This document shows positions 1 to 64,000 of a DNA stretch of 64,000 nucleotides, piece by piece; the first letter of the stretch is position 1, and the number at the start of each line of letters is the position of its first letter. The DNA comes from an uncultured Chlorobiaceae bacterium (GTDB lineage Bacteria > Bacteroidota > Chlorobiia > Chlorobiales > Chlorobiaceae). The stretch spans positions 68,920 through 132,919 of the forward strand of contig CAIMPI010000042.1 of assembly GCA_903843305.1 (NCBI GenBank). Reading direction: 5' to 3'. The notes under the pieces are model-generated. The model ran no database searches. It was not told where the DNA came from and was given only the letters and a program-made list of their open reading frames with translations. A program made the position numbers and the translations under genes.

Positions 1-23
1 GACTCATTAAAAAATTCACAATT

Positions 24-578
24 GTGGAAGGTCGTATATTTAATTTGCCGAATTCGCTCAGTTTTTTGAGAATAATATTGATCCCTTGGTTTCTTTATTA
101 CTTTCATACTGGCTATCTTACTATAGCAATTATTATTATGATTGTGGCTGTTCTGACCGACTGGTTCGACGGACAGGTGGCAAGATGGACCAACGAGGTT
201 TCCGAAATGGGGAAGATTATTGATCCTCTTGCGGACAAACTTTGTCTGGCCAGTGTAGCCCTCTATTTTTTCTGGATTGGTCAGCTTCCCTTATGGTTTG
301 TGCTTTTTGCTGTGCTCCGAGATGTCCTGATTTTTATCGGTGCAGGATATGTAAAATTTCGCTATTCAGTAGTTACAACATCTCTTTGGCCGGGAAAATG
401 GGCTGTGGGCTTTGTCTCTATGATGTTTATTGCCATGGTCTGGCCTCATCCTGTTTTTAGACTCTATCACGTGAAAGAGTTCTTTTTATACCTTTCTACA
501 GTTATGCTGCTCTACTCCTTTTTTCAGTACTGCATAAGGTTCTACAGGATTCATAAAGGATTGGGCTATAATGCTTGA
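24..578 (+). CDS. pgsA: CDP-diacylglycerol-glycerol-3-phosphate phosphatidyltransferase
   Basis: Makes phosphatidylglycerol phosphate from CDP-diacylglycerol and glycerol-3-phosphate in the inner membrane. The CDP-alcohol phosphotransferase signature D-x2-DG-x2-AR-x8-G-x3-D-x3-D is complete (DWFDGQVARW, then GKIIDPLADK), and several hydrophobic segments surround it. The length of 184 residues is normal. The N-terminal LPNSLSFLR motif sits where PgsA proteins begin. The start used is GTG at 24, but the frame stays open to the left edge, so the true start may lie outside the window. Family assignment is firm; choice of PgsA over a related CDP-alcohol transferase rests on overall resemblance. 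Confidence 0.88.
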   Translation: MEGRIFNLPNSLSFLRIILIPWFLYYFHTGYLTIAIIIMIVAVLTDWFDGQVARWTNEVSEMGKIIDPLADKLCLASVALYFFWIGQLPLWFVLFAVLRDVLIFIGAGYVKFRYSVVTTSLWPGKWAVGFVSMMFIAMVWPHPVFRLYHVKEFFLYLSTVMLLYSFFQYCIRFYRIHKGLGYNA

Positions 579-829
579 GAAAGCATTGCCGTACATGCGT
601 CATATTTTTATTGCAGGAAATGCTCCTTGTTACGCTATTTTTTTTCTTAGCCTTGGATGAGGCTCTTTATTGCATCAAGATATTGATAACTCTCACTGAA
701 AAGAGCAAATAATAATGTAGTTGTATTCTAAGATTATTATTTATAATAACTTAATAGCGTTAATGGGTGCGCCCTTGTTGGGCAAAAAATGTGGATAAGA
801 TGTTAATGAAATGTGGAAAGTCGTTTCAA
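579..829. other. AT-rich intergenic stretch, nothing recognised
   Basis: About 250 bases between the convergent pgsA and lpxC-fabZ genes. I see no ORF with a recognisable product, no RNA gene and no repeat, only AT-rich sequence leading into the lpxC-fabZ terminator. Confidence 0.5.
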
Positions 830-860
830 AAACGCCCTTGCGGTTGAAAGCAGGGCGTTT
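830..860 (-). terminator. Rho-independent terminator of lpxC-fabZ
   Basis: A 9-bp perfect stem (AAACGCCCT / AGGGCGTTT) with a 13-base loop lies just past the lpxC-fabZ stop. Read on the minus strand it ends in a short T run. Confidence 0.7.
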
Positions 861-872
861 GATGGCTTAAGG

Positions 873-2276
873 TTATTTGTTTTTTTGCACAACGGTTGCC
901 ATAAGGGATGCCTCGCAAACAAGTTCACCCCGCACGTATGCTTTTGCGTCAAACTGGCAGACATTTCTCCGCTTGTTGGTGATAGTAGCTTCAATAACAA
1001 GTGTGTCTCCAGGAATCACTGGTTTTCGGAAGCGAGCCTTGTCGATACCCATAAAGTAAACGACACTCTCCTTGATGTTATCGTTGCCGTTGAGCATCAT
1101 GATGCCTCCTGTCTGTGCCATAGCTTCAAGGATGAGGACGCCGGGCATGATAGGGTTTCCTGGAAAGTGACCCTGGAAAAACGGTTCGTTTATGGTAACA
1201 TTTTTGATTGATACAATTTTTTCATCAAGTTTGAATTCAACAATCTTGTCGATCAACAGGAACGGATATCGGTGCGGGAGGATGTTTTGAATCGCGTTGA
1301 TATCAAAAATAACACCTGCTTTTTTCTCGTGCTGGTACTGCCTGGCAAGCTTGTTTCGGTCCGCATATTTTTTGAGCAGCCTCACGAATTCTACATTTGA
1401 TGCGTGGCCTGGTCGTGCGGCAAGTAACTGCGCTTTTATGGGCATACCCAAGAGGGCTATGTCGCCGAGAAAATCGAGCAGTTTATGGCGTGCTGGCTCG
1501 TTTATGAAGCGAAGTTCTCTGTTATTGAGAATACCGTTTGCACCAAGGAGAAGATTTTCGCTTTCTATGCCAAGTTTTTTTCCAAGGTCGGCAAGTTCAA
1601 CTTTTCCCATGCGTTTATCGATAATGACAATAGCGTTGTCCACATCTCCGCCCTTGATAATACCCTGGTTTGCAAGTGCTTCTACTTCACTGAGAAAACA
1701 GAAAGTTCTGGATGGTGAAAATTCCTTGAAGAATTCCTTGTCCAAGTCAAAAAGCCCTGAGTGCTGCGAGCCAAGGGCTGGATTTTTATAATCCACCATG
1801 ACCGTTATTCTGAAGTTGTCCAGTGGTAGTGCTACAATATCAACGCTGTTTTTAGAGTCGTGGTATTCAATAGTTTCATCAATGACCAAGTAATTTTTTG
1901 GCTCTTCCTGTTCCTGAAAACCTGCATTCAGGAGCACTTCGGCAAAAGGGCGCGCGCTTCCGTCCATGACCGGAGGTTCAGGGCCGCTCATGTCAATGCG
2001 GCAATTATCGATCTGGAGACCATAAAGAGCGCCAAGAACATGTTCGGTTGTATGAACCTTTACACCGTTGAGACCAATCGTTGTCCCCCGCAAGACATCA
2101 ACCACATTTTCTATCAAAGCTGGTATTTCGGGGCAGTCTTCTATATCGGTTCGAATAAAACGGTAACCATAGTTTACAGGGGCAGGTTTGAAAGTAATCA
2201 TGCATTTTTCGCCGGTATGCAGTCCGGTACCGCAGAGAGACACCTCTTGTTGAATTGTGCGTTGATGAATAAGCAT
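873..2276 (-). CDS. lpxC/fabZ: Bifunctional LpxC deacetylase / FabZ dehydratase fusion
   Basis: One 467-residue chain joins two enzymes. Residues 1-305 are LpxC, the zinc UDP-3-O-acyl-GlcNAc deacetylase that commits to lipid A synthesis. Its zinc ligands are visible: H79 in VHTTEH, and H264 and D268 in HKLLD; H291 in PGHASN is the conserved active-site histidine. Residues 320-467 are FabZ, the 3-hydroxyacyl-ACP dehydratase, with PHRYPFLLID, the catalytic H370 in GHFPGNP and E384 in ILEAMAQ. The fusion is a known Bacteroidetes/Chlorobi arrangement and ties lipid A synthesis to fatty-acid supply. The ATG at 2276 puts the usual LpxC start (QRTIQQEVSLCGTGLHTG) at the N-terminus. Confidence 0.96.
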   Translation of the reverse strand: MLIHQRTIQQEVSLCGTGLHTGEKCMITFKPAPVNYGYRFIRTDIEDCPEIPALIENVVDVLRGTTIGLNGVKVHTTEHVLGALYGLQIDNCRIDMSGPEPPVMDGSARPFAEVLLNAGFQEQEEPKNYLVIDETIEYHDSKNSVDIVALPLDNFRITVMVDYKNPALGSQHSGLFDLDKEFFKEFSPSRTFCFLSEVEALANQGIIKGGDVDNAIVIIDKRMGKVELADLGKKLGIESENLLLGANGILNNRELRFINEPARHKLLDFLGDIALLGMPIKAQLLAARPGHASNVEFVRLLKKYADRNKLARQYQHEKKAGVIFDINAIQNILPHRYPFLLIDKIVEFKLDEKIVSIKNVTINEPFFQGHFPGNPIMPGVLILEAMAQTGGIMMLNGNDNIKESVVYFMGIDKARFRKPVIPGDTLVIEATITNKRRNVCQFDAKAYVRGELVCEASLMATVVQKNK

Positions 2277-2402
2277 GATGTAATTGTTGCTCCTGACGGT
2301 TAAGCCGTTCAGGAAATGGAGACAAATTTGATATGATGAAAAACCATTAACCTTTAATATAGTAAAAAATTCCTCTGTAATTCAGATGCAGAAGGGAACG
2401 AC

Positions 2403-3215
2403 TTATGTCGTCGATGATGCTGTGAAGTGTTTTAATGCTTTTTCGAGAAGGAGTTTATGGGTTATGCTGTTGCCAGCAATGATGCTTTGTCCTTTCATAA
2501 CATCGCATTCTCCGCTAAAGTTGGTGACTGTTCCACCAGCTTCCCGCACAAGGAGAACTCCAGCAGCAAAATCCCAAGGAAAAAGCTTGTATTCCCAGAA
2601 TCCGTCAAAACGTCCGCAGGCAGTATAGGCAAGATCTATGGCTGCAGATCCAGCGCGCCGGATACCCGCAGAATCATGAATGACCTCTTTGAGCATTCCT
2701 AAAGATGATTCCAGGTAATCGTATTCCTTGAATGGAAGTCCGGTTGCCATAAGAAAGCTTTCGTTGTACGTGCGGTTGGATATTGTTATCGGCTTCCCGT
2801 TCAAGTAAGCTCCGCGATCACGCTCTGCGGTAAACAGCTCTTTAAGAATTGGCTGGTAGACAACGCCTGCGAGAAGTTCATTACTGTTGTTCTTCAACGC
2901 AATGCTGATCGAAAAAACAGGGAAAGAGTGAATAAAATTAAGCGTACCATCAAGTGGATCGACAATCCATGTTCTTCCTGAAGTGCCAGTGATCACGGTT
3001 CCCTCTTCGCAGAGCATACTGTCTTCGGGAAAACTTTCTGTGATAATTGAGCTTATCGCTGCTTCACAGTCCTTGTCAACGTCAGTAACAAAATCCTTGA
3101 AATCTTTTGCATGAATTTCGGGATCAGAAAGTTCTTCGAATTTTTCAAGGGTTATTGTTCCTGCAGCACGAGCGGCCCTGATTGCTGCCCGCAGCTCATT
3201 GCTTGTATTTTCCAT
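2403..3215 (-). CDS. suhB: Inositol monophosphatase family phosphatase
   Basis: A 270-residue member of the Mg-dependent IMPase/FBPase-like fold. Metal ligands are visible at E70/E71 (LCEEGT) and in DPLDGT (86-91), and the C-terminal WDFAAG motif is present near residue 218. Family members hydrolyse myo-inositol monophosphates or related sugar phosphates such as 3'-phosphoadenosine nucleotides, and the sequence alone does not say which. It is transcribed towards lpxC-fabZ on the same strand after a 126-base gap. The ATG at 3215 gives the normal length. Confidence 0.85.
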   Translation of the reverse strand: MENTSNELRAAIRAARAAGTITLEKFEELSDPEIHAKDFKDFVTDVDKDCEAAISSIITESFPEDSMLCEEGTVITGTSGRTWIVDPLDGTLNFIHSFPVFSISIALKNNSNELLAGVVYQPILKELFTAERDRGAYLNGKPITISNRTYNESFLMATGLPFKEYDYLESSLGMLKEVIHDSAGIRRAGSAAIDLAYTACGRFDGFWEYKLFPWDFAAGVLLVREAGGTVTNFSGECDVMKGQSIIAGNSITHKLLLEKALKHFTASSTT

Positions 3216-3405
3216 GTGACCGTATAAGATTGAAATTTAATCTGGCGGTTAATATAAATTTCTTTTTCCTGAAAACAGGAACACCTTTGAGAGCGAGAGG
3301 GTTACAGTTCTAATAAGTTTCAATGATATTTTGCCGCCACAGGAATTAACAACAGACGGCATTTGTTTACTTATTTTTATATTATAAAATGCTTTATAAT
3401 TTTAA

Positions 3406-3903
3406 ATGCAAATAGTGATGAAATTAAATATTCCAAGGCTGTTGCTCTGTATTGGTTTGTGTTTTGTGTTTGCCTATGCGGGCAGCACTTTTACGCCTGT
3501 ACCGGGTTCAGAGTGGTACTATTCGGTGCTCCATAAACCGTCATGGAACCCGCCTGACTGGCTGTTTCCTCCGGTTTGGAGTCTGTTGTTTCTACTCATG
3601 GGTGTTGCACTTTCTCTTGTAGTTGAACAGTGGGGTGAAAAAAAACAGATACAGGGAGCTCTTGTTGTTTTTGGTGTGCAGCTTTTGCTCAATCTTGCCT
3701 GGTCAGCCTCTTTTTTCGGACTTCACTCTCCTCTGGTTGCTTTATCGGTGATTGTTCTGCTCTGGCTTGCCATTGTCTTTACTATCGTGAAATTCAGAGC
3801 TGTTTCGCCAGTTGCGGGATATCTGCTGATCCCCTATTTATTGTGGGTTAGCTTTGCGTCGTATCTTAATTTTACAATCTGGCAGCTCAATTGGATAAGG
3901 TAA
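3406..3903 (+). CDS. tspO: TspO/MBR family membrane protein
   Basis: A short five-helix membrane protein of the translocator/peripheral benzodiazepine receptor family. Typical residues are present: HKPSWNPPDWLFPPVW after helix 1 and NLAWSASFFG in helix 3. In photosynthetic bacteria TspO proteins bind porphyrins and have been linked to control of pigment genes, so a role in tetrapyrrole handling is plausible but inferred here. The frame has ATGs at 3406 and 3418; the second (MKLNIPRLLL) puts a charged residue just before helix 1 and could be the real start. It is a single-gene unit convergent with acs. Confidence 0.88.
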   Translation: MQIVMKLNIPRLLLCIGLCFVFAYAGSTFTPVPGSEWYYSVLHKPSWNPPDWLFPPVWSLLFLLMGVALSLVVEQWGEKKQIQGALVVFGVQLLLNLAWSASFFGLHSPLVALSVIVLLWLAIVFTIVKFRAVSPVAGYLLIPYLLWVSFASYLNFTIWQLNWIR

Positions 3904-3940
3904 TATCTGTTTCAGCCTGGGGGGTTGGCCTTGGCTCTAC

Positions 3941-4000
3941 CAATATGTCGCCCCTCCGGGGCTGTATGCCGTCTTCCGGGGAATATATCCCATAGCGATT
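3941..4000. repeat. Possible dispersed-repeat remnant
   Basis: The sequence after tspO (CGCCCCTCCGGGGCTG, then GCCGTCTTCCGGGGAAT) contains short GC-rich inverted repeats, unlike the flanks. It resembles non-coding elements I recall as scattered in several environmental bacterial genomes. Another piece of possibly similar origin is at 39888-39930. The assignment rests on recollection. Confidence 0.3.
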
Positions 4001-4018
4001 CAAATGTGAAAAGCATAA

Positions 4019-4054
4019 AAACGAAAAGCGCAGTATTGACTGCGCTTTTCGTTT
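4019..4054 (-). terminator. Rho-independent terminator between tspO and acs
   Basis: A perfect 16-bp stem (AAACGAAAAGCGCAGT and its complement) with the 4-base loop ATTG. It lies between two convergent genes, and the T-rich arm on each strand lets it serve both. Confidence 0.85.
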
Positions 4055-4081
4055 GAACGTTCTTTGTTAAAAGAGAGAGGG

Positions 4082-6088
4082 TTAGTCATTTTCCTGGTCA
4101 CGCAGGTTTTCAAGAACGCCGAAATCCTCAAGCGTGGTGACATCTCCCTTGATCTCATTGCTTGTGGCAAGTTCGCGAAGGAGGCGGCGCATGATTTTTC
4201 CACTGCGGGTTTTTGGAAGACCTTTGGCCCATCTGATTTCATCGGGCTTGGCAATAGGTCCGATCTCCTTGGCAACGTGGTTGCGCAAAGCTTCGCGGAG
4301 CGTCATGTCGCCCACATATTCATCTTTCAGAGTCACGAAGGCGACAAGTGCATTGCCTTTCAGCTCATCAGGACGGCTGACAACGGCCGCTTCCGCAACG
4401 GATTCGTGTGAAACAAGAGCGCTTTCGACCTCACTGGTGCCGAGGCGGTGACCTGAAACATTGACCACATCATCGACACGACCCATGATCCAGATGTATC
4501 CATCCTCATCCTTGCGGGCGCCATCGCCGGTAAAGTACATGTCGTTGAAGTCTGACCAGTAGGTTTTTTCATACCGTGCGTTGTCACCGTAAATGGTACG
4601 GAGCATTGACGGCCATGGCTTTTTGATAACGAGGTATCCGCCTTCGTTGGCTACGCATGGTGTGCCATCCTTGTGTACTACATCGACCGCGATGCCGGGG
4701 AGCGGACGGGTTGCCGTACCGGGTTTGGTCGGTGTGGCGCCAGGAAGAGGTGAGACCATGATGCCGCCGGTCTCGGTTTGCCACCATGTGTCGACAATCG
4801 GGCATTTCTCCTGTCCCACAACTTTGTGATACCACATCCATGCTTCAGGATTGATTGGTTCACCAACAGTTCCAAGCAGGCGGAGCGAGCTGAGGTTGTG
4901 TTTGGTTACCCACTCGTTTCCTGCGCGGATAAAGGCGCGGATGGCGGTCGGGGCTGTATAGAGAATGGTGACCTTGTGGCGGTTGATGATATCCCAGAAT
5001 CGATCCCACTGAGGATAGTTGGGAGCGCCTTCGTACATGAGCATGGTTGCGCCGCAGAGCAAAGGGCCGTAAGCCATATAGGTATGTCCGGTAATCCATC
5101 CGACATCTGCCGTACAGAAGTAGATATCCTCATCCTTGATATCAAAAACGTATTTGAAGGAACTGGCAGCGTGAATCATGTATCCGGCAGTGGTATGCAG
5201 GATTCCCTTTGGTTTTCCTGTGGAACCGCTGGTGTAGAGAACAAAAAGTGGATGCTCTGCATCGAGTTCTGCCGGTTCTGATTCATCAGCGGCGAGGCCC
5301 ATGAGATCATGCCACCAATGGTCCATCCCATTATGCATGTGAACCTCTTCATTGGTGACTTTCATGACGATGACGCTTCGAATTGAGGGGGTATTGACAA
5401 TCGCCTCATCAACAATATTTTTCAGGTTGATGGAGCCACCTCGGCGTCTTGTGCCATCTGCGCAGATAACCATCTTTGCACGTGAATCATTGACTCGCTC
5501 GGTAATGGCGTGAGCCGAGAAACCGGCAAAAATAACGTTATGGACTGCACCAACGCGTGCACAGGCTAGAACTGCGATAATCAGTTCAGGGACCATTCCC
5601 ATATAAATTGCCACCCTGTCTCCAGGTTTGATACCGGCAATTTTCAGGACGTTTGCAAACTTGCAGACCTGGCGGTGCAGTTCACCGTAGGTCAGAACCC
5701 GCTGTTCACCCTCTTCGCCTTCCCAAATAATGGCCGCCTTGTTTTTTCTCCAACTGTTGACATGAATATCAAGGGCATTGTAGCAGATATTCGTCTTGCC
5801 GCCGTTAAACCACTTGGCATAAGGGGTGTTCCATTCCAGCACGGTATCCCACTTTTTAAACCAGTGGAACTGTTCAGCAATTCCACCCCAGTAGGCATCC
5901 GGATCTGCTTCTGCATCTGCATAGAGTTTCTCATACTCTTCCATAGAGGAGATATGGGCATCTTTCGAAAATTCTGCCGTAGGAGGAAATTTCCGTTTTT
6001 CAGACAATACAGAGCTGATCGATTCTTCTGCAGAAGACGAGGTCTGTTGTGCGTTGGATGTTGTTTTGTCTGTAGCCATTGATACCAT
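4082..6088 (-). CDS. acs: Acetyl-CoA synthetase (AMP-forming)
   Basis: Activates acetate to acetyl-CoA through acetyl-AMP in the cytoplasm. The adenylation core motif YTSGSTGKPKG is present, as is the C-terminal RSGKIMRR, whose lysine is needed for adenylation and is the known acetylation site in this family. The WWQTETGG and GRVDDVVNVSGHR motifs also fit Acs. At 668 residues the length is normal; a serine/threonine-rich stretch of about 35 residues precedes the conserved region. ATGs at 6088 and 6079 (MVSMATDK) are both possible. Green sulfur bacteria co-assimilate acetate, which enters the reductive TCA network at acetyl-CoA, the substrate of the NifJ enzyme in this window. Confidence 0.95.
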   Translation of the reverse strand: MVSMATDKTTSNAQQTSSSAEESISSVLSEKRKFPPTAEFSKDAHISSMEEYEKLYADAEADPDAYWGGIAEQFHWFKKWDTVLEWNTPYAKWFNGGKTNICYNALDIHVNSWRKNKAAIIWEGEEGEQRVLTYGELHRQVCKFANVLKIAGIKPGDRVAIYMGMVPELIIAVLACARVGAVHNVIFAGFSAHAITERVNDSRAKMVICADGTRRRGGSINLKNIVDEAIVNTPSIRSVIVMKVTNEEVHMHNGMDHWWHDLMGLAADESEPAELDAEHPLFVLYTSGSTGKPKGILHTTAGYMIHAASSFKYVFDIKDEDIYFCTADVGWITGHTYMAYGPLLCGATMLMYEGAPNYPQWDRFWDIINRHKVTILYTAPTAIRAFIRAGNEWVTKHNLSSLRLLGTVGEPINPEAWMWYHKVVGQEKCPIVDTWWQTETGGIMVSPLPGATPTKPGTATRPLPGIAVDVVHKDGTPCVANEGGYLVIKKPWPSMLRTIYGDNARYEKTYWSDFNDMYFTGDGARKDEDGYIWIMGRVDDVVNVSGHRLGTSEVESALVSHESVAEAAVVSRPDELKGNALVAFVTLKDEYVGDMTLREALRNHVAKEIGPIAKPDEIRWAKGLPKTRSGKIMRRLLRELATSNEIKGDVTTLEDFGVLENLRDQEND

Positions 6089-6268
6089 GTTTTATGTGTT
6101 GAAAAAAAAAGATACTTCTCCCGCCCCGGGTATCCGGGATCATGCAAAATAAATCGATAAAGCTGAGATTGGAAAGCTGTATAGCAGATTTATTGCTTCC
6201 TGCTGAATGTTACATAAAAAAAATCTTGTTGACAACAATTGTGATAATGCAATCATTGTTCTTTCTTG

Positions 6269-8686
6269 TCATTTTACAGCGAAACTCACCAGTTTATCCG
6301 CCACAACAATTTCTCTGACGATTGTCTGGCCTTCGAGAAATTTGAGCACCGATTCAACTTTTTTTGCCTCTGCAAGGAGTAACTCTTTCGGGCTTTTAGC
6401 CGGGGCAGAAAATGTGCCTCTGAGCTTTCCGTTGATCTGCACTGCAATGGTCAAAACACTTTCTTCGACCAGTTCAGGATTATAGATGGGAAAGGCGTTC
6501 AGGCTGATTGATGAGCTGTGACCGATTGCTTCCCACAGTTCCTCTGTGATGTGGGGAGCGTATGGGGCTAGAAGGATGAGTAGTGTTTCAACAGCGTTGC
6601 GGTTCTTGCAGCCTGCTTTGTGCAGTTCGTTAACAAAGACCATCATTTCAGAAATAGCGGTGTTGAATTTAAGATGTTCAGTATCTTCACCGACCTTTTT
6701 GATGGTTTTGTGCATCCGTCTCAGCAACTCTTCGGGCATCGCATCCATAGAAAAAGATGTTGTCGGGCTCTCATATTCGGGATAGATCAATCGCCATATT
6801 TTCGACAGAAAACGGCTTATTCCCTCAATACCGTTGGTATTCCATGGTTTCACCTGTTCAAGGGGGCCAAGAAACATTTCATAGAGGCGAACGGCATCGG
6901 CGCCATACCGGTTCAGAACGTGATCAGCCGGTATGACATTACCACGTGATTTGGACATTTTCTCATTATCTTCACCAAGAATCATTCCTTGGTTGAAGAG
7001 CTTTCTGAAAGGTTCCTTCGTACTGACGACACCTATATCAAAAAGAACCTTGTGCCAGAAACGGGCGTACAGTAGGTGAAGAACAGCATGTTCGGCGCCG
7101 CCAATATAAAGGTCGACGTTCATCCAGTACCGTTCCTTGTCCGGATTGATTAATTGTGCGCTGTTTTCGGGATCAATAAAGCGGAGATAGTACCAACAGC
7201 TCCCTGCCCATTGTGGCATGGTGTTAGTCTCTCTTCTGAATGTACCGTGTTCATCGGTATCGTAAAGCCAGTGTGGTATGTTTGCAAGAGGTGATTCACC
7301 AGTTGACGATGGATGATAGGCCTCGACGTCAGGAAGTACAAGGGGGAGTCTTGTTTCCGGTCGAAGTGTGCCATCTTCATAATGTTTGATCGGAATCGGT
7401 TCTCCCCAGTAGCGCTGGCGGCTGAATATCCAGTCACGTAGTTTGTAGTTCACCTTTCTCTTACCAACACGCTTAGATTCAAGCCATGAAGCCATGCGCT
7501 CAAACGCTTCGTCGAAGGCAAGTCCGTCAAGCGAAATTTCACTGTTGAAGGAGTTTACGCAGATACTGTTTTTATCTTCAAAAACGCTCTCATGAACATC
7601 ATGCGGGCTTTTGATGACCTCAATGATTGGGAGCTTGTACTGTTTTGCAAACTCCCAGTCGCGGCTGTCATGAGCAGGAACCGACATGATGGCTCCTGTC
7701 CCGTAGCTGATCATGACAAAGTCGGATATCCAGACAGGCAGAGGCTCACCAGTTGCAGGGTTTATCGCATAAGAGCCTGTAAAAACGCCTGTTTTCTCTT
7801 TCTGAAGGCCAGTTCGTTCAAGTTCTGTTTTCAGCTTTGCCTGGCTTATATAGTTTTTTACTTCTACCAACTGTTGAGCAGTAGCGAGCTTTTCAGCAAG
7901 TGGATGTTCTGGAGAAATGACCAGGTAGGTTGCGCCAAAAAGGGTGTCAGGTCTGGTTGTATAGACTCTCAGCGTTTTATTGTAGCAACGGAGTTCAAAG
8001 TCAATTTCAACACCTTCTGAGCGACCTATCCAGTTGCGTTGCATCTGCTTGACATTTTCAGGCCATTCAAGTTCGTCAAGATCTGCAAGCAGGCGGTCGG
8101 CATAAGCGGTAATCTTCAATACCCACTGCCGCAAGGGGCGTCGAACAACAGTATAGCCATCAGCAATTTTTTCATCAACCTCTTCATTGGCCAGAACGGT
8201 TTTCAGCTCTTCACACCAGTTGACGTCAACTTCCGACATATAGGCCAGCCCCATATCGTAAAGTTTCAGGAAAATCCACTGTGTCCATTTGAAGTATCCG
8301 GGATCGGTGGTATTGATCTCTCGTGACCAGTCGTAGGAGAAGCCCATTGCCTGCAGGGTTCCCTTGAAACTGCGGATATTCTCTTCCGTGGTTGTTTTCG
8401 GGTGTGTTCCTGTCTTGATGGCAAACTGTTCCGCTGGAAGTCCAAAGGCATCCCATCCCATAGGGTGGAGCACATTATAGCCGCGACTCCGTTTGTAGCG
8501 AGCAACAATATCCGAAGCAGTGTATCCTTCGAGATGACCTACATGGAGCCCAGTTCCACTGGGATAAGGAAACATGTCAAGCACATAATATTTCAGTTTG
8601 CCAGTCTCTTCTCCGGTTTTAAAGGTCTGCAGCTTCTGCCACCGGGCCTGCCATTTCGCTTCTATTATTGAAAAATCGTACTTCAT
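6269..8686 (-). CDS. leuS: Leucyl-tRNA synthetase
   Basis: Class I aminoacyl-tRNA synthetase charging tRNA-Leu. The HIGH-type motif is in PYPSGTGLHVGHLEGY near residue 43 and the KMSKSRG signature lies near residue 575. The insert between them carries the CP1 editing domain, with the T-rich stretch TTRPDTLFGATY. The 805-residue length matches bacterial LeuRS. The ATG at 8686 gives the standard start MKYDFSIIEAKWQ. It lies downstream of pnp on the same strand but behind a strong terminator, so it probably has its own promoter. Confidence 0.97.
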   Translation of the reverse strand: MKYDFSIIEAKWQARWQKLQTFKTGEETGKLKYYVLDMFPYPSGTGLHVGHLEGYTASDIVARYKRSRGYNVLHPMGWDAFGLPAEQFAIKTGTHPKTTTEENIRSFKGTLQAMGFSYDWSREINTTDPGYFKWTQWIFLKLYDMGLAYMSEVDVNWCEELKTVLANEEVDEKIADGYTVVRRPLRQWVLKITAYADRLLADLDELEWPENVKQMQRNWIGRSEGVEIDFELRCYNKTLRVYTTRPDTLFGATYLVISPEHPLAEKLATAQQLVEVKNYISQAKLKTELERTGLQKEKTGVFTGSYAINPATGEPLPVWISDFVMISYGTGAIMSVPAHDSRDWEFAKQYKLPIIEVIKSPHDVHESVFEDKNSICVNSFNSEISLDGLAFDEAFERMASWLESKRVGKRKVNYKLRDWIFSRQRYWGEPIPIKHYEDGTLRPETRLPLVLPDVEAYHPSSTGESPLANIPHWLYDTDEHGTFRRETNTMPQWAGSCWYYLRFIDPENSAQLINPDKERYWMNVDLYIGGAEHAVLHLLYARFWHKVLFDIGVVSTKEPFRKLFNQGMILGEDNEKMSKSRGNVIPADHVLNRYGADAVRLYEMFLGPLEQVKPWNTNGIEGISRFLSKIWRLIYPEYESPTTSFSMDAMPEELLRRMHKTIKKVGEDTEHLKFNTAISEMMVFVNELHKAGCKNRNAVETLLILLAPYAPHITEELWEAIGHSSSISLNAFPIYNPELVEESVLTIAVQINGKLRGTFSAPAKSPKELLLAEAKKVESVLKFLEGQTIVREIVVADKLVSFAVK

Positions 8687-8704
8687 AATGTTTTGATGAA
8701 ATAA

Positions 8705-8738
8705 AAAAAGCAGTACAGTGTTACCTGTACTGCTTTTT
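8705..8738 (-). terminator. Rho-independent terminator of pnp
   Basis: A perfect 14-bp stem (AAAAAGCAGTACAG / CTGTACTGCTTTTT) with a 6-base loop between the pnp stop and the leuS start. The minus-strand 3' arm ends in a T run. Confidence 0.85.
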
Positions 8739-8752
8739 CAGCATTGTTGCGT

Positions 8753-10939
8753 TTAGTTACTTTCTGTACCACTCTCTTTTGTTTTCCCCTGCTCAACAGC
8801 CTTTATGGAGAGAGCAAACTTGGTTTTTCCTGTGCGGGGATCCTTGCGGACATCAACCAGCTTGACTGTTACTTTCTCTCCAATTTTCAGATGATCACTC
8901 ACCTTCGTAACTCTGGTGCTGGATATTTCAGAGATATGGACAAGACCGTCAGTTTTGGGAAGGAATTCTACAAAAGCGCCAAGTTCATCACGAATATCGC
9001 GCACCTTTCCAATATAAATAGTGCCGACTTCAGGTTTTGAGGTAAGGCTTTTTATCGTGGCCAGTGCAGCATTTGTTCCCTCACTGGTCGAGCAGGCAAT
9101 GGTAATTGTTCCGTCGTCATCAATATTGATCTCGGCTCCTGTCTCTTCGGTAATACTGCGGATAGTCTCTCCACCCTTGCCAATAATCATGCCGATACAG
9201 TCAACCGGTACCTTGATGCTTGTCAGTTTCGGTGCATAGTTTGCAAGTTCTGGGCGACAGGATGATATAGCCTTTTCCATTTCGTTCAAAATGTGAAGTC
9301 TGCCTCTGCGTGCCTGCTCAAGAGCCGTTTCAAGGATATGATAGTCCAATCCGTCGATCTTGATGTCCATTTGGCATGCAGTAATGCCGTCCTTCGTGCC
9401 TGAGACCTTGAAATCCATATCTCCAAGATGATCCTCGTTGCCGAGAATATCGGAGAGAACAGCATAAGAAGATCCCTCCTTGATCAGTCCCATGGCGATA
9501 CCTGATACTGGCTTTTTGATCGGAACTCCTCCATCCATAAGGGCCAGCGTTCCGCCGCATACCGAGGCCATTGATGACGAACCGTTCGATTCAAGAATAT
9601 CCGAAACAATGCGGATAGTGTAAGGGAACTCCTCCTGTGTAGGGGCTACCATTTTAATGGATCGTTCGGCAAGGTTGCCGTGGCCGATTTCCCTGCGGCC
9701 TATGCTGCCGAGTCTTCCACATTCCCCTACGCTGAAAGGCGGAAAGTTGTAATGAAGGAAAAATTTTTTATCAGCGCTGTTTGTCAGTGTATCAACAGAT
9801 TGTGCATCTTTTTTGGTCCCGAGAGTAATAGTGACAAGAGCCTGAGTTTCTCCTCTGGTGAAAAGGGCTGACCCGTGGGCTCTAGGGATGATGCCAAGTT
9901 CGATACTGATCGGGCGTACTTGGTCAAGCGCTCTGCCGTCAAGCCGTTTGGCATCATCAAGAATCATGTGGCGCATTACTTTCTTTTCGACAGCATGAAT
10001 CTGTTCGTTAATGATATGGTGGTTCACACAGAGTGCTTTCAACGGATCGGCTGCGATATCCTCAGTGCTGATTTTGGCCTTGAAGTGCTCAACAGTCGAG
10101 GCTACGATGTCATGGTAGATAAGTGCGGTTTGTTCTGCCCGTTCTTCCTTTGCGAGTGGAGTATAGGCAAGCTCCTTCAGACGGGTTTCACACAGCCCCT
10201 GAATGACATTGGTGAGTTCCGCAGGAATTACAAGTGGGATGAAGGGACGTTGCGGTTTTGCAACTTCATTCGCAATATCACTCTGGAGTGCGCAAAGTTT
10301 GCGGATTGCCGTATGACCAAACTGGATTGCCTCAACCATCTCAGCTTCGGAAATTTCCTTCATTTCACCCTCAAGCATGCAGATGGTATCATTTGTGCCG
10401 CCAATACAGATATCAATGTCACTCTCCAGTAGCTCATTGATGTCAGGATTGATAATATAGAGACCATTAATTCTACCTACCCTGACTTCGGACATTGGGT
10501 TCTCGAAAGGAATGTCGGAGACCATAATAGCGGCAGAAGCTGCAAGACCACCGAGTACATCGGCATCATTGATCTGGTCGGAAGAGATAACTGTTACGAT
10601 TATCTGGGTTTCATAGAGGTAGCCGTCTGGAAAGAGTGGGCGAAGTGCACGGTCGATAAGTCGCGCTGACAGAATCTCTTTTTCTGAGGGGCGGCTTTCA
10701 CGTTTAAAAAAGCCGCCGGGGAACTTGCCAGCAGCCGAATATTTTTCGCGATATTCAACTTGGAGCGGAAAAAAGTCCTGATTGGGTGGAGGTGTCTTTT
10801 TGCTTGATACAACAGTCGCAATAACCATAGTGTCGCCCAGGCGGACAACCACAGAGCCGTCAGCCTGTTTTGCCATTTTGCCGGTTTCAATCGAGATTAT
10901 CTTGCCCTGACCAAGATCAATTGCTTTGTTAACAATCAT
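8753..10939 (-). CDS. pnp: Polyribonucleotide nucleotidyltransferase (PNPase)
   Basis: Phosphorolytic 3'-5' exoribonuclease of RNA decay. Two RNase PH-type domains fill roughly residues 1-540. The KH domain follows ([16 protein letters not shown]), then the S1 RNA-binding domain ([18 protein letters not shown]). I chose the ATG at 10939 ([13 protein letters not shown]), where family members begin; an upstream ATG at 10990 would add 17 unrelated residues. The length is then 728 residues. A long AT-rich leader precedes the gene, where PNPase genes often carry autoregulatory structures, though I see no clear hairpin. Confidence 0.96.
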
Positions 10940-11053
10940 GTAAATTGTGTTGTAAATAGTGATAAAAATGTTGCTCGATTTTTCAAGCAATAAATATGTC
11001 TATTAATATAATATTAAAAAAGTCTCTTCCTGTACATTGTTCTCAGCCTGTCA

Positions 11054-11905
11054 TCATGTGCGGATCTTTCCGTTATCGATAAGCCGAACTTTTCCCACAT
11101 GGACTGCAAGAAGCAAGCGGTACTCCTTGCCCGCGTCAGCAGTTTCTGCCGGTTGAAACGTCGTGTCATCCACAAAGCTGACATAAGCAGGGTGGAACCC
11201 AGGTGTAGAACTGATCATCTCTTTTACTTCTTTCACAATGGTCTGAAGGTTATTTTCATGTTCTGCAATGCGTTTTTCGGCATGGCAGATTCCCTGATAA
11301 ATTATGCCAGCCGCGCTCCGCTCCTGGCTTGAGAGGTAGATATTTCTGGAACTTACCGCAAGCCCGTTTTCTTCCCTGACAATGGGTGCCGCAACAATGG
11401 AAATATCCATATTGAGATCGGCGATAAGCTGTCGGATAACAGCGAGTTGCTGGGCATCCTTTTCGCCAAAAATCGCAGTATGTGGTTTCGTAATATTGAA
11501 CAGCTTGGTAACAACCGTGACCACTCCGTTAAAATGGCCTGGTCTCTGCTCTCCTTCAAATCGTGCAGCCAGAGTTCCGCACTCAAGAGTAGTTTGGAAA
11601 TGTTCAGGGTAGATGCTTCCGGCTTCAGGTGAAAAAAGGTAGTCGACACCTGCTGATTTGGCCAGAGCAACGTCTTGCTCGAAAGGTCTTGGGTAACGGA
11701 GGAGATCTTCAGTCGGTCCAAACTGCCTGGGGTTTACGAAAATGGTGAGAATGACAGTTCCAGCGCTTTTTCGGGCAAGTTTTACAAGACTGAGATGTCC
11801 TTCGTGCAATGCGCCCATGGTCATGACGACGCCGATAAGCTGACGATTAAGTCGCAGTTTTTCAGCTATGGCCTGCATTTGACCGGGGTCAGTGATGATC
11901 TGCAT
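11054..11905 (-). CDS. panC: Pantothenate synthetase (pantoate-beta-alanine ligase)
   Basis: Condenses pantoate and beta-alanine using ATP to make pantothenate for coenzyme A. Hallmarks are [14 protein letters not shown] (HIGH-like nucleotide site), [22 protein letters not shown] and the KMSKS-like SSRNIYLS. I chose the ATG at 11905 ([13 protein letters not shown]), giving 283 residues; the frame is open to 12031, but that extension lies inside rsmI and is not conserved. The start overlaps the rsmI 3' end by 17 bases, which suggests translational coupling. Confidence 0.94.
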
Positions 11906-12629
11906 GGTTCTCTTCTGATTTGATTGTTTTTTTCCCGGATGGATGGACAATAATGACAAACTCACCTCTTGTTTTACCATCAGCAAGCTGTTGGCGGATC
12001 TCTTCAATAGTTCCGGTAAGATACTCCTCATATATTTTTGTCATCTCCCGTCCAATGAACATCTGCGCATCAGGTATGAGATTACTGAGTTCATCGAGGA
12101 GCTTCATGATTCTGTAGGGTGATTCATACAGTACAAAAGAGGCTTGCAGCGCTACGAGATATTCAAGGCGGCTTTTCCGTCCTTTTTTGTGAGGAAGAAA
12201 GCCCGCGAAAAAAAAATTGTTGACCGGAAGCGGACAGGCTGATAGTGCTGCTGTCAGTGCACTTGGCCCCGGAATTGGAATAACTTGCAGATGTTGTAGA
12301 TGCAATGCGTGCAGAAGTGCATAACCGGGGTCACTGATAACGGGAGTTCCTGCATCAGTGATAAGTGAGACATCAGTACCCTCTTCAAGCAGTGCAATAA
12401 TCTGCCCGATTGCTCTTGGTTCGTTGTAGTTGTGGTAACTGATGAGTTTTTTCCCGGGAATATCGAGATGCTTCAGCAGAATTGATGCACGCCGAGTATC
12501 TTCACAGGCAATCGCCCCCGATTCTTTCAGGGTTTTTATCGCTCTCAGGGTAATATCTTCGAGATTGCCAAGAGGTGTTGCGACAACATAAAGCGTTCCG
12601 GTATGTGACGGTTCAGTTTGCAATGGCAA
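11889..12629 (-). CDS. rsmI: 16S rRNA 2'-O-ribose C1402 methyltransferase
   Basis: SAM-dependent tetrapyrrole-methylase-fold enzyme that methylates the ribose of C1402 in the ribosomal P site. Motifs include [15 protein letters not shown] at the N-terminus, [15 protein letters not shown], the glycine-rich [13 protein letters not shown] and the [11 protein letters not shown] loop. The 246-residue length is slightly shorter than the E. coli protein but normal for this group. It is divergent from the downstream ABC ATPase gene, with only 27 bases between starts. Its 3' end overlaps panC. Confidence 0.93.
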
Positions 12630-12656
12630 AAGAGGGAGTGAAACAAAAGGTTTGTT

Positions 12657-13703
12657 ATGGTAGATTCACAATGGTTTCATTATAATAATAAAAATACGAT
12701 AAACAGCAGTCAGGGAGAGATGAAGGATCAAGGGGTATTACTGTCGGTCAGCGACTTACGGGTTTATTTTCCCGGCAGAAAAAGAGGGATTATGGGCAAA
12801 CCTCTTCCGATACAAGTGGTTAACGGAGTATCTTTTGATGTTTATCAGGGTGAGACGCTTGGTCTTGTTGGTGAATCGGGTTGTGGGAAAACAACTCTTG
12901 GAAGAGCCCTGATTCGTCTTGGCCATCCTGTTGTGACTGGAAAAATTGCATTTCAAGGACAGGAGATTTCCGGTATCGGCAATCGTGAGTTCCGTACCCT
13001 TCGTAAAGAAATGCAGATGATTTTTCAGGATCCTTTTGGATCGCTGAACCCGCGTTTGACTGTCGGCCAGATGCTTGGAGAGGTATTATTGATTCATGGT
13101 ATAGCCCGAGGAAAGGTTGCACGCAAGCGGATTGAGGAGCTGCTTGATGTTGTCGGCTTGAACAGGGAATATTTCAACCGTTATCCCCATGAGTTTTCAG
13201 GAGGACAGCGGCAGAGGATTGGCATTGCAAGGGCGATTGCGGTCAATCCAAAATTTATTATCTGTGATGAGCCGGTTTCTGCGCTTGATGTCTCAATTCA
13301 GTCGCAGATTATCAATTTGCTGAAAGATCTTCAGCGTGATCTGGGATTGACCTATCTTTTTATTGCCCACGATCTTTCGGTTGTTGAATACATTTCTGAC
13401 AGGGTTGCGGTAATGTATCTTGGTAAGATTGTTGAGATTGCAGATTCTACTGAACTCTATGCCAATCCAAAACATCCCTACACAAGAGCACTTCTCTCAG
13501 CAATTCCCAATCCTGAACCGGGCGGGAAAAAAGAGAGGATTTTGTTGAATGGTGATTTACCGGGCCCATTACACATCCCTTCAGGATGCAGTTTTCATCC
13601 TCGATGTCCTGTGGCAATGGCTGAATGCCGGAACAGGGAACCCAAGCTCCAGAAATATAATAGTAATAATGTCCACCAGGTAAGTTGTCTCCTTTATGAA
13701 TAA
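12657..13703 (+). CDS. oppF: Oligopeptide/dipeptide ABC transporter ATP-binding protein
   Basis: Cytoplasmic ATPase of an Opp/Dpp-type peptide importer. Walker A is GESGCGKTT, the ABC signature FSGGQRQRIGIARA, Walker B FIICDEPVSALD and the H-loop AHDLS. The C-terminal oligopeptide domain is marked by NPKHPYTRALLSAIP and a cysteine-containing tail (GCSFHPRCPVAMAEC). These features favour OppF/DppF, though the symbol is by resemblance. The start may be ATG 12657 or ATG 12720 (MKDQGVLLS, preceded by GGGAGAG). It overlaps sppA by 8 bases. The permease and binding protein are elsewhere, at 28495 and 24098. Confidence 0.9.
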   Translation: MVDSQWFHYNNKNTINSSQGEMKDQGVLLSVSDLRVYFPGRKRGIMGKPLPIQVVNGVSFDVYQGETLGLVGESGCGKTTLGRALIRLGHPVVTGKIAFQGQEISGIGNREFRTLRKEMQMIFQDPFGSLNPRLTVGQMLGEVLLIHGIARGKVARKRIEELLDVVGLNREYFNRYPHEFSGGQRQRIGIARAIAVNPKFIICDEPVSALDVSIQSQIINLLKDLQRDLGLTYLFIAHDLSVVEYISDRVAVMYLGKIVEIADSTELYANPKHPYTRALLSAIPNPEPGGKKERILLNGDLPGPLHIPSGCSFHPRCPVAMAECRNREPKLQKYNSNNVHQVSCLLYE

Positions 13704-15498
13704 TTTGCATACACCAACCAAAAAGCGGGGATGCTTTCGTAACGGTTGCCTTGCTCTGATTGTTATTCCTCTTTTATTGTTAGCTGGATTGTTCTGGGGC
13801 TTTCATTCTTCCCATTCCATTCCCGACCGTTTTGTGCTGATCTTGCCTCTCAGCGGAGGGCTTGATGAAATTCGCAATGAAAGTAAGTCACTGCCCTTTT
13901 TGTCTTCTCGTGGCTCACTCTCTCTTCAGGAGCTGCTTTTTGTGCTCGATCATGCAGCGACTGACGACCGGGTCAGGGAGGTGCTCCTTGATATTGGTGG
14001 GATTCATTCCTCCCCGGCAAAGATAGCTGAATTACGAGAAGCGGTTGAAAAGGTTCGTAAAAAGGGAAAAAGAGTCACCGCGTTTCTTCGTTCTGGCGAA
14101 GACAGCGATTATCTCCTTGCAGTGTCATGCGATTCCATTATTGTGGAGCGAGGCGGTTACCTTCTTCTTGATGGACTGAAAGCGGAGTCCCTTTTTTATA
14201 CTACCCCACTCGGAAAAATAGGTGTTCAGGTTCAGGCCGCGCAGTGGAAAAAATACAAGAGTGGTATTGAGCCTTTTGTCAGAACCGGAGCAAGCAAAGA
14301 GTACTTCGAGCAGATCAATGCCTTGCTTGATGAGATCTATAATGATTATCTCGCTTACGTCTCGACGCGGAGGAAAATCAGCCGAAACACTTTCGAAGCG
14401 ATTATCAATAATGAGGCGCTGGTCTCAGCCAAAAAAGCACAAACTCTCGGCTTGGTTGATGGTATCTCCTCATACTGGGAGTTACAGCGGACTTTGACCC
14501 GGAAAGTTACCGGAAAGGAGCTCTCCAGTGATAATGATGCTTTTGTCAGCGCCTCTGAGTATCGTTCAGCAGTTCCATGGCCGCAGAAGTCAACTACTGA
14601 TGAAGCTATTGCTGTGATTACGATGTCTGGTACGATTGTTCGTTCTGCAGGGGAGTTGACTGAAGGTATTGATGTCGAGACCTTGAAAAACTCTCTTGAC
14701 GCCGCTCTGGAAAACAAAAAGGTCAAAGCGCTTGTGCTGCGCATTGACAGCCCCGGCGGTGATGCTCTTGCGTCGGCTGATATGTTGCAGATGCTCGACT
14801 CGGCAGCAGTGAAAAAACCTCTTGTGGTCTCTATGTCAGGTGTTGCAGCGTCTGGTGGTTATATGACAGCCCTTGCAGGAAAAACCATTTTTGCCCAGCC
14901 GCTGACCATTACTGGTTCGATAGGGGTTTATGCTCTTAAACCCAACATCAGTGTGCTTGCTGAAAAAATCGGTTTGGGTCGAGATGTTGTGACGCGAGGT
15001 CGCTATGCCGATTCCAGCACTCCATTCAAACCTCTTGAAGGAGAAGCGTATAATAAATTTGTCGCGGCATCAGGCGAGGTGTATGATGACTTTGTCAGCA
15101 AGGTTGCAGTGTCGAGAAGGATGTCGATTATGCAGGTTGATTCTGTAGCCGGAGGAAGGGTCTGGATCGGCAGCCATGCGTTGAAGGCCGGTTTGGTTGA
15201 TCGTACCGGAGGACTTTTTGACGCTCTTCATGCCGCACAGCTTCTCGCTAAAATAGATATGACCAAAAAGCCAAAAATCATGCTTTATCCGGTGCAGAAA
15301 AGCTGGTATGAATCTCTTTTGCAAGGAAATAATGCGAGTTTCTCCGAGAGGGTCGTTGTTGCCATCAAAAAACAGTTGCTGCATGAGGTTGTTCCCCAGA
15401 GGCAATTTTCCTCAATGGCGGCTTTCTATGAGATGCTGAGTACCTCGGACCAGCTTCATATCCTTGCGGTTATGCCTTGCGAGGTCATTATCAACTGA
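13696..15498 (+). CDS. sppA: Signal peptide peptidase SppA (protease IV)
   Basis: Membrane-anchored serine protease that degrades cleaved signal peptides. One N-terminal transmembrane helix (about residues 18-36) is followed by two tandem S49 domains, as in the 67-kDa long form. The Ser-Lys dyad is visible: K188 in QWKKYKSGIEPF of the first domain and S386 in GVAASGGY of the second. The 600-residue length fits. It overlaps the preceding ABC ATPase gene by 8 bases, so the two are probably co-transcribed. Confidence 0.93.
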   Translation: MNNLHTPTKKRGCFRNGCLALIVIPLLLLAGLFWGFHSSHSIPDRFVLILPLSGGLDEIRNESKSLPFLSSRGSLSLQELLFVLDHAATDDRVREVLLDIGGIHSSPAKIAELREAVEKVRKKGKRVTAFLRSGEDSDYLLAVSCDSIIVERGGYLLLDGLKAESLFYTTPLGKIGVQVQAAQWKKYKSGIEPFVRTGASKEYFEQINALLDEIYNDYLAYVSTRRKISRNTFEAIINNEALVSAKKAQTLGLVDGISSYWELQRTLTRKVTGKELSSDNDAFVSASEYRSAVPWPQKSTTDEAIAVITMSGTIVRSAGELTEGIDVETLKNSLDAALENKKVKALVLRIDSPGGDALASADMLQMLDSAAVKKPLVVSMSGVAASGGYMTALAGKTIFAQPLTITGSIGVYALKPNISVLAEKIGLGRDVVTRGRYADSSTPFKPLEGEAYNKFVAASGEVYDDFVSKVAVSRRMSIMQVDSVAGGRVWIGSHALKAGLVDRTGGLFDALHAAQLLAKIDMTKKPKIMLYPVQKSWYESLLQGNNASFSERVVVAIKKQLLHEVVPQRQFSSMAAFYEMLSTSDQLHILAVMPCEVIIN

Positions 15499-15523
15499 CA
15501 GGTGATGGTGGGGGAGTGACACA

Positions 15524-15545
15524 GGTGCGGGAGCCATCCCGCACC
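15524..15545. terminator. Hairpin between sppA and the porin gene
   Basis: A 9-bp GC-rich perfect stem (GGTGCGGGA / TCCCGCACC) with a GCCA loop between two convergent genes. No T run follows on either strand, so it is a probable but not classical terminator. Confidence 0.5.
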
Positions 15546-15555
15546 ATGTCGGCGT

Positions 15556-16893
15556 CTAAAACTTATAGGTCAGTGAAGTCTGTGCACGTAATGCATCTCC
15601 TTCGGTCGGTCCCTTGTATTCGGTTTTCCACTCCGAGAGCTGAAGCCCGAGGATGAAGTTCGGCGTTATCTTGTTGATGACATTGGCGAAGATGGTCTGG
15701 TTCCGTGATCGTGCACCGACAGCCAGATCATTATCATTCGGGTTATCAAGGCCAGCGCCAATACTGAATGAGGTTGAAGGATTCGATGTGTACCGTAGTG
15801 CTGCCCATCCGCCACTGGAACGGATCCATTTAATAGATGGAGACGGGTTGACTCCCTGTCCGATGCCACCATAATAGTCATCAAGGTTGGAACCTGTAAA
15901 GTATTCCCCGGCAAGCGTCATTTTTTTGCAGATCGGCATGGAGAGCTCCACATTGCATGACCACGAGTCAAGCGTTACGTGGTTGCCAATGTTATCGGTG
16001 TCCCACTCCTCCTGTCCGTAATGGCCCGAGAGCGCAATGGTTGCAGGCTGATTGTCCACCAGGAGCGGCGCTGACCAGGCAACTCTCCCTTGTATGGTTG
16101 GTATATTGGCATCCTTGCCTGGATCAGTATTGTAGACTTTGTTGACCGGATCTGGCAAGGTGTTTTTTTCTCCAATCGTTCTGGATGCAGCCACAGCCAG
16201 TTCAATGCGGCTTTTTTCTCCGGTTGAAAATCCTTTGGTAAAACGCAACTGAGGGTGGCGCGAACCAATATTTCCTGCACTCCACATCAGAGCAGGATCG
16301 TCCACAAACGGGATCAGTGAAGAGATCATGTCCCAGGTCTGACCAGCGATAATGCTGAAATCGGAGGCGGGCCAGTATGCTTTTAAATAGCCTTGACGCA
16401 GGCGGGGTGCCTGGTTGTTTTCGGTTGAGATGCCGGTGAGAAAATCAAATTCGATATTGCCTGTTAATTTGATGTTTTCCGTATCAGGGCCGCTGAGATT
16501 CAAACCAAGCCTTGTTGCGCCTGCCGTGAGGTTACATTCGCTGTCATTCCTGTTACCGTATTGAGGCCAAGCCCACATGGCGATATTGCCGGGATAGATT
16601 TGGCCGGTATCATACGACCCATCAAAACGGACAAAGCCGTAGGGCTGTACGTTAACGCCCGAACCGGTCGATACCGGAAGGGGAGCTGACGGTTCAGCTT
16701 TTTTCATCGGCGCAGGTGTATCGGTAGTTGTTGTTACTGCAGGTCTGGCTTGCACCATTGCTTTTAGCTCAGCAAGTTCCTGCTCAAGACGGCTTATGCG
16801 CGCATCAACCGTTTCTGCGGCAAAGCAGGGTACTGCGGTGAAAAGTGAGCCAGCAAGCAGCAAAGCGTAACTGAATTTTCCCCTTTCATTCAT
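15556..16893 (-). CDS. Outer-membrane porin with N-terminal coiled coil (DcaP-like)
   Basis: A predicted exported beta-barrel of 445 residues. The signal peptide (residues 1-25, ending PCFAA) is followed by a short heptad stretch (ISRLEQELAELKAMV), a Pro/Thr-rich linker and then a long region of alternating strands that ends in the barrel signature phenylalanine (SLTYKF). PYGFVRFDGSYD resembles the first barrel strand of DcaP-like porins. The start at 16893 is supported by AAGGAG 7 bases upstream; the frame is open to 17049, but that extension overlaps yifB. The substrate is unknown. The strong ribosome-binding site suggests good expression. Confidence 0.75.
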   Translation of the reverse strand: MNERGKFSYALLLAGSLFTAVPCFAAETVDARISRLEQELAELKAMVQARPAVTTTTDTPAPMKKAEPSAPLPVSTGSGVNVQPYGFVRFDGSYDTGQIYPGNIAMWAWPQYGNRNDSECNLTAGATRLGLNLSGPDTENIKLTGNIEFDFLTGISTENNQAPRLRQGYLKAYWPASDFSIIAGQTWDMISSLIPFVDDPALMWSAGNIGSRHPQLRFTKGFSTGEKSRIELAVAASRTIGEKNTLPDPVNKVYNTDPGKDANIPTIQGRVAWSAPLLVDNQPATIALSGHYGQEEWDTDNIGNHVTLDSWSCNVELSMPICKKMTLAGEYFTGSNLDDYYGGIGQGVNPSPSIKWIRSSGGWAALRYTSNPSTSFSIGAGLDNPNDNDLAVGARSRNQTIFANVINKITPNFILGLQLSEWKTEYKGPTEGDALRAQTSLTYKF

Positions 16894-17023
16894 TAAGAAT
16901 CTCCTTGACATGTTTTGGTTAAAGGAGGTAACAGAATCTAACTGTAAAATGAAATATAGGCAGACAGGGAACAAATTCTTTGCTCTTTGTGGGGAAACCT
17001 CTTGTGTTGAGTGAACGAGAGAA

Positions 17024-18580
17024 TCAGAAGCTCCAGAAATCCCTGTCAAGGTTACGATACTGAATACCCTGAATAAGGTGCTTCATGGCAATCTGTTCTG
17101 AGCTGTCAAGGTCGGCAATGGTGCGGCTCACCTTAAGAATGCGGTCGTGGGCCCGTGCCGAAAGGTTCATACGGTTCATTGCATCCATGAGCTTTTGGGA
17201 GCTTTCCTTATCGAGATGGCAGAAGCTTTTGATCTGGCGGGAGTTCATCTGTGCGTTGGTATAGATTTTCGGTGATGCTATGGTGATAAATCGTTTTTGC
17301 TGGATGTTCCGAGCGGTTATTACCCGCTGGCGGATGGCTGCCGAGTTTTCGGCAATTGATGATGCAAAAAGGTCGGAATTGTCAACTTTCGGTACATCGA
17401 TATGAATATCAATACGGTCAAGCAGCGGGCCCGAAATTTTGGAAAGATAACGCTGGATCAGCTTGGGAGGAGCTGTAAGATTCCCGTCACGGTCTTTCAG
17501 CGCTCCTGCAGGGCTTGGGTTCATGGCAGCTATCAGCATGAAGCCCGCCGGATATTTGGTAGTAATGGCAATCCTTGATACCGTGACCTCCCGTTCTTCA
17601 AGGGGCTGTCGCAGCACTTCAAGGGCATTGCGGCTGAATTCCGGCAGTTCGTCGAGAAAAAGAATACCGTTATGGGCAAGGCTTACTTCTCCGGGTTTTG
17701 CTGTTGCTCCGCCTCCGATCAGCGCAACATTGCTTGTTGTGTGGTGGGGGCTTCGGAACGGGCGCCGCACCATGAGTGGGCGATCTTTTTCAAGCAGGCT
17801 TGCAACCGAGTAAATTTTTGTGGTTTCGAGTGATTCTTCAAAGCTGAGAGGTGGAAGAATACCTGGCAACCCTTTTGCAAGCATGGTTTTCCCACTGCCG
17901 GGAGGACCGATCATAATGACATTATGCCCGCCCGCCGCCGCAATTTCAAGTGCTTTTTTCGCCGCACCCTGTCCTTTGATATCACCAAAATCAACAGGGT
18001 ACTCCTGTTCACCCTCAAACAACTCCGCGACATTGATGGTTACCGGTATAGAGGCACTTGCTCCGCCTATCAGTGCAACAGTTTCATTAAGGGTTTCGAC
18101 ACCATAAACCGCAATGGTGGAGCTTAAAGCTGAGACAGCTACTGCAGCTTCACCCGCATTTGCCAGCGGCACAATCAGTCGTTTTATCCGCTCTTTTCCA
18201 GCCATCATCGCCACAGGTAGGGCTCCATTTATTCTTCGAAGTGAGCCGTCAAGAGCGAGTTCACCCATAATCAGAGTCTCTTCAAACCGGTTACAAACAA
18301 GATCAAGTGAGCCAAGCAGGCCGATGGCAATGGGAAGATCAAATGCAGTCCCCTCCTTTTTAATATCGGCTGGTGCAAGGTTGACCGTAATTTTTTTCGG
18401 AGGAATTATAAATCCTGAATTTCTTATTGCCGTCAAGATTCTTTCCCGACTCTCCCTGATAGCATTGTCTGGCAGGCCAACCACGGTAAAGGATGGAATG
18501 CCCGCTGTTACGTTAATTTCAACAGTAACCTTCAGCGCATCAATGCCTATTAATGCTGCAGCGTTCAGAGTTGAGAGCAT
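17024..18580 (-). CDS. comM: YifB/ComM family Mg-chelatase-like AAA+ ATPase
   Basis: A 518-residue protein with an N-terminal Lon-like S16 domain (residues 1-170), a central Mg-chelatase-type AAA+ ATPase and a C-terminal helical domain. Walker A is GPPGSGKTMLAK, Walker B ILFLDELPEF, and the sensor region is MIAAMNPSPAG. ComM is a hexameric helicase that drives branch migration when single-stranded DNA is integrated during natural transformation; many species keep it without proven competence. The four-cysteine motif seen in many YifB proteins is replaced here (NPSPAGALKDRDGN). The start at 18580 gives the normal N-terminus. Confidence 0.9.
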   Translation of the reverse strand: MLSTLNAAALIGIDALKVTVEINVTAGIPSFTVVGLPDNAIRESRERILTAIRNSGFIIPPKKITVNLAPADIKKEGTAFDLPIAIGLLGSLDLVCNRFEETLIMGELALDGSLRRINGALPVAMMAGKERIKRLIVPLANAGEAAVAVSALSSTIAVYGVETLNETVALIGGASASIPVTINVAELFEGEQEYPVDFGDIKGQGAAKKALEIAAAGGHNVIMIGPPGSGKTMLAKGLPGILPPLSFEESLETTKIYSVASLLEKDRPLMVRRPFRSPHHTTSNVALIGGGATAKPGEVSLAHNGILFLDELPEFSRNALEVLRQPLEEREVTVSRIAITTKYPAGFMLIAAMNPSPAGALKDRDGNLTAPPKLIQRYLSKISGPLLDRIDIHIDVPKVDNSDLFASSIAENSAAIRQRVITARNIQQKRFITIASPKIYTNAQMNSRQIKSFCHLDKESSQKLMDAMNRMNLSARAHDRILKVSRTIADLDSSEQIAMKHLIQGIQYRNLDRDFWSF

Positions 18581-18860
18581 GGCAGATAAAATAACAAATT
18601 TAAGTATTTATTGCGTAAGGTAGGCAAATAATCAGAATACGTAAATATTTCTTTTCGTTTCCGGAAGAAATATATTTTTACATATCAAAAAATTCAAATG
18701 ATGATTTTTTTTGATTGTTATCGGCGACAAACTTTAATCAATTCTGTTTTTTTTAAAACAAAAGCTTTTTTAAGCTTTCTGTTTGTCGTCTTTACTATTT
18801 ATGCTTATCTTATTCCATAATCTTTTGGGTAAGCCACTAACACCTAATTCATTACCTGTC

Positions 18861-19502
18861 ATGGACAACAAATCAAATGGTAAGCTGCTTGCTTTAGCAG
18901 CAGGCGGGGCTGTCTTAATGGGATCATTGTTTTTCGGGTTGTCATTTTTAACCGGGTACAAACTTCCGGCCGACAATATCTCAATATTTTTAAGCCCTTT
19001 AGGTTCTTTTGCGGGGTGGATTTCACTGATTCTTTTTGCTTCGCTTACTATTATGGGCCTTGGCAAAATGTCGGCCAGAATCAGTTCTAAGTGGTTTTTA
19101 AGTTTTCCACTCAGTATTATTGCTATCGTTGCCGTCATGTTTGCCTCGCTTTGGCTCAGGCCTTCAGGTATATTGATGTCAACCACTGGACGTACGACTA
19201 TGATGGACGGAAAATACATTCGTTCCGTTGATGAATTGAAAGCCTATCTCGAAAAGCCTGTTTTATCGGCAAATGTTCCAAAGGCGCCTGCCGGTTTTGA
19301 TTTTAATGCAGCAAAGACACTTTGGGTTGCCAAGTGCAACATATGTCATACTCAGGAATCAACGATGGATGCTTTTAAGACCAAGTACAAAAAGACAGGC
19401 AAAATCGATGTGATTGTTAATCGCATGCAGGCCGTTCCAGGCTCAGGAATCACGAATGAAGAAGCCAAAAATATCATGATATATATGAACGAGAAGCTTT
19501 GA
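18861..19502 (+). CDS. pscC: Photosynthetic reaction centre cytochrome c-551 (PscC)
   Basis: Membrane-bound monoheme cytochrome that donates electrons directly to P840 in the type I reaction centre of green sulfur bacteria. Three transmembrane helices occupy about residues 8-100 (MDNKSNGKLLALAAGGAVL, then FAGWISLILFASL, then SFPLSIIAIVAVM). The periplasmic C-terminal domain carries CNICH and ends KKTGKIDVIVNRMQ, as in PscC. I chose ATG 18861, which matches the known N-terminus; the frame extends to 18783 without support. The length is 213 residues. It stands alone with its own terminator. This gene is the strongest taxonomic marker in the window. Confidence 0.95.
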   Translation: MDNKSNGKLLALAAGGAVLMGSLFFGLSFLTGYKLPADNISIFLSPLGSFAGWISLILFASLTIMGLGKMSARISSKWFLSFPLSIIAIVAVMFASLWLRPSGILMSTTGRTTMMDGKYIRSVDELKAYLEKPVLSANVPKAPAGFDFNAAKTLWVAKCNICHTQESTMDAFKTKYKKTGKIDVIVNRMQAVPGSGITNEEAKNIMIYMNEKL

Positions 19503-19536
19503 CTTCAGTTCGATTTTTTCCCTTTATCGTTTTAAC

Positions 19537-19573
19537 AAAAAAAGCCTCAAAGTATTGCTTTGAGGCTTTTTTT
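19537..19573 (+). terminator. Rho-independent terminator of pscC
   Basis: A perfect 16-bp stem (AAAAAAAGCCTCAAAG and its complement) with loop TATTG, ending in a seven-base T run. It may also terminate queF transcription from the other side. Confidence 0.9.
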
Positions 19574-19600
19574 GTTGCCAGTCGACCGGCCCAACGAATG

Positions 19601-19951
19601 TTAACAGCTTGCACTATAGTTGACTGATACAGTTTCAGTTATTCCTCCCCTTGCTTTCCATTCCGTTATGACAGAAAGCGATCTTGGCTTCAGGAGAACG
19701 ACAAGGTCATCAAGGATTCTGTTGGTGATATTCTCGTAAAAAATGCCTGCGTTACGGAACTCGAGAAAATAATATTTCAGCGATTTCAGCTCTATACAGT
19801 GTTTATCAGGGACATAACGAATGGTAATGGTTCCAAAATCCGGAAGTCCGGTTATTGGGCAGACTGACGTAAACTCGGGATTGACGATTTCAATGGTGTA
19901 GTCTCTGTCAGGGTAGGTATTGTCGAAAAGTTCCAGAATCTCTTTTTTCAT
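19601..19951 (-). CDS. queF: NADPH-dependent 7-cyano-7-deazaguanine reductase
   Basis: Reduces preQ0 to preQ1 in queuosine biosynthesis. It is the short unimodular form (116 residues). The covalent-catalysis cysteine is C31 in FTSVCPITG and the acid is D38 in PDFG. ELKSLKYYF and the EFRNAGIFYENI substrate/NADPH region match the family. It is divergent from the methyltransferase gene, and no other queuosine gene is adjacent. Confidence 0.94.
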   Translation of the reverse strand: MKKEILELFDNTYPDRDYTIEIVNPEFTSVCPITGLPDFGTITIRYVPDKHCIELKSLKYYFLEFRNAGIFYENITNRILDDLVVLLKPRSLSVITEWKARGGITETVSVNYSASC

Positions 19952-20090
19952 AATATATGGGGTTGGTTGTTTTATTGTTTTTTATCAGGTTAAAAGTGTT
20001 CTTTTCGATCCAAAATAGAAATCCATGGCGAATTTTCGGTAAATTCCGTTGACTTTTGTTGTCGTTTATCGAAGTAACCAGTTGCCAATT

Positions 20091-20789
20091 ATGCAGGTAT
20101 CCCGCGAAAGGGAAAATTTTGAGATCCCGCTTCTTTATAAAGCACTGGAAGTGGAGTATGATCTTACGGAAACGCATTATACTTTCGGAGGCCACTCGTT
20201 CAGTTTCCTGAGTGTTCTTGATAGTTATGCGCTTCTTGACCGAATTTCGCCTGAAGAGTTCATCAAGGATGAGCAGATGCCCTATTGGGCAGAAATTTGG
20301 CCATCAGCGATAACACTCTCAACTTTTATTGCAGATGAACTGAAGCTTCAGGGGCAGCACGTGATTGAGATAGGGGCTGGTGTTGGTATGGCTTCGGTTG
20401 TTGCAGCCTGGAAAGGTGCCAGTGTTCTGGCTACAGACTACTCTCTTGAAGCGCTTCGTTTTGCCCGGTACAACGGCTTGAAAAACAGGGTGAATCTTGC
20501 TTATGAGCGCCTCGACTGGCGGCTTGTGCAGTGCAGTGAACAGTTTGACCTGCTGTTTGCGGCTGATGTGCTTTATGAAAGAGTAAACCTGCTGCCAATA
20601 GTTACCGCGATCGATAAACTGCTTAAACCGGGAGGTGTTGCATACATCGCGGATCCACGGAGGAGAATGGCGGAGCAGTTTCTTGAGCTGGCTTCAGAAA
20701 ACAATTTTTCCATTACTTCTTTTCCAAAATGCTATAACTGCGGTTCAAAGACGGTTTCAGTGAATATCTTCAAAATGACAAGACGATGA
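20091..20789 (+). CDS. Class I SAM-dependent methyltransferase
   Basis: A 232-residue Rossmann-fold methyltransferase resembling the lysine methyltransferase/nicotinamide N-methyltransferase-like group. The SAM-binding loop is VIEIGAGVGMASVVAAW, followed by the acidic ATDYSLEAL and the motif DLLFAADVLYE. PYWAEIWPSA near residue 65 is typical of protein-lysine methyltransferases of the ETFB type, so a protein substrate is plausible but unproven. I preferred ATG 20091 to 20049, which lies only 97 bases from the divergent queF start. The stop overlaps the next start by 4 bases. Confidence 0.75.
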   Translation: MQVSRERENFEIPLLYKALEVEYDLTETHYTFGGHSFSFLSVLDSYALLDRISPEEFIKDEQMPYWAEIWPSAITLSTFIADELKLQGQHVIEIGAGVGMASVVAAWKGASVLATDYSLEALRFARYNGLKNRVNLAYERLDWRLVQCSEQFDLLFAADVLYERVNLLPIVTAIDKLLKPGGVAYIADPRRRMAEQFLELASENNFSITSFPKCYNCGSKTVSVNIFKMTRR

Positions 20790-21652
20790 AGAACAAGGAG
20801 GAACAGCTCTCTGTTCACTGGATATTTCATGCTGGCTGTGGGGCGATTGTCTGGCAATTAATGTTTACTGATACCAGTGACCTTGTCGGGCAAAAGCGTT
20901 TTATTGCTGACAGACAAGCACTTTTTTTTAGTATTGATACTGCAACGGGAAAGGTGTTGAGTGACAATTATCTCTTGATGGATCATATTCATTCAGTTCC
21001 TGCCGGTGACGGATGGTTTACAGGGCTTGAAACCACCCGACTTGGTTTTTGTTATTGCTATGCCTGTCAGCAGCAAAGCCCGGAGCATAAAGGAATATGG
21101 GCTATTGACTTCAGATCAGGCCGAGTGGTGTGGTCACGGCCCGATATTGGTTTTGTTGCAAATCTTGGCGATGAGTTTCTCGTCTCACAATCTTCAGTTT
21201 TTGGAGGCTTTCCTGATCGAAAATTTTTTCTTGTTGACTCTTTAACTGGCGAGAATCTTTCCAGGCCTGCTCTTGATAGTCCTCAACTCAATGATCTCAG
21301 GGATGGTGTTGTGCAGGAAGAGGCGCGCCAGAACGTTATTCTTCCTGATGTTGTAACCGAAGTAATGGTTGTGGAACGTCAGGCTTTGCAGCGAGTTGGT
21401 ATTTCTGAAACAGTCCGTTGTGAATGTATCGTTAAAGGCACGCTGACGGTTGCCGCACTGCATGAACAGACGGAAATGTCCGGTGGATTGTGGCACTCTT
21501 TTCTTAAGGTATGGCATAAGGATCGTTTGGTGTACGCTGATAGTATGGAAACGGGGGTTGAAAAGCCGTGCCTGAATAATTTTCTGATCCACAGCGATCA
21601 TTTATATTATATCAAGAATAAGGGGGAATTAATTTGTGTGGCGCTCTCATGA
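20786..21652 (+). CDS. Uncharacterised protein (possibly DUF4905)
   Basis: I do not recognise a function. The 288 residues have no signal peptide or membrane helix. There are repeated beta-rich stretches with aromatic and glycine motifs ([14 protein letters not shown], then [12 protein letters not shown]-like ends), reminiscent of a beta-propeller that summarises two values per blade. It may belong to DUF4905, a family known to me from Bacteroidetes/Chlorobi; that link is from memory. It shares ATGA overlaps with both the methyltransferase upstream and the recombinase downstream, so the three genes are translationally coupled. Confidence 0.6.
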
Positions 21653-22626
21653 AGGATTCATCTATAAATTCGTTACCTGTTTTTATCCAGAAAGGTTCTC
21701 TTCCAGTAGCTGACTTTCTTGGTAATCTTCTGAGCCGCAAGCATTTGTCGTTGAATACGATTATTGCCTATAAAACCGATATTCTCCAGTTTTTTTCTTT
21801 TATCATGAAGCATCTCGAACTTTCCGATTTGAGCTGTTTTGATCTCGAACAGCTAACGGCTCTGGATGTACGGCTTTTTATGGGCTCCTTGATCGAAAGG
21901 GGAGTTCAGCAGAGATCAATTGCCAGAAAACTTGTATCAATTAAAAGCTTTTACCGGTACATGCAGGAAACCGGGTATATAAAAAGTTTTCTTTTTTCTT
22001 CTCTTCTTACCCCGAAGTATCCACAGCGTGTTCCTGGTTTTTTAACCGAAAAACAGACTCAAAAGCTTTTTAATGAGGTGCTTCCTCTCAGTACGGAAGA
22101 ATTATTTGTTCGTGAACGCGACCGGAGTATTCTTGAATTACTGTATGGAAGTGGTCTTCGTATCTCAGAATTGATCGGTTTGACGACGGAATATCTCGAT
22201 CTTGACAGGGGATATGTTAAACTGACAGGAAAAGGCAGAAAGCAGCGTATTGTTCCTGTTGGGCAGTCCGCAGTTGAAGCTCTTAATAAATATTTTGAAG
22301 TCAGGAGAAACTTCTTTAGAATGAAAGAAGAGGGAGAGCAGGGAGTGTTGCTATATGTTTTTGTAACCAAAAGAGGCAAAAAGCTTTATCCCATGCTTTT
22401 ACAAAGATTGACCGCAAAATATCTTGTTTCAGTCACTGAGCAGAAAAAGAAAAATCCACATCTCTTGCGACATACATTTGCCACCCACCTGTTGAACAGT
22501 GGTGCAGATATAGAGAGCGTCAGTGAAATGCTTGGGCACAGTAATCTCTCAACAACCGAAATATATACTCATGTTACCTTTGAGCGCTTAAAGGATGTTT
22601 ACCGGAAAGCGCACCCCAACGCATAG
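21649..22626 (+). CDS. xerD: Tyrosine site-specific recombinase XerC/XerD
   Basis: Resolves chromosome dimers at dif sites with a partner Xer protein. The N-terminal SAM-like core-binding domain spans about residues 15-110 and the catalytic domain 130-320. All six catalytic residues are visible: R171 (GSGLRISE), K195 (TGKGRKQR), H271 and R274 ([10 protein letters not shown]), H297 (LGHSNL) and the nucleophile Y306 (TEIYTHV). Length (325) is right for a housekeeping Xer rather than a phage integrase, and no island boundary is nearby. The XerC versus XerD choice is uncertain. The ATG at 21649 overlaps the upstream stop by 4 bases. Confidence 0.88.
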
Positions 22627-22706
22627 ATCTGCTGTGGGCTTCGGATAATAATATCTCCGGGCCTTGTTTATTTTATTACGTTCATCATATTTTAATGGAG
22701 GTTATT

Positions 22707-23027
22707 ATGACAAAAGCTGTCGTCAATGATGCGTTCAATGTAAAGGTTACTCTGCGCCATTCGCATAGTCATACCAATATAGAAGAGTATGCCCGTAACG
22801 CAGCGCTCGTGCTTACACGGGTCTTCCCCGCTCTTATCAGTTGTCATGTAATTCTGGATCACCAGAAAAATGACTTTGAAAAAAACAAGCTTGCAGAGAT
22901 AACAGCGCATGTTCCCCAGAATATTTTTGTCGCCAAGGAAGCAGGTGCTTCTTACGAGCAGGCCATCGATAACTGTGTTGAGGCATTGAGCCGGCAACTT
23001 TTAAGGTACAAGGAAAAAACGCAATAG
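22707..23027 (+). CDS. hpf: Ribosome hibernation promoting factor
   Basis: Short-form HPF/RaiA protein (106 residues) that binds the decoding centre of idle ribosomes. The fold's pattern is visible: an N-terminal strand (FNVKVTLRHSHSH), a helix (IEEYARNAALVLTRVF) and a final helix (SYEQAIDNCVEALSRQLLRYK). The ATG at 22707 is set by GGAGG 5 bases upstream; an in-frame ATG at 22695 lies upstream of that site. It is followed by a terminator and then hprK, a neighbourhood also common near rpoN in other bacteria. Confidence 0.9.
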   Translation: MTKAVVNDAFNVKVTLRHSHSHTNIEEYARNAALVLTRVFPALISCHVILDHQKNDFEKNKLAEITAHVPQNIFVAKEAGASYEQAIDNCVEALSRQLLRYKEKTQ

Positions 23028-23049
23028 AAGCATCTTCATAGAGTCTGCC

Positions 23050-23079
23050 GGGCGTGAACGAAACGCCCTGAGATTTTTT
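23050..23079 (+). terminator. Terminator between hpf and hprK
   Basis: A 6-bp GC-rich stem (GGGCGT / ACGCCC) with a 7-base loop, then TGAGA and six Ts. Short, but well placed 20 bases past the hpf stop. Confidence 0.6.
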
Positions 23080-23109
23080 GAGTTTATTAACACTGTGATT
23101 GCTGAAGCT

Positions 23110-24108
23110 ATGAACCTTGATCAAAAAGGAATAAAGAAGCGATCAATAACGGTCGCCTATTTTTTTAATACTATCGGTCAAAAGCATGATATCAAATTGC
23201 GACGTCTGAACAGTGTTGATGAACAGAAAAGGCGGATTTTTGAGCGGGACCTGCATCGTCCTGGTCTTGCCCTTGCTGGCTTTACCAATCTTTTTACCTA
23301 CAAACGGGTACAGATTTTCGGTAATACGGAAACAAGGTTTTTAAATCATCTTGAGGAGAATGAAAGAAAACGGGTGTTTGAAAATCTTGTAAGGTTCAAG
23401 ATTCCTTGTATTATCCTGACCAGCAATAACAGATTTCCAGAGAATCTTCTCGAAATGGCCACAAAAGCAGAGATCCCTGTCTATATTACCCGATGCTCTT
23501 CTACAAAAACCATTTATATCGTTACCAGCTTTCTTGATGACCAGTTTTCGCTTTACCAGCAGTATCACGGTTCAATGGTAGATGTCTACGGTGTTGGAGT
23601 TCTGCTTACAGGCAAGAGTGGACTTGGTAAATCAGAAATTGCGCTTGATCTTGTTGAACGGGGGCATGGGCTTGTGGCTGACGATGTAGTCATTATTCAA
23701 CGGAAAGGGGATTCGATGATACTCAATGCCAGACGAAACAATATTATTGACCATTTTATGGAAATTCGGGGTCTTGGTGTTGTGGATGTGAAGGCAAATT
23801 TTGGTATCCGGGCAATTCGGGATGTCAAGGAGGTTCAGGTTGTTGTCGAGCTTTTCGAGTGGGACCAAGAGATAGCTTATGAACGGCTCGGCCTTGATAC
23901 CAAATCAATAAAGATTCTCGGCGTTGAAGTGCCATTGGTAGAATTACCTATATTTCCCGGTAAAAACATTACCGTCATTATTGAGGTGGTTGCTCTTAAT
24001 TTCCTGTTAAAAAGATACTCGAATTATGTCGCCGCCGAAGCTCTCACCGAGAGGATTAACAACGTGATCAACAGCGAAAAAACAGAGGATGATATTCATG
24101 ATGACTGA
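23110..24108 (+). CDS. hprK: HPr kinase/phosphorylase
   Basis: Phosphorylates and dephosphorylates a serine on HPr-type carrier proteins. The N-terminal domain (about residues 1-130) is followed by the kinase domain with the Walker A loop GKSGLGKS at 168-175, the VADD acid pair just after it and the signature EIRGLGVVDV near residue 217. Two starts are possible: ATG 23110 (MNLDQKGIKKRS) or GTG 23095. In autotrophs without a sugar PTS its role is unclear. Its 3' end overlaps the next gene by about 11 bases. Confidence 0.93.
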   Translation: MNLDQKGIKKRSITVAYFFNTIGQKHDIKLRRLNSVDEQKRRIFERDLHRPGLALAGFTNLFTYKRVQIFGNTETRFLNHLEENERKRVFENLVRFKIPCIILTSNNRFPENLLEMATKAEIPVYITRCSSTKTIYIVTSFLDDQFSLYQQYHGSMVDVYGVGVLLTGKSGLGKSEIALDLVERGHGLVADDVVIIQRKGDSMILNARRNNIIDHFMEIRGLGVVDVKANFGIRAIRDVKEVQVVVELFEWDQEIAYERLGLDTKSIKILGVEVPLVELPIFPGKNITVIIEVVALNFLLKRYSNYVAAEALTERINNVINSEKTEDDIHDD

Positions 24109-25906
24109 AAAAGGAACAAAGAGAGTTACCTCATCATTCTTGATTGTGTTTGACCTGATTATTGCTGCTGTTATTGTGCTGGCACTCACTTCCTGCAACC
24201 GTCAAAACAGAGGCTCTGGAACTGCTGGAAATGGGCGAACAGCAATGGATTCAACACTTGTTATCGCCATGCTTGGCGATGCCGATTATCTTAATCCTGT
24301 GCTTGGAAGTACCGTTACCTCTGGAAATATTATCGGTCTTATCTATCCCTCTCTTTTGCAGAGTGAGTTTGACACTACAACCGGATTGGTAAATTACATG
24401 GCTCTTGAAAAAAAACTGAGGGAAGTAACCCCGGGTCAAGGGAAAAAAACACCCAAGGGCGCAATTGCAAAGAGTTGGAGTATGTCGGCAGATCATAAAT
24501 CCATCACCTATATTCTCAGAAATGATGCTTTCTGGAATGACGGAAAGCCAGTTGTATCGGGGGATTTCAAGTTTTCCTACCAGTTGTATGGTAATCCGGT
24601 TATTGCCAGCGCACGTCAGCAGTACCTCGCAGAGCTTATTGGCGCGGATAAAGGAGAGGTTGATTTCAGCAAAGCTATAGAAACACCAAATGATACAACG
24701 CTGGTTTTCCGGTTTTACAAACCTGTTCCTGAACATCTTGCCCTTTTCCATACGTCGCTTACTCCCCTTCCGGCTCACCAGTGGAAAAATGTAAAACCTG
24801 ATGAGTTTCGTCACTCTTCTCTCAATCTTGAACCGCTCGGTGCGGGCCCTTATAACCTGAAGAGCTGGAAGCAGCAGCAGGAAATTCTTTTGGAAGCAAG
24901 CAGAAAATCGAATCTTCCGAAGCCCGGTACCATTCCTCAGATAACTTTCAGGATTGTTCCCGATTACACAGTGCGCTTGACACAGCTTCAGACTGGCGCT
25001 GTTGATGTGGTTGAAAATATCAAGCCGGAGGATTTTACTGCTCTTTTGAAGGCTAACAGGCAGCTTGAAGTAAAGACTGTTGGTCTTAGGGTTTACGACT
25101 ATGTTGGCTGGTCAAATATCGACCAGGAAGAGTACCGCAGAAGCGGTCGAGTCAAGCCCCACCCTCTCTTTGGTTCTGCCCGCGTTCGCCTTGCCCTTAC
25201 CCAGGCCATTGACCGTGAAGCAATCATCGACGGTTATCTCAAAGAGTATGGCGTTATTTGCAACACCGATGTTTCACCCTCCCTGAAATGGGCCTATAAT
25301 GACCGGATTGTTCCTCATGCCTATGACCCGGCAAAAGCTACAGCTTTACTTAAGGCTGAGGGCTGGCTTCCCGGTCCAGATGGAATTCTGCAGAAACAGG
25401 GCAGGAAGTTCAGTTTTGTGCTTTATACCAATTCAGGCAATGCGAGAAGAAACTATGCGAGTGTTATTATTCAGCAAAATCTTCGCTCTGTGGGTATCGA
25501 CTGCAAACTTGATGTTCAGGAATCAAATGTCTTTTTTGAAAACCTCCAGCAGAGAAAACTTGACGCATGGATGGCAGGATGGTCGATTGGTCTCGAAATA
25601 GATCCGCTTGATGTCTGGGGTTCTGATCTCAAGAAGAGCCGATTTAATTTTACAGGCTATCAGAATCCAAGACTTGATCAGCTTTGCGAGCTGGCCAAGC
25701 AGAAGATGGAGCCTACTGGAGCGAGGTCTTACTGGCTTGAGTATCAGGAGATTCTTCATCGTGATCAGCCGATAACCTTTCTCTACTGGATGAAGGAGAC
25801 CCAGGGATTCAGCAAGAGGATTGAAGGTGAGGAACTTAATATTTCCGGTACTTTTTATAATATTGACGACTGGAGGCTGCGCCCATCGGCAAATGTTGCA
25901 TTATAG
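24098..25906 (+). CDS. Peptide ABC transporter substrate-binding lipoprotein
   Basis: Family 5 extracellular solute-binding protein (about 602 residues), which captures oligopeptides or nickel-like ligands in the periplasm. A lipobox LTSC puts the acylated cysteine near residue 33 after a hydrophobic segment. Typical stretches are LTQAIDREAIIDGYL, PGPDGILQKQGR and the closing LYWMKETQGF region. Starts at 24089 and 24098 both overlap hprK; 24098 leaves GAGG 9 bases upstream. No permease is adjacent; the Opp-type permease lies 2.6 kb downstream at 28495 and the ATPase at 12657. Confidence 0.88.
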   Translation: MMTEKGTKRVTSSFLIVFDLIIAAVIVLALTSCNRQNRGSGTAGNGRTAMDSTLVIAMLGDADYLNPVLGSTVTSGNIIGLIYPSLLQSEFDTTTGLVNYMALEKKLREVTPGQGKKTPKGAIAKSWSMSADHKSITYILRNDAFWNDGKPVVSGDFKFSYQLYGNPVIASARQQYLAELIGADKGEVDFSKAIETPNDTTLVFRFYKPVPEHLALFHTSLTPLPAHQWKNVKPDEFRHSSLNLEPLGAGPYNLKSWKQQQEILLEASRKSNLPKPGTIPQITFRIVPDYTVRLTQLQTGAVDVVENIKPEDFTALLKANRQLEVKTVGLRVYDYVGWSNIDQEEYRRSGRVKPHPLFGSARVRLALTQAIDREAIIDGYLKEYGVICNTDVSPSLKWAYNDRIVPHAYDPAKATALLKAEGWLPGPDGILQKQGRKFSFVLYTNSGNARRNYASVIIQQNLRSVGIDCKLDVQESNVFFENLQQRKLDAWMAGWSIGLEIDPLDVWGSDLKKSRFNFTGYQNPRLDQLCELAKQKMEPTGARSYWLEYQEILHRDQPITFLYWMKETQGFSKRIEGEELNISGTFYNIDDWRLRPSANVAL

Positions 25907-26093
25907 AATCATGTTATGATGACTTCCTGATTGAACTAAATCGAAGAGGGCGAGCAAAGCATAGGATGGCCCTATGAAGGAAATCCAACATAATGTGGCA
26001 ACATAAAAGGAGAAGGCGAAAGTAAGTGTTATCGTGGATTTGTATTGGGGTTTTGTAACTTGCAGCATTACCAAACATAAATAAAGGGAAGAT

Positions 26094-26279
26094 ATGAGGC
26101 TGGAGGCTATATTTATTGCGCTGTGTACCGCAACTGTATTATCGCTTTCTGGATGCACCGAATACAAATATCAAATCGTTGGGGCAGGAAGCGCTTGTGC
26201 ATACAAAATTGATCGGGATACAGGTCAGGTATGGTTTGTTTCTCCAGACGGGGAAAAGAAGCTTCCTAACGTACCATAG
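26094..26279 (+). CDS. Small putative lipoprotein
   Basis: A 61-residue ORF with a complete lipoprotein signal: a hydrophobic stretch, then LSGC with the cysteine at residue 21. A purine-rich AAAGGGAAG lies just upstream of the ATG. The mature part is only about 40 residues (YKIDRDTGQVWFVSPDG), a strand-turn-strand pattern seen in small uncharacterised lipoproteins. No known family is recognised. Confidence 0.55.
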   Translation: MRLEAIFIALCTATVLSLSGCTEYKYQIVGAGSACAYKIDRDTGQVWFVSPDGEKKLPNVP

Positions 26280-26363
26280 GGAAAGATACTGCACGAAGCA
26301 CCGACCGACCATCACGGCTTCAACTTACCAGTTATTGAAAGTGGCCTCGTTCAGGACAAATAA

Positions 26364-26387
26364 AAGAGGCGTACAACTACGCCTCTT
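26364..26387 (-). terminator. Terminator of the porin-cytochrome gene
   Basis: A perfect 10-bp stem (AAGAGGCGTA / TACGCCTCTT) with loop CAAC. On the minus strand the 3' arm runs into TTTTATTT, 46 bases past the cytochrome stop. Confidence 0.7.
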
Positions 26388-26432
26388 CCATAAACAATAA
26401 CAACCTGATAAAGACCATCAACAACGGATCGG

Positions 26433-27833
26433 TTAAAAGCCTAATTGGGAATAAAGATTTATTGAGTTTCCGGCAGTATTAAATGCTGTAGAAGGATGGT
26501 TGTCAGAAGGACGGTCAATACCAACGTTTTTATTTACGGCCACATATTCAACTCCGACCTTGAAGTTTGCTCTGATCAAGGCACCAATCCCAGGGATAAT
26601 CTTGTCAATCTTGCCGTTAAAGTCATCCTTTAAATGCTCATAACGCACGAGTCCAAAAAGCCAGGGATAAACCCAGTAATCTCCTTCAAGAGAGAGTGCT
26701 GTTCGTTTGCCAAAATTTAAGGGACCTTCTACATCGGGCACCTCATTGATTATTACCTCATTAAAGCGGGCGTACTGACCAACAGCGCGTAGTGGGCCAT
26801 AATTAACTCTTACATCACCGGAGTATGCTGTTTTGGTGAGACCTGCAATCATGTCTTCTGAACCCGTTTTGACACCTTGACCAGAGTTGACGTAATTGAT
26901 TCCAAAAGTAACAGAGTTATCCAACCCTATAGCTTGAAGGCCATACGTTCCTCCAACCCCGCTCAGCAATCCGTTTCCTCCGATTTTGTAGGTTGCTCTA
27001 ATAAATCTTGTATCTCTCATATGACTCGAAACGGTTTCAGAAGTTCCAGCTTCTGAATTCCTGCCAATACCTGCAAGAAGTGAATATCCACCAGTGGTTC
27101 CAGTATTTCCGGCTATTCTCAATTCAATCCCCCTGTTTGGATTCGGCAAGCTTGCAGCATAACCATTCAGGTCAGTACCGGCACGAGTGGATATCAAATC
27201 AAACTGTTCAGGAAAACCGACAGTACCCCACGCAATACTTAAACCGGGTTTGAATGTCCAGACAAACTGCAAGCGTCCCAAGGTAGTACTTACTGCATCT
27301 CCACCGGAAGTTCCGCCATCAAAGGATAAGTCACCTATATAGCTTAACTGCCTAGTTATCGTTCCAGCAAAAAACATATCAACTTCTTCATTGGTTAACA
27401 CATCTTTGTAGTTTCCTCTGTAACTGTTACCGGGCTCTCCTTGAGTCGGGTTCTTTGGCATCGTAGCCCCGAATTTGGCAAGAAAACCCAGGGACGGCAT
27501 ATTGGGCAGATCAGATGGCCAGATGGCATTGGGGAAAACATCTTTATAGGCATCCTGGCCGAGCTTTATCGGCTCTTCCTTCACCATCTCTTCGTCGGTC
27601 TCATCCGGGAAGCGATATCCGTTATTTCGGAATGCTTCACCGAAGCCGTTTCGAACAGGAAACGCTATATGGCAGGTGGCGCATGCTGTATGATATTTTC
27701 GAGCAAAAACCGGCAAAGCAAAACTCTCTTTAGCCGATAAAACAATAAGCGATACAATGCAACAGAGAAGAAAAATAAAACTACATTTTTTTTTCTTTCT
27801 GATGGACGAACCAGGTACGGTATCCTTTCTCAT
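26433..27833 (-). CDS. Monoheme outer-membrane porin-cytochrome (Cyc2-like layout)
   Basis: A 466-residue exported protein. A basic, hydrophobic signal peptide ends near FA39, and the mature N-terminus LPVFARKYHTACATCH holds a single CxxCH heme site at 51-55. About 400 residues follow with alternating hydrophobic/polar strands and a terminal phenylalanine (YSQLGF), as in a beta-barrel. A heme plug fused to a barrel is the layout of Cyc2, the iron oxidase of neutrophilic and acidophilic iron oxidisers, also reported in photoferrotrophic Chlorobi. The heme-site context here (FARKY, not FARQT) matches a broader family of unknown function, so iron oxidation is not established. The start at 27833 has GGAG 6 bases upstream; the frame runs to 27869. 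It is a single-gene unit. Confidence 0.75.
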   Translation of the reverse strand: MRKDTVPGSSIRKKKKCSFIFLLCCIVSLIVLSAKESFALPVFARKYHTACATCHIAFPVRNGFGEAFRNNGYRFPDETDEEMVKEEPIKLGQDAYKDVFPNAIWPSDLPNMPSLGFLAKFGATMPKNPTQGEPGNSYRGNYKDVLTNEEVDMFFAGTITRQLSYIGDLSFDGGTSGGDAVSTTLGRLQFVWTFKPGLSIAWGTVGFPEQFDLISTRAGTDLNGYAASLPNPNRGIELRIAGNTGTTGGYSLLAGIGRNSEAGTSETVSSHMRDTRFIRATYKIGGNGLLSGVGGTYGLQAIGLDNSVTFGINYVNSGQGVKTGSEDMIAGLTKTAYSGDVRVNYGPLRAVGQYARFNEVIINEVPDVEGPLNFGKRTALSLEGDYWVYPWLFGLVRYEHLKDDFNGKIDKIIPGIGALIRANFKVGVEYVAVNKNVGIDRPSDNHPSTAFNTAGNSINLYSQLGF

Positions 27834-28494
27834 GCTCACTCCGTTTATGTTATTGTTAAATAATAGCATACATGTAATAAATTATACGCTCACCGGAAAA
27901 GAAAGCAACGGGATATTTTGACGCAAAAGCCGTCATAAACATTTTACTATCAACAATACAAGCGAAAGATGACAAATTCTATAGAATTATATGAAAGGTT
28001 CTCTCGAAGGAAACCAGTCTGTAAACATTTATCGATTACGCTTCAAGTGTGGGCGAGCGGAATGAATGAGTATGGAGAATTGTGGGAATAAAAAACTTAT
28101 GCTTTAATAAGAAATGTAACAAACTTATTAAAAGATAGAAACTCATTCCACTAAAAAAAGTTAATCTTGATGACGCCAGCTAAAGAATACTCTGTTTCTC
28201 ATGGTGTTTGGTTCAAAAACGATTCATTTACACATTCGATCGGTGAGATACGTTCCTTATCTGACTTTATCGAGCAACCGTAGAGCAAAAAATAATCACC
28301 ATTGAAACCCCTTTTCTTTACTTATCTTTAAGCTCAATGAGTATTCCAAATGTATGAGGTGAATTCAGAAAAAATGAATTTGCTCAAAATCCGTGATTTT
28401 TCGGCGAGGGTGGGGCAGCTTTTAAAGCATTTACCCTCTATCGAAGTAATTGAAATAAATAGTTAATGAATTATCTATAGGGATTTCGCTCATA
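27834..28494. other. 660-base AT-rich region without a recognised gene
   Basis: Separates the divergent cytochrome and permease genes. The only ORF of note starts at ATG 28170 and encodes 37 residues ending at 28283; it has no recognisable family and no ribosome-binding site I would trust. I see no tRNA, no clear terminator and no transposase remnant. The promoters of both flanking genes must lie here. Confidence 0.5.
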
Positions 28495-29460
28495 ATGTTG
28501 ACTTATATCTTCAAGAGGCTTTTGATTGCCATACCTCTCGTTTTCGGTGTACTGACCCTTACATTTTTCATTATCAGGCTTGCTCCGGGTGACCCAGCGG
28601 CGTTTTTTATCCAGCCGGGGATCAGTCCAAATGTTGCCGAGCAGATCAGGGCACAGTATGGTCTCAACGATCCGGTGCCAGTCCAGTATGTAAAATGGCT
28701 TGCCAATGTGCTGCAGGGTGATTTCGGTCGCAGTTTCAGCCGGGCCCAACAGCCGGTTTTCGATGTTATTGCCAGTGCTCTGCCGATAACGATGACCATC
28801 GCGTTATTGACTCTTGTTGCTAATTTTATCTTTGGCATTTTTATTGGAGTAATTTCTGCGATTCGCCAGAACACTTTTCTTGATCGATTTCTGACAGTGA
28901 CCGCCCTTTTTTTTTATTCAATGCCCGAGTTCTGGTTCGCATTGATGATGATTATTCTTTTTGCCCTGAAGTTTCCCCTTTTTCCAGCTTCTGGTCTGAA
29001 CGAAATTGGTGCGGAGGGCTTCGGCCCGGTGGAGTTTGTGCTTGACCGGTTCTGGCATCTCGTGTTGCCGGTTACGGTGCTCAGCATCAACGGGGCTGCA
29101 GGAATTGCCCGCTACGTCAGGGGAAGCATGCTTGAGGTTATTCGGCAGGACTATATCCGTACGGCCAGGGCAAAGGGGTTGCCGGAAAAGGTTGTTATTT
29201 TCAAGCATGCACTTCGAAATGCTTTATTGCCGGTGATTACACTTATGGGGAGTTCGCTGCCTTTTATTTTTAGTGGAGCACTCTTTATTGAAGTTATCTT
29301 TGCCTTTCCCGGTATGGGCAGGGTAACGGTAGAGGCTATTTTTTCGAGGGATTACCCGTTGATTATTGCCAATACCTTTGTCTCAGGCTCTCTGATAGTG
29401 CTTGGCAATCTTTTTGCCGATGTGCTTTATGCTGTGGCGGATCCACGAATAAAGCTTTGA
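28495..29460 (+). CDS. oppB: Oligopeptide/dipeptide ABC transporter permease
   Basis: Inner-membrane permease of the DppB/OppB type (321 residues). The N-terminus MLTYIFKRLLIAIPLVFG and the PGDPAA loop are diagnostic, and the cytoplasmic EAA-like loop (YIRTARAKGLPEKVV) that docks the ATPase is present. Six hydrophobic segments are visible. It stops immediately before the ruvB frame. The second permease (OppC type) is not in the window. Confidence 0.9.
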   Translation: MLTYIFKRLLIAIPLVFGVLTLTFFIIRLAPGDPAAFFIQPGISPNVAEQIRAQYGLNDPVPVQYVKWLANVLQGDFGRSFSRAQQPVFDVIASALPITMTIALLTLVANFIFGIFIGVISAIRQNTFLDRFLTVTALFFYSMPEFWFALMMIILFALKFPLFPASGLNEIGAEGFGPVEFVLDRFWHLVLPVTVLSINGAAGIARYVRGSMLEVIRQDYIRTARAKGLPEKVVIFKHALRNALLPVITLMGSSLPFIFSGALFIEVIFAFPGMGRVTVEAIFSRDYPLIIANTFVSGSLIVLGNLFADVLYAVADPRIKL

Positions 29461-29496
29461 TTGTTATACGACTGTTCAACTTGTAATATTTGCTGT

Positions 29497-30531
29497 TTGA
29501 GAATAGAATTGCTGAATACTCCCCCCGATGCGCTTGAATCGAGGATTGAAGAGCAGATACGACCGCTTCGTATGGATGATTTTGCTGGCCAGCAACGGCT
29601 GACAGATAACCTGAAAGTCTTTATTTCGGCGGCAAAGATGCGGGGCGATGCACTCGACCATGTGCTGCTTTCAGGCCCTCCAGGTCTCGGTAAAACGACA
29701 CTTGCCTATATTATTGCTTCTGAAATGGGGAGCAGCATCAAGTCAACTTCTGGTCCTTTGCTCGACAAGGCGGGAAATCTTGCTGGACTTTTGACCAGTT
29801 TGCAAAAGGGAGATGTGCTTTTTATTGACGAGATTCATCGTATGCCGCCGACAGTTGAGGAGTATCTCTATTCAGCCATGGAAGATTTCCGTATTGATAT
29901 TATGCTTGATACCGGTCCTTCTGCGAGAGCGGTACAGTTGCGTATTGAGCCGTTCACCCTTGTCGGGGCTACAACTCGTTCCGGACTTCTGACCTCTCCC
30001 CTCAGAGCAAGGTTCGGCATCAACAGTCGATTTGATTATTATGTCCCTGAACTTCTTGAAGGGATAATTGTCAGGGCCTCAGGCATTCTTGGTATTGGTA
30101 TTGACGCTGAAGCCGCATCGGAAATCGCGGGACGTTCAAGAGGGACACCCCGTATTGCCAACAGGTTGCTCAGGCGAGCCAGGGATTTTGCGCAGGTTGA
30201 TGGCATACCAATGATCACTAGGGGTATTGCCATGAAAACCCTTGATTGTCTTGAAATTGATGAGGAGGGACTTGATGATATGGATAAAAAAATCATGGAG
30301 ACAATCGTCAACAAATTCAACGGTGGTCCTGTCGGGATTGCCTCTCTTGCTGTCTCAGTGGGGGAAGAGAGGGATACCATTGAAGAGGTTTACGAGCCCT
30401 ACCTTATCCAGGCAGGTTATCTCACAAGAACAACAAGAGGGCGGGTTGCTACCCGTCAGGCATTTATCCGTTTCTCTAATGGTGCCCACAGTCATGAATA
30501 TCCCTTGTTTGATGCAAAGTCTGATCAGTAG
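29497..30531 (+). CDS. ruvB: Holliday junction branch-migration ATPase RuvB
   Basis: Hexameric AAA+ motor that, with RuvA, migrates Holliday junctions. Walker A is GPPGLGKT (60-67), Walker B LFIDEIH (108-114), followed by the arginine-finger/sensor region (GATTRSGLLTSPLRARFG) and a winged-helix C-terminus. No ATG lies at the conserved N-terminus. TTG 29497 gives MRIELLNTPPDALESRIEEQ, which matches RuvB starts and a normal 344-residue length; the frame is open back to TTG 29461. It overlaps the following lipoprotein gene by 20 bases. Confidence 0.93.
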   Translation: MRIELLNTPPDALESRIEEQIRPLRMDDFAGQQRLTDNLKVFISAAKMRGDALDHVLLSGPPGLGKTTLAYIIASEMGSSIKSTSGPLLDKAGNLAGLLTSLQKGDVLFIDEIHRMPPTVEEYLYSAMEDFRIDIMLDTGPSARAVQLRIEPFTLVGATTRSGLLTSPLRARFGINSRFDYYVPELLEGIIVRASGILGIGIDAEAASEIAGRSRGTPRIANRLLRRARDFAQVDGIPMITRGIAMKTLDCLEIDEEGLDDMDKKIMETIVNKFNGGPVGIASLAVSVGEERDTIEEVYEPYLIQAGYLTRTTRGRVATRQAFIRFSNGAHSHEYPLFDAKSDQ

Positions 30532-32020
30532 ATTGTCGGTTATCTGCCTTATTTTACTTTCAGCATGTTCTTCCCGGCCTCTTCTGTCTGTAAGCGCCAT
30601 TGCTCCAGATTCGCTCTCTGAGGCTACTAAAAGAGAGATCGTTGCTGCATCGCTGCAGAGCGCTAAAGGAGAGTATCATGAAGCTGTTAGCCGCTATCGG
30701 AAGCTTCTTGCTGCTCAACCTTCAAATGCAGCACTTCATTATGCACTCTCGCAAGCATACATTGGCCTTGGTGTTATTGATTCCGCACGTCTATACAGCG
30801 AAAAAAGCGTTATACTCAATCCCGGCAACAAATATTATCTAAGGTTGCTTGCTGCGATCTCGCGTCAGATGCGTGATTACAGTCAGACGGCTGACTTGGA
30901 CCGGCAACTTGTTGCTCTTGAACCTGGAAGAACAGAACCACTCTTTGCTCTTGCTTTTGATTATCTTGCGGCCGATCAGTTCGAAAAAGCTCTTGCTGTT
31001 TTTCAGGACATTTTAAAACTCGATCCGAAAAATGAGACAGCTCTGTCCCAGGCTTTGCTAATAGAAATCAAGCTCACTAACTATAAGGATGCGATAGTTC
31101 CCTTGACCGCGCTTCTGGAGCGGAGTGATGGCCAAGAGAAGTTGCGTCTTACTCTTGGTGAACTTTATCTGCAAACCGGACAGCATGATCTTGCCGTCAA
31201 GACTTTTAAGGAAATACTTCAAGAAAATCATCGCCTTCTTCCTGCATGGCTTGGATTGTTTGAGGTTTCTGTGAAGTCTGGCAATAAGGTCGCATTTCTT
31301 GAAGATCTTCACTTGTTTCACAAAACAAGTCAGATAAGCTTCGAGCAGAAAATAGGAGTTGCCCAATTTTTTGCGGCCCGTTCAATACGAGACAGCTCTT
31401 TTGTAGAGCCTGCGTTTGTCATGATCGGAGAAATTAAAAAACGATATCCTGACAAGAGCCGTATGATGTTCAGGTTGCGAGTGGTAGAAGGTGAACTTCT
31501 GTTTCATGCAGGCAAGGTCAAACAGGCTGTACTGCTCCTTGAAAATGCGGTACATTCCAAAAACGCAAAAAAACAGAAATGGCTTTATCTACAGGCGAAC
31601 AGTATCCTTGCTTTATGTTATGACAACCTTGGTTATCCCGAAAAAAGCATTGCTCTCTATGAGAGCAGTCTTCGCTTGGATCCTGGCAATATTCTTATAA
31701 CGAACAACCTTGCGTATGTTCTTGCAAGTCAGGGAACTGAGCTTCTTCGGGCTAAAAAGCTGGCGATGAAAGCGGTTGCGGCAGAACCTGCCAATGCAGG
31801 GTATCTCGACACACTTGGCTGGATATTGTTCAGGATGGGAGAGTACGAAAATGCAGGAGAAATTCTCGAAAAAGCAGTTGGAATGGATCCCGGAGAGTCG
31901 GAAATATTTGATCATCTCAGCCAGGTTTATGAGAAGCTTGGCAACAAGCTGAAGGCAATGGAAATGAGAGAGAGAGCACAAAAATTGAAAGGAACACAGC
32001 CGTCTGCTCCTGTTGATTGA
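30512..32020 (+). CDS. TPR-repeat lipoprotein
   Basis: A 502-residue envelope protein. The signal peptide ends in the lipobox LLSAC (cysteine 19 from ATG 30512). The rest is tetratricopeptide repeats, for example YRKLLAAQPSNAALHYALS, FALAFDYLAADQFEKALAVF and a final block ending GEYENAGEILEKAVGMDP. Such proteins scaffold envelope complexes; no specific partner is evident. ATG 30494 is an alternative start. The frame is open to 30242, but that part is antiparallel to nothing and lies in ruvB, so it is excluded. It overlaps the ruvB end and is probably co-transcribed with it. Confidence 0.82.
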   Translation: MQSLISRLSVICLILLSACSSRPLLSVSAIAPDSLSEATKREIVAASLQSAKGEYHEAVSRYRKLLAAQPSNAALHYALSQAYIGLGVIDSARLYSEKSVILNPGNKYYLRLLAAISRQMRDYSQTADLDRQLVALEPGRTEPLFALAFDYLAADQFEKALAVFQDILKLDPKNETALSQALLIEIKLTNYKDAIVPLTALLERSDGQEKLRLTLGELYLQTGQHDLAVKTFKEILQENHRLLPAWLGLFEVSVKSGNKVAFLEDLHLFHKTSQISFEQKIGVAQFFAARSIRDSSFVEPAFVMIGEIKKRYPDKSRMMFRLRVVEGELLFHAGKVKQAVLLLENAVHSKNAKKQKWLYLQANSILALCYDNLGYPEKSIALYESSLRLDPGNILITNNLAYVLASQGTELLRAKKLAMKAVAAEPANAGYLDTLGWILFRMGEYENAGEILEKAVGMDPGESEIFDHLSQVYEKLGNKLKAMEMRERAQKLKGTQPSAPVD

Positions 32021-32043
32021 TAAGGTGGTGGTAATGTGTGGCA

Positions 32044-32083
32044 CACAACAAAAACGACGGGAATTCCCGTCGTTTTTGTTGTG
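32044..32083. terminator. Bidirectional terminator between the TPR gene and nifJ
   Basis: A perfect 18-bp stem (CACAACAAAAACGACGGG and its complement) with loop AATT, centred between two convergent genes. The T-rich arm on each strand makes it usable in both directions. Confidence 0.88.
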
Positions 32084-32090
32084 CCCATTC

Positions 32091-35000
32091 TTATAACTCG
32101 GATTGCAACTTGACCTCATCAAAGCTGCGGGCTGCCAGGTATTCGTAATGAGCCCAGCGTGCGTCTACCTCTTTCTGGATTACTGCGTAGTACTCTGCGG
32201 CCATGGCTGGATGGCTCTTCTTGAGCATTCTGAAGCGGTTTTCCATATTAAGGAACTGGGCAACCGGAATTTTCGGCTTTTTCGAATCAAGAATCAGCGG
32301 ATTTTTTCCTTCAAGCAAACGATCAGGATTGTAACGGTAAAGTATCCAGTGTCCTGAATCAACAGCGGCTTTCTGATTATCAAGCGCGGTCGACATGTTA
32401 ATGCCATGAGCAATACAGTGTGAATAAGCAATGATGATAGAAGGACCGTTGTACGCCTCGGCTTCAAGGAATGCTTTCAGTGTCTGCTCGTCGCGGGCGC
32501 CAAAGGCAACAGAGGCAACATAGGCATTTCCATAGCTCATGGAGATCAGGCCAAGATCCTTTTTGGTCACGGTACGTCCAGCGGAAGCAAATTTTGCAAC
32601 AGCAGCCTTTGGTGTTGCCTTTGATGCCTGTCCTCCGGTGTTTGAATACACTTCGGTGTCAAGTACCAGAAGGTTGACGTTTTTGTCGCCAGCCGTGACA
32701 TGGTCAACGCCGCCATAGCCGATATCGTAAGCCCATCCATCGCCGCCGACGCCCCAGACACTCTTTTTAACAAGCATATCGGCCAACGAAAGCAGATTTC
32801 TGGCGTCAGGCGAATCCATCTGATGGAGCTTTTCCTTCAGGATCGAAACCCGCTTTCTCTGCTCAAAAATTTCAGGTTCATTGCTTTCGGAGGCATTCAG
32901 TATCTCATTGACGATCGTTTCACCGATTTCAGAAGCCACTCTTTTTAAGAGTTCGCCTGCATATTCCCGTTGTTTGTCGATAGAAATTCTGAAGCCGAGA
33001 GCAAATTCTGCTGTATCCTCAAAAAGCGAGTTTGACCATGCCGGGCCAAGGCCGTTAGCATTGGTCGTATAGGGTGTTGTCGGAAGGTTTCCACCGTAGA
33101 TCGAAGAACATCCCGTGGCATTACCGATAACAAGACGGTCTCCGAACAATTGTGTCATGAGTTTGATATACGGTGTTTCGCCGCATCCAGAGCAAGCGCC
33201 TGAAAACTCAAAAAGAGGCACCTGAAGCTGCTGTTCCTTGACCAGCTTTAAATTGATATTGTTCCGCTCAAAGTCAGGAATATTCAGATAATAGTTCCAG
33301 TTGTCAACCTCAGTTTCCCGAAGAGGTAGTTGCGGGTTCATGTTGAGGGCTCTTTTTCCTGGAGTGTTTTTATCTCTTCCCGGACAAACATGAGCACAGA
33401 CTTCGCATCCGGTACAATCTTCAGGGGCAATCTGTATGGTATACTTCATTCCACTCCAACTGGCCCCTTTTGCCTCGGCGGATTTAAACGTGCGCGGTGC
33501 GTTACCCAGATACTTTGGATCATAAACCTTGGCTCGGATGGCAGCATGCGGGCATACGAGGGTACATTTAGCGCACTGGATGCATAGCTCCGGTTCCCAT
33601 ACAGGAATTTCATCGGCGAGATTGCGCTTTTCAAATTTCGAAGTTCCTGTCGGGTAGGTTCCATCTGCGGGAAGGTCGCTGACAGGAATGTCGTCACCTT
33701 CGCCGGAAATGATTTTTGCCAGTATATTGCAGACAAAATCAGGAGCCTCACCGACAATCGGCTGTCGAAGTTCTTTTACGCTGTCGGCAACGGAGCCGAT
33801 GGTGACCTGATGCAGATTGGAGAGAGTATTATCTACCGCCTGTATGTTCTGGTTAACAACGTCATCACCTTTTTTGCCATACGTCTCCCTGATGGAGGAC
33901 TTGATTTTTTCTACAGCTTCTTCACGGGGAAGCACACCGGATATGGCAAAAAAGCAGGCCTGCATAATCGTGTTGATGCGCTGGCCCATGCCGCTCGTAT
34001 GGGCTACTTTATAGGCATCTATGGTATAAAGCTTTGCCTCCTTGTTGATCAGGTGCTCCTGAACAATTTTTGGGAGTTTGCCCCAGAGTTCCGTCGCAGA
34101 ATAGGGAGAGTTCAGAAGCAGGGTTCCACCCTTCTTGAGATATTTGACCAAGTCGACCATCACAAGGAAGACCCAGTGGTGGCAACCGATAAACTGCGCC
34201 TCGGTAATCAGATAGGCTGAACGAATTTCATGAGGACCGAACCGGAGGTGTGAAGTGGTAATTGAGCCAGCTTTCTTGGAATCATAAACGAAATAACCCT
34301 GAGCATAGTTTGGTGTATTTTCACCAATAATTTTGATGCTGTTTTTATTTGCACCGACGGTGCCATCTGACCCAAGGCCATAAAAGATAGCCCTGAACAT
34401 CTCATCTGGTTCAATAGAAAAGGTTGAGTCAACCTCAAGACTCGTCTTGGTTACATCATCGTTGATACCAACCGTAAAATGATTTTTTGGTTTTGCCGAA
34501 GCAAGGTTGTCAAAGACCGCCTTGATCATTGCCGGTGTAAATTCCTTGGATGAAAGCCCATACCTGCCACCAATAATGTTTGGAACCGTTTTGATCAAGC
34601 CATTCTGTACTCCCTCATGCAATGCATTGACGGTGTCAAGATAGAGTGGTTCACCCGCACTGCCAGGTTCCTTGACGCGGTCAAGGACGGCAACAGAGGT
34701 AACAGTGGAAGGAAATGCCTTTACAAAACGCTCAATATCGAATGGACGGAAGAGACGTGCGTGGATGACACCGACTTTTTCCCCCTGTTGGTTGAGATAT
34801 TCCATGGTTTCACGGGCAGTCTCAACTCCCGAACCCATCAGAACAATAACTCGTTCAGCATCAGGTGCACCGTAGTATTCATAGAGGTTATAGTGGCGGC
34901 CTGTGAGCGCCCCAAATTTCTCCATCACCTTTTCAGTGATTTCAGGGCAGGCATTATAGTAACTGTTGACCGTCTCTCTCCCCTGGAAATAGACGTCGGG

Positions 35001-35663
35001 ATTCTGTGAAGTTCCTCTGATAACCGGAGCGTCAGGACTGAGGCGACGGTTTCGGTGAGCGATAACCAGGTCGTCGTCTATCATCGCCTTTATCGTTTCA
35101 TCAGCAATCACCTCGATTTTGGAGATCTCATGAGATGTTCTGAATCCATCGAAGAAATGAAGGAATGGAACTCTGGACGCAAGGGTTGCTGCTGCCGAAA
35201 TAAGAGCCATGTCCATAACCTCCTGAACGGAACTTGATGCAAGGAGAGCAAAACCTGTTCCGCGGACCGACATCACATCGCCATGGTCGCCGAAGATTGA
35301 CAGCGCCTGAGCGGCAAGGGAGCGTGCCGATACGTGTATGACACAGGGAGAGAGTTCACCTGCAATTTTATACATATTTGGAATCATGAGCAGGAGGCCC
35401 TGTGACGCCGTAAAGGTGGTCGTCAGTGCACCGGTCTGCAAAGCGCCGTGAACTGCAGCGGCAGCGCCAGCTTCACTCTGTAATTCATCAATTTTTGGAA
35501 CGGTTCCCCAAATGTTGGGTTTTCCTTCTGCTTCCCATGCCTCAGAATACTCACCCATCGGTGATGCCGGGGTAATGGGATAGATACAGATTACTTCACT
35601 GGTACGATAAGAGACATGAGCTAAAGCTTCATTTCCCTCCATTGTTTTATAAGTCCGGCTCAT
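32091..35663 (-). CDS. nifJ: Pyruvate:ferredoxin (flavodoxin) oxidoreductase
   Basis: Single-chain, homodimeric enzyme of 1190 residues. In green sulfur bacteria it works as pyruvate synthase, carboxylating acetyl-CoA with reduced ferredoxin. Domain order fits PFOR: the N-terminal pyrimidine-binding domain (YPITPASPMGEYSE), the transketolase C-like and EKR domains, then a two-cluster ferredoxin domain (CIQCAKCTLVCP near residue 692, CTGCEVCAHVCPG near 748). A proximal cluster site (CSGCGETPY near 822) and the thiamine-diphosphate motif (GDGWAYDIGYGG near 972) follow. The start is ATG 35663 (MSRTYKTMEGNEA); the frame continues to 35765 without conservation. A large monocistronic unit, it links to the acetate-activating acs. 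Confidence 0.96.
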   Translation of the reverse strand: MSRTYKTMEGNEALAHVSYRTSEVICIYPITPASPMGEYSEAWEAEGKPNIWGTVPKIDELQSEAGAAAAVHGALQTGALTTTFTASQGLLLMIPNMYKIAGELSPCVIHVSARSLAAQALSIFGDHGDVMSVRGTGFALLASSSVQEVMDMALISAAATLASRVPFLHFFDGFRTSHEISKIEVIADETIKAMIDDDLVIAHRNRRLSPDAPVIRGTSQNPDVYFQGRETVNSYYNACPEITEKVMEKFGALTGRHYNLYEYYGAPDAERVIVLMGSGVETARETMEYLNQQGEKVGVIHARLFRPFDIERFVKAFPSTVTSVAVLDRVKEPGSAGEPLYLDTVNALHEGVQNGLIKTVPNIIGGRYGLSSKEFTPAMIKAVFDNLASAKPKNHFTVGINDDVTKTSLEVDSTFSIEPDEMFRAIFYGLGSDGTVGANKNSIKIIGENTPNYAQGYFVYDSKKAGSITTSHLRFGPHEIRSAYLITEAQFIGCHHWVFLVMVDLVKYLKKGGTLLLNSPYSATELWGKLPKIVQEHLINKEAKLYTIDAYKVAHTSGMGQRINTIMQACFFAISGVLPREEAVEKIKSSIRETYGKKGDDVVNQNIQAVDNTLSNLHQVTIGSVADSVKELRQPIVGEAPDFVCNILAKIISGEGDDIPVSDLPADGTYPTGTSKFEKRNLADEIPVWEPELCIQCAKCTLVCPHAAIRAKVYDPKYLGNAPRTFKSAEAKGASWSGMKYTIQIAPEDCTGCEVCAHVCPGRDKNTPGKRALNMNPQLPLRETEVDNWNYYLNIPDFERNNINLKLVKEQQLQVPLFEFSGACSGCGETPYIKLMTQLFGDRLVIGNATGCSSIYGGNLPTTPYTTNANGLGPAWSNSLFEDTAEFALGFRISIDKQREYAGELLKRVASEIGETIVNEILNASESNEPEIFEQRKRVSILKEKLHQMDSPDARNLLSLADMLVKKSVWGVGGDGWAYDIGYGGVDHVTAGDKNVNLLVLDTEVYSNTGGQASKATPKAAVAKFASAGRTVTKKDLGLISMSYGNAYVASVAFGARDEQTLKAFLEAEAYNGPSIIIAYSHCIAHGINMSTALDNQKAAVDSGHWILYRYNPDRLLEGKNPLILDSKKPKIPVAQFLNMENRFRMLKKSHPAMAAEYYAVIQKEVDARWAHYEYLAARSFDEVKLQSEL

Positions 35664-35952
35664 ACTGGCAGTCACCTGATTTGTATTAATGAAAGGGATG
35701 CGTAAACGTGCAGTGTACTGATATGTAAACCACGAAGCAACTGAGCAACTGAAAAAGTTAAGCAAGAAAGTTACATCCGTAGCCAGAAAATCAAATCAAT
35801 GCGTTGTAAAAGATATTAAAAAAAATGATTTTTGATAAATTTAATTAGATTCCGGTTTTCATTATTAGAGATGCTTACTGATCCCGGACAGTCCCCGATA
35901 CAGTGCTCTTCGCTTACTTATTTTACACACCTATTACAGGACAAGAGGTTCT

Positions 35953-36699
35953 ATGGACGCGGAACATTCCGAAAACATTGTCTATGGTAGAAATGCCGTT
36001 CTTGAGCTTCTCCAGCAAAAGCCAGAGAGCATCGAGAAAATCTACTTTCAGTTCAATACCTCCCACCCGAAACTCAAGGAAATTGTCATCACCGCAAGGC
36101 GGCTGAAGCTTGTCAGCGGCAAGGCTCGGCTTGAAAAGCTCTCTCTGATTGCTGGAACGACCAAGCATCAGGGCGTGTGTGCTCTCATAAGCTCAGTTAC
36201 CTACTATTCACTGGAGGAGGTTCTTGCGAGCCCCCGTAACAGTTCTCCACTTTTTGTTGTACTGCAGGGGCTGGATGATCCCCATAATATTGGTGCCATT
36301 ATCAGAACAGCAGAAGCCGTGGCGGCTGATGCCGTTGTGCTTGTCGAAGGAAAAGGGGCTCCGGTCAACGCCGTGGTGCATAAAGCTGCGGCTGGCGCAC
36401 TCTCCCACATAAGGATCTGCAAGGTGAAAAGCCTTGTGCGCGCTCTGGAATTTCTGCACCAGTGCAATGTTCAGGTTATTGCGGCTGATATGGAGGCGGA
36501 ACTCAATTACACCGATGCTGATATGAAAAAGGCTACGGCCATTGTGCTCGGTATGGAGGGAAGCGGACTTGCCCCTGAAGCGGTGAAATTCTGTGACCAT
36601 GTTGTCCGGATTCCCATGGCGGGGTGTGTCGAATCACTGAATGTCAGTGTAACAGCAGGCGTGTTGTTGTATGAGGCAATGCGCCAACGACTTGCATAA
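35953..36699 (+). CDS. rlmB: 23S rRNA (guanosine-2'-O)-methyltransferase, SpoU/TrmH family
   Basis: SPOUT-fold 2'-O-methyltransferase of 248 residues. An N-terminal substrate-binding domain (YGRNAVLELL, KIYFQ) precedes the knot domain with the three SpoU motifs: LDDPHNIGAIIRTAEA, VLGMEGSGL and IPMAGCVESLNVSVTAG. RlmB methylates G2251 of 23S rRNA; members of this group can also act on tRNA, so the exact target is inferred from length and domain order. ATG 35953 gives the normal start. Confidence 0.88.
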   Translation: MDAEHSENIVYGRNAVLELLQQKPESIEKIYFQFNTSHPKLKEIVITARRLKLVSGKARLEKLSLIAGTTKHQGVCALISSVTYYSLEEVLASPRNSSPLFVVLQGLDDPHNIGAIIRTAEAVAADAVVLVEGKGAPVNAVVHKAAAGALSHIRICKVKSLVRALEFLHQCNVQVIAADMEAELNYTDADMKKATAIVLGMEGSGLAPEAVKFCDHVVRIPMAGCVESLNVSVTAGVLLYEAMRQRLA

Positions 36700-36799
36700 G
36701 TTGCCATGCACTCTGATTTGAACGGATTCCAAAAAATATTACCTTGTTTGTCACAAACTTTGCTAAGCAGACTCCATCAATACATTTTCACCTTCTGCC

Positions 36800-37183
36800 A
36801 TGACTATTCCTGAAAATCTCCGCTATACCAAAGACCACGAATGGATTAAACTGCTTGAAGACGGCAGTACTGCACTGGTCGGCATTACTGACTTTGCCCA
36901 GTCAGAACTTGGTGATATTGTTTTTGTAGAGCTGAAATTGCCAGGAACCACTCTTAAAGAGCATGAGGTGTTTGGCACCGTCGAAGCGGTAAAAACCGTG
37001 GCCGATCTTTTTGCACCGGTTGCCGGTGAAATCATTGAAACAAACTCTCAGCTTGACAATGCTGAAGTGGTCAACCAGGATCCCTACAACGCAGGCTGGC
37101 TTGCCAGGATAAAAGTTGCCGATCCAGCAGCACTCCAGGCACTGCTTGATGCAGAGGCCTACCGTCAGTTGACAGGAGAGTAA
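36800..37183 (+). CDS. gcvH: Glycine cleavage system H protein
   Basis: Lipoyl carrier (127 residues) that shuttles the aminomethyl group of glycine between the P and T proteins. The lipoyl-lysine is K65 in VEAVKTVADL, within the usual FGTVEAVK context. The conserved YTKDHEWI start and the C-terminal YNAGWLARI fit. It sits 3 bases upstream of gcvPA, an evident operon. Confidence 0.95.
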   Translation: MTIPENLRYTKDHEWIKLLEDGSTALVGITDFAQSELGDIVFVELKLPGTTLKEHEVFGTVEAVKTVADLFAPVAGEIIETNSQLDNAEVVNQDPYNAGWLARIKVADPAALQALLDAEAYRQLTGE

Positions 37184-37186
37184 CTC

Positions 37187-38521
37187 ATGCCATTTATAGT
37201 TAATACTGAAATCGAAAGAGAGGGGATGCTCCGTACCATCGGCGTTAGTTCTTTTGAAGATCTTATTGTCGATATTCCTGAAGATATTCGCCTGAAAAGA
37301 GCCCTTGATATTCTCCCTGCCTCAGATGAGCCTCAGGTGCGTAAACTGCTTGAAGGTCTTGCCGCCGCAAACCGGAGCACATCCGAGTATGTCAGTTATC
37401 TTGGCGGTGGCGCCTATGACCATTTTATTCCCGTAGCGATCAAGACCATTGCCTCCCGCAGTGAGTTCTACACGGCATATACACCTTATCAGGCCGAGGT
37501 CTCACAGGGCACTCTGCAGGCCATCTATGAATATCAGAGTCTGATATGCCGTCTTTATGAGATGGATGTCACCAATGCTTCCATGTACGATGGGGCAACC
37601 GCTCTTGCTGAAGCGGTTTTGATGGCCATGAACGTCACAGGTAGGAATCAGGTCGTGGTGGCAGGAAAGCTGCATCCATGGAACAGCTCGGTTTTGAGAA
37701 CCTATCTTGAAGCTTCGGGCCATAACGCAGTTATACAGAATGTACTTCAGGATGGTGTCGGTGATGTTGCTGCGCTGAAAGAGCTTGTCACTGAGAGTGT
37801 TGCCGCAGTGGTTGTCCAGCAGCCCAACTTTTACGGCTGCCTTGAAGATGTTGAAGCTATTGGAGCTGTTGCGCATGCAAACGGAGCGCTCTTTGTCGTT
37901 TCCGCTGATCCGCTTTCACTTGGAGTGCTTGCTGCTCCCGGAAGTTACGCTGCCGATATTGCCGTTGGTGAAGGGCAGCCGCTTGGCACCCCCCAGAGTT
38001 TCGGTGGCCCATACCTCGGCATCTTTACCGTCAAGCAGCCGCTTGTCCGCAAAATTCCTGGCCGTCTGGTCGGTATGACGAAAGATCGGGATGGAGAAGA
38101 TGGTTTCATTCTTACCCTTCAGACCCGCGAACAGCACATCCGTCGAGAAAAAGCCACATCAAATATATGCAGCAACCAGGCGCTTAATGCCCTTCAGGCA
38201 GCGGTATATCTTTCTCTGCTCGGTAAAGAGGGATTGCGGCAGGTTGCTGCACAATCAGCTCAGAAGGCCCACTATCTTGCCGGAAAAATTGCGGCTCTTG
38301 CAGGATTTTCCCTGAAGTACACGTCGCCTTTTTTCCGGGAATTCGTTGTTGAAACACCAATTCCAGCGTCGGATATTGTTGAACAGATGCTGGAGCACAA
38401 GGTTTTTGCTGGTTACGACATGGCTGCGCATGGTGAGAGTGGGTTGCTTGTTGCTGTTACTGAGAAGCGTACCAAAGAAGAGCTTGACCGTTTTGTTGAA
38501 AAGCTTGGGGAGATTGTTTGA
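37187..38521 (+). CDS. gcvPA: Glycine dehydrogenase (decarboxylating) subunit 1
   Basis: N-terminal half (444 residues) of the two-subunit form of the glycine cleavage P protein. The fold-type I aminotransferase-like sequence has [10 protein letters not shown] and [14 protein letters not shown], the markers of this half. The pyridoxal-phosphate lysine belongs to the partner subunit GcvPB, which is not in this window and must be encoded elsewhere. It is preceded by gcvH. Confidence 0.95.
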
Positions 38522-38536
38522 CAGTCAGGAACGGAA

Positions 38537-38570
38537 CTTTTCAGCTCCCGGCCGGTCGGGAGCTGAAAAG
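38537..38570. terminator. Bidirectional terminator between gcvPA and dapA
   Basis: A perfect 14-bp stem (CTTTTCAGCTCCCG and its complement) with loop GCCGGT, between convergent genes. Confidence 0.8.
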
Positions 38571-38578
38571 AGATGGTT

Positions 38579-39469
38579 TTATATGAGCCCCAGAGCTTTG
38601 AGCTCCTGATCGATAATTTGCTTATTTTCCTCTGAAAGCGGCACAAGTGGCAGTCTGTAGTTCTCCTCAATCATGCCCATTCGTGACAGAGCGTACTTTA
38701 CCGGAACCGGGTTACTCTCAATAAAGTTCAGTTTTAGCAGCTTGCGATAGCGGCGGTTGATCGACCGAGCCTCCTCAAGATCGCCCTGTCTGACGGCCTC
38801 GATCAGTTGCTTGATCTCCGACGGAATCTGGTTTGCAGCAACAGAAATAGATCCGTCTCCACCCATCGCCATAAAGGGCAGAATCAACGAATCCTCACCA
38901 GTCAGCACAGAAAAATGGTTTGGCCGCTCTTCAAGAAGCTCCGAGATCTGACCGATATTTTCCGAAGCTTCCTTGACTGCTGCAATATTTTCAAAATCAC
39001 GTGCAAGCCTGAGAATGGTTGATGCCGTCACGTTGCAGCCGGTTCTTCCCGGTACATTATAGATGATAATCGGCACAGATACAGCCTCTGCGATATGCTT
39101 GTAGTGCTGATAGATCCCCTCCTGCGAAGGCTTATTGTAATAGGGAGCAACCGATAGAATCGCTGAAGCACCGGCTTTTTCAGCATTTTTTGCCAGTTCT
39201 ACAGCATGTATGGTATCATTGGTGCCAGCGCCTGCAGCCACCATTAATTTTCCAGCGGCCTCATCCTTTACCGTGCGTATAATTTCAAACTGTTCATCAC
39301 CGGAAAGTGTTGGTGACTCACCCGTTGTTCCACAGGTTATAATAATATCGGTTCCTGCCTCAATATGAAACTGCACCAGTCTCCTCAAAGCATCACTATC
39401 TATCGACCTGTCCTGCCTGAAGGGAGTCACCAGCGCAACGGCGGATCCTGAAAGGTATCGTGTGGACAT
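38579..39469 (-). CDS. dapA: 4-hydroxy-tetrahydrodipicolinate synthase
   Basis: First enzyme of the lysine/diaminopimelate branch: condenses pyruvate and aspartate semialdehyde. The class I aldolase TIM barrel (296 residues) has the TTGESPTL motif, the tyrosine of YNVPGRTG and the Schiff-base lysine in AAVKEAS. ATG 39469 gives [17 protein letters not shown], the usual start; the open frame to 39649 is not conserved and has unusual composition. Confidence 0.95.
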
Positions 39470-40157
39470 ATACTTATTTATTCCAGTATTATTGAAAATC
39501 GTTTTGTCAATCCGGAGAACGGGTTCTTCGTTCCGTTCTTGCTTTCCCTTATTGAGCATGGGAAAATTGAGAATATACAGAGAAAGGTAATTTGTAAAAC
39601 CGATTTTCTTGCAAAAGAGTTTTAAAAAATATTTCAGTTTCAAACACAAAGCAGTTGAGACAACGCTCCATGCTCTCTTGAAAGCATGTATTGTTTTTTA
39701 CCTATTAAAGAGTCTAACTCCTCTCAGCATTCCAATACTCAGGGAAGATTACAAAGGATAGGCCTGTCCTGACTCTCGGGGCTTGAATTCAAGATTCCAT
39801 TTACCGTGTACCTTGATGACATGCAAAAAAACAATAAGTCGATAGAAAAATGTTGTTAATGACGCTGTCTTCCATCTTATTTTTTAAATGCCGTAGGCAT
39901 GACATGGCGGTAGAAACCAGCATAACCCGCCCCCATTTTTTCTTTCTTTCAAGCACAGAGAATCGATAACAGAATATTTGCAGCTCTCTCCAGCTTATTG
40001 ATAGATAACTCCAGACTTTCTATTTTTATCGAAAAAAAGGAACTTCCTGAATTGTTATGCAGTCAGACTGCTCGTTCCACTCCGATTTCAGAATGAAAAA
40101 TACTGAATTTGCTCTATATTTAGTCGTGCGATAAGATCTTTACGCGGAGGAGTTAAA
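39470..40157. other. 690-base region without a recognised gene
   Basis: Lies between dapA and the accessory toxin-antitoxin patch. I see no ORF with a plausible product on either strand. A short GC-rich segment (39888-39930) differs from the AT-rich flanks. The antitoxin's ribosome-binding site GGAGG lies at the right end. Confidence 0.5.
39888..39930. repeat. Possible dispersed-repeat fragment
   Basis: The segment reads GCCGTAGGCATGACATGGCG, then a GTAGAAACCAGC-type tail. I recall similar non-coding strings in many environmental genomes, including Chlorobi. It is not repeated exactly elsewhere in this window, though 3941-4000 may come from a related element. Confidence 0.35.
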
Positions 40158-40487
40158 ATGAAACTATCAGAAAGGGTTCGCCCGATTTCCTGGCTTAAAT
40201 CTCATGCTGCCGAGATTGTAAGGGATTTTGAAGAGAATCGGAGCCCGCTTATTGTCACGCAAAATGGTGAAGCAAAAATGGTTGTCATGGACGTTCGTAC
40301 TTACGAAGAGCAGCTTGAAACCATGGCTTTTCTGAAACTTATCAATATGGGCAAAAAAGAGATTTCCGAAGGGAAATTCCAGAGTGCGGAAGATTTTTTT
40401 GCTGATATGGAGAAGGAGGAATCGTGGTGCATTCAGTTTTCATCCTTGTCAGGCACACTGTACAGCTCCCTTCCAAGAGCAAATTGA
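40158..40487 (+). CDS. Phd/YefM-family antitoxin with run-on C-terminus
   Basis: The first 90 or so residues are a canonical type II antitoxin: LSERVRPISWLKSHAAEIV, then the beta segment PLIVTQNGEAKMVVMDVRTYEE, then a toxin-binding helix ending EDFFADMEKEE. Such proteins repress their own promoter and neutralise a RelE/ParE toxin. GGAGG precedes the ATG. The last 17 or so codons read into unrelated, reversed sequence because the downstream toxin gene was broken (GTG start about 40424-40427, homology lost soon after). The antitoxin therefore probably persists without an active partner here. Confidence 0.8.
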   Translation: MKLSERVRPISWLKSHAAEIVRDFEENRSPLIVTQNGEAKMVVMDVRTYEEQLETMAFLKLINMGKKEISEGKFQSAEDFFADMEKEESWCIQFSSLSGTLYSSLPRAN

Positions 40488-40648
40488 TGGAGGTGTTCGT
40501 CGAACCATCCCATCATCACCTGCAGAACGGTGTGGAGCTTTCCGAGTGTGATAGTGTCGGGCACCAGAATGCGCCGCAATATCGGAGGCTTTGAGCCAAT
40601 TTACGTTACTTTCAACTGATAGATGGTTTGTGGTGTTTTGGGTCTCAT
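40433..40648 (-). pseudogene. Truncated pRiA4b ORF-3-like gene with in-frame stop
   Basis: Reading the minus strand from ATG 40648 gives RPKTPQTIYQLKVT, then TAA, then in the same frame GSKPPILRRILVPD, TLGKLHTVLQVMMGW and DEHLHQFALGRELYSVPD. That order of motifs is the N-terminal half of the plasmid pRiA4b ORF-3 family (function unknown, often near mobile DNA). The stop at codon 16 and the loss of about the last 100 residues show decay. Its 3' end coincides with the break in the toxin gene. Confidence 0.75.
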
Positions 40649-40834
40649 AAAAAAACTCCATTAACAAGATTAAGCCATGTCGTGCTCGTTCAATTGCGGC
40701 TCACTCCCGTATGTCGCCCTCTAAGTCGCTGCAAAAATATAAATCAAGTTGGGACAACAATCAATAGCCTGCTGACAGAGGATTTATTGTTTTTTTCTAT
40801 TGAAGTGTATCTTTCAAAGATATACTATTTGGCT

Positions 40835-40993
40835 ATGACTCTTCTTGATGACGTCTTGGGTTTTCAGTGGGACAAAGGCAACATTCGCAAGAACCGGGAA
40901 AAGCATCTTGTTTCAACTGCGGAGTGCGAGGAGATCTTTTTCAATCAATCGCTTGTTGTTGCTGATGATGAAAGGTTTACCTCTACCAGTTGA
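40835..40993 (+). pseudogene. Truncated BrnT-family (DUF497) toxin
   Basis: From ATG 40835 the sequence LGFQWDKGNIRKNREKHLVS and then AECEEIFFNQSLVVADDE is the start of a BrnT RNase toxin (F-x-WD-x-x-K-x3-N-x3-H pattern). After about residue 46 it runs into foreign sequence and stops at 40993; a full BrnT is about twice this length. No BrnA antitoxin follows. The catalytic-core C-terminal half is missing, so it is almost certainly inactive. Confidence 0.7.
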
Positions 40994-41206
40994 AGGATGA
41001 AGAGTCAACTCCTTAAAAGGCTTTGGATGCCATAAATCAGGGAATTCCCTTTCAGTTGCAGGAAAGCAACGGTGGATAATTCTTTTTTGCGTGAACTGCT
41101 CATCTCATTCGGAACCAGCGGCTACGTGGCGCTGTTCGAAATAGAGAATGAGAAGAGTATCACCATTCTGGCAGTACGGCACCAGCGGGAAGAGGATTAT
41201 TACTGA
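40975..41206 (+). pseudogene. 3' fragment of a RelE/ParE-family toxin
   Basis: Two frames together spell the end of a ParE-type toxin: VYLYQLKDEEST, a stop codon (TAA at about 41014), KALDAINQGIPF, then after a frameshift before 41075 NSFLRELLISFG, TSGYVALFEIEN and ITILAVRHQREEDYY ending at 41206. The closing motif AVRHQRE is typical. The matching 5' end is probably the GTG at 40424-40427 directly behind the antitoxin, so about 540 bases holding the pRiA4b and BrnT fragments now split the gene. Confidence 0.7.
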
Positions 41207-41251
41207 GGGTGTTGTTTAGAAACTTTGAAATACTATGCAGGGAAGATTACC

Positions 41252-41731
41252 ATGCCATTAACACTTTATGCAAAAGCTTGGCTATGGTTACTCTACCTGC
41301 TGACAGCTCTGATGCTGGTTTCCTTTCCGGAACTCACTGCGGCGGTAACCATCGGTGAAGAGAGTGGTGGAGGCGTCGTTTGTTATGTCAATGCTTCGGG
41401 GAAGCATGGCCTTATTGTCTCCAGATGGGATATGAATGGTCACTCTCCGGGCTCTCCTGAAGGTTTTTTTACCTGGGACGATGCTCAATTGGCATGCAGG
41501 AATTATGTAAGCTGCGATTATAATGACTGGTTTTTGCCAAACAAGGAGCAGTTGAACAAGCTTTATCTCAATAACAGTGCTCTTGGCCCTTTTACGGTTT
41601 CCTATAACCACTACTGGAGTTCATCAGTAGATAGTGCGGGACACGTATGGGTGCAGGGTTTTGGCGGTGGTTTCCAGGTTCAAAACTTTAAGACGAACAG
41701 TAATCGTGTTCGTGCTATGCGGACTTTTTAG
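41252..41731 (+). CDS. Exported DUF1566/Lcl-domain-like protein, copy 1
   Basis: A 159-residue protein with a signal peptide (about residues 1-31, ending ELTAA). The mature part has the DUF1566-type pattern: GGGVVCYVNASGKHGLIVS, FTWDDAQLAC, DWFLPNKEQLNKLY and YWSSS ending in NRVRAMRTF. Such C-type-lectin-like folds are found in surface and secreted proteins; ligand unknown. The start chosen is ATG 41252 behind GGGAAG; the frame is open from TTG 41225. It is followed by a diverged tandem copy. Confidence 0.7.
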   Translation: MPLTLYAKAWLWLLYLLTALMLVSFPELTAAVTIGEESGGGVVCYVNASGKHGLIVSRWDMNGHSPGSPEGFFTWDDAQLACRNYVSCDYNDWFLPNKEQLNKLYLNNSALGPFTVSYNHYWSSSVDSAGHVWVQGFGGGFQVQNFKTNSNRVRAMRTF

Positions 41732-41828
41732 ATAATCTTTTTTTTATCTTTCAGTTACAATGTCTCAGCGATCTGCCCTGTGCAGTTTTCGCTGAATGTC
41801 CCTCTCAATTCCAATAACGATAACCATC

Positions 41829-42296
41829 ATGAAACTCCATGCAAAAGTGCCCTTCACCCGGCTATTGCTCATGCTGCTGCTTGCCGGTCTGAGTATGTTT
41901 ACCGTTTCAGCGCTCTCTTCGGCGGCTACGCCACAGATTGGTGACAGCTATGGCGGGGGAGTTGTCTTGTATGTTGATGGTACCGGTCAGCATGGTCTGA
42001 TTGCCGCTAAAAGTGATGCGACGGTTAAAGAGAAGGGGTTCTTTTCCTGGTATAGCGCCAAGGTTGCGGCCAATGCTTTTGTGGAGGGTTACAGCGACTG
42101 GCTTTTGCCGAACAAGGAGCAGTTGCATCAGATTTATATTCATCGCAGTTCTCTTGCTGGTATTGATGCCACCTACTACTGGAGTTCCTCTGAGAGTGAT
42201 GCGAGTAAAGCATGGGCACAGGATTTCACTACTGGTGAGCAGCTCGATGGTAATAAGACAAACACTGGTCGTGTAAGGCCTGTTCGGTTTTTTTGA
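41829..42296 (+). CDS. Exported DUF1566/Lcl-domain-like protein, copy 2
   Basis: Paralogue of the preceding gene (155 residues), sharing GGGVV-YV, GQHGLIAA, DWLLPNKEQLHQIYI, YYWSSSES and the closing GRVRPVRFF. Its signal peptide ends LSSAA. Differences outside the core motifs show an old tandem duplication. ATG 41829 (MKLHAKVPFTRLL) starts the signal peptide; the frame begins at 41796. It is convergent with the fic gene. Confidence 0.7.
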   Translation: MKLHAKVPFTRLLLMLLLAGLSMFTVSALSSAATPQIGDSYGGGVVLYVDGTGQHGLIAAKSDATVKEKGFFSWYSAKVAANAFVEGYSDWLLPNKEQLHQIYIHRSSLAGIDATYYWSSSESDASKAWAQDFTTGEQLDGNKTNTGRVRPVRFF

Positions 42297-42320
42297 TGAA
42301 CGAAGAACCGAAGCGACGGT

Positions 42321-43451
42321 TTACCCGAGTGCGTCAAGGTTCATCAAGTATCTGCCACTTTCGTCAACTCTCAGTAATTTAATCTCCAGAAGCTTTTTCA
42401 GGTCTCTTCTGGCTGTCTGCGAAGAGATTTTTCTATACAGGAAAGAGTAAGGAATTTTTGCCGATAACTCATTCAGGGTAAATGTATCATTGATATTGTC
42501 AAGCAGCAGGGATACGAGGTCATGCTGTCGTTTTGATATGCGTTTTTCGTTATTAAGAAGGAAATGAATGTAATCGCGCAGAGCAAGTTTTTTGATAAAA
42601 AAGATAATGAGATTCTTCATGGTCAACAAGGAATCAACAACTCCTTGCAATGCGAATTCAAGGAATGCGGTAATATCCTTTTTTTCCTTAATGCTTTTTG
42701 AAAAGGCAAGGTAGTAGTCGTCAACATGCTGATAATAATAGTTTGATAAGCTTTTTGGCACATACTTGATATCGGCGGTCTGAAGTAAGAGCGCTTCGAT
42801 AAGTCTGGCAACCCTGCCATTTCCATCCCAGAAAGGGTGAATAAGGGCAAAGTGGTAATGCGCAAGAGCGGCTCGGATGAACGGTGGCTTGCTGGTGATC
42901 TCCTCACTGTTGATCCACTCTATAAACTTCTGCATCAGTCGAGTGATATCTTCCAGGATTTTCGGGGGCTTATAAATACCTCCATGAGCTATATCGCCAA
43001 CATAAACCAATCCATTGCGGTAAGCGCCAGGGATGTTGTTATCATCAGGAATATTAGTCGTGATAACACGGTGAAGTTCACAAATAAGCTCTTTGCTCAG
43101 CTTAAACGGTTGTTGAGCCACAGGGATGTTATCAATCAAAGCATACGCGTTGATGAGGTTTTTAATTTCCGTCTGATGTTTTTGTGAGTATTGAGCCTCA
43201 GGAGCTTTGCCTTCAGCGATTTTTCTCACATCCTGCTCGTTAATAGCGTTTCCTTCAATAGCGGCAGTGCCCGCAATTGAACTGTATATGATCTCGGGAT
43301 TAATTTGGGATGACCAATTAGGCAATACCGGCAAACTCAGAATGGTGTTTTGCAATATGTCAGCATACCAGAGCAGGTTTGATATCCTGTTCTGGTCGTA
43401 AAGATCGGTAAAGTAAAACTTGCCCGATTTATAAGTCATCACTTCTTTCAT
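42321..43451 (-). CDS. Fic-domain protein with N-terminal autoinhibitory motif
   Basis: A 376-residue Fic protein that would transfer AMP (or another nucleotide) to a target protein. The catalytic loop HPFWDGNGR is at 205-213 with the general-base H205 and the phosphate-binding R213. Upstream lies the inhibitory motif SSIAGTAAIEGN (57-68), whose E66 would block the active site, which makes this a class II, self-restrained Fic. A C-terminal winged-helix segment (LPFSFLYRKISSQTARRDLK-like) suggests DNA or partner binding. Its targets are unknown. It neighbours the broken toxin-antitoxin genes. Confidence 0.85.
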   Translation of the reverse strand: MKEVMTYKSGKFYFTDLYDQNRISNLLWYADILQNTILSLPVLPNWSSQINPEIIYSSIAGTAAIEGNAINEQDVRKIAEGKAPEAQYSQKHQTEIKNLINAYALIDNIPVAQQPFKLSKELICELHRVITTNIPDDNNIPGAYRNGLVYVGDIAHGGIYKPPKILEDITRLMQKFIEWINSEEITSKPPFIRAALAHYHFALIHPFWDGNGRVARLIEALLLQTADIKYVPKSLSNYYYQHVDDYYLAFSKSIKEKKDITAFLEFALQGVVDSLLTMKNLIIFFIKKLALRDYIHFLLNNEKRISKRQHDLVSLLLDNINDTFTLNELSAKIPYSFLYRKISSQTARRDLKKLLEIKLLRVDESGRYLMNLDALG

Positions 43452-43520
43452 TCAGAATGATGCTGATTTTGATTCACTCAAAAGTTTATTTAGGAATAAG
43501 ATAAGAAATTTATTGTTTGA

Positions 43521-43646
43521 TTATTGATAATCATATTGTAACCATTTTCGAAAATTTATTTTTTCCATGGTTTCAGGATGGAGAAAAATATGGTGACCAG
43601 TGACACCATGACTTGAAGAATCCCCATTTCCTTTTAATTTAGGCAT
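43521..43646 (-). CDS. Possible 41-residue ORF after recN
   Basis: ATG 43646 follows the recN stop by one base and opens a frame of 41 codons (MPKLKGNGDSSSHGVTG, then HHIFLHPETMEKINF). It is basic and Ser/Gly/His-rich at the start. I recognise no family and no ribosome-binding site, so it may simply be a chance frame. Confidence 0.25.
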   Translation of the reverse strand: MPKLKGNGDSSSHGVTGHHIFLHPETMEKINFRKWLQYDYQ

Positions 43647-43647
43647 G

Positions 43648-45351
43648 TCAGTTCCGGGCGGCCTCAACCAGCTCCGCAGCCAGAGTGAGCGACGAGGCTG
43701 AAATTTGCTGACCGCTGATGAGGCTGGCAATGGCTTGCAGGCGACTTTCGTCATCGAGTGGGTTGACCTCTGTCACGGTTCTTTCCTGCTGGACGGATTT
43801 TTTGACGCTGAGGTGCAGGTCGCCCATGGCGGCAATTTGCGGCAGGTGGGTAATGGCAATGATCTGATGGCGGCGCGAGAGTTTTCTCAGGCTTTTGCCG
43901 ACGGCTTCGGCGACTCGGCCGCTGATACCGGTATCTATTTCATCAAAAATAAGGATCGGTAGCTTGGTTGACTCTGCCAGTGCGCTTTTCATGGCGAGCA
44001 TGACTCTTGAAATTTCTCCGCCGGATGCTACCTTGATTAATGGTTTCGTTTTTTCGCCGGGGTTGGTGGAGATCAGAAACTCAATTTTATCATAACCAGA
44101 AGGGAACGCAGTATATGTTCTGCTATCGCTGAAGATCTCGCCATCAGGCTGCTCTTCGTGGGTGATGCTGACGATGAAAGTGGCTTGTGGTATGCCGAGT
44201 TCTGCCAACTGTTCCTGAATGGCCGTTTCAAGGCGGGTCGCAGCTTTCTGGCGTTTGTTGCTGAGTGTTTTGGCATGAAGAGAGAGATCTGTTTTCAGCA
44301 TCTTTATTTCATGCTCAATACGGCTGATCTCCTCTTCAAGGTTCTCTTCAAGTGCACTCTTTGCCTCAAGCTCGTTTTTCAGGTCGATCAGTTCACTGTG
44401 CGTACGGCCATATTTTTTGCAGAGGCGATGGACCTGGAGCTGCCGTTCACGCAGGGTGTCAAGTCTCTCCGGATTGAAATCAATACCTGAAACGTAGCTA
44501 CGCGTGAAGCGTGCGAGTTCATCGACAATGCTTGTGGCGGTACGAGCCTCCTCGATGTGAATGTCAAAGCGCTTGTCAATGGCAGCGAGTTTTTCGAGGG
44601 TATGCAGTGCCGAAGTGATTGAGGAATAGGTGGAGTGCTCCCCGTCGTAGAGCAGCTCGTTCAGGGTGTTGCTGAACGTGAAAAGGGTTTCGGCATTTTC
44701 GAGGAGGGTAATTTCTGTTTCGATGGTCTCCTCTTCGCCACTTTTCAGGTCAACGTTGTTGAGCTCGTTTAACTGGAAATCAAAAATCTCTTTTTTGTCG
44801 CGGATTGCGTCGGCCTCTTTTTTGACCACACTCAACTGCTGCTGGAGACGCTGAAGCGCCGATCTGGTATTTTTGTATTTGGTCACCTCCTCTGTCGTCA
44901 AGGCAAAGTCATCAAGCAGGGTTTCGTGTGTGTCGGCGTGCAGGAGCAATTGGTGCTCATGCTGGCCGTGCAGGTCAATCAGCTCTTCTCCTGCCTGTTT
45001 GAGAAGGGCTGCAGTGCAGGGAGTGTCGTTGATGAAGCAGCGGGATTGTCCGCTGGACGAGAGTTCTCTGCGGAGAATGAGTTCGGGTCCAGTTTCAATG
45101 TTTGCTGCCTGCAGGAGACTCTCAATCTTTTCGGAGTGAACCTCTTTGAGAATGGCTTCAATTACCGCTTTGGTGCTGCCTGAACGTACCAGATCGTTGC
45201 TGGCCCGCTCGCCAAGAACGAGGTTCAGTGCTCCGATAAGAATAGACTTGCCTGCGCCGGTCTCGCCGGTAATAATGGTTAACCTGGGGTTGAAATCAAC
45301 CGTCAACTCCTGGATTAGCGCGAAATTCTTAATATAAAGACTGCAAAGCAT
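43648..45351 (-). CDS. recN: DNA repair ATPase RecN
   Basis: SMC-like ATPase for double-strand break repair. The N-terminal half has Walker A GETGAGKS and the C-terminal half the ABC-type signature (KVASGGEISRVMLAMK) and Walker B (LPILIFDEIDTGISG), separated by a coiled coil with many Glu/Lys heptads. ATG 45351 (MLCSLYIKNFAL) gives a 567-residue protein; an upstream ATG at 45366 is 3 bases from the tatA stop. Confidence 0.95.
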   Translation of the reverse strand: MLCSLYIKNFALIQELTVDFNPRLTIITGETGAGKSILIGALNLVLGERASNDLVRSGSTKAVIEAILKEVHSEKIESLLQAANIETGPELILRRELSSSGQSRCFINDTPCTAALLKQAGEELIDLHGQHEHQLLLHADTHETLLDDFALTTEEVTKYKNTRSALQRLQQQLSVVKKEADAIRDKKEIFDFQLNELNNVDLKSGEEETIETEITLLENAETLFTFSNTLNELLYDGEHSTYSSITSALHTLEKLAAIDKRFDIHIEEARTATSIVDELARFTRSYVSGIDFNPERLDTLRERQLQVHRLCKKYGRTHSELIDLKNELEAKSALEENLEEEISRIEHEIKMLKTDLSLHAKTLSNKRQKAATRLETAIQEQLAELGIPQATFIVSITHEEQPDGEIFSDSRTYTAFPSGYDKIEFLISTNPGEKTKPLIKVASGGEISRVMLAMKSALAESTKLPILIFDEIDTGISGRVAEAVGKSLRKLSRRHQIIAITHLPQIAAMGDLHLSVKKSVQQERTVTEVNPLDDESRLQAIASLISGQQISASSLTLAAELVEAARN

Positions 45352-45369
45352 AGCCGGGTATTGCACACG

Positions 45370-45579
45370 TTATGCCTTAGTCGAAGAGGGCGACTTTTCC
45401 TTTTTTGACGCTTCATCAGATGCTTTAGTGAACTCTTCCTCTATTTCACTTTGGGCTTTTTTAAACTCTTTCATTCCTTTTCCCAAACCTCTCGCAAGTT
45501 CGGGAAGCTTTTTTGCGCCGAAAAGCAACAGAATGATAAGCAGAATAAGAATCAGTTCCTGTCCACCTAATCCGAACAT
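45370..45579 (-). CDS. tatA: Twin-arginine translocase subunit TatA
   Basis: A 69-residue pore-forming Tat component. One transmembrane helix ([13 protein letters not shown]) is followed by the [20 protein letters not shown] amphipathic helix and a charged tail. It could be TatA or TatE; no TatC is visible nearby. It lies 18 bases upstream of recN on the same strand. Confidence 0.92.
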
Positions 45580-45677
45580 CGGTGCTCCTCCGATTAGTTA
45601 TTATTATGATATCATGGTTATTATATACGCAATGTGCCCTCCTGAAACAACTCTTTTCACTTACGAAGCGCTTCTCC

Positions 45678-46316
45678 TCAATAGCGCGCAATGATAGTTT
45701 CACCCGCACGGGTTTTCTGACCGGGTTGAACGGCAACTTTGACTGACGAAGGCAGGATGAGGTCGATTCTTGAGCCGAATTTGATCATGCCGAACCGTTT
45801 TCCGATTTTTACAATTTCTCCGCTTCTCAGTGTGCAGATGATTCTTCTTGCCAGAAATCCGGATACCTGGGCGAAACGTACCTCTATCTCACCGTTGTCG
45901 ATACCAATCTCCATTCGTTCATTGATCTCCATGCTCTTGTTGTCAAACGCCATTAAAAATTTACCAGGGCAGTAGTGCAGATGGGTTATTTTTCCGGTAA
46001 GTGGTACTCGGTTAACGTGAACATTAAAAGGTGACATGAAGATGCTCACCAGTGTTTGATGGTTGGCTGAAGTGTCCTGGCCATGCGGCTGAATAAGGAT
46101 TATTTTACCGTCGGCAGGCGCAAGAATAACCCGTTTTTCGTCAGGTGTAGTTCGTTTTGGATCGCGGAAAAAATAGAGAGTAAAGAGTAGTGATATGCCA
46201 GATATGAGGAAGATTGCTATCTGTGCCCCCGAAGGGAAAAGCATTGCGACCGCGTTGAGGACCATGCAGAGGACAAAGACTTTTATCATGGTGCTGTAGC
46301 CGTATGATGTCAACAT
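45678..46316 (-). CDS. psd: Phosphatidylserine decarboxylase (short form)
   Basis: Converts phosphatidylserine to phosphatidylethanolamine. At 212 residues this is the short Psd form, with two N-terminal membrane helices (MIKVFVLCMVLN, ISGISLLFTLYFF). FMSPFNVHVNRVP matches the family. Self-cleavage occurs before the serine of FGSRIDL near residue 184, generating the pyruvoyl group. ATG 46316 is used; ATG 46289 (MIKVF) is an alternative. PgsA and Psd together indicate a normal PG/PE membrane. Confidence 0.9.
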   Translation of the reverse strand: MLTSYGYSTMIKVFVLCMVLNAVAMLFPSGAQIAIFLISGISLLFTLYFFRDPKRTTPDEKRVILAPADGKIILIQPHGQDTSANHQTLVSIFMSPFNVHVNRVPLTGKITHLHYCPGKFLMAFDNKSMEINERMEIGIDNGEIEVRFAQVSGFLARRIICTLRSGEIVKIGKRFGMIKFGSRIDLILPSSVKVAVQPGQKTRAGETIIARY

Positions 46317-46458
46317 CTTTTTTTATCTCTATTTGGTTCCGTTATGATGAGTTACTCCTATAATAATTATTTATCTTTGTACTTGGGAGAAGTGGGAAAT
46401 ATTTTTCCCGATTTTTTGCCTTTTTGCCAAGGAAAGGTTTGCTATTTCCGGTTTCTCT

Positions 46459-47436
46459 ATGAATGCGTTGGAAAAGAAGTTTCTTGAACAGGTCAGGGTA
46501 AGACGACTGGTTGATAATGGTGACAGGGTTGTTGTTGCTGTTTCCGGCGGGCCTGATTCAATGGCTATGCTGTCGCTTTTCTCTGCGGTAAAGCCTCTCC
46601 TGCATTGTGAACTTGCGGTTGCTCACTGTAACTTTCACCTTCGCGGTGTTGAGAGTGATGCTGATGAATGTTTTGTGCGTGATCAGTCAGTCTCGCTAGG
46701 GTTGGAGTGTTTTGTCGAGCGGTTTGATACTTTGCGATTTGCCGGAGAGTGGAAAAAGTCTGTTGAGGAAACCGCTCGGAACTTGCGGTACACTTTTTTT
46801 GATCAGGTGATGCAGCAGCAGGGATTTACCATGGTTGCGACTGGTCACCATGTCAATGATAATGCTGAGACGATTCTTTTCAATCTTTTCAGGGGGGTCT
46901 CTCTTCCTGGACTGAGAGGTATTCGTGCCCGTAATGGGAAAATCATCCGCCCGATGCTCCTGTTGCACAAAGCTGAAATTGCAGCATATCTGGCTGAAAA
47001 GGGGATTGCCAGTCGGACTGATGCGAGTAATGTTGCCAACGATTATGATCGGAATTTTATCAGGAATCGTGTTATTCCGCTGATTGAGGAGCGCTTTCCG
47101 CATAAGCTTTTACCGTCGCTCAGAAGGTTGTCGGAACAGGCGGTGGAGCTTGAGGAGTTTCTTGAGTTATATTTTGAAAATCTTAGTGAACAGGATCCTG
47201 GTCTTACTCTCTCTGATGGCAAGCTTGACGTGCAGGCTATGAAGCGGCTTACGGTTTTTGAGCAGAAAGAGCTGTTCAAGAGGGCTTTGAGGGATATGGA
47301 TGCGTCGGTTGATGCTCAGGCTCTTCAGAAGCTGGTTGATTTGCTGAACACCCAGCCAGGAAGGAGGGTGTTGGCCGGGCGACAGTTACAGGTGCTCTGG
47401 AAAGGAGGGTCACTTTGCTTTATGCGCGAGGCTTGA
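46459..47436 (+). CDS. tilS: tRNA(Ile)-lysidine synthase
   Basis: Converts C34 of tRNA-Ile(CAU) to lysidine, switching its reading from AUG to AUA. The PP-loop SGGPDS lies at 29-34. HCNFHLRG, RNLRYTFF and GHHVNDNAETILFNLFRG follow, and the last 100 residues are the usual tRNA-binding tail. The length of 325 matches. It is convergent with the next gene, with only 13 bases between stops. Confidence 0.92.
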   Translation: MNALEKKFLEQVRVRRLVDNGDRVVVAVSGGPDSMAMLSLFSAVKPLLHCELAVAHCNFHLRGVESDADECFVRDQSVSLGLECFVERFDTLRFAGEWKKSVEETARNLRYTFFDQVMQQQGFTMVATGHHVNDNAETILFNLFRGVSLPGLRGIRARNGKIIRPMLLLHKAEIAAYLAEKGIASRTDASNVANDYDRNFIRNRVIPLIEERFPHKLLPSLRRLSEQAVELEEFLELYFENLSEQDPGLTLSDGKLDVQAMKRLTVFEQKELFKRALRDMDASVDAQALQKLVDLLNTQPGRRVLAGRQLQVLWKGGSLCFMREA

Positions 47437-47449
47437 GCCTGCTGCGGAG

Positions 47450-48490
47450 TTATTTTTTCTGTTTGGCTGCCATAAAAAGTTCTATGGGCAGATCGGTACG
47501 GATAATAACTGATTTAAGGTTCTGCTGGATCTGGATTCTGTCGAGCAGCTCTTTTGTCTGTTCGGTTGTCTTTGTTCCGGTGTATTCGGAAAGCTTGACG
47601 GCGCCCCAGAGAAACGTTGAGGCGAAATAAGCTGCCTGATTTGTTTTATAGACCCATTCGCTTTGCCCCTCTATGCCATTGTTAAATTTTACCGAAAGGG
47701 CAAGGTTCTGGATACGGTCCAGATTTCCCATCGTTTTGATTCCCTGGTTGGTTGAGGTGAGGCTTTGCAGGGCGCCAGCGGTCCAAGCTGCGGAAGGAAG
47801 TGCAAACCAGAGGTGCGATTTGTAGATAGCCTTGTCAATAAGTGCTGCAGAGAGAGAGTCCCGCTGGAAGAAGCTGCCGGTTGGAACGAGAAACTCCTGG
47901 AGCATGTTTTTATTGTTGCTGAGAGCGATCCTTCTTGGCCCAAGTGAACAGATCCAGAGTTCGCGGTCGAGGTTGTAACATTGATGCCCCCCAATGCTCT
48001 CGGTAGTTGTGCTGTGGGCTCTGAGAAATGATTCGGGAAGTTTTTCCGTAAAAGCTCCCGATGCAATACCAAGAAAGTTCTGTTCTTTGTACCCGTGGCG
48101 CTTGAAACTGATTAACAGAGTGTCTATATCAAGAGAGGGGTTAATCTTTGATGATTTTAGAATTGTGTCAAGTCGGCCTTTTGGCTGGAACAGTGGTGCC
48201 TTTTTCAGGGAATCCGGAATGATCTCTTTCCAAAGTCTGCTTTCACGAATATCTTTAAGACCGATGTAGATAAGTGCGTCAGATTTTCCGGGAATGCGAT
48301 CAACTATTGCTTTAAGCTGCGGACTCAATGCTTCAGGTTCAAGCCGGGGTTTCGACCAGTTGACCCAGAGTACCGTCAGCAGAAAGCAGACGGTGCTGAT
48401 GGCGCTGATGGAGAGGAGAAGTCCTGCACCTTTTAAAAGAGAGCGTTTTTCAGGTGTTGCCGTTGCGTCAGTTCCGGGGTTCTTCTCCAT
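47450..48490 (-). CDS. Membrane-anchored protein of unknown function
   Basis: I do not recognise this 346-residue protein. One transmembrane helix lies near residues 23-44 (LLKGAGLLLSISAISTVCFL region), after a short cytoplasmic tail, and the remaining 300 residues look exported and mixed alpha/beta. Features to note are ALIYIGLKDIRES and RELWICSLGPRRIALSNN. It sits between tilS and rnhA, 11 bases downstream of rnhA, and may be in the rnhA transcript. Confidence 0.6.
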   Translation of the reverse strand: MEKNPGTDATATPEKRSLLKGAGLLLSISAISTVCFLLTVLWVNWSKPRLEPEALSPQLKAIVDRIPGKSDALIYIGLKDIRESRLWKEIIPDSLKKAPLFQPKGRLDTILKSSKINPSLDIDTLLISFKRHGYKEQNFLGIASGAFTEKLPESFLRAHSTTTESIGGHQCYNLDRELWICSLGPRRIALSNNKNMLQEFLVPTGSFFQRDSLSAALIDKAIYKSHLWFALPSAAWTAGALQSLTSTNQGIKTMGNLDRIQNLALSVKFNNGIEGQSEWVYKTNQAAYFASTFLWGAVKLSEYTGTKTTEQTKELLDRIQIQQNLKSVIIRTDLPIELFMAAKQKK

Positions 48491-48501
48491 ACAGCAATGG
48501 G

Positions 48502-48942
48502 TTATGATTTTCTTTTTACAGCTTCACGGGCCAGTGTGTCGCAGCGGTTGTTGTAGGGGTTGTCGCTGTGGCCTTTTACCTTGTAAAATTTTATTTTATG
48601 AAAGGTAAGCAACTTCAGGATTTTTTGCCACAGATCAATATTTTCAACACTTTTTTTTGATGCCGTCTGCCAGTTATTTCCTGTCCAGCGTTTCAGCCAT
48701 CCATTATTGATGGCGTTGACAAGGTAGCTTGAGTCGCTGTACAGGTCGACCAGGCAAGGCTCCTTGAGTGCTTCGAGCGCCTCTATTGCGGCGCTGAGTT
48801 CCATCCGGTTATTTGTTGTGGCTGGCGCATATCCCGAAATTTCACGGGTCGAAGAGCCGTACATCAGCAGTGCACCCCAGCCACCCGGGCCGGGATTGCC
48901 GCTGCATGCGCCGTCGGTGTAAATGGTGACTTTTTTTTTCAT
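48502..48942 (-). CDS. rnhA: Ribonuclease HI
   Basis: Cleaves the RNA strand of RNA-DNA hybrids. The four acidic catalytic residues are in [15 protein letters not shown] (D10), [20 protein letters not shown] and NRCDTLA near the end. I chose ATG 48942 ([11 protein letters not shown]), giving 146 residues; the frame is open to 48984 but that part is the upstream terminator. Confidence 0.94.
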
Positions 48943-48946
48943 CAAC

Positions 48947-48976
48947 AAAAAAAAGCTCAACCTGTGCTGGCTGAGC
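48947..48976 (-). terminator. Terminator of rpmB
   Basis: An 8-bp stem (GCTCAGCC / GGTTGAGC, one G-T pair on the RNA) with a 6-base loop and an eight-base T run on the minus strand, just before the rnhA start. Confidence 0.75.
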
Positions 48977-49026
48977 CTTTGCATGATATTGAAAAATCTT
49001 TATAACCCCCCGTAGGTTGTCTTGCT

Positions 49027-49245
49027 CTATTTTACCAGCTTGGCAAGCTCGGCAGTACCGGTTTTGGCGATAATTTTCATGGCTTTTGCAGAAAGCTTCA
49101 CCTTTACAAATCGTTTTTCCTCTTCAATCCAGACTCTTTTGGTGTGGAGATTGGGCTCGAAACGCGTGCGGACGTGGTTATTTGCATGAGACACCGTATT
49201 GCCGTACTTGGGTCTTTTGCCGGTCAGTAAACAAACTTTGGACAT
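49027..49245 (-). CDS. rpmB: 50S ribosomal protein L28
   Basis: 72-residue ribosomal protein with the conserved [19 protein letters not shown] start and the basic [18 protein letters not shown] core. ATG 49245 is the normal start; the frame is open to 49287. One CxxC-type zinc ribbon found in some L28 proteins is absent (only one cysteine). Confidence 0.95.
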
Positions 49246-49315
49246 GGTGCGATCAATTGTGTTAAAAAATGAAACGGAATATAACAATAGTTTTGTAAAC
49301 CGGAAACGTATAGTT

Positions 49316-50308
49316 TCAGGGTCGGATGCCGACAGCGCAGACCATCATTGATAAAACGTAGAGCAGTGTTCCAAAAGCGTTGTACCAGACGGCTTTCTCT
49401 TTCGGTTGTGCAATCAGGATTTTTTGCATGGGTAGTTGGGCTGCAAGCAACAGAAGAGCAATTACTGTTGTTGTCATCGATCCTTTTACTACGAGAATAG
49501 AGATGGCGGCAAGCTGCGCGATATCCATAATAACGGCGGCCAGGATGGCGGCCTTTTTTTCTCCGAGTTGTACGGGGATTGAGGCAACTTTACGGATATT
49601 GTCACCGACAATTGACTTGAAGTCATTCAACGTCATAATGCCATGAGCTCCAAGTGAAAAAATAATAGCAAGAGCAATGGTTTCACTTGAAGGAATGCCC
49701 TGGGTAATTGCAAAACTGCCAGTAAGCCATGCGACCCCCTCGTAGGCAAGGCCTACAATGAGGTTGCCGAACCACCCGTTTCTTTTTGCCCGAATCGGGG
49801 GGCCGGAATATGCGTGTGACATGAGTACCCCGACAAAAGCTATCGCAACGACATAAGGATGAATTGAAAATGCCACAAGGAAGCCTGTAACGATAAGTCC
49901 GAAAGTGATAAGCCAACTGGCGGATTTGGAGATTTTGCCAGCCGGAATTGGGCGCTCGGGTTCATTGATGGCATCCACTTCACGGTCGAAGTAGTCGTTC
50001 ATTGTTTGCGACATGGCGCACATGAGCGGCCCGGCCAGAAGAATACCTCGCAGAAGAATAGACCAGTTGTCTGAAATACTTTCGCCAGTTGACACCACAC
50101 CGCATGCGAAAGCCCACATGGGAGGAAACCAGGTTACTGGTTTCATGAGCGGCACAATAGCAGATGGCTCAATCCTGAATCCAGGTCTGTTGACATTCTC
50201 AAGAGCCTGCTGGATCTCGTTCTGCCGGGAATCGCTCACTCCTGATAAGCGAAGCTTTTCGGCGATGCTTTGCTGCTTTTCAGGATGAAGAGTTTCTCGT
50301 CCGTTCAT
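49316..50308 (-). CDS. bchG: (Bacterio)chlorophyll synthase, BchG-type prenyltransferase
   Basis: UbiA-superfamily membrane enzyme that attaches the prenyl tail to (bacterio)chlorophyllide. The Asp-rich motif [17 protein letters not shown] is diagnostic of chlorophyll synthases, as is [15 protein letters not shown]. About eight hydrophobic segments and a 50-residue soluble N-terminus give 330 residues. BchG makes bacteriochlorophyll a (chlorophyll a in the reaction centre uses ChlG-like enzymes), while BchK makes bacteriochlorophyll c/d/e in chlorosomes. The motifs favour BchG over BchK, but the exact pigment is inferred. Confidence 0.85.
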
Positions 50309-50383
50309 GGGTATAGTGTTCCTCGCTCCAGCGTTAAAACAAAGCAGACAGTATACAAGTTTTTTGGCAAAAAAGATAAGGAT

Positions 50384-51439
50384 TTAGTTGAAGCCTTGCC
50401 TGTATTTTGCAGAGAGCTCAGCGTTTATTTTCAAAATTTCATGAAATTTCTGTTCAGATTGGCCGCTCTCCAAAGCATCTTTTGCCATAATAAAACCATC
50501 ATTAATACAGACGGCTTTTCCTGATACATAGCAGGCCATGGCGGTGGTAAACAAGGCTGCGTCAACGTGTGCAACAGGCGCGCTTCCGTCAAGGATCTTG
50601 CGGATAATAAGTGCGTTGTTATCTTTTCCGCCACCCTGGATTTTCGACAGGGCATGCCTTGTCAGTCCGAACTCTTCGGGATATAGCGTATGCTGGGTTG
50701 CACATCCATTCAGAATTTCGGTAATATATGTTGCACCGTTGAGGCTTGGCTCGTCAAGCGCAATGCCCTCTTCAGTTACCGAATGCACAATGATGGCATG
50801 GCGGGTTCCTGTCTGTACCAGCACCTCTGCATAGAGTTCCATAAGTTCTCGGTTGAAAACGCCTACAAGCTGCCGTTTTACCCGTGAAGGATTAATGAGG
50901 GGTCCGAGAATATTGAAGATCGTTCTGATGCCCAGTTCCCGACGGATATTGGCAACTTTCTTCATGGATGGATGGTACAGGGGAGCAAACAGGAATGCAA
51001 ATCCCGTTTGCTGAAACAGCTCTTGTGTTGCATCTGGAGGCAAATCGATAACAAAGCCGAGTGCCTCCAGAACATCTGCGCTTCCACAACTGCTTGTTAC
51101 TGAACGATTTCCATGTTTTGCTATAAGGACACCAGCACTGTTTGCAATAATTGATGCGGTTGTTGAAATATTAAAAGTGCCAGCATGGTCTCCGCCAGTG
51201 CCACAGGTATCAATGGCGTCATCATCAAGTATAAGAGTGTTGGCTTTTTCCATCAGGCTGAAGTATGCTCCGGCAGTTTCTGCAGGACTCACTCCTTTTT
51301 TTTGCAGAAGGCTCAGTATTGCGGCAATAACAGTCTCTGAAAAAAGACCATCCATAATGCTGTTCATGCAGAATCTCATTTCCTCCTGTGAAAAATGTTC
51401 TCCTGCAAGTAGCTTTTCAAGTAATTTTTTTTGTGGCAT
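50384..51439 (-). CDS. trpD: Anthranilate phosphoribosyltransferase
   Basis: Joins anthranilate to PRPP in tryptophan synthesis. The PRPP-binding loop is [17 protein letters not shown] near residue 80, and [18 protein letters not shown] and the [18 protein letters not shown] segment fit the family. ATG 51439 ([10 protein letters not shown]) gives a 351-residue protein; the frame is open to 51487. No other trp gene is adjacent. Confidence 0.95.
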
Positions 51440-51593
51440 GAAGCTGATGTGTTGGCAAATGATTGCAAATTGTGTAAATGTAAACAATAATCAAGAATTG
51501 ATGTACATAGTTAAATAATGATGAAGCTTCATTGTCTTGAATGTGCCCAGCAGTGAGTTAATCCGATTTTTTTACGAATCAGAGTGCTTTTTA

Positions 51594-52688
51594 ATGGATA
51601 ATCAGCAGATAACGGTGTGCAGGGAAGTGGCTTTCCGGATGGTTTTGAGGAAAATGATGTGTCAGGCGATAGATGCAACTATTGTGACGGATCTTTCTGT
51701 TATTCGTTGGCTGACAGGCTTCAGCGGTTCAAGTGCACGGTTACTGCTTACAAGGGAAAAAAGCTGGCTGTTTACCGATTTTCGCTACAAGGAGCAGGCC
51801 GTAAGAGAGGTGGCGGTGGCTGAAACGGTTATTGCCACTGACGGGTTTGCTGCTGAGCTTGGTTCTGGACGTTATCCTCTCGGTAACATCGTTGCACTTC
51901 AGTCTGATAGTATCACCTGGCACGAGGCAACTATGCTTATCGAACAGATTTTTGGCAAACAGCAAGTGATACCCGTTGACTCATTTTTCGATGAGTTCAG
52001 GATGTTGAAGAATGAGATTGAGCTCTTGAAGATGCTCCGCGCGGTAGAAATCAGTGAACTTGCGCTTGAAAAAGTGCTTCCTATGATTTCGCCATCAGTG
52101 ACGGAGCTTGATATTGCTGCTGAGATTACTTACCAGCAAAAAAAACTTGGCGCGGAAAAAGACTCTTTTGATCCCATTGTTGCTGGAGGGGCACGTTCAG
52201 CCATGCCTCATGCAACTGCATCAAAAGTCAAGTTCAGGACGGGTGAGCTGATTGTTATCGATATTGGGTGTGTCTATGAAGGGTATGCGTCCGACCAGAC
52301 GAGAACTGTCGCTCTTGGTCATGTTTCAGGTGAAGCCCGGGAGGTTTACCGTATTGTACAGGAAGCTCAAGAGCTTGGTATTGCTTCGGCGAAGTGTGGA
52401 ATGATGGCAAAAGAACTTGATGCCAGGGTTCGTTGCTTCATTGCCGCTCACGGCTACGCAGATGAGTTTGGCCACGGCCTTGGTCACGGTGTTGGTCTCG
52501 ATGTGCATGAGGAGCCCCGGATCAGCCCAAAAGGAGAGCGAGAGTTGCAGGAAAACATGGTATTTACTATTGAGCCGGGTATTTATCTGCCAGGTAAATT
52601 CGGTGTGCGCATTGAGGACACTGTTGTGATGGGCCCGCATGGTGCTACTCCCTTGCAGCGGTTCAGTAAGGAGTTTATAGAGTTGTGA
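51594..52688 (+). CDS. pepP: Xaa-Pro aminopeptidase family M24 peptidase
   Basis: Pita-bread-fold dinuclear metallopeptidase that removes N-terminal residues next to proline. Metal ligands: the aspartates in VIDIGCVYEG and YASDQTR, the histidine in GHGLGHGVGLDVHE and the glutamates in FTIEPGIYLPG and VRIEDTV. The N-terminal creatinase-like domain fills about residues 1-130. ATG 51594 (MDNQQITVCREV) is preferred over 51537. PepP or PepQ-like naming is not decidable from sequence alone. Confidence 0.88.
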   Translation: MDNQQITVCREVAFRMVLRKMMCQAIDATIVTDLSVIRWLTGFSGSSARLLLTREKSWLFTDFRYKEQAVREVAVAETVIATDGFAAELGSGRYPLGNIVALQSDSITWHEATMLIEQIFGKQQVIPVDSFFDEFRMLKNEIELLKMLRAVEISELALEKVLPMISPSVTELDIAAEITYQQKKLGAEKDSFDPIVAGGARSAMPHATASKVKFRTGELIVIDIGCVYEGYASDQTRTVALGHVSGEAREVYRIVQEAQELGIASAKCGMMAKELDARVRCFIAAHGYADEFGHGLGHGVGLDVHEEPRISPKGERELQENMVFTIEPGIYLPGKFGVRIEDTVVMGPHGATPLQRFSKEFIEL

Positions 52689-52724
52689 ATTGATGGAACC
52701 CGAAAAAGCTTTTAAAACAGCAAA

Positions 52725-54140
52725 TGGATTTTAATAGCCATTTGGAATAAGGACAAAGAAATGATAAGTTTTTTCTGTATTTTATGCTTGCATAATCATA
52801 CCTGATTTTGGCTCTATGTTCTCGCTAAAATATGCTAACAATGATTGAAAAAAACGAATTACTGAAAAAAATCAGTGCGATCGAGCAAAGCGAGGAGTCT
52901 GTGATTGCTATTTACTCGAATCATATCCAGCATGTTATCAGATATTCCACACTCGGAAAGGATGTTCAGGTTAAGATACTTGACATGCTGCAAAAACTGA
53001 ATTCGGATCTGCAAGAACATAATTCCACCACAAAGGAACTCATTGAATCCATTGTAAAAAGCGGAAAAAATGTTTTTTAACAAAGATTTGCGTGGATTTT
53101 TTGGATCCATCATAGAAACCAAAAAACAAAAGCAAGATATTCTTACGACTCTTGCGTCTAATGTTGATGACATGGATATTGAGGAGACTTCTGAGCCCGT
53201 ATACATGGATGATCAACCCCAGCAGAGTCAAGATCTTGTCAATGACTTGCAGGGTAATGATTTGAACCCTCATCATCAATCTCCCGCTCCCCAAACTTTT
53301 AAACCCAAAACCATAAATATTCTTAAACATCCACTATGTGAGGTTTTTGGTTTTATGGCAACAGACCAGTCGTCCAAGGCACAACGGTACCGTTCGCACA
53401 GGCATTGTCCATTTAATAATAAAGTTCCAAACTGTACCAACGATCAGATAAATAATCCTCTGGGAGTATGCAGTATTTTGCAAAACAACAAGCCAGTGAT
53501 AACGTGTCCGATTCGTTTTCGTGAAGACTGGCTGATTACTGATGATGCCGCTTCCTTCTTTTTTGAAGAAAGTGTTAGTTGGGGTTCGTTGACGGAAGTT
53601 CCTTTGAATGATGCTGATGGAAAATCAGCCGGAAATATAGATGTGATGCTCGTCGCTTATGATGAACGAGGCAAAATGATTGATTTTGGGGTGCTTGAGG
53701 TTCATGCCGCATCTATTTCTGGAAATTTGCATGATCCATTCGAGTATTATATGAAAGATCCCAAAGCGAATGCTTTAATGGACTGGGCAGCACAACCAAA
53801 CTACCCACAACCGGATTTTCTTTCTGCAGAAAGAAAAAGTGTTTTTCCGCAGCTTTTATTTAAAGGCCGTATTTTACATTCATGGCATAAAAAAATGGCA
53901 GTGGCCATTGATAAAAGCTTGTTTGACACGCTTCCGGCGTTGAATCCAGTAAAGAAGGAAGATGCTGATATTGCCTGGCTCATTTACGATCTCGAACTGA
54001 CAGCCGGAGATAAGGAACATTATCATCTTAAAAAGATTGGAGAGGTATACACGGCATTTCAACCGACCATGTTAGCTTTAACAGCAATATCTCCAGGCAA
54101 TGTTGGCGATTTTGTGAAATTTCTTCCAGAACTGGACAGT
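52725..54140 (+). repeat. Inverted duplication, arm A
   Basis: Covers the upstream region and both genes of cassette A. Its upstream part (TGGATTTTAA, then CATTTGGAATAAGG and AAAGAAATGATAAGTTTTTT) is matched on the opposite strand near 56443-56490, and its main gene matches the gene at 54905-56242. Identity is partial, so this is an old duplication, not a recent one. The arm boundaries are approximate. Confidence 0.7.
52841..53080 (+). CDS. Small helical protein coupled to the NotI-like gene
   Basis: A 79-residue protein, all-helical by eye and acidic at its start (MIEKNELLKKISAIEQSEES). Spaced Glu/His positions (EESVIAIYSNHIQHVIR, then SDLQEHNSTTKELIESI) recall half of a ferritin-like four-helix bundle, but metal binding is not shown. 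ATG 52832 is an alternative start. The stop lies 11 bases inside the start of the NotI-like gene, so the two are translated together. A decayed copy lies upstream of the second NotI-like gene. Confidence 0.6.
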   Translation: MIEKNELLKKISAIEQSEESVIAIYSNHIQHVIRYSTLGKDVQVKILDMLQKLNSDLQEHNSTTKELIESIVKSGKNVF

Positions 54141-54143
54141 TAA
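53070..54143 (+). CDS. NotI-like restriction-endonuclease-fold protein, copy A
   Basis: A 357-residue protein whose C-terminal 265 residues resemble the restriction enzyme NotI. A four-cysteine site follows the NotI pattern: C113 (RHCPF), C122 (NCT), C134 (GVC) and C146 (TCPIR); in NotI such cysteines hold one iron atom. The nuclease core has D191 (GNIDVML) and E210 in GVLEVHAASISG, matching NotI GVLEIQT; NotI has Gln where this has His212. The first 40 residues (MFFNKDLRGFFGSIIETKKQ) are helical, and a Gln/Pro/Asp-rich linker follows. No methyltransferase gene is visible. It is coupled to the small gene upstream. Nuclease activity, target and role are not proven. Confidence 0.72.
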   Translation: MFFNKDLRGFFGSIIETKKQKQDILTTLASNVDDMDIEETSEPVYMDDQPQQSQDLVNDLQGNDLNPHHQSPAPQTFKPKTINILKHPLCEVFGFMATDQSSKAQRYRSHRHCPFNNKVPNCTNDQINNPLGVCSILQNNKPVITCPIRFREDWLITDDAASFFFEESVSWGSLTEVPLNDADGKSAGNIDVMLVAYDERGKMIDFGVLEVHAASISGNLHDPFEYYMKDPKANALMDWAAQPNYPQPDFLSAERKSVFPQLLFKGRILHSWHKKMAVAIDKSLFDTLPALNPVKKEDADIAWLIYDLELTAGDKEHYHLKKIGEVYTAFQPTMLALTAISPGNVGDFVKFLPELDS

Positions 54144-54331
54144 AATAATGGTAGCTTCAAGAATTTTGCTTGTGCGTTTGGGTATTTTCTATTCTGACCG
54201 CAAGACAAACTTCAAATAGTCGTGCGAAAGTTGGTTGGCACCAACAAAAAAAACATCTCCTCACTGAGAAGATCAGCCTGCCACTTAAAATATGAGCACG
54301 AAAAGAAAAATGAGTACAGGAAAAAGTATAG

Positions 54332-54523
54332 TTACCTCTCCCAGTGCTCAGATGCAGGAAGACCCGCTATATAGTGAGTCATCATCAAATCCCACTCTAC
54401 CTTCCTGATCTCGGCCAGCGTACATGCAAACCCTTCCTCTCGAATAAATGCGCTTAACCTATCTTTAAGTGCAAGATCTGATTGGAGTTTTTCGATGAAC
54501 TTTTTTGCTTGTTCTTCTGACAT
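54332..54523 (-). CDS. Nif11-like leader-peptide family protein
   Basis: A 63-residue protein matching the Nif11 domain: MSEEQAKKFIEKLQSDLAL, KDRLSAFIREEGF and AEIRKVEWDL. Nif11 domains occur in nitrogen-fixation regions and as leader peptides of ribosomal natural products. Here there is no GG or GA cleavage motif and only about 15 residues follow the domain, so no obvious core peptide. GGGAG lies 6 bases before ATG 54523; the frame is open to 54559. It sits alone between the two NotI-like genes, and no modifying enzyme is visible nearby. Confidence 0.75.
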   Translation of the reverse strand: MSEEQAKKFIEKLQSDLALKDRLSAFIREEGFACTLAEIRKVEWDLMMTHYIAGLPASEHWER

Positions 54524-54904
54524 AATTAGCTCCCGTTGATTAACATCAAAACGAACCAAAATAACATCTGAATATATCTGATCTGAGTAATTTCTTCGCC
54601 TGATTTACACATTAGATGTATCCACATCTAACCTCAGATAAAAAAACCTTTACCTTAAAACCAAATTTTCTTGATAAAAGTTCTTTTTTCGCAAATACAC
54701 TTTCCTCAAATGGTGCCACAGAATCGAACCCGAAGCTGCCATTGAAGCATTAGAATTTATATTAATATTCTGTTTGAGTATTGGTCTTATCAGAATGAAG
54801 GTTGTTTATGACAGTTAAAACAACTTATACCTTACAACTGAAAAGTAAATTACAACCAGTATTGCTACTGGTTGTGAGGCTAGCTCTGTGAATAATCTGT
54901 TTAT
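54524..54904. other. 380-base region between Nif11 and copy B
   Basis: No ORF of note. It holds a terminator-like hairpin near its right end and, at 54715-54745, a string resembling the T-loop of a tRNA (minus strand GGGTTCGATTC) that does not fold into a tRNA. Confidence 0.5.
54852..54875 (-). terminator. Hairpin after NotI-like copy B
   Basis: A perfect 10-bp stem (ACAACCAGTA / TACTGGTTGT) with loop TTGC, followed on the minus strand by T-rich sequence. It is 30 bases past the copy B stop. Confidence 0.6.
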
Positions 54905-56242
54905 TCAACTGGTCTGTTCCGGCAAAAATTTCACAAAATCATCAACATTGCCTGGAGATATCGCGGTTATAAACGACAGTGTTGATTTGAATTCCGTGTA
55001 TACTACATCAATCTTTTTGAGCTGATAACGTTCTTTATCTCCATCAATTATTGATTCAAGATCGTAAATGAGCCAAGCAATATCAGCATCCTCTTTTTTT
55101 ACACGATTTAAAGTCGGAAGGGTATCAAACAGGCTTTTATTGATGGCTACTGCCATTTTCTTATTCCATGAATGTAAAATTCCACCTTTAAATAAAAGTT
55201 GAGGGACAAGACTTTTCCTTGCCGCAGAAAGAAAGTCTGGTTGTGGATAGTTCGGTTGTGCTGTCCAATCCATTAACGCATTGGCCTTGGGATCTTTCAT
55301 GTAATATTCAAAAGGCTCACGTAAATTTCCTGAAACAAATGCGGCATGAACCTCAAGTGCTCCGAAATCAATTATTTTACCCCGGTCATCATAAGCGACG
55401 AGCATAACATCAATATTTCCTGAAGATTTCCCATTAGCATCGTTCAGAGGCACTTCTGTTAGTGTGCTCCAGCGAGTACCTTCTTCAAAAAAGAAGGACG
55501 CAGCATCATCAGTAATCAGCCAGTCTTCACGAAACCGCACAGGACAGGTGATGACAGGTTTATTGTTATGTAAAATACTGCACACTCCGAGAGGATTTTT
55601 CGAGTATTTGTTGGTGCAGTTTGGCACCTTATTATTGAACGGGCAATGCCGATGTGAACGGTACCGTTGTGCCTTTGGTGACTGATCAGTTGCCGTAAAA
55701 CCAAAAATCTCACCTAACGGATGCTTAATCGTGCTCATGTTATGAAAAGTTTGCGTAGTGGTAGGCTGAAAATGAGTACTCGAATCATGTGGCGGGATGT
55801 CTTCAACAAGCTTAATATTATGCTGAAGTTGATCAACATGTTGTTGATCAGCCATATCTGTTTTTGACAAAGCAGGTTGCGTAGTTACTGGTTGAAAATA
55901 AGCGACAGGCTCAAGCGCCTCGACTTCTTTAACAAGCTCTGGACTCTGCTGAATTTGATCCTCCTGGAGCGGCTCTTCAATATCAGTTTGCTCCAAAGGT
56001 GTTTGCTCAATGAGAGCTTCTTCATAACGGGGTTCTTCGACGTGCTCCACACCGTTAACCAGATCAATACTCTGCTGAATTTGATCGACATGTCGTTGTT
56101 CATCCATGCCTATGCGAAGCAAAGTATCCTTTATGTCCAAATCTTCAACATCAGCCGCAAGAGAATTGAAAATATCACGCTTCTGTTTTTTTATCTCCAT
56201 CATGGAGCCGAAAAATTCAAGCAAATCTTTATTAATAAACAT
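54905..56242 (-). CDS. NotI-like restriction-endonuclease-fold protein, copy B
   Basis: A 445-residue paralogue of copy A, facing it tail to tail. From about residue 172 to the end the two are near-colinear (TIKHPLGEIFG, CPFNNKVPNCT, GVCSIL, TCPVRFREDW). The four cysteines are C200, C209, C221 and C233, the acidic pair is D278 and E297, and NotI's Gln is again His (H299). The N-terminal helix (MFINKDLLEFFGSMMEIKKQ) is also shared. Between them lies a longer 130-residue acidic linker with diverged repeats of a DEQRHVDQIQQSIDLV-type unit. No methylase is present. An intact small partner gene is missing, but its remnant lies just upstream. Confidence 0.72.
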   Translation of the reverse strand: MFINKDLLEFFGSMMEIKKQKRDIFNSLAADVEDLDIKDTLLRIGMDEQRHVDQIQQSIDLVNGVEHVEEPRYEEALIEQTPLEQTDIEEPLQEDQIQQSPELVKEVEALEPVAYFQPVTTQPALSKTDMADQQHVDQLQHNIKLVEDIPPHDSSTHFQPTTTQTFHNMSTIKHPLGEIFGFTATDQSPKAQRYRSHRHCPFNNKVPNCTNKYSKNPLGVCSILHNNKPVITCPVRFREDWLITDDAASFFFEEGTRWSTLTEVPLNDANGKSSGNIDVMLVAYDDRGKIIDFGALEVHAAFVSGNLREPFEYYMKDPKANALMDWTAQPNYPQPDFLSAARKSLVPQLLFKGGILHSWNKKMAVAINKSLFDTLPTLNRVKKEDADIAWLIYDLESIIDGDKERYQLKKIDVVYTEFKSTLSFITAISPGNVDDFVKFLPEQTS

Positions 56243-56490
56243 ATTCTCAGCTTGTTATAATGGATGCCATGAGCTTCTTTATCGTAGGTACTGCAGGCCA
56301 AAATTCAGCTATTTCAAACAATTTGAAAAATAACCTGCACTTTCTATTCGAGTGTTGAAAATCTGAAAAGATGCAATAAGCATAATGTACCAAACATCAC
56401 AAATCAGGAAGCATTTTGTGCGAAATGTATATAAAAAATTTATCATTTCTTTTCTCTTATTCCAAATAGCAGTCATCCATTTAAAATCCA
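54908..56490 (-). repeat. Inverted duplication, arm B
   Basis: Minus-strand counterpart of arm A: NotI-like gene, decayed small gene and upstream region. The outermost match is TGGATTTTAA near 56490, then GCTATTTGGAATAAG and AAAGAAATGATAAATTTTTT. The centre between the arms (about 760 bases) holds the Nif11-like gene. Confidence 0.65.
56246..56372 (-). pseudogene. Decayed copy of the small helical gene
   Basis: On the minus strand, TCAGATTTTCAACACTCG, then GCTGAATTTTGGCCTGCAG and AAAGAAGCTCATGGCATCC align, in order and spacing, with the 3' half of the small gene at 52841-53080 (TCAGATATTCCACACTCG, ACTGAATTCGGATCTGCA, AAAGGAACTCATTGAATCC). Stops interrupt the frame and the 5' third of the gene is deleted. 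This shows the pair of genes was once duplicated as a unit. Confidence 0.65.
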
Positions 56491-56533
56491 GTCTTAACAA
56501 AGCAGGCGTAAAGCAAGAATGTCCAAAGACTGT

Positions 56534-57712
56534 TTAAAGTTCCTTATGCAGCAACGTCTTGATATCGGCAGTAAAAGAGGACATGACAAGGAGTGGATTG
56601 GCATTGCGTTCTATAGCGCGGATGGCTTCTTCGGTGATGGTTGAGATCTGAAAAAAATCCGGGTTGGGGAAATTTTTGATAAAACGGTCTATTGCATCAG
56701 TAATATCAGGGTTATTTAGTTCCTGAAAATTCTTATTGATCTTGCGGTGGTTAGCGTCCTGAAAGAAGAGCAGAAGAGCAGCAAGAAATAGGGTGAGGTT
56801 ACTGCGTGTAAGATTTTTAGCGTTTTGCTCGCATGAACTGATCGCTTCGTGGAACCGGTTTGGTGATAGTACTTTCCGCAAGTAGTCGAGTGCCTGGTTA
56901 CGGAGCATAATCGTTGCGGTTTCTGAAGGGTCGCAGTCGCTGTCGCGATTGTTGATTAACTCCCATGCCAACCGAAGGTTACCTCTTGAGAAACTGACGA
57001 TAAAACTCAGTTCAGGGTCTACAATTTCCGGGCGGTTTTCTTTCAGCCAGAGCAGCAGTTCATGGGTAGTAACTCGTGAAAACCTGATAGCCTGACATCT
57101 CGAACGGATGGTTGGCAGCAGCGCTTCAGGTCTTGATGAAACAAGAATGAAAATGACGTGGGGTGGCGGTTCTTCAAGCAGTTTCAGAAGCTTGTTTGCT
57201 GCCGAAGGGTGCAGCCTTTCGGCCTGTGAAATAATGAAAATCTTTTGGTTTCCCTTGTTCGGCATGAATATTGCCTTATGCTGAAGAGTGATGATTTGTT
57301 CGGTTAGAATTCCCATCGATCGCTCCATTGCAGGTGCGAAATAGGGGTTCTGCTTTTTTTGCTCAAGCAGTACATCGTAGCGTTCTTTTGCTTCGGTAAA
57401 GCGCTTGTTCTCTTTTTTTGTGGTGTCGCCCGGATCAAGCAGGGCTGATTCTACAGGAAAAATATACTCCACGTTCGGGTGCATGAACGATTGGATTTGC
57501 AGGCAATCAGGGCATGACTCACATGATCCAGTCTTATAGCTGGTTGGTGCATTCCGGCAGTTGAGAATGGATGCAATTTCAAAGGCGACAGACTCTTTTC
57601 CGGACCCGTCAGGTCCTGTGAACAAGTAGGCATGAGCAAAACGTCCTGTTTCAAGCGCTTTTTGTAGGACGCAAATCTGTTGTTGCTGACCGATAATGTT
57701 TTTCCAGCTCAT
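56534..57712 (-). CDS. holB: DNA polymerase III delta' subunit
   Basis: Clamp-loader ATPase-like subunit (392 residues). The P-loop region is FTGPDGSGKES and is degenerate, as expected for delta'. A four-cysteine zinc module (CRNAP, CESCPDC) follows, then the clamp-loader motifs (AERLHPSAANKLLKLLEEPP, SSRPEALLPTIRSRC). An insertion of about 50 residues after the zinc module (EYIFPVESALL to about EQIITLQ) makes it longer than E. coli HolB. It begins 16 bases after the ilvE stop. Confidence 0.9.
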   Translation of the reverse strand: MSWKNIIGQQQQICVLQKALETGRFAHAYLFTGPDGSGKESVAFEIASILNCRNAPTSYKTGSCESCPDCLQIQSFMHPNVEYIFPVESALLDPGDTTKKENKRFTEAKERYDVLLEQKKQNPYFAPAMERSMGILTEQIITLQHKAIFMPNKGNQKIFIISQAERLHPSAANKLLKLLEEPPPHVIFILVSSRPEALLPTIRSRCQAIRFSRVTTHELLLWLKENRPEIVDPELSFIVSFSRGNLRLAWELINNRDSDCDPSETATIMLRNQALDYLRKVLSPNRFHEAISSCEQNAKNLTRSNLTLFLAALLLFFQDANHRKINKNFQELNNPDITDAIDRFIKNFPNPDFFQISTITEEAIRAIERNANPLLVMSSFTADIKTLLHKEL

Positions 57713-57728
57713 GCCTCTCTTGCCGTGC

Positions 57729-58640
57729 TCAGATAAATGTTAGCCAATTGTATGGATCATCACCGGTCTGGACAATTTTAAGATATTCGTGTTGAAGCAC
57801 TTCGGTAATCGGGCCACGTTTTTCATTGCCAATCGGGTATTTATCAACACTTCTTACCGGAGTGATCTCGGCAGCGGTGCCAGTCAGGAAAACCTCGTCA
57901 GCAATATAGAGGGCTTCACGGGGAATTAGTGTTTCCCTGACGTCATAGCCATGTTCTTTGGCAATGTGCATGATAGCATATCTTGTGAATCCCGGCAGTA
58001 TTGATTGTGCCGACATGGGTGTGTAGATAATGCCATCCCGGATAACAAAAATATTCTCACCGCTTCCTTCAGAAACATAACCGTTGACATCAAGCGCAAG
58101 GCCTTCAGCATAGTCGTCTATCAAGGCTTCCATTTTGATAAGCTGTGAGTTAAGGTAGTTGCCACCTGCTTTTGCCCAAGTTGGCAGGGTGTTTGGCGCA
58201 GGCCTGTTCCATGAGGAGAAGCGAACGTCAACACCGGTTTCAAGAACATCTTCTCCAAGATAGGCTCCCCACTCCCAAGTAGCAATGGCAACCTCTATTG
58301 ATGCTCTGTGCGGGTTTACTCCCAACGCCCCCTGTCCGCGATAAACCAGCGGACGGATGTAGCAGGATTTGTGATCGTTTGCCTGAATGGTGTTGATGAT
58401 TGCCTCTTTCAGCTCTTTTTCTGAATACGGAATTTCGATACGATATATTTTTGCAGAGTCTCTGAGGCGTTTGATGTGTTCGTCCAGAAAAAGAACTGAC
58501 GAGCCTTTAAGTGTTTCATAGCAGCGAATTCCTTCAAAAATAGATGATCCGTAGTGGACAACATGTGACAGAATGTGGATTTTCGCGTCAATCCAGTCAA
58601 TCAGTTCGCCGTTCATCCAGATTTTTGCAGACTTGTTCAT
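57729..58640 (-). CDS. ilvE: Branched-chain amino acid aminotransferase
   Basis: Fold-type IV PLP enzyme (303 residues) for the last step of Leu, Ile and Val synthesis. The PLP lysine is K157 in WAKAGGNYLNSQ. The N-terminal MNGELIDWIDAKIHILSHVVHYG and the GLALDVNGYVSEGSGENIF segment match IlvE closely. ATG 58640 is used; the frame extends upstream to 58817 but that part overlaps the pfk region and its terminator. Confidence 0.95.
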   Translation of the reverse strand: MNKSAKIWMNGELIDWIDAKIHILSHVVHYGSSIFEGIRCYETLKGSSVLFLDEHIKRLRDSAKIYRIEIPYSEKELKEAIINTIQANDHKSCYIRPLVYRGQGALGVNPHRASIEVAIATWEWGAYLGEDVLETGVDVRFSSWNRPAPNTLPTWAKAGGNYLNSQLIKMEALIDDYAEGLALDVNGYVSEGSGENIFVIRDGIIYTPMSAQSILPGFTRYAIMHIAKEHGYDVRETLIPREALYIADEVFLTGTAAEITPVRSVDKYPIGNEKRGPITEVLQHEYLKIVQTGDDPYNWLTFI

Positions 58641-58690
58641 GGTGCAGGCGTTGGGTGTTAAAACATTACCAGAAGTAAGCTCCAAGATAT

Positions 58691-58721
58691 AAAAACCCTG
58701 TGTTCTGTAGCGGGTTTTTTT
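58691..58721 (-). terminator. Terminator of the phosphofructokinase gene
   Basis: AAAAACCC and GGGTTTTT arms with a 13-base loop just past the phosphofructokinase stop. The minus-strand 3' arm ends in five Ts. Confidence 0.5.
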
Positions 58722-58741
58722 CTGACAGTGTAATGAAAAAG

Positions 58742-59947
58742 TCAGTAAATTCTTTCGTAAACGCCTTCCACTTCGCGCAGAATGGGCTCGTAAACTGTAG
58801 GCTTGCGACCGAAGCAAATCCCGAGCGACTCATACATGGCAACTTGGTCAAGATCGACATGGCGTTGTACAATTGCCTTGCCTGATTCAATAAACTCTAT
58901 TTTGCGACCCTTAACTTTGGAAATTGTTACGCCGGTTTTACCGTCAAGCAGAAGCAGGACTGCAGCGGCGCCAGCTTCAAAGCCGAAGTTGATGTCGTAA
59001 GCAGAAGAATTGCCTGACCGTACCAGGTGACCGGGATGGATTTCGCGCACCTCGGGAATTTCATAGACACCTTCGACGAACATGCCGGTCTCTTTCATAA
59101 ACAGCGGCATAGCAGGGTCAGCTTTCATTCGCTTCTGGATCTGCTGGCAGGTAAATTTTCCTGCGCCAGCAAGTTTTTTATGACCAAAAGCGTCAATCCC
59201 TGCTGATTCATCAACAATATCGCTGCCATCGGCATTTTTCAGCCCTTCAGCGACAACAATGGTATACGTGCCACTATGCACGTCACTCTCCCTGATTCTG
59301 CGGGTAAAGCGTTCAGCCAGGTGTTCGTATACAATATCCCAGTTTGCCGGGATTTCCGGTATAAGTATACAGTCTGCCTCTGCGGCTACACCGCTACGGA
59401 AAGCCGTATGACCAGCATAACGTCCGAATACTTCGGTGACCAGCACCCTGTTGTGGGTTTTACCAGTTGTTTTAAGGTCGTGAACAAACTGGGCGATGCG
59501 GTTGATGGTCGAATCGCCGCCAACTGAGTAGGTCTGCAGGTCGAGATCCATGGTTTTTGGTGCATGGATACACTGAATCCCCTGTTGGTTGAGATCTACC
59601 ATAACACTTCCTGAATCGTCACCGCCGCTTATTATGAGTGCATCAATACTAAATTTTTTCATGCCAGCCTTGATGCGGTTGTATTTTTCAGGATTGCTTA
59701 TTGCCTTGATTTTAACTCTTGAATGGCCAGCTTCGGAGCCAGCAAAACTTGCGTCAAACTTGTCAAGGCGAATCTGGTCAAGCCGGACAATATGCTCCTG
59801 ATCGACAAGATTGTATAAACCGGCGTACCCGTTTGGGATAATATAAAGTTCAAGATCTTTTGACAGAGCCATCATTGCTGCGCCCTTCAGCACTGCATTA
59901 AGGCCACCACAATCCCCGCCGCTGGTAAGGATACCTATTTTTTTCAC
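58742..59947 (-). CDS. pfp: 6-phosphofructokinase, PPi-type active-site residues
   Basis: Interconverts fructose-6-phosphate and fructose-1,6-bisphosphate. The 401-residue protein belongs to the PFK family (LTSGGDCGGLNAVLKG, GGDSTINR, FGRYAGHTA). At the two positions that set the phosphoryl donor it has D111 (GGDDS, 108-112) and K131 (PKTMDLD), as in PPi-dependent enzymes, rather than the Gly/Gly of ATP-PFK. The catalytic aspartate is in KTMDLD. PPi-PFK is reversible, which suits gluconeogenic flow in an autotroph. The donor is inferred from these two residues. Confidence 0.88.
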   Translation of the reverse strand: MKKIGILTSGGDCGGLNAVLKGAAMMALSKDLELYIIPNGYAGLYNLVDQEHIVRLDQIRLDKFDASFAGSEAGHSRVKIKAISNPEKYNRIKAGMKKFSIDALIISGGDDSGSVMVDLNQQGIQCIHAPKTMDLDLQTYSVGGDSTINRIAQFVHDLKTTGKTHNRVLVTEVFGRYAGHTAFRSGVAAEADCILIPEIPANWDIVYEHLAERFTRRIRESDVHSGTYTIVVAEGLKNADGSDIVDESAGIDAFGHKKLAGAGKFTCQQIQKRMKADPAMPLFMKETGMFVEGVYEIPEVREIHPGHLVRSGNSSAYDINFGFEAGAAAVLLLLDGKTGVTISKVKGRKIEFIESGKAIVQRHVDLDQVAMYESLGICFGRKPTVYEPILREVEGVYERIY

Positions 59948-60128
59948 AGTTATGTTCTCCTTTCAATGCTCAAGTTAGTATTTAATAGCTGAATTTATTT
60001 ATTTGTCAGGCAAGGTAATCTCTCCTGCTTCTTGCAAAGAAGATAGATTTTTTGTGTGATTTTTCAACGATAAGTCTAAAATATTAATAGGTCATGCGTC
60101 AAGAAATGACTGTACTAGAGGTGTTTTC

Positions 60129-61403
60129 ATGAACTATAGAGATCAGGTGCGGATTGCTTTTGTGCATCTCCGGGAGAGAAAACGTCAAACCGTCCTTACT
60201 GCACTTGGTGTAGCTGTGGGTTCTGCCATGCTTGTTACAACTATTGCAGTTTCTCGGGGTTCTTCATCAAATGTTGTTGCCAAGATTATTGACACAGCGC
60301 CTCATGTGCTGATCAGTGCAGAAAGAGTAGTTCCGCTGGTACCCGAAAATATTGTTGTGCAGCCGCAGGGGATGGTTGCGATGGTCACTAAAAATATCAA
60401 TCTGGATGAACAGGAGGTTATCAAAAACTATACCGAGGTTGTTCAGAGTATCCGATCTGTTGAGGAGCTTCAGAGCATTTCTCCCTTTGTGCTTAGTAAA
60501 CTGCTTGCGCGTAACAAAACTCGCTTTACCCCCTGTGTCGCCCGAGGTATTATTCCCCATCTCGAAGCCGAAATTGCAGGGTTGAAAAAGAACTTGCTCG
60601 AAAAAAATGCCCTTGATGAGTTGACAGCTACGCCGAACGGGATTCTTCTTGGCGATCTCCTCGCAAAAAAACTTGATGTTGGTTATCGAGACAGGATTGT
60701 GCTGGTGACAAAAAACAGCGAAGAGTTTCCTGTAACAGTGGTTGGACGATTCAGCAGCGGTTTTAATGCAAAGGACGAGCGTGAGGCTTATGTTAACCTT
60801 TCTCTTGCCCAAAGAATAGAGGGAATTGCATCGAATTCAGTGACAGGAATCGGGCTGAGAACGCTCCATATTGAGCGTGCCCGCCAGACCGCAGCCAGGG
60901 TGGAAGCTCTCAGTGGCTATAAAAGTGAGAGCTGGGATGAAACCAACCGAAATGTCATTGAGTTCTATAACCGTAATGCAATTATTACGCTGGTTCTTGT
61001 GGGGTTTGTTTTTGTTGTTGCTGGTCTCGGTGTTTCATCTGTCATGACCACAGTGGTACTGCAAAAGGTTAAGGATATAGCCATTATGCGGTCAATGGGT
61101 ATGCCGGGGAGAAGCATTACCCGAATTTTTATGCTTGAGGGGCTTATGATCGGTATTCTCGGTGTACTTGTAGGAAGTCCGCTTGGGCATTTAATATGTC
61201 ATTTTGTGGCTTCAATCCGTTTCGAGGCTACTACTGCTGGGGTGCTGAAAAGCGACCGGCTCAACATCATTGAAATGCCGGACGCTCATCTGATTGTGAT
61301 TGTGTTCGGTATCCTGATTGCCGTGCTTTCTTCCTGGAGCCCGGCAAGAAAAGCGACGCGTTATGTGCCAGTCAGTATTCTCAGGGGAGAAGTCGGGGCT
61401 TAG
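60129..61403 (+). CDS. ABC transporter permease, FtsX/MacB type
   Basis: A 424-residue inner-membrane permease with one N-terminal helix ([18 protein letters not shown]), a large periplasmic domain (about residues 45-275) and three C-terminal helices, the last preceded by the [13 protein letters not shown] region. This is the layout of MacB/LolC-type permeases, which move lipoproteins or other envelope substrates. No ATPase is adjacent, so it must pair with one encoded elsewhere. Its stop overlaps the ispF stop by 4 bases on the other strand. Confidence 0.8.
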
Positions 61404-61873
61404 ACTGGGCGGATAATGCAGACGGCATGTGCGGCCGCACCCTCTTCCCGTCCTATATAGCCGAGTTTTTCGTTGGTAGTTGCCTTGACCGAGACTGCTC
61501 CAATCTCAACGCCGAGACAGCGGGCAATGTTTTTTCGCATTTCTGTAATATAAGGTGCAATTTTAGGTGCCTCCAGAAGCAACATGGCATCGATATTTAC
61601 TGTTTCATAACTATGCTTTTCAAGCAATTTTCTAACCTGTTTGAGCAGGATCATGCTGTCGATATCCTTGAATTCCTGGCTTGTATTTGGAAAATGCAAA
61701 CCGATGTCGCCGAGCGCCGCAGCGCCAAGAAGTGCGTCACTGATTGCATGAAGCAGAACATCGGCATCACTGTGACCGTCGAGACCGTTGTGGTCAGGGA
61801 TATGAACGCCTCCGATCACAAGCTTCCGGCCCTCGGCAAAAGGGTGTACATCAATACCTATTCCAATACGCAT
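61400..61873 (-). CDS. ispF: 2-C-methyl-D-erythritol 2,4-cyclodiphosphate synthase
   Basis: Zinc enzyme of the MEP isoprenoid route (157 residues). The metal ligands are in IGIDVHPF (D8, H10) and [14 protein letters not shown] (H42). The [11 protein letters not shown] and [13 protein letters not shown] stretches fit. Isoprenoids from this route feed chlorophyll tails, carotenoids and quinones in this group. It starts at 61873 and is convergent with the permease gene. Confidence 0.95.
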
Positions 61874-62035
61874 CGAAAAAAAATTTAATGGTTGTATGCA
61901 GTATCAAAGATAGAATAAATCGTGAATAATCAGAACCTGCGGCACCCTTGTAAAAAAATTATAAAAAAAGAGCTAACTTCGAGAGTGTTGCACGGTTACA
62001 TTACTGACTCATAAGATCCATTATAATGATGGGTA

Positions 62036-63136
62036 GTGCCTATGACTTTTTCTCAAATACAGCGTTTTTTCTGGATTTGTGCAGGAACTCCTGTATCAGT
62101 AATTGAAAAATATCCTACAGAGCACAGTAAATATGTTGGGATTGGGGCAACTATTTTTTTTACCGCCCTTTTTGCAGGGTTGTCAGGTGGTTATGCGCTT
62201 TTTTTTGTGTTTTCAGGTACTGCTTTTGCAGAATTGTGGTCTCTCTTGTTTGGTCTTATCTGGGGTGTCGCGATTTTTAATCTCGACCGTTATATTGTTT
62301 CAAGCATCAAAAAAAGCTCTAAAGGTCTTAAACAGTTCTATCAAGCCTCTCCACGGCTTGTTTTTGCTGTTTTGATTGCTGTGGTTATCGCTCGTCCTCT
62401 TGAACTTAAAATATTTGACAAGGAGATTCGTGACCAGCTTCGGGCCCGCTACCTTTCAGTTCAGCAGGAACGGATTGTCAAGGTGCAGCAGTCATTCAGG
62501 GCGAAGTATGCTCAGGAGCTTGCTGAGATTGCTGTGTATCAGAAAGAGTATGACGCATTGAGCACCGAGGTGAACCGGTTGCGGGAGGAATTGAAAGCAG
62601 AAGTGTTTGGCGCTCGTTCTACCACGACTTCAGGGATACAGGGATATGGTCCTTATGCCAAAAATAAGGAACTTGTTGTTTCCTCCAAGCAGGTCCGGCT
62701 TGAATTTCTTGCCGCACGGCTTGCAGATCTGCAGGGATATATGAATAATCAGAAATCTACGGAAGGGATTAACAATCAGATGATGCTGACCGATGAAAAG
62801 CTTGACGAAAAAGCCGCAAGTGCAGGTTTTGCTGACAGGAACTGGGCATTGGGTGAACTGACTCATTCCACAAACGATGTCAGCCGCTCTTCGGCCAATG
62901 CAGTTTTATTTATTACCCTGCTTTTTATTGCGTTTGAATGCGCACCGCTCATTGTGAAGCTGCTCTCCGATGTTGGCCCTTCAGATGTCGATATCAGAGA
63001 GTCGGAATCCAGAATTTTTTCGTATTTGACCAATACCTCATTTCTGTCGCGCAATCGTCTTACCCGTGAATATCGCCGCCCCGGCTTAAAAATCGGTGGA
63101 CGGCGTCCAAGGAAATATCTTTCGAATAAAAGGTAG
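62036..63136 (+). CDS. DUF4407 membrane protein
   Basis: A 366-residue protein with four predicted membrane helices (three near residues 34-105, one near 285) flanking a long coiled-coil cytoplasmic or periplasmic stretch (residues 130-245, rich in Glu/Lys/Gln). The conserved LDRYIVSSIKKSS motif and RPLELKIFDKEI are characteristic of the DUF4407 family. Its function is unknown. GTG 62036 and ATG 62042 are both possible starts. Confidence 0.8.
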   Translation: MPMTFSQIQRFFWICAGTPVSVIEKYPTEHSKYVGIGATIFFTALFAGLSGGYALFFVFSGTAFAELWSLLFGLIWGVAIFNLDRYIVSSIKKSSKGLKQFYQASPRLVFAVLIAVVIARPLELKIFDKEIRDQLRARYLSVQQERIVKVQQSFRAKYAQELAEIAVYQKEYDALSTEVNRLREELKAEVFGARSTTTSGIQGYGPYAKNKELVVSSKQVRLEFLAARLADLQGYMNNQKSTEGINNQMMLTDEKLDEKAASAGFADRNWALGELTHSTNDVSRSSANAVLFITLLFIAFECAPLIVKLLSDVGPSDVDIRESESRIFSYLTNTSFLSRNRLTREYRRPGLKIGGRRPRKYLSNKR

Positions 63137-63153
63137 GAACGGGGATGGCAGTG

Positions 63154-64000
63154 TCACCCTGTGACCAGACTTCCGTAGTATTCTCTGAGGGGTGTCGTTC
63201 CTTGAGCCGAAAAATATTCTTCAATGGCTGTGGCAACTTTTTCGCCGATATCAGGATAGACAAAGTTCATGGTGCCTATCTGTATTGCTTGTGATCCGGC
63301 AAGTAAAAACTCCATAGCGTCCTCAAATCCAGCAATACCACCCATGCCAACTACAGGAATTGTTACTGAGTTATAAACTTCCCATACTTTTGCAAGGGCA
63401 ATTGGCTTGATGGCGGGTCCTGAAAGTCCTCCGGTAATATTTTTCAACAGAGGCCTGCGGGTTTTATAGTTAATAGCCATGCCGACTACTGTGTTGATGA
63501 GGGATACAGAATCAGCTCCAGCCTCTTCGGCTGCAAGAGCTATTGAGCTGATAGATGTGACGTTTGGTGTCAGCTTGATCATGAGGTGTCTGGCAGTTAT
63601 CTTGCGCAGCTCTGAGACAATTTCAAAAGTTGCTGCTCTACTTACTCCCATAATCATGCACTCCCCCTTGACATTCGGACACGAAAGGTTGATTTCGTAA
63701 CCGTTAAGTCCCTCGACGCCATCAAGCGTTGAGACGACCTCACAGTACTCATCGATTGAGCGGCCAGCAATATTGACAATCACTGCCGTGTTGAGCGTGC
63801 GGAGAAACGGGACTTTTTCTGCAATAAACCGCTTCAACCCTACATTGGCCAGGCCGATAGCATTGATCATTCCAGAAGGGGTTTCCGCGATGCGCTGTGG
63901 AGGATTGCCGATCCTTGGTTCGAGAGAAATTGCTTTAGTTACCAAGCCGCCGATTCTTGAAATATCGCAGAGTTGGCTGAGTTCTTCCCCGTAAGAGATG
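63154..64000 (-). CDS. pyrD: Dihydroorotate dehydrogenase B, catalytic subunit (5' end cut)
   Basis: Oxidises dihydroorotate to orotate in pyrimidine synthesis. The FMN-binding TIM barrel has the catalytic cysteine in INLSCPNVKGE (class 1B), SLINTVVGMAIN and GVGGIAGFEDAMEFLLAGS-like phosphate motif (MGGIAGFEDAMEFL). The frame is open through the right edge (SYGEELSQLCDISRIGG precedes the TTG at 63945), so the start lies beyond the window. Class 1B enzymes pair with PyrK, which is not seen here. Confidence 0.93.
   Translation of the reverse strand, partial: ISYGEELSQLCDISRIGGLVTKAISLEPRIGNPPQRIAETPSGMINAIGLANVGLKRFIAEKVPFLRTLNTAVIVNIAGRSIDEYCEVVSTLDGVEGLNGYEINLSCPNVKGECMIMGVSRAATFEIVSELRKITARHLMIKLTPNVTSISSIALAAEEAGADSVSLINTVVGMAINYKTRRPLLKNITGGLSGPAIKPIALAKVWEVYNSVTIPVVGMGGIAGFEDAMEFLLAGSQAIQIGTMNFVYPDIGEKVATAIEEYFSAQGTTPLREYYGSLVTG

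What the first reader, a model, noticed from the sequence alone, without database searches (positions are those of the whole stretch)
52725..56490. Tail-to-tail pair of NotI-like proteins without a methyltransferase
Two paralogous genes (53070-54143 plus, 54905-56242 minus) encode a domain with the NotI four-cysteine pattern and a matching acidic pair in GVLEVHA/GALEVHA. The NotI family has Gln at the third active-site position; both copies have His. I see no DNA methyltransferase in the window, which a classical restriction enzyme would need. Together with the coupled helical gene this could be an orphan nuclease, a defence module that uses another discriminator, or an inactive DNA-binding relative.
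Basis: partly seen in the sequence, partly recalled or inferred. Interest (0 to 1): 0.75.

Follow-up and report, generated by a model that had tools for sequence, protein, structure and literature searches.

The report
Restriction-enzyme fold captured by polysaccharide operon protein
In green sulfur bacteria the fold of a NotI-like DNA-cutting enzyme was fused to half of a small ferritin-like protein from a cellulose-type polysaccharide operon; it has no cognate methyltransferase and an altered active site, and here it exists as two back-to-back copies that each keep a different half of the helper protein, so it looks like a recycled enzyme rather than a restriction system.

Summary
Both genes encode full NotI domains (PF12183, E=3e-50 and 5e-57), and an AlphaFold model of the minus copy superposes on NotI (Z 20.2, 264 residues). 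It does not look like an orphan restriction system.

Relatives fall into three groups. (A) Ordinary ~293-aa nucleases beside a D12 adenine methyltransferase, E-x-Q. (B) Single long fusions at the end of a TPR/BcsA-like/BcsZ-like polysaccharide operon. (C) This convergent pair, fixed between an M24 peptidase gene and holB in eight genomes, E/D-x-H in 16/16 copies, without the cognate methyltransferase.

The fused N-terminus and the coupled helical gene look like two halves of a split four-helix, ferritin-like bundle. Unfused, they are a two-gene module of the same operon, present in 27/27 genomes of the genus that hold it. In the pair the halves were lost reciprocally: the peptidase-side copy keeps the small gene but has a decayed hairpin; the holB-side copy keeps the hairpin but only a relic of the small gene.

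Best reading: an exapted, probably non-cleaving NotI-fold protein serving the polysaccharide system, now one two-locus complex. Whether it still binds or cuts DNA is open.

The parts
52740..52766 (+). Conserved upstream element ATTTGGAATAAGGACAAAGAAATGATA of the peptidase-side copy (promoter-like, possible operator)
   Evidence: Near-identical in all pair copies, related form in 8 of 9 single fusions; only two sites with up to 3 mismatches in the 2.59-Mb genome, reversed-pattern control 0
52841..53080 (+). Small helical protein, 79 aa: helices 1-2 of the split ferritin-like bundle
   Evidence: Conserved in 26 of 65 genus genomes by single-sequence search; AlphaFold helical hairpin, pLDDT 84
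53070..54143 (+). Peptidase-side NotI fusion protein, 357 aa; N-terminal hairpin decayed, NotI domain intact (E-V-H)
   Evidence: PF12183 E=2.8e-50; NotI-domain omega about 0.09 but hairpin omega 0.43 across this copy in seven genomes
54332..54523 (-). Nif11-domain ORF, 63 aa, between the two 3' ends
   Evidence: PF07862 28.4 bits, cut-off 23.8; present in 8 of 8 pair genomes and upstream of most single fusions
54905..56242 (-). holB-side NotI fusion protein, 445 aa: hairpin 1-64 (helices 3-4), disordered linker 66-172, NotI domain 173-440 (C200 C209 C221 C233, D278, E297, H299, K343)
   Evidence: PF12183 E=5.3e-57; AlphaFold model; NotI 3c25 Z 20.2; hairpin like encapsulated ferritins Z about 10
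56243..56374 (-). Relic of the small helical gene in front of the holB-side copy
   Evidence: blastn 67.6% over 145 nt, E=6e-8 in the window; relics in the other pair genomes 1e-16 to 1e-3
56441..56467 (-). Second copy of the conserved upstream element, ATTTGGAATAAGAGAAAAGAAATGATA

Best explanation
Shown: a NotI-type nuclease domain of the genus was fused to the second protein of a two-gene, split four-helix module that accompanies a cellulose-synthase-like operon; the fusion lost any link to a methyltransferase; one lineage moved it between an M24 peptidase gene and holB, duplicated it tail to tail, changed the active-site Gln to His, and then lost opposite halves of the helical module from the two copies, while both NotI domains stay under strong purifying selection. 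Inferred: the two loci make one hetero-complex, in which the small protein from the peptidase side pairs with the hairpin of the holB-side protein, and the two NotI domains dimerise as NotI does. Inferred: it serves the polysaccharide synthase as a regulator or assembly adaptor, does not cut DNA efficiently, and may bind its own conserved upstream element.
For: Unfused two-gene form (79 + 65-90 aa) found in other genomes of the genus, beside the same TPR/GT2/GH8 genes. Operon genes: GT2 like cellulose synthase (TIGR03030 E=1e-69, below the curated cut-off), GH8 like BcsZ, TPR. Small gene and GH8 co-occur: 24/26 against 3/39 genomes, p=2e-12, while group A restriction genes show no link, p=1. 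The 3 exceptions also carry a divergent pair, so 27/27. Tree: B+C one clade 100/100, C one clade 97/97. Gln at 299 in all non-pair homologues covering the site, His in 16/16 pair copies. Methyltransferase directly beside nearly all group A copies and absent from the pair genomes except one weak 24% hit in G280. Lys343 is invariant in group A but lost in 9/9 B and 9/16 C; Arg344 is lost in all B and C. Omega: NotI domains 0.06-0.09 in all groups; hairpin 0.06 (holB side) against 0.43 (peptidase side). Small-gene relic at the holB side. Both copies in the same position in eight genomes.
Against: No experiment and no model of the complex. Ferritin-likeness of the first half is weak by sequence and its fold search was uninformative. 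Asp278 and Glu/Asp297 remain acidic in 25/25 fusions and the window copies keep Lys343, so metal binding or some cleavage is not excluded. The NotI domain became acidic (median net charge +1 in A, -8 in B, -4.5 and -6 in C) and lost 5-6 of 22 conserved basic positions, which speaks against unchanged DNA binding. Co-occurrence counts are not corrected for phylogeny, and most genomes are draft metagenome bins.
Confidence: 0.6

Rival explanations
1. Active nuclease with an altered E-x-H site, working as a defence or self-targeting enzyme gated by the helical partner instead of by methylation.
For: NotI fold, Cys4, Asp278, Glu/Asp297 and (in the window copies) Lys343 are kept, under strong purifying selection. 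PADLOC gives only the generic type II restriction enzyme model.
Against: Gln299, invariant elsewhere in the family, is lost in all 16 pair copies, Arg344 in all fusions, Lys343 in all single fusions and most pair copies. No methyltransferase partner, no defence neighbours, fixed chromosomal place, linkage to a polysaccharide operon.
Confidence: 0.17
2. Catalytically dead sequence-specific DNA-binding protein acting as a transcriptional regulator of itself and of the polysaccharide operon.
For: A ~27-bp element upstream of both copies is conserved although synonymous sites are near saturation, and occurs only twice in the genome. 16-17 of 22 conserved basic residues and all four Cys are kept.
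Against: The element also reads as a sigma-70 type promoter; its spacer differs by one base between B and C; no site was found elsewhere in the own genome. The domain is net acidic.
Confidence: 0.35
3. Decaying remnant of a restriction-modification system without present function.
For: One copy has lost its hairpin, the other its small gene; methyltransferase gone.
Against: Omega 0.08-0.09 for both NotI domains with dS above 1; intact in all eight genomes; reciprocal, not random, loss.
Confidence: 0.04

Closest known systems
NotI restriction endonuclease (PF12183; PDB 3c25, 3bvq)
   Same: Whole domain by profile and by structure (Z 20.2 over 264 residues), Cys4 element, Asp and Glu of the active site
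   Different: His for Gln at the third position (PMC4081073 states that NotI has Gln there), N-terminal ferritin-like hairpin plus disordered linker, no cognate methyltransferase
Group A NotI-like type II systems of the same genus and of many other phyla (NotI homologue + D12 methyltransferase)
   Same: 61-76% identity over the NotI domain; sister lineage in the tree
   Different: Stand-alone 293-aa enzyme, invariant Q299, K343, R344, methyltransferase adjacent
Encapsulated-ferritin type hairpins (EncB, EncC, EncFtn) and designed diiron hairpins (1mft)
   Same: Two-helix hairpin with E and ExxH; second-half profile matches designed diiron proteins, structure Z about 10
   Different: Here split over two genes; the helix-3 Glu ligand is Lys in the NotI-fused forms; no encapsulin was looked for
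Cellulose synthase operons (BcsA, BcsZ, BcsC)
   Same: GT2 and GH8 match BcsA and BcsZ models, TPR protein like PgaA/BcsC
   Different: All below the curated cut-offs; ferritin-like pair and NotI fusion are not part of described bcs operons known to me

Membership tests
NotI family (PF12183) | Profile score over curated cut-off | tested here: met
   171 and 193 bits against 22
NotI family (PF12183) | NotI fold with PD-(D/E)xK core | tested here: met
   AlphaFold model against 3c25 Z 20.2, rmsd 3.5, 264 residues
NotI family (PF12183) | Four metal-binding cysteines | tested here: met
   C200, C209, C221, C233 in all 25 fusions; metal itself not testable
NotI family (PF12183) | Active site D...E-x-Q with an invariant Lys in the following helix | tested here: not met
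   E-x-H in all pair copies; Arg344 lost; Lys343 kept in the window copies but not in most others
Type II restriction-modification system | Cognate methyltransferase gene | tested here: not met
   No D12 methyltransferase match to the group A partner in the own genome; unrelated N6/N4 enzymes exist
Ferritin-like superfamily | Pfam ferritin-like profile over cut-off | tested here: not met
   Best is Rubrerythrin E=3.6e-4, 21.3 bits against 22.8, for a concatenated unfused pair; others weaker
Ferritin-like superfamily | Four-helix bundle architecture | tested here: inconclusive
   Each half is a predicted helical hairpin; the second resembles encapsulated ferritins, the first has no telling match
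Ferritin-like superfamily | Complete set of diiron ligands | tested here: not met
   Helix-3 Glu is Lys in the NotI-fused forms
Nif11 RiPP precursor | Nif11 leader profile | tested here: inconclusive
   Pfam Nif11 over cut-off (28.4/23.8); NCBIfam leader model just below (30.6/32.3); no core peptide evident

The most novel reading that the evidence does not exclude
Reciprocal loss after duplication has split one metalloprotein-like bundle over two convergent loci, so that the pair is an obligate hetero-complex in which a repurposed NotI fold acts as a switch or scaffold for a cellulose-type polysaccharide synthase: a restriction enzyme turned into a component of cell-surface polymer control.
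Probability: 0.35. Interest if true: 0.8.

Novelty: new variant of a known kind. Interest (0 to 1): 0.62.

Why it matters
Restriction enzymes are usually seen as selfish or defensive. Here a chain of intermediates is preserved in living relatives: stand-alone restriction system, unfused helical partner, single fusion with altered active site, then relocated duplicated pair with reciprocal loss. That makes the path from nuclease to housekeeping component testable step by step, and it adds an unexplained two-protein module to cellulose-like operons of green sulfur bacteria.

Tried and rejected
Programmed frameshift joining the small gene to the NotI gene: the overlap is 11 nt in B and C, but the T-run of the window is not conserved (L067 reads GATGTTTATTAATAAAG), so translational coupling is preferred. 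Decaying restriction remnant: rejected by omega 0.06-0.09. Defence island: no defence neighbours, only a generic REase match in PADLOC. D12 hit at C34 of the own genome: below cut-off, no similarity to the group A partner, and better explained by the N6_N4 family. PDB sequence searches with the fusion or with the family alignment found nothing; only the structure comparison reached NotI. Fold search with the small protein gave generic helical hairpins only. Literature searches found no description of such a fusion; the NotI structure paper is not held, so Lys343 could not be assigned a role from it. NCBIfam had no NotI model match.

Full report
1. Observation. Both match PF12183 NotI far over the cut-off, and they are the only NotI hits in the genome. 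They are inverted copies. The small gene is real and overlaps the plus copy by 11 nt. The AlphaFold model of the minus copy (mean pLDDT 75; NotI domain mostly 85-97; residues 68-170 disordered) matches NotI 3c25 with Z 20.2 over 264 residues. The claim is therefore stronger than stated: this is the NotI fold, not a chance motif.

2. Three groups. A search of 394 genomes of the phylum found 40 with NotI domains. Reading the loci gives: group A, about 293 aa, next to a D12-class methyltransferase; group B, 452-543 aa, one copy per genome, 9 genomes; group C, the tail-to-tail pair, 8 genomes, in every case where the contig reaches it between the M24 peptidase gene (window 51537-52688) and the delta-prime subunit gene holB (56534-57712; Pfam identities). 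In one genome (G205) the two copies lie on two contig ends. The tree has B+C as one clade (100/100), B as one (100/100) and C as one (97/97), next to group A of the genus. Group A relatives at up to 69% identity occur in many phyla with their methyltransferase, so the restriction system is mobile while B and C were found only in this genus.

3. Active site. All pair copies have H at 299; every non-pair homologue covering the site has Q. Lys343 is invariant in group A, including distant members at about 25% identity, and is E or Q in all B; in C it is K in 7, N, R or E in 9; both window copies keep it. Arg344 is conserved in nearly all of group A and lost in all B and C. Asp278 and Glu/Asp297 stay acidic in all 25 fusions, and all four Cys stay; but 100 of 267 columns are invariant among the fusions, so this is only mild evidence that metal binding is kept. 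Net charge falls from +1 to -4.5..-8, and 5-6 of 22 conserved basic positions are gone, including K211 and K213 beside a Cys and R334/R344. I take this as loss of ordinary cleavage, probably with changed DNA contact; it is inference.

4. The helical partner. In nine further genomes of the genus the small gene is followed not by a NotI fusion but by a 65-90 aa gene that aligns with the first ~65 residues of the fusions. Concatenated, the two halves show weak but repeated matches to ferritin-like families (Rubrerythrin over 127 residues at 3.6e-4; DUF2202, DUF2383, Ferritin_2), none over the cut-off. The second half matches designed diiron hairpins by profile and encapsulated ferritins by structure. 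The helix-3 Glu ligand is Glu in most unfused forms and Lys in the NotI-fused forms, so iron binding is probably lost there. The first half is a predicted hairpin without a telling match.

5. The operon. The unfused pair and all nine B fusions lie beside genes for a TPR protein, a cellulose-synthase-like GT2 and a BcsZ-like GH8, apart from unfused pairs on short or different contigs. Across 65 genomes the small gene and the GH8 gene co-occur in 24; 2 have only the small gene, 3 only GH8 (p=2e-12); group A restriction genes show no association. A profile search and reading of the three exceptions found a divergent pair beside GH8 in each, so every genome with the operon (27/27) has the pair. 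In the pair-type genomes the operon is kept in 7 of 8 although the fusion has moved away from it. The counts are not corrected for descent.

6. Reciprocal loss. In all eight pair genomes the small gene stands only before the peptidase-side copy, whose own hairpin has decayed (no DEQRH motif; omega 0.43). The holB-side copy keeps the hairpin (omega 0.06) and carries only a relic of the small gene. Both NotI domains remain under omega 0.08-0.09. This is the pattern expected if the two loci now jointly supply one bundle. In G114 and G338 the two NotI domains of a genome are closer to each other than to their orthologues, which suggests gene conversion.

7. Control region. A ~27-bp element is almost unchanged upstream of all pair copies and occurs exactly twice in the genome within 3 mismatches. 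It can be read as TTGGAA-N17-TAAATT (N16 in B), that is, as a promoter; the conserved spacer would also fit an operator. This is undecided.

8. Verdict. Exaptation of a NotI fold into a polysaccharide-linked helical module is well supported by comparative evidence (about 0.8 for 'not a restriction system and not decaying'). The two-locus complex is a strong inference. The biochemical role (DNA-binding regulator, non-DNA scaffold, altered nuclease) is open, and my confidence in the full statement is 0.6.

Noticed in passing
window 54332-54523 (-); L067:5216-5405 and other B loci: A Nif11-domain ORF accompanies the NotI fusions (8/8 pairs, most single fusions) but not the unfused pairs; no core peptide is evident.
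   Followed up: partly
L067:7965-12624 (also L033, L036, L069, L072 by gene sizes): Single fusions lie directly upstream of nifH-glnB-glnB-nifD-nifK in several genomes (Pfam checked in L067 only).
   Followed up: partly
L113-L150: Group A NotI-like genes with D12 methyltransferases at 50-69% identity occur in Planctomycetota, Nitrospirota, Verrucomicrobia, Prevotella and others: a widely transferred restriction system.
   Followed up: partly
L064, L071: The two NotI domains of G114 and G338 cluster by genome pair, suggesting gene conversion between the inverted copies.
   Followed up: no
L061:7642-8769: The decayed N-terminus of this peptidase-side copy contains a short tandem expansion (VADVADVADVADVADVAD).
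   Followed up: no
L062:6236-7111; L068:5823-6611: Group A copies with disrupted N-termini next to intact or split methyltransferase genes: restriction systems in decay.
   Followed up: no
G000:C34:1-1741 (L095): Truncated N6/N4-type methyltransferase at a contig start of the own genome.
   Followed up: no
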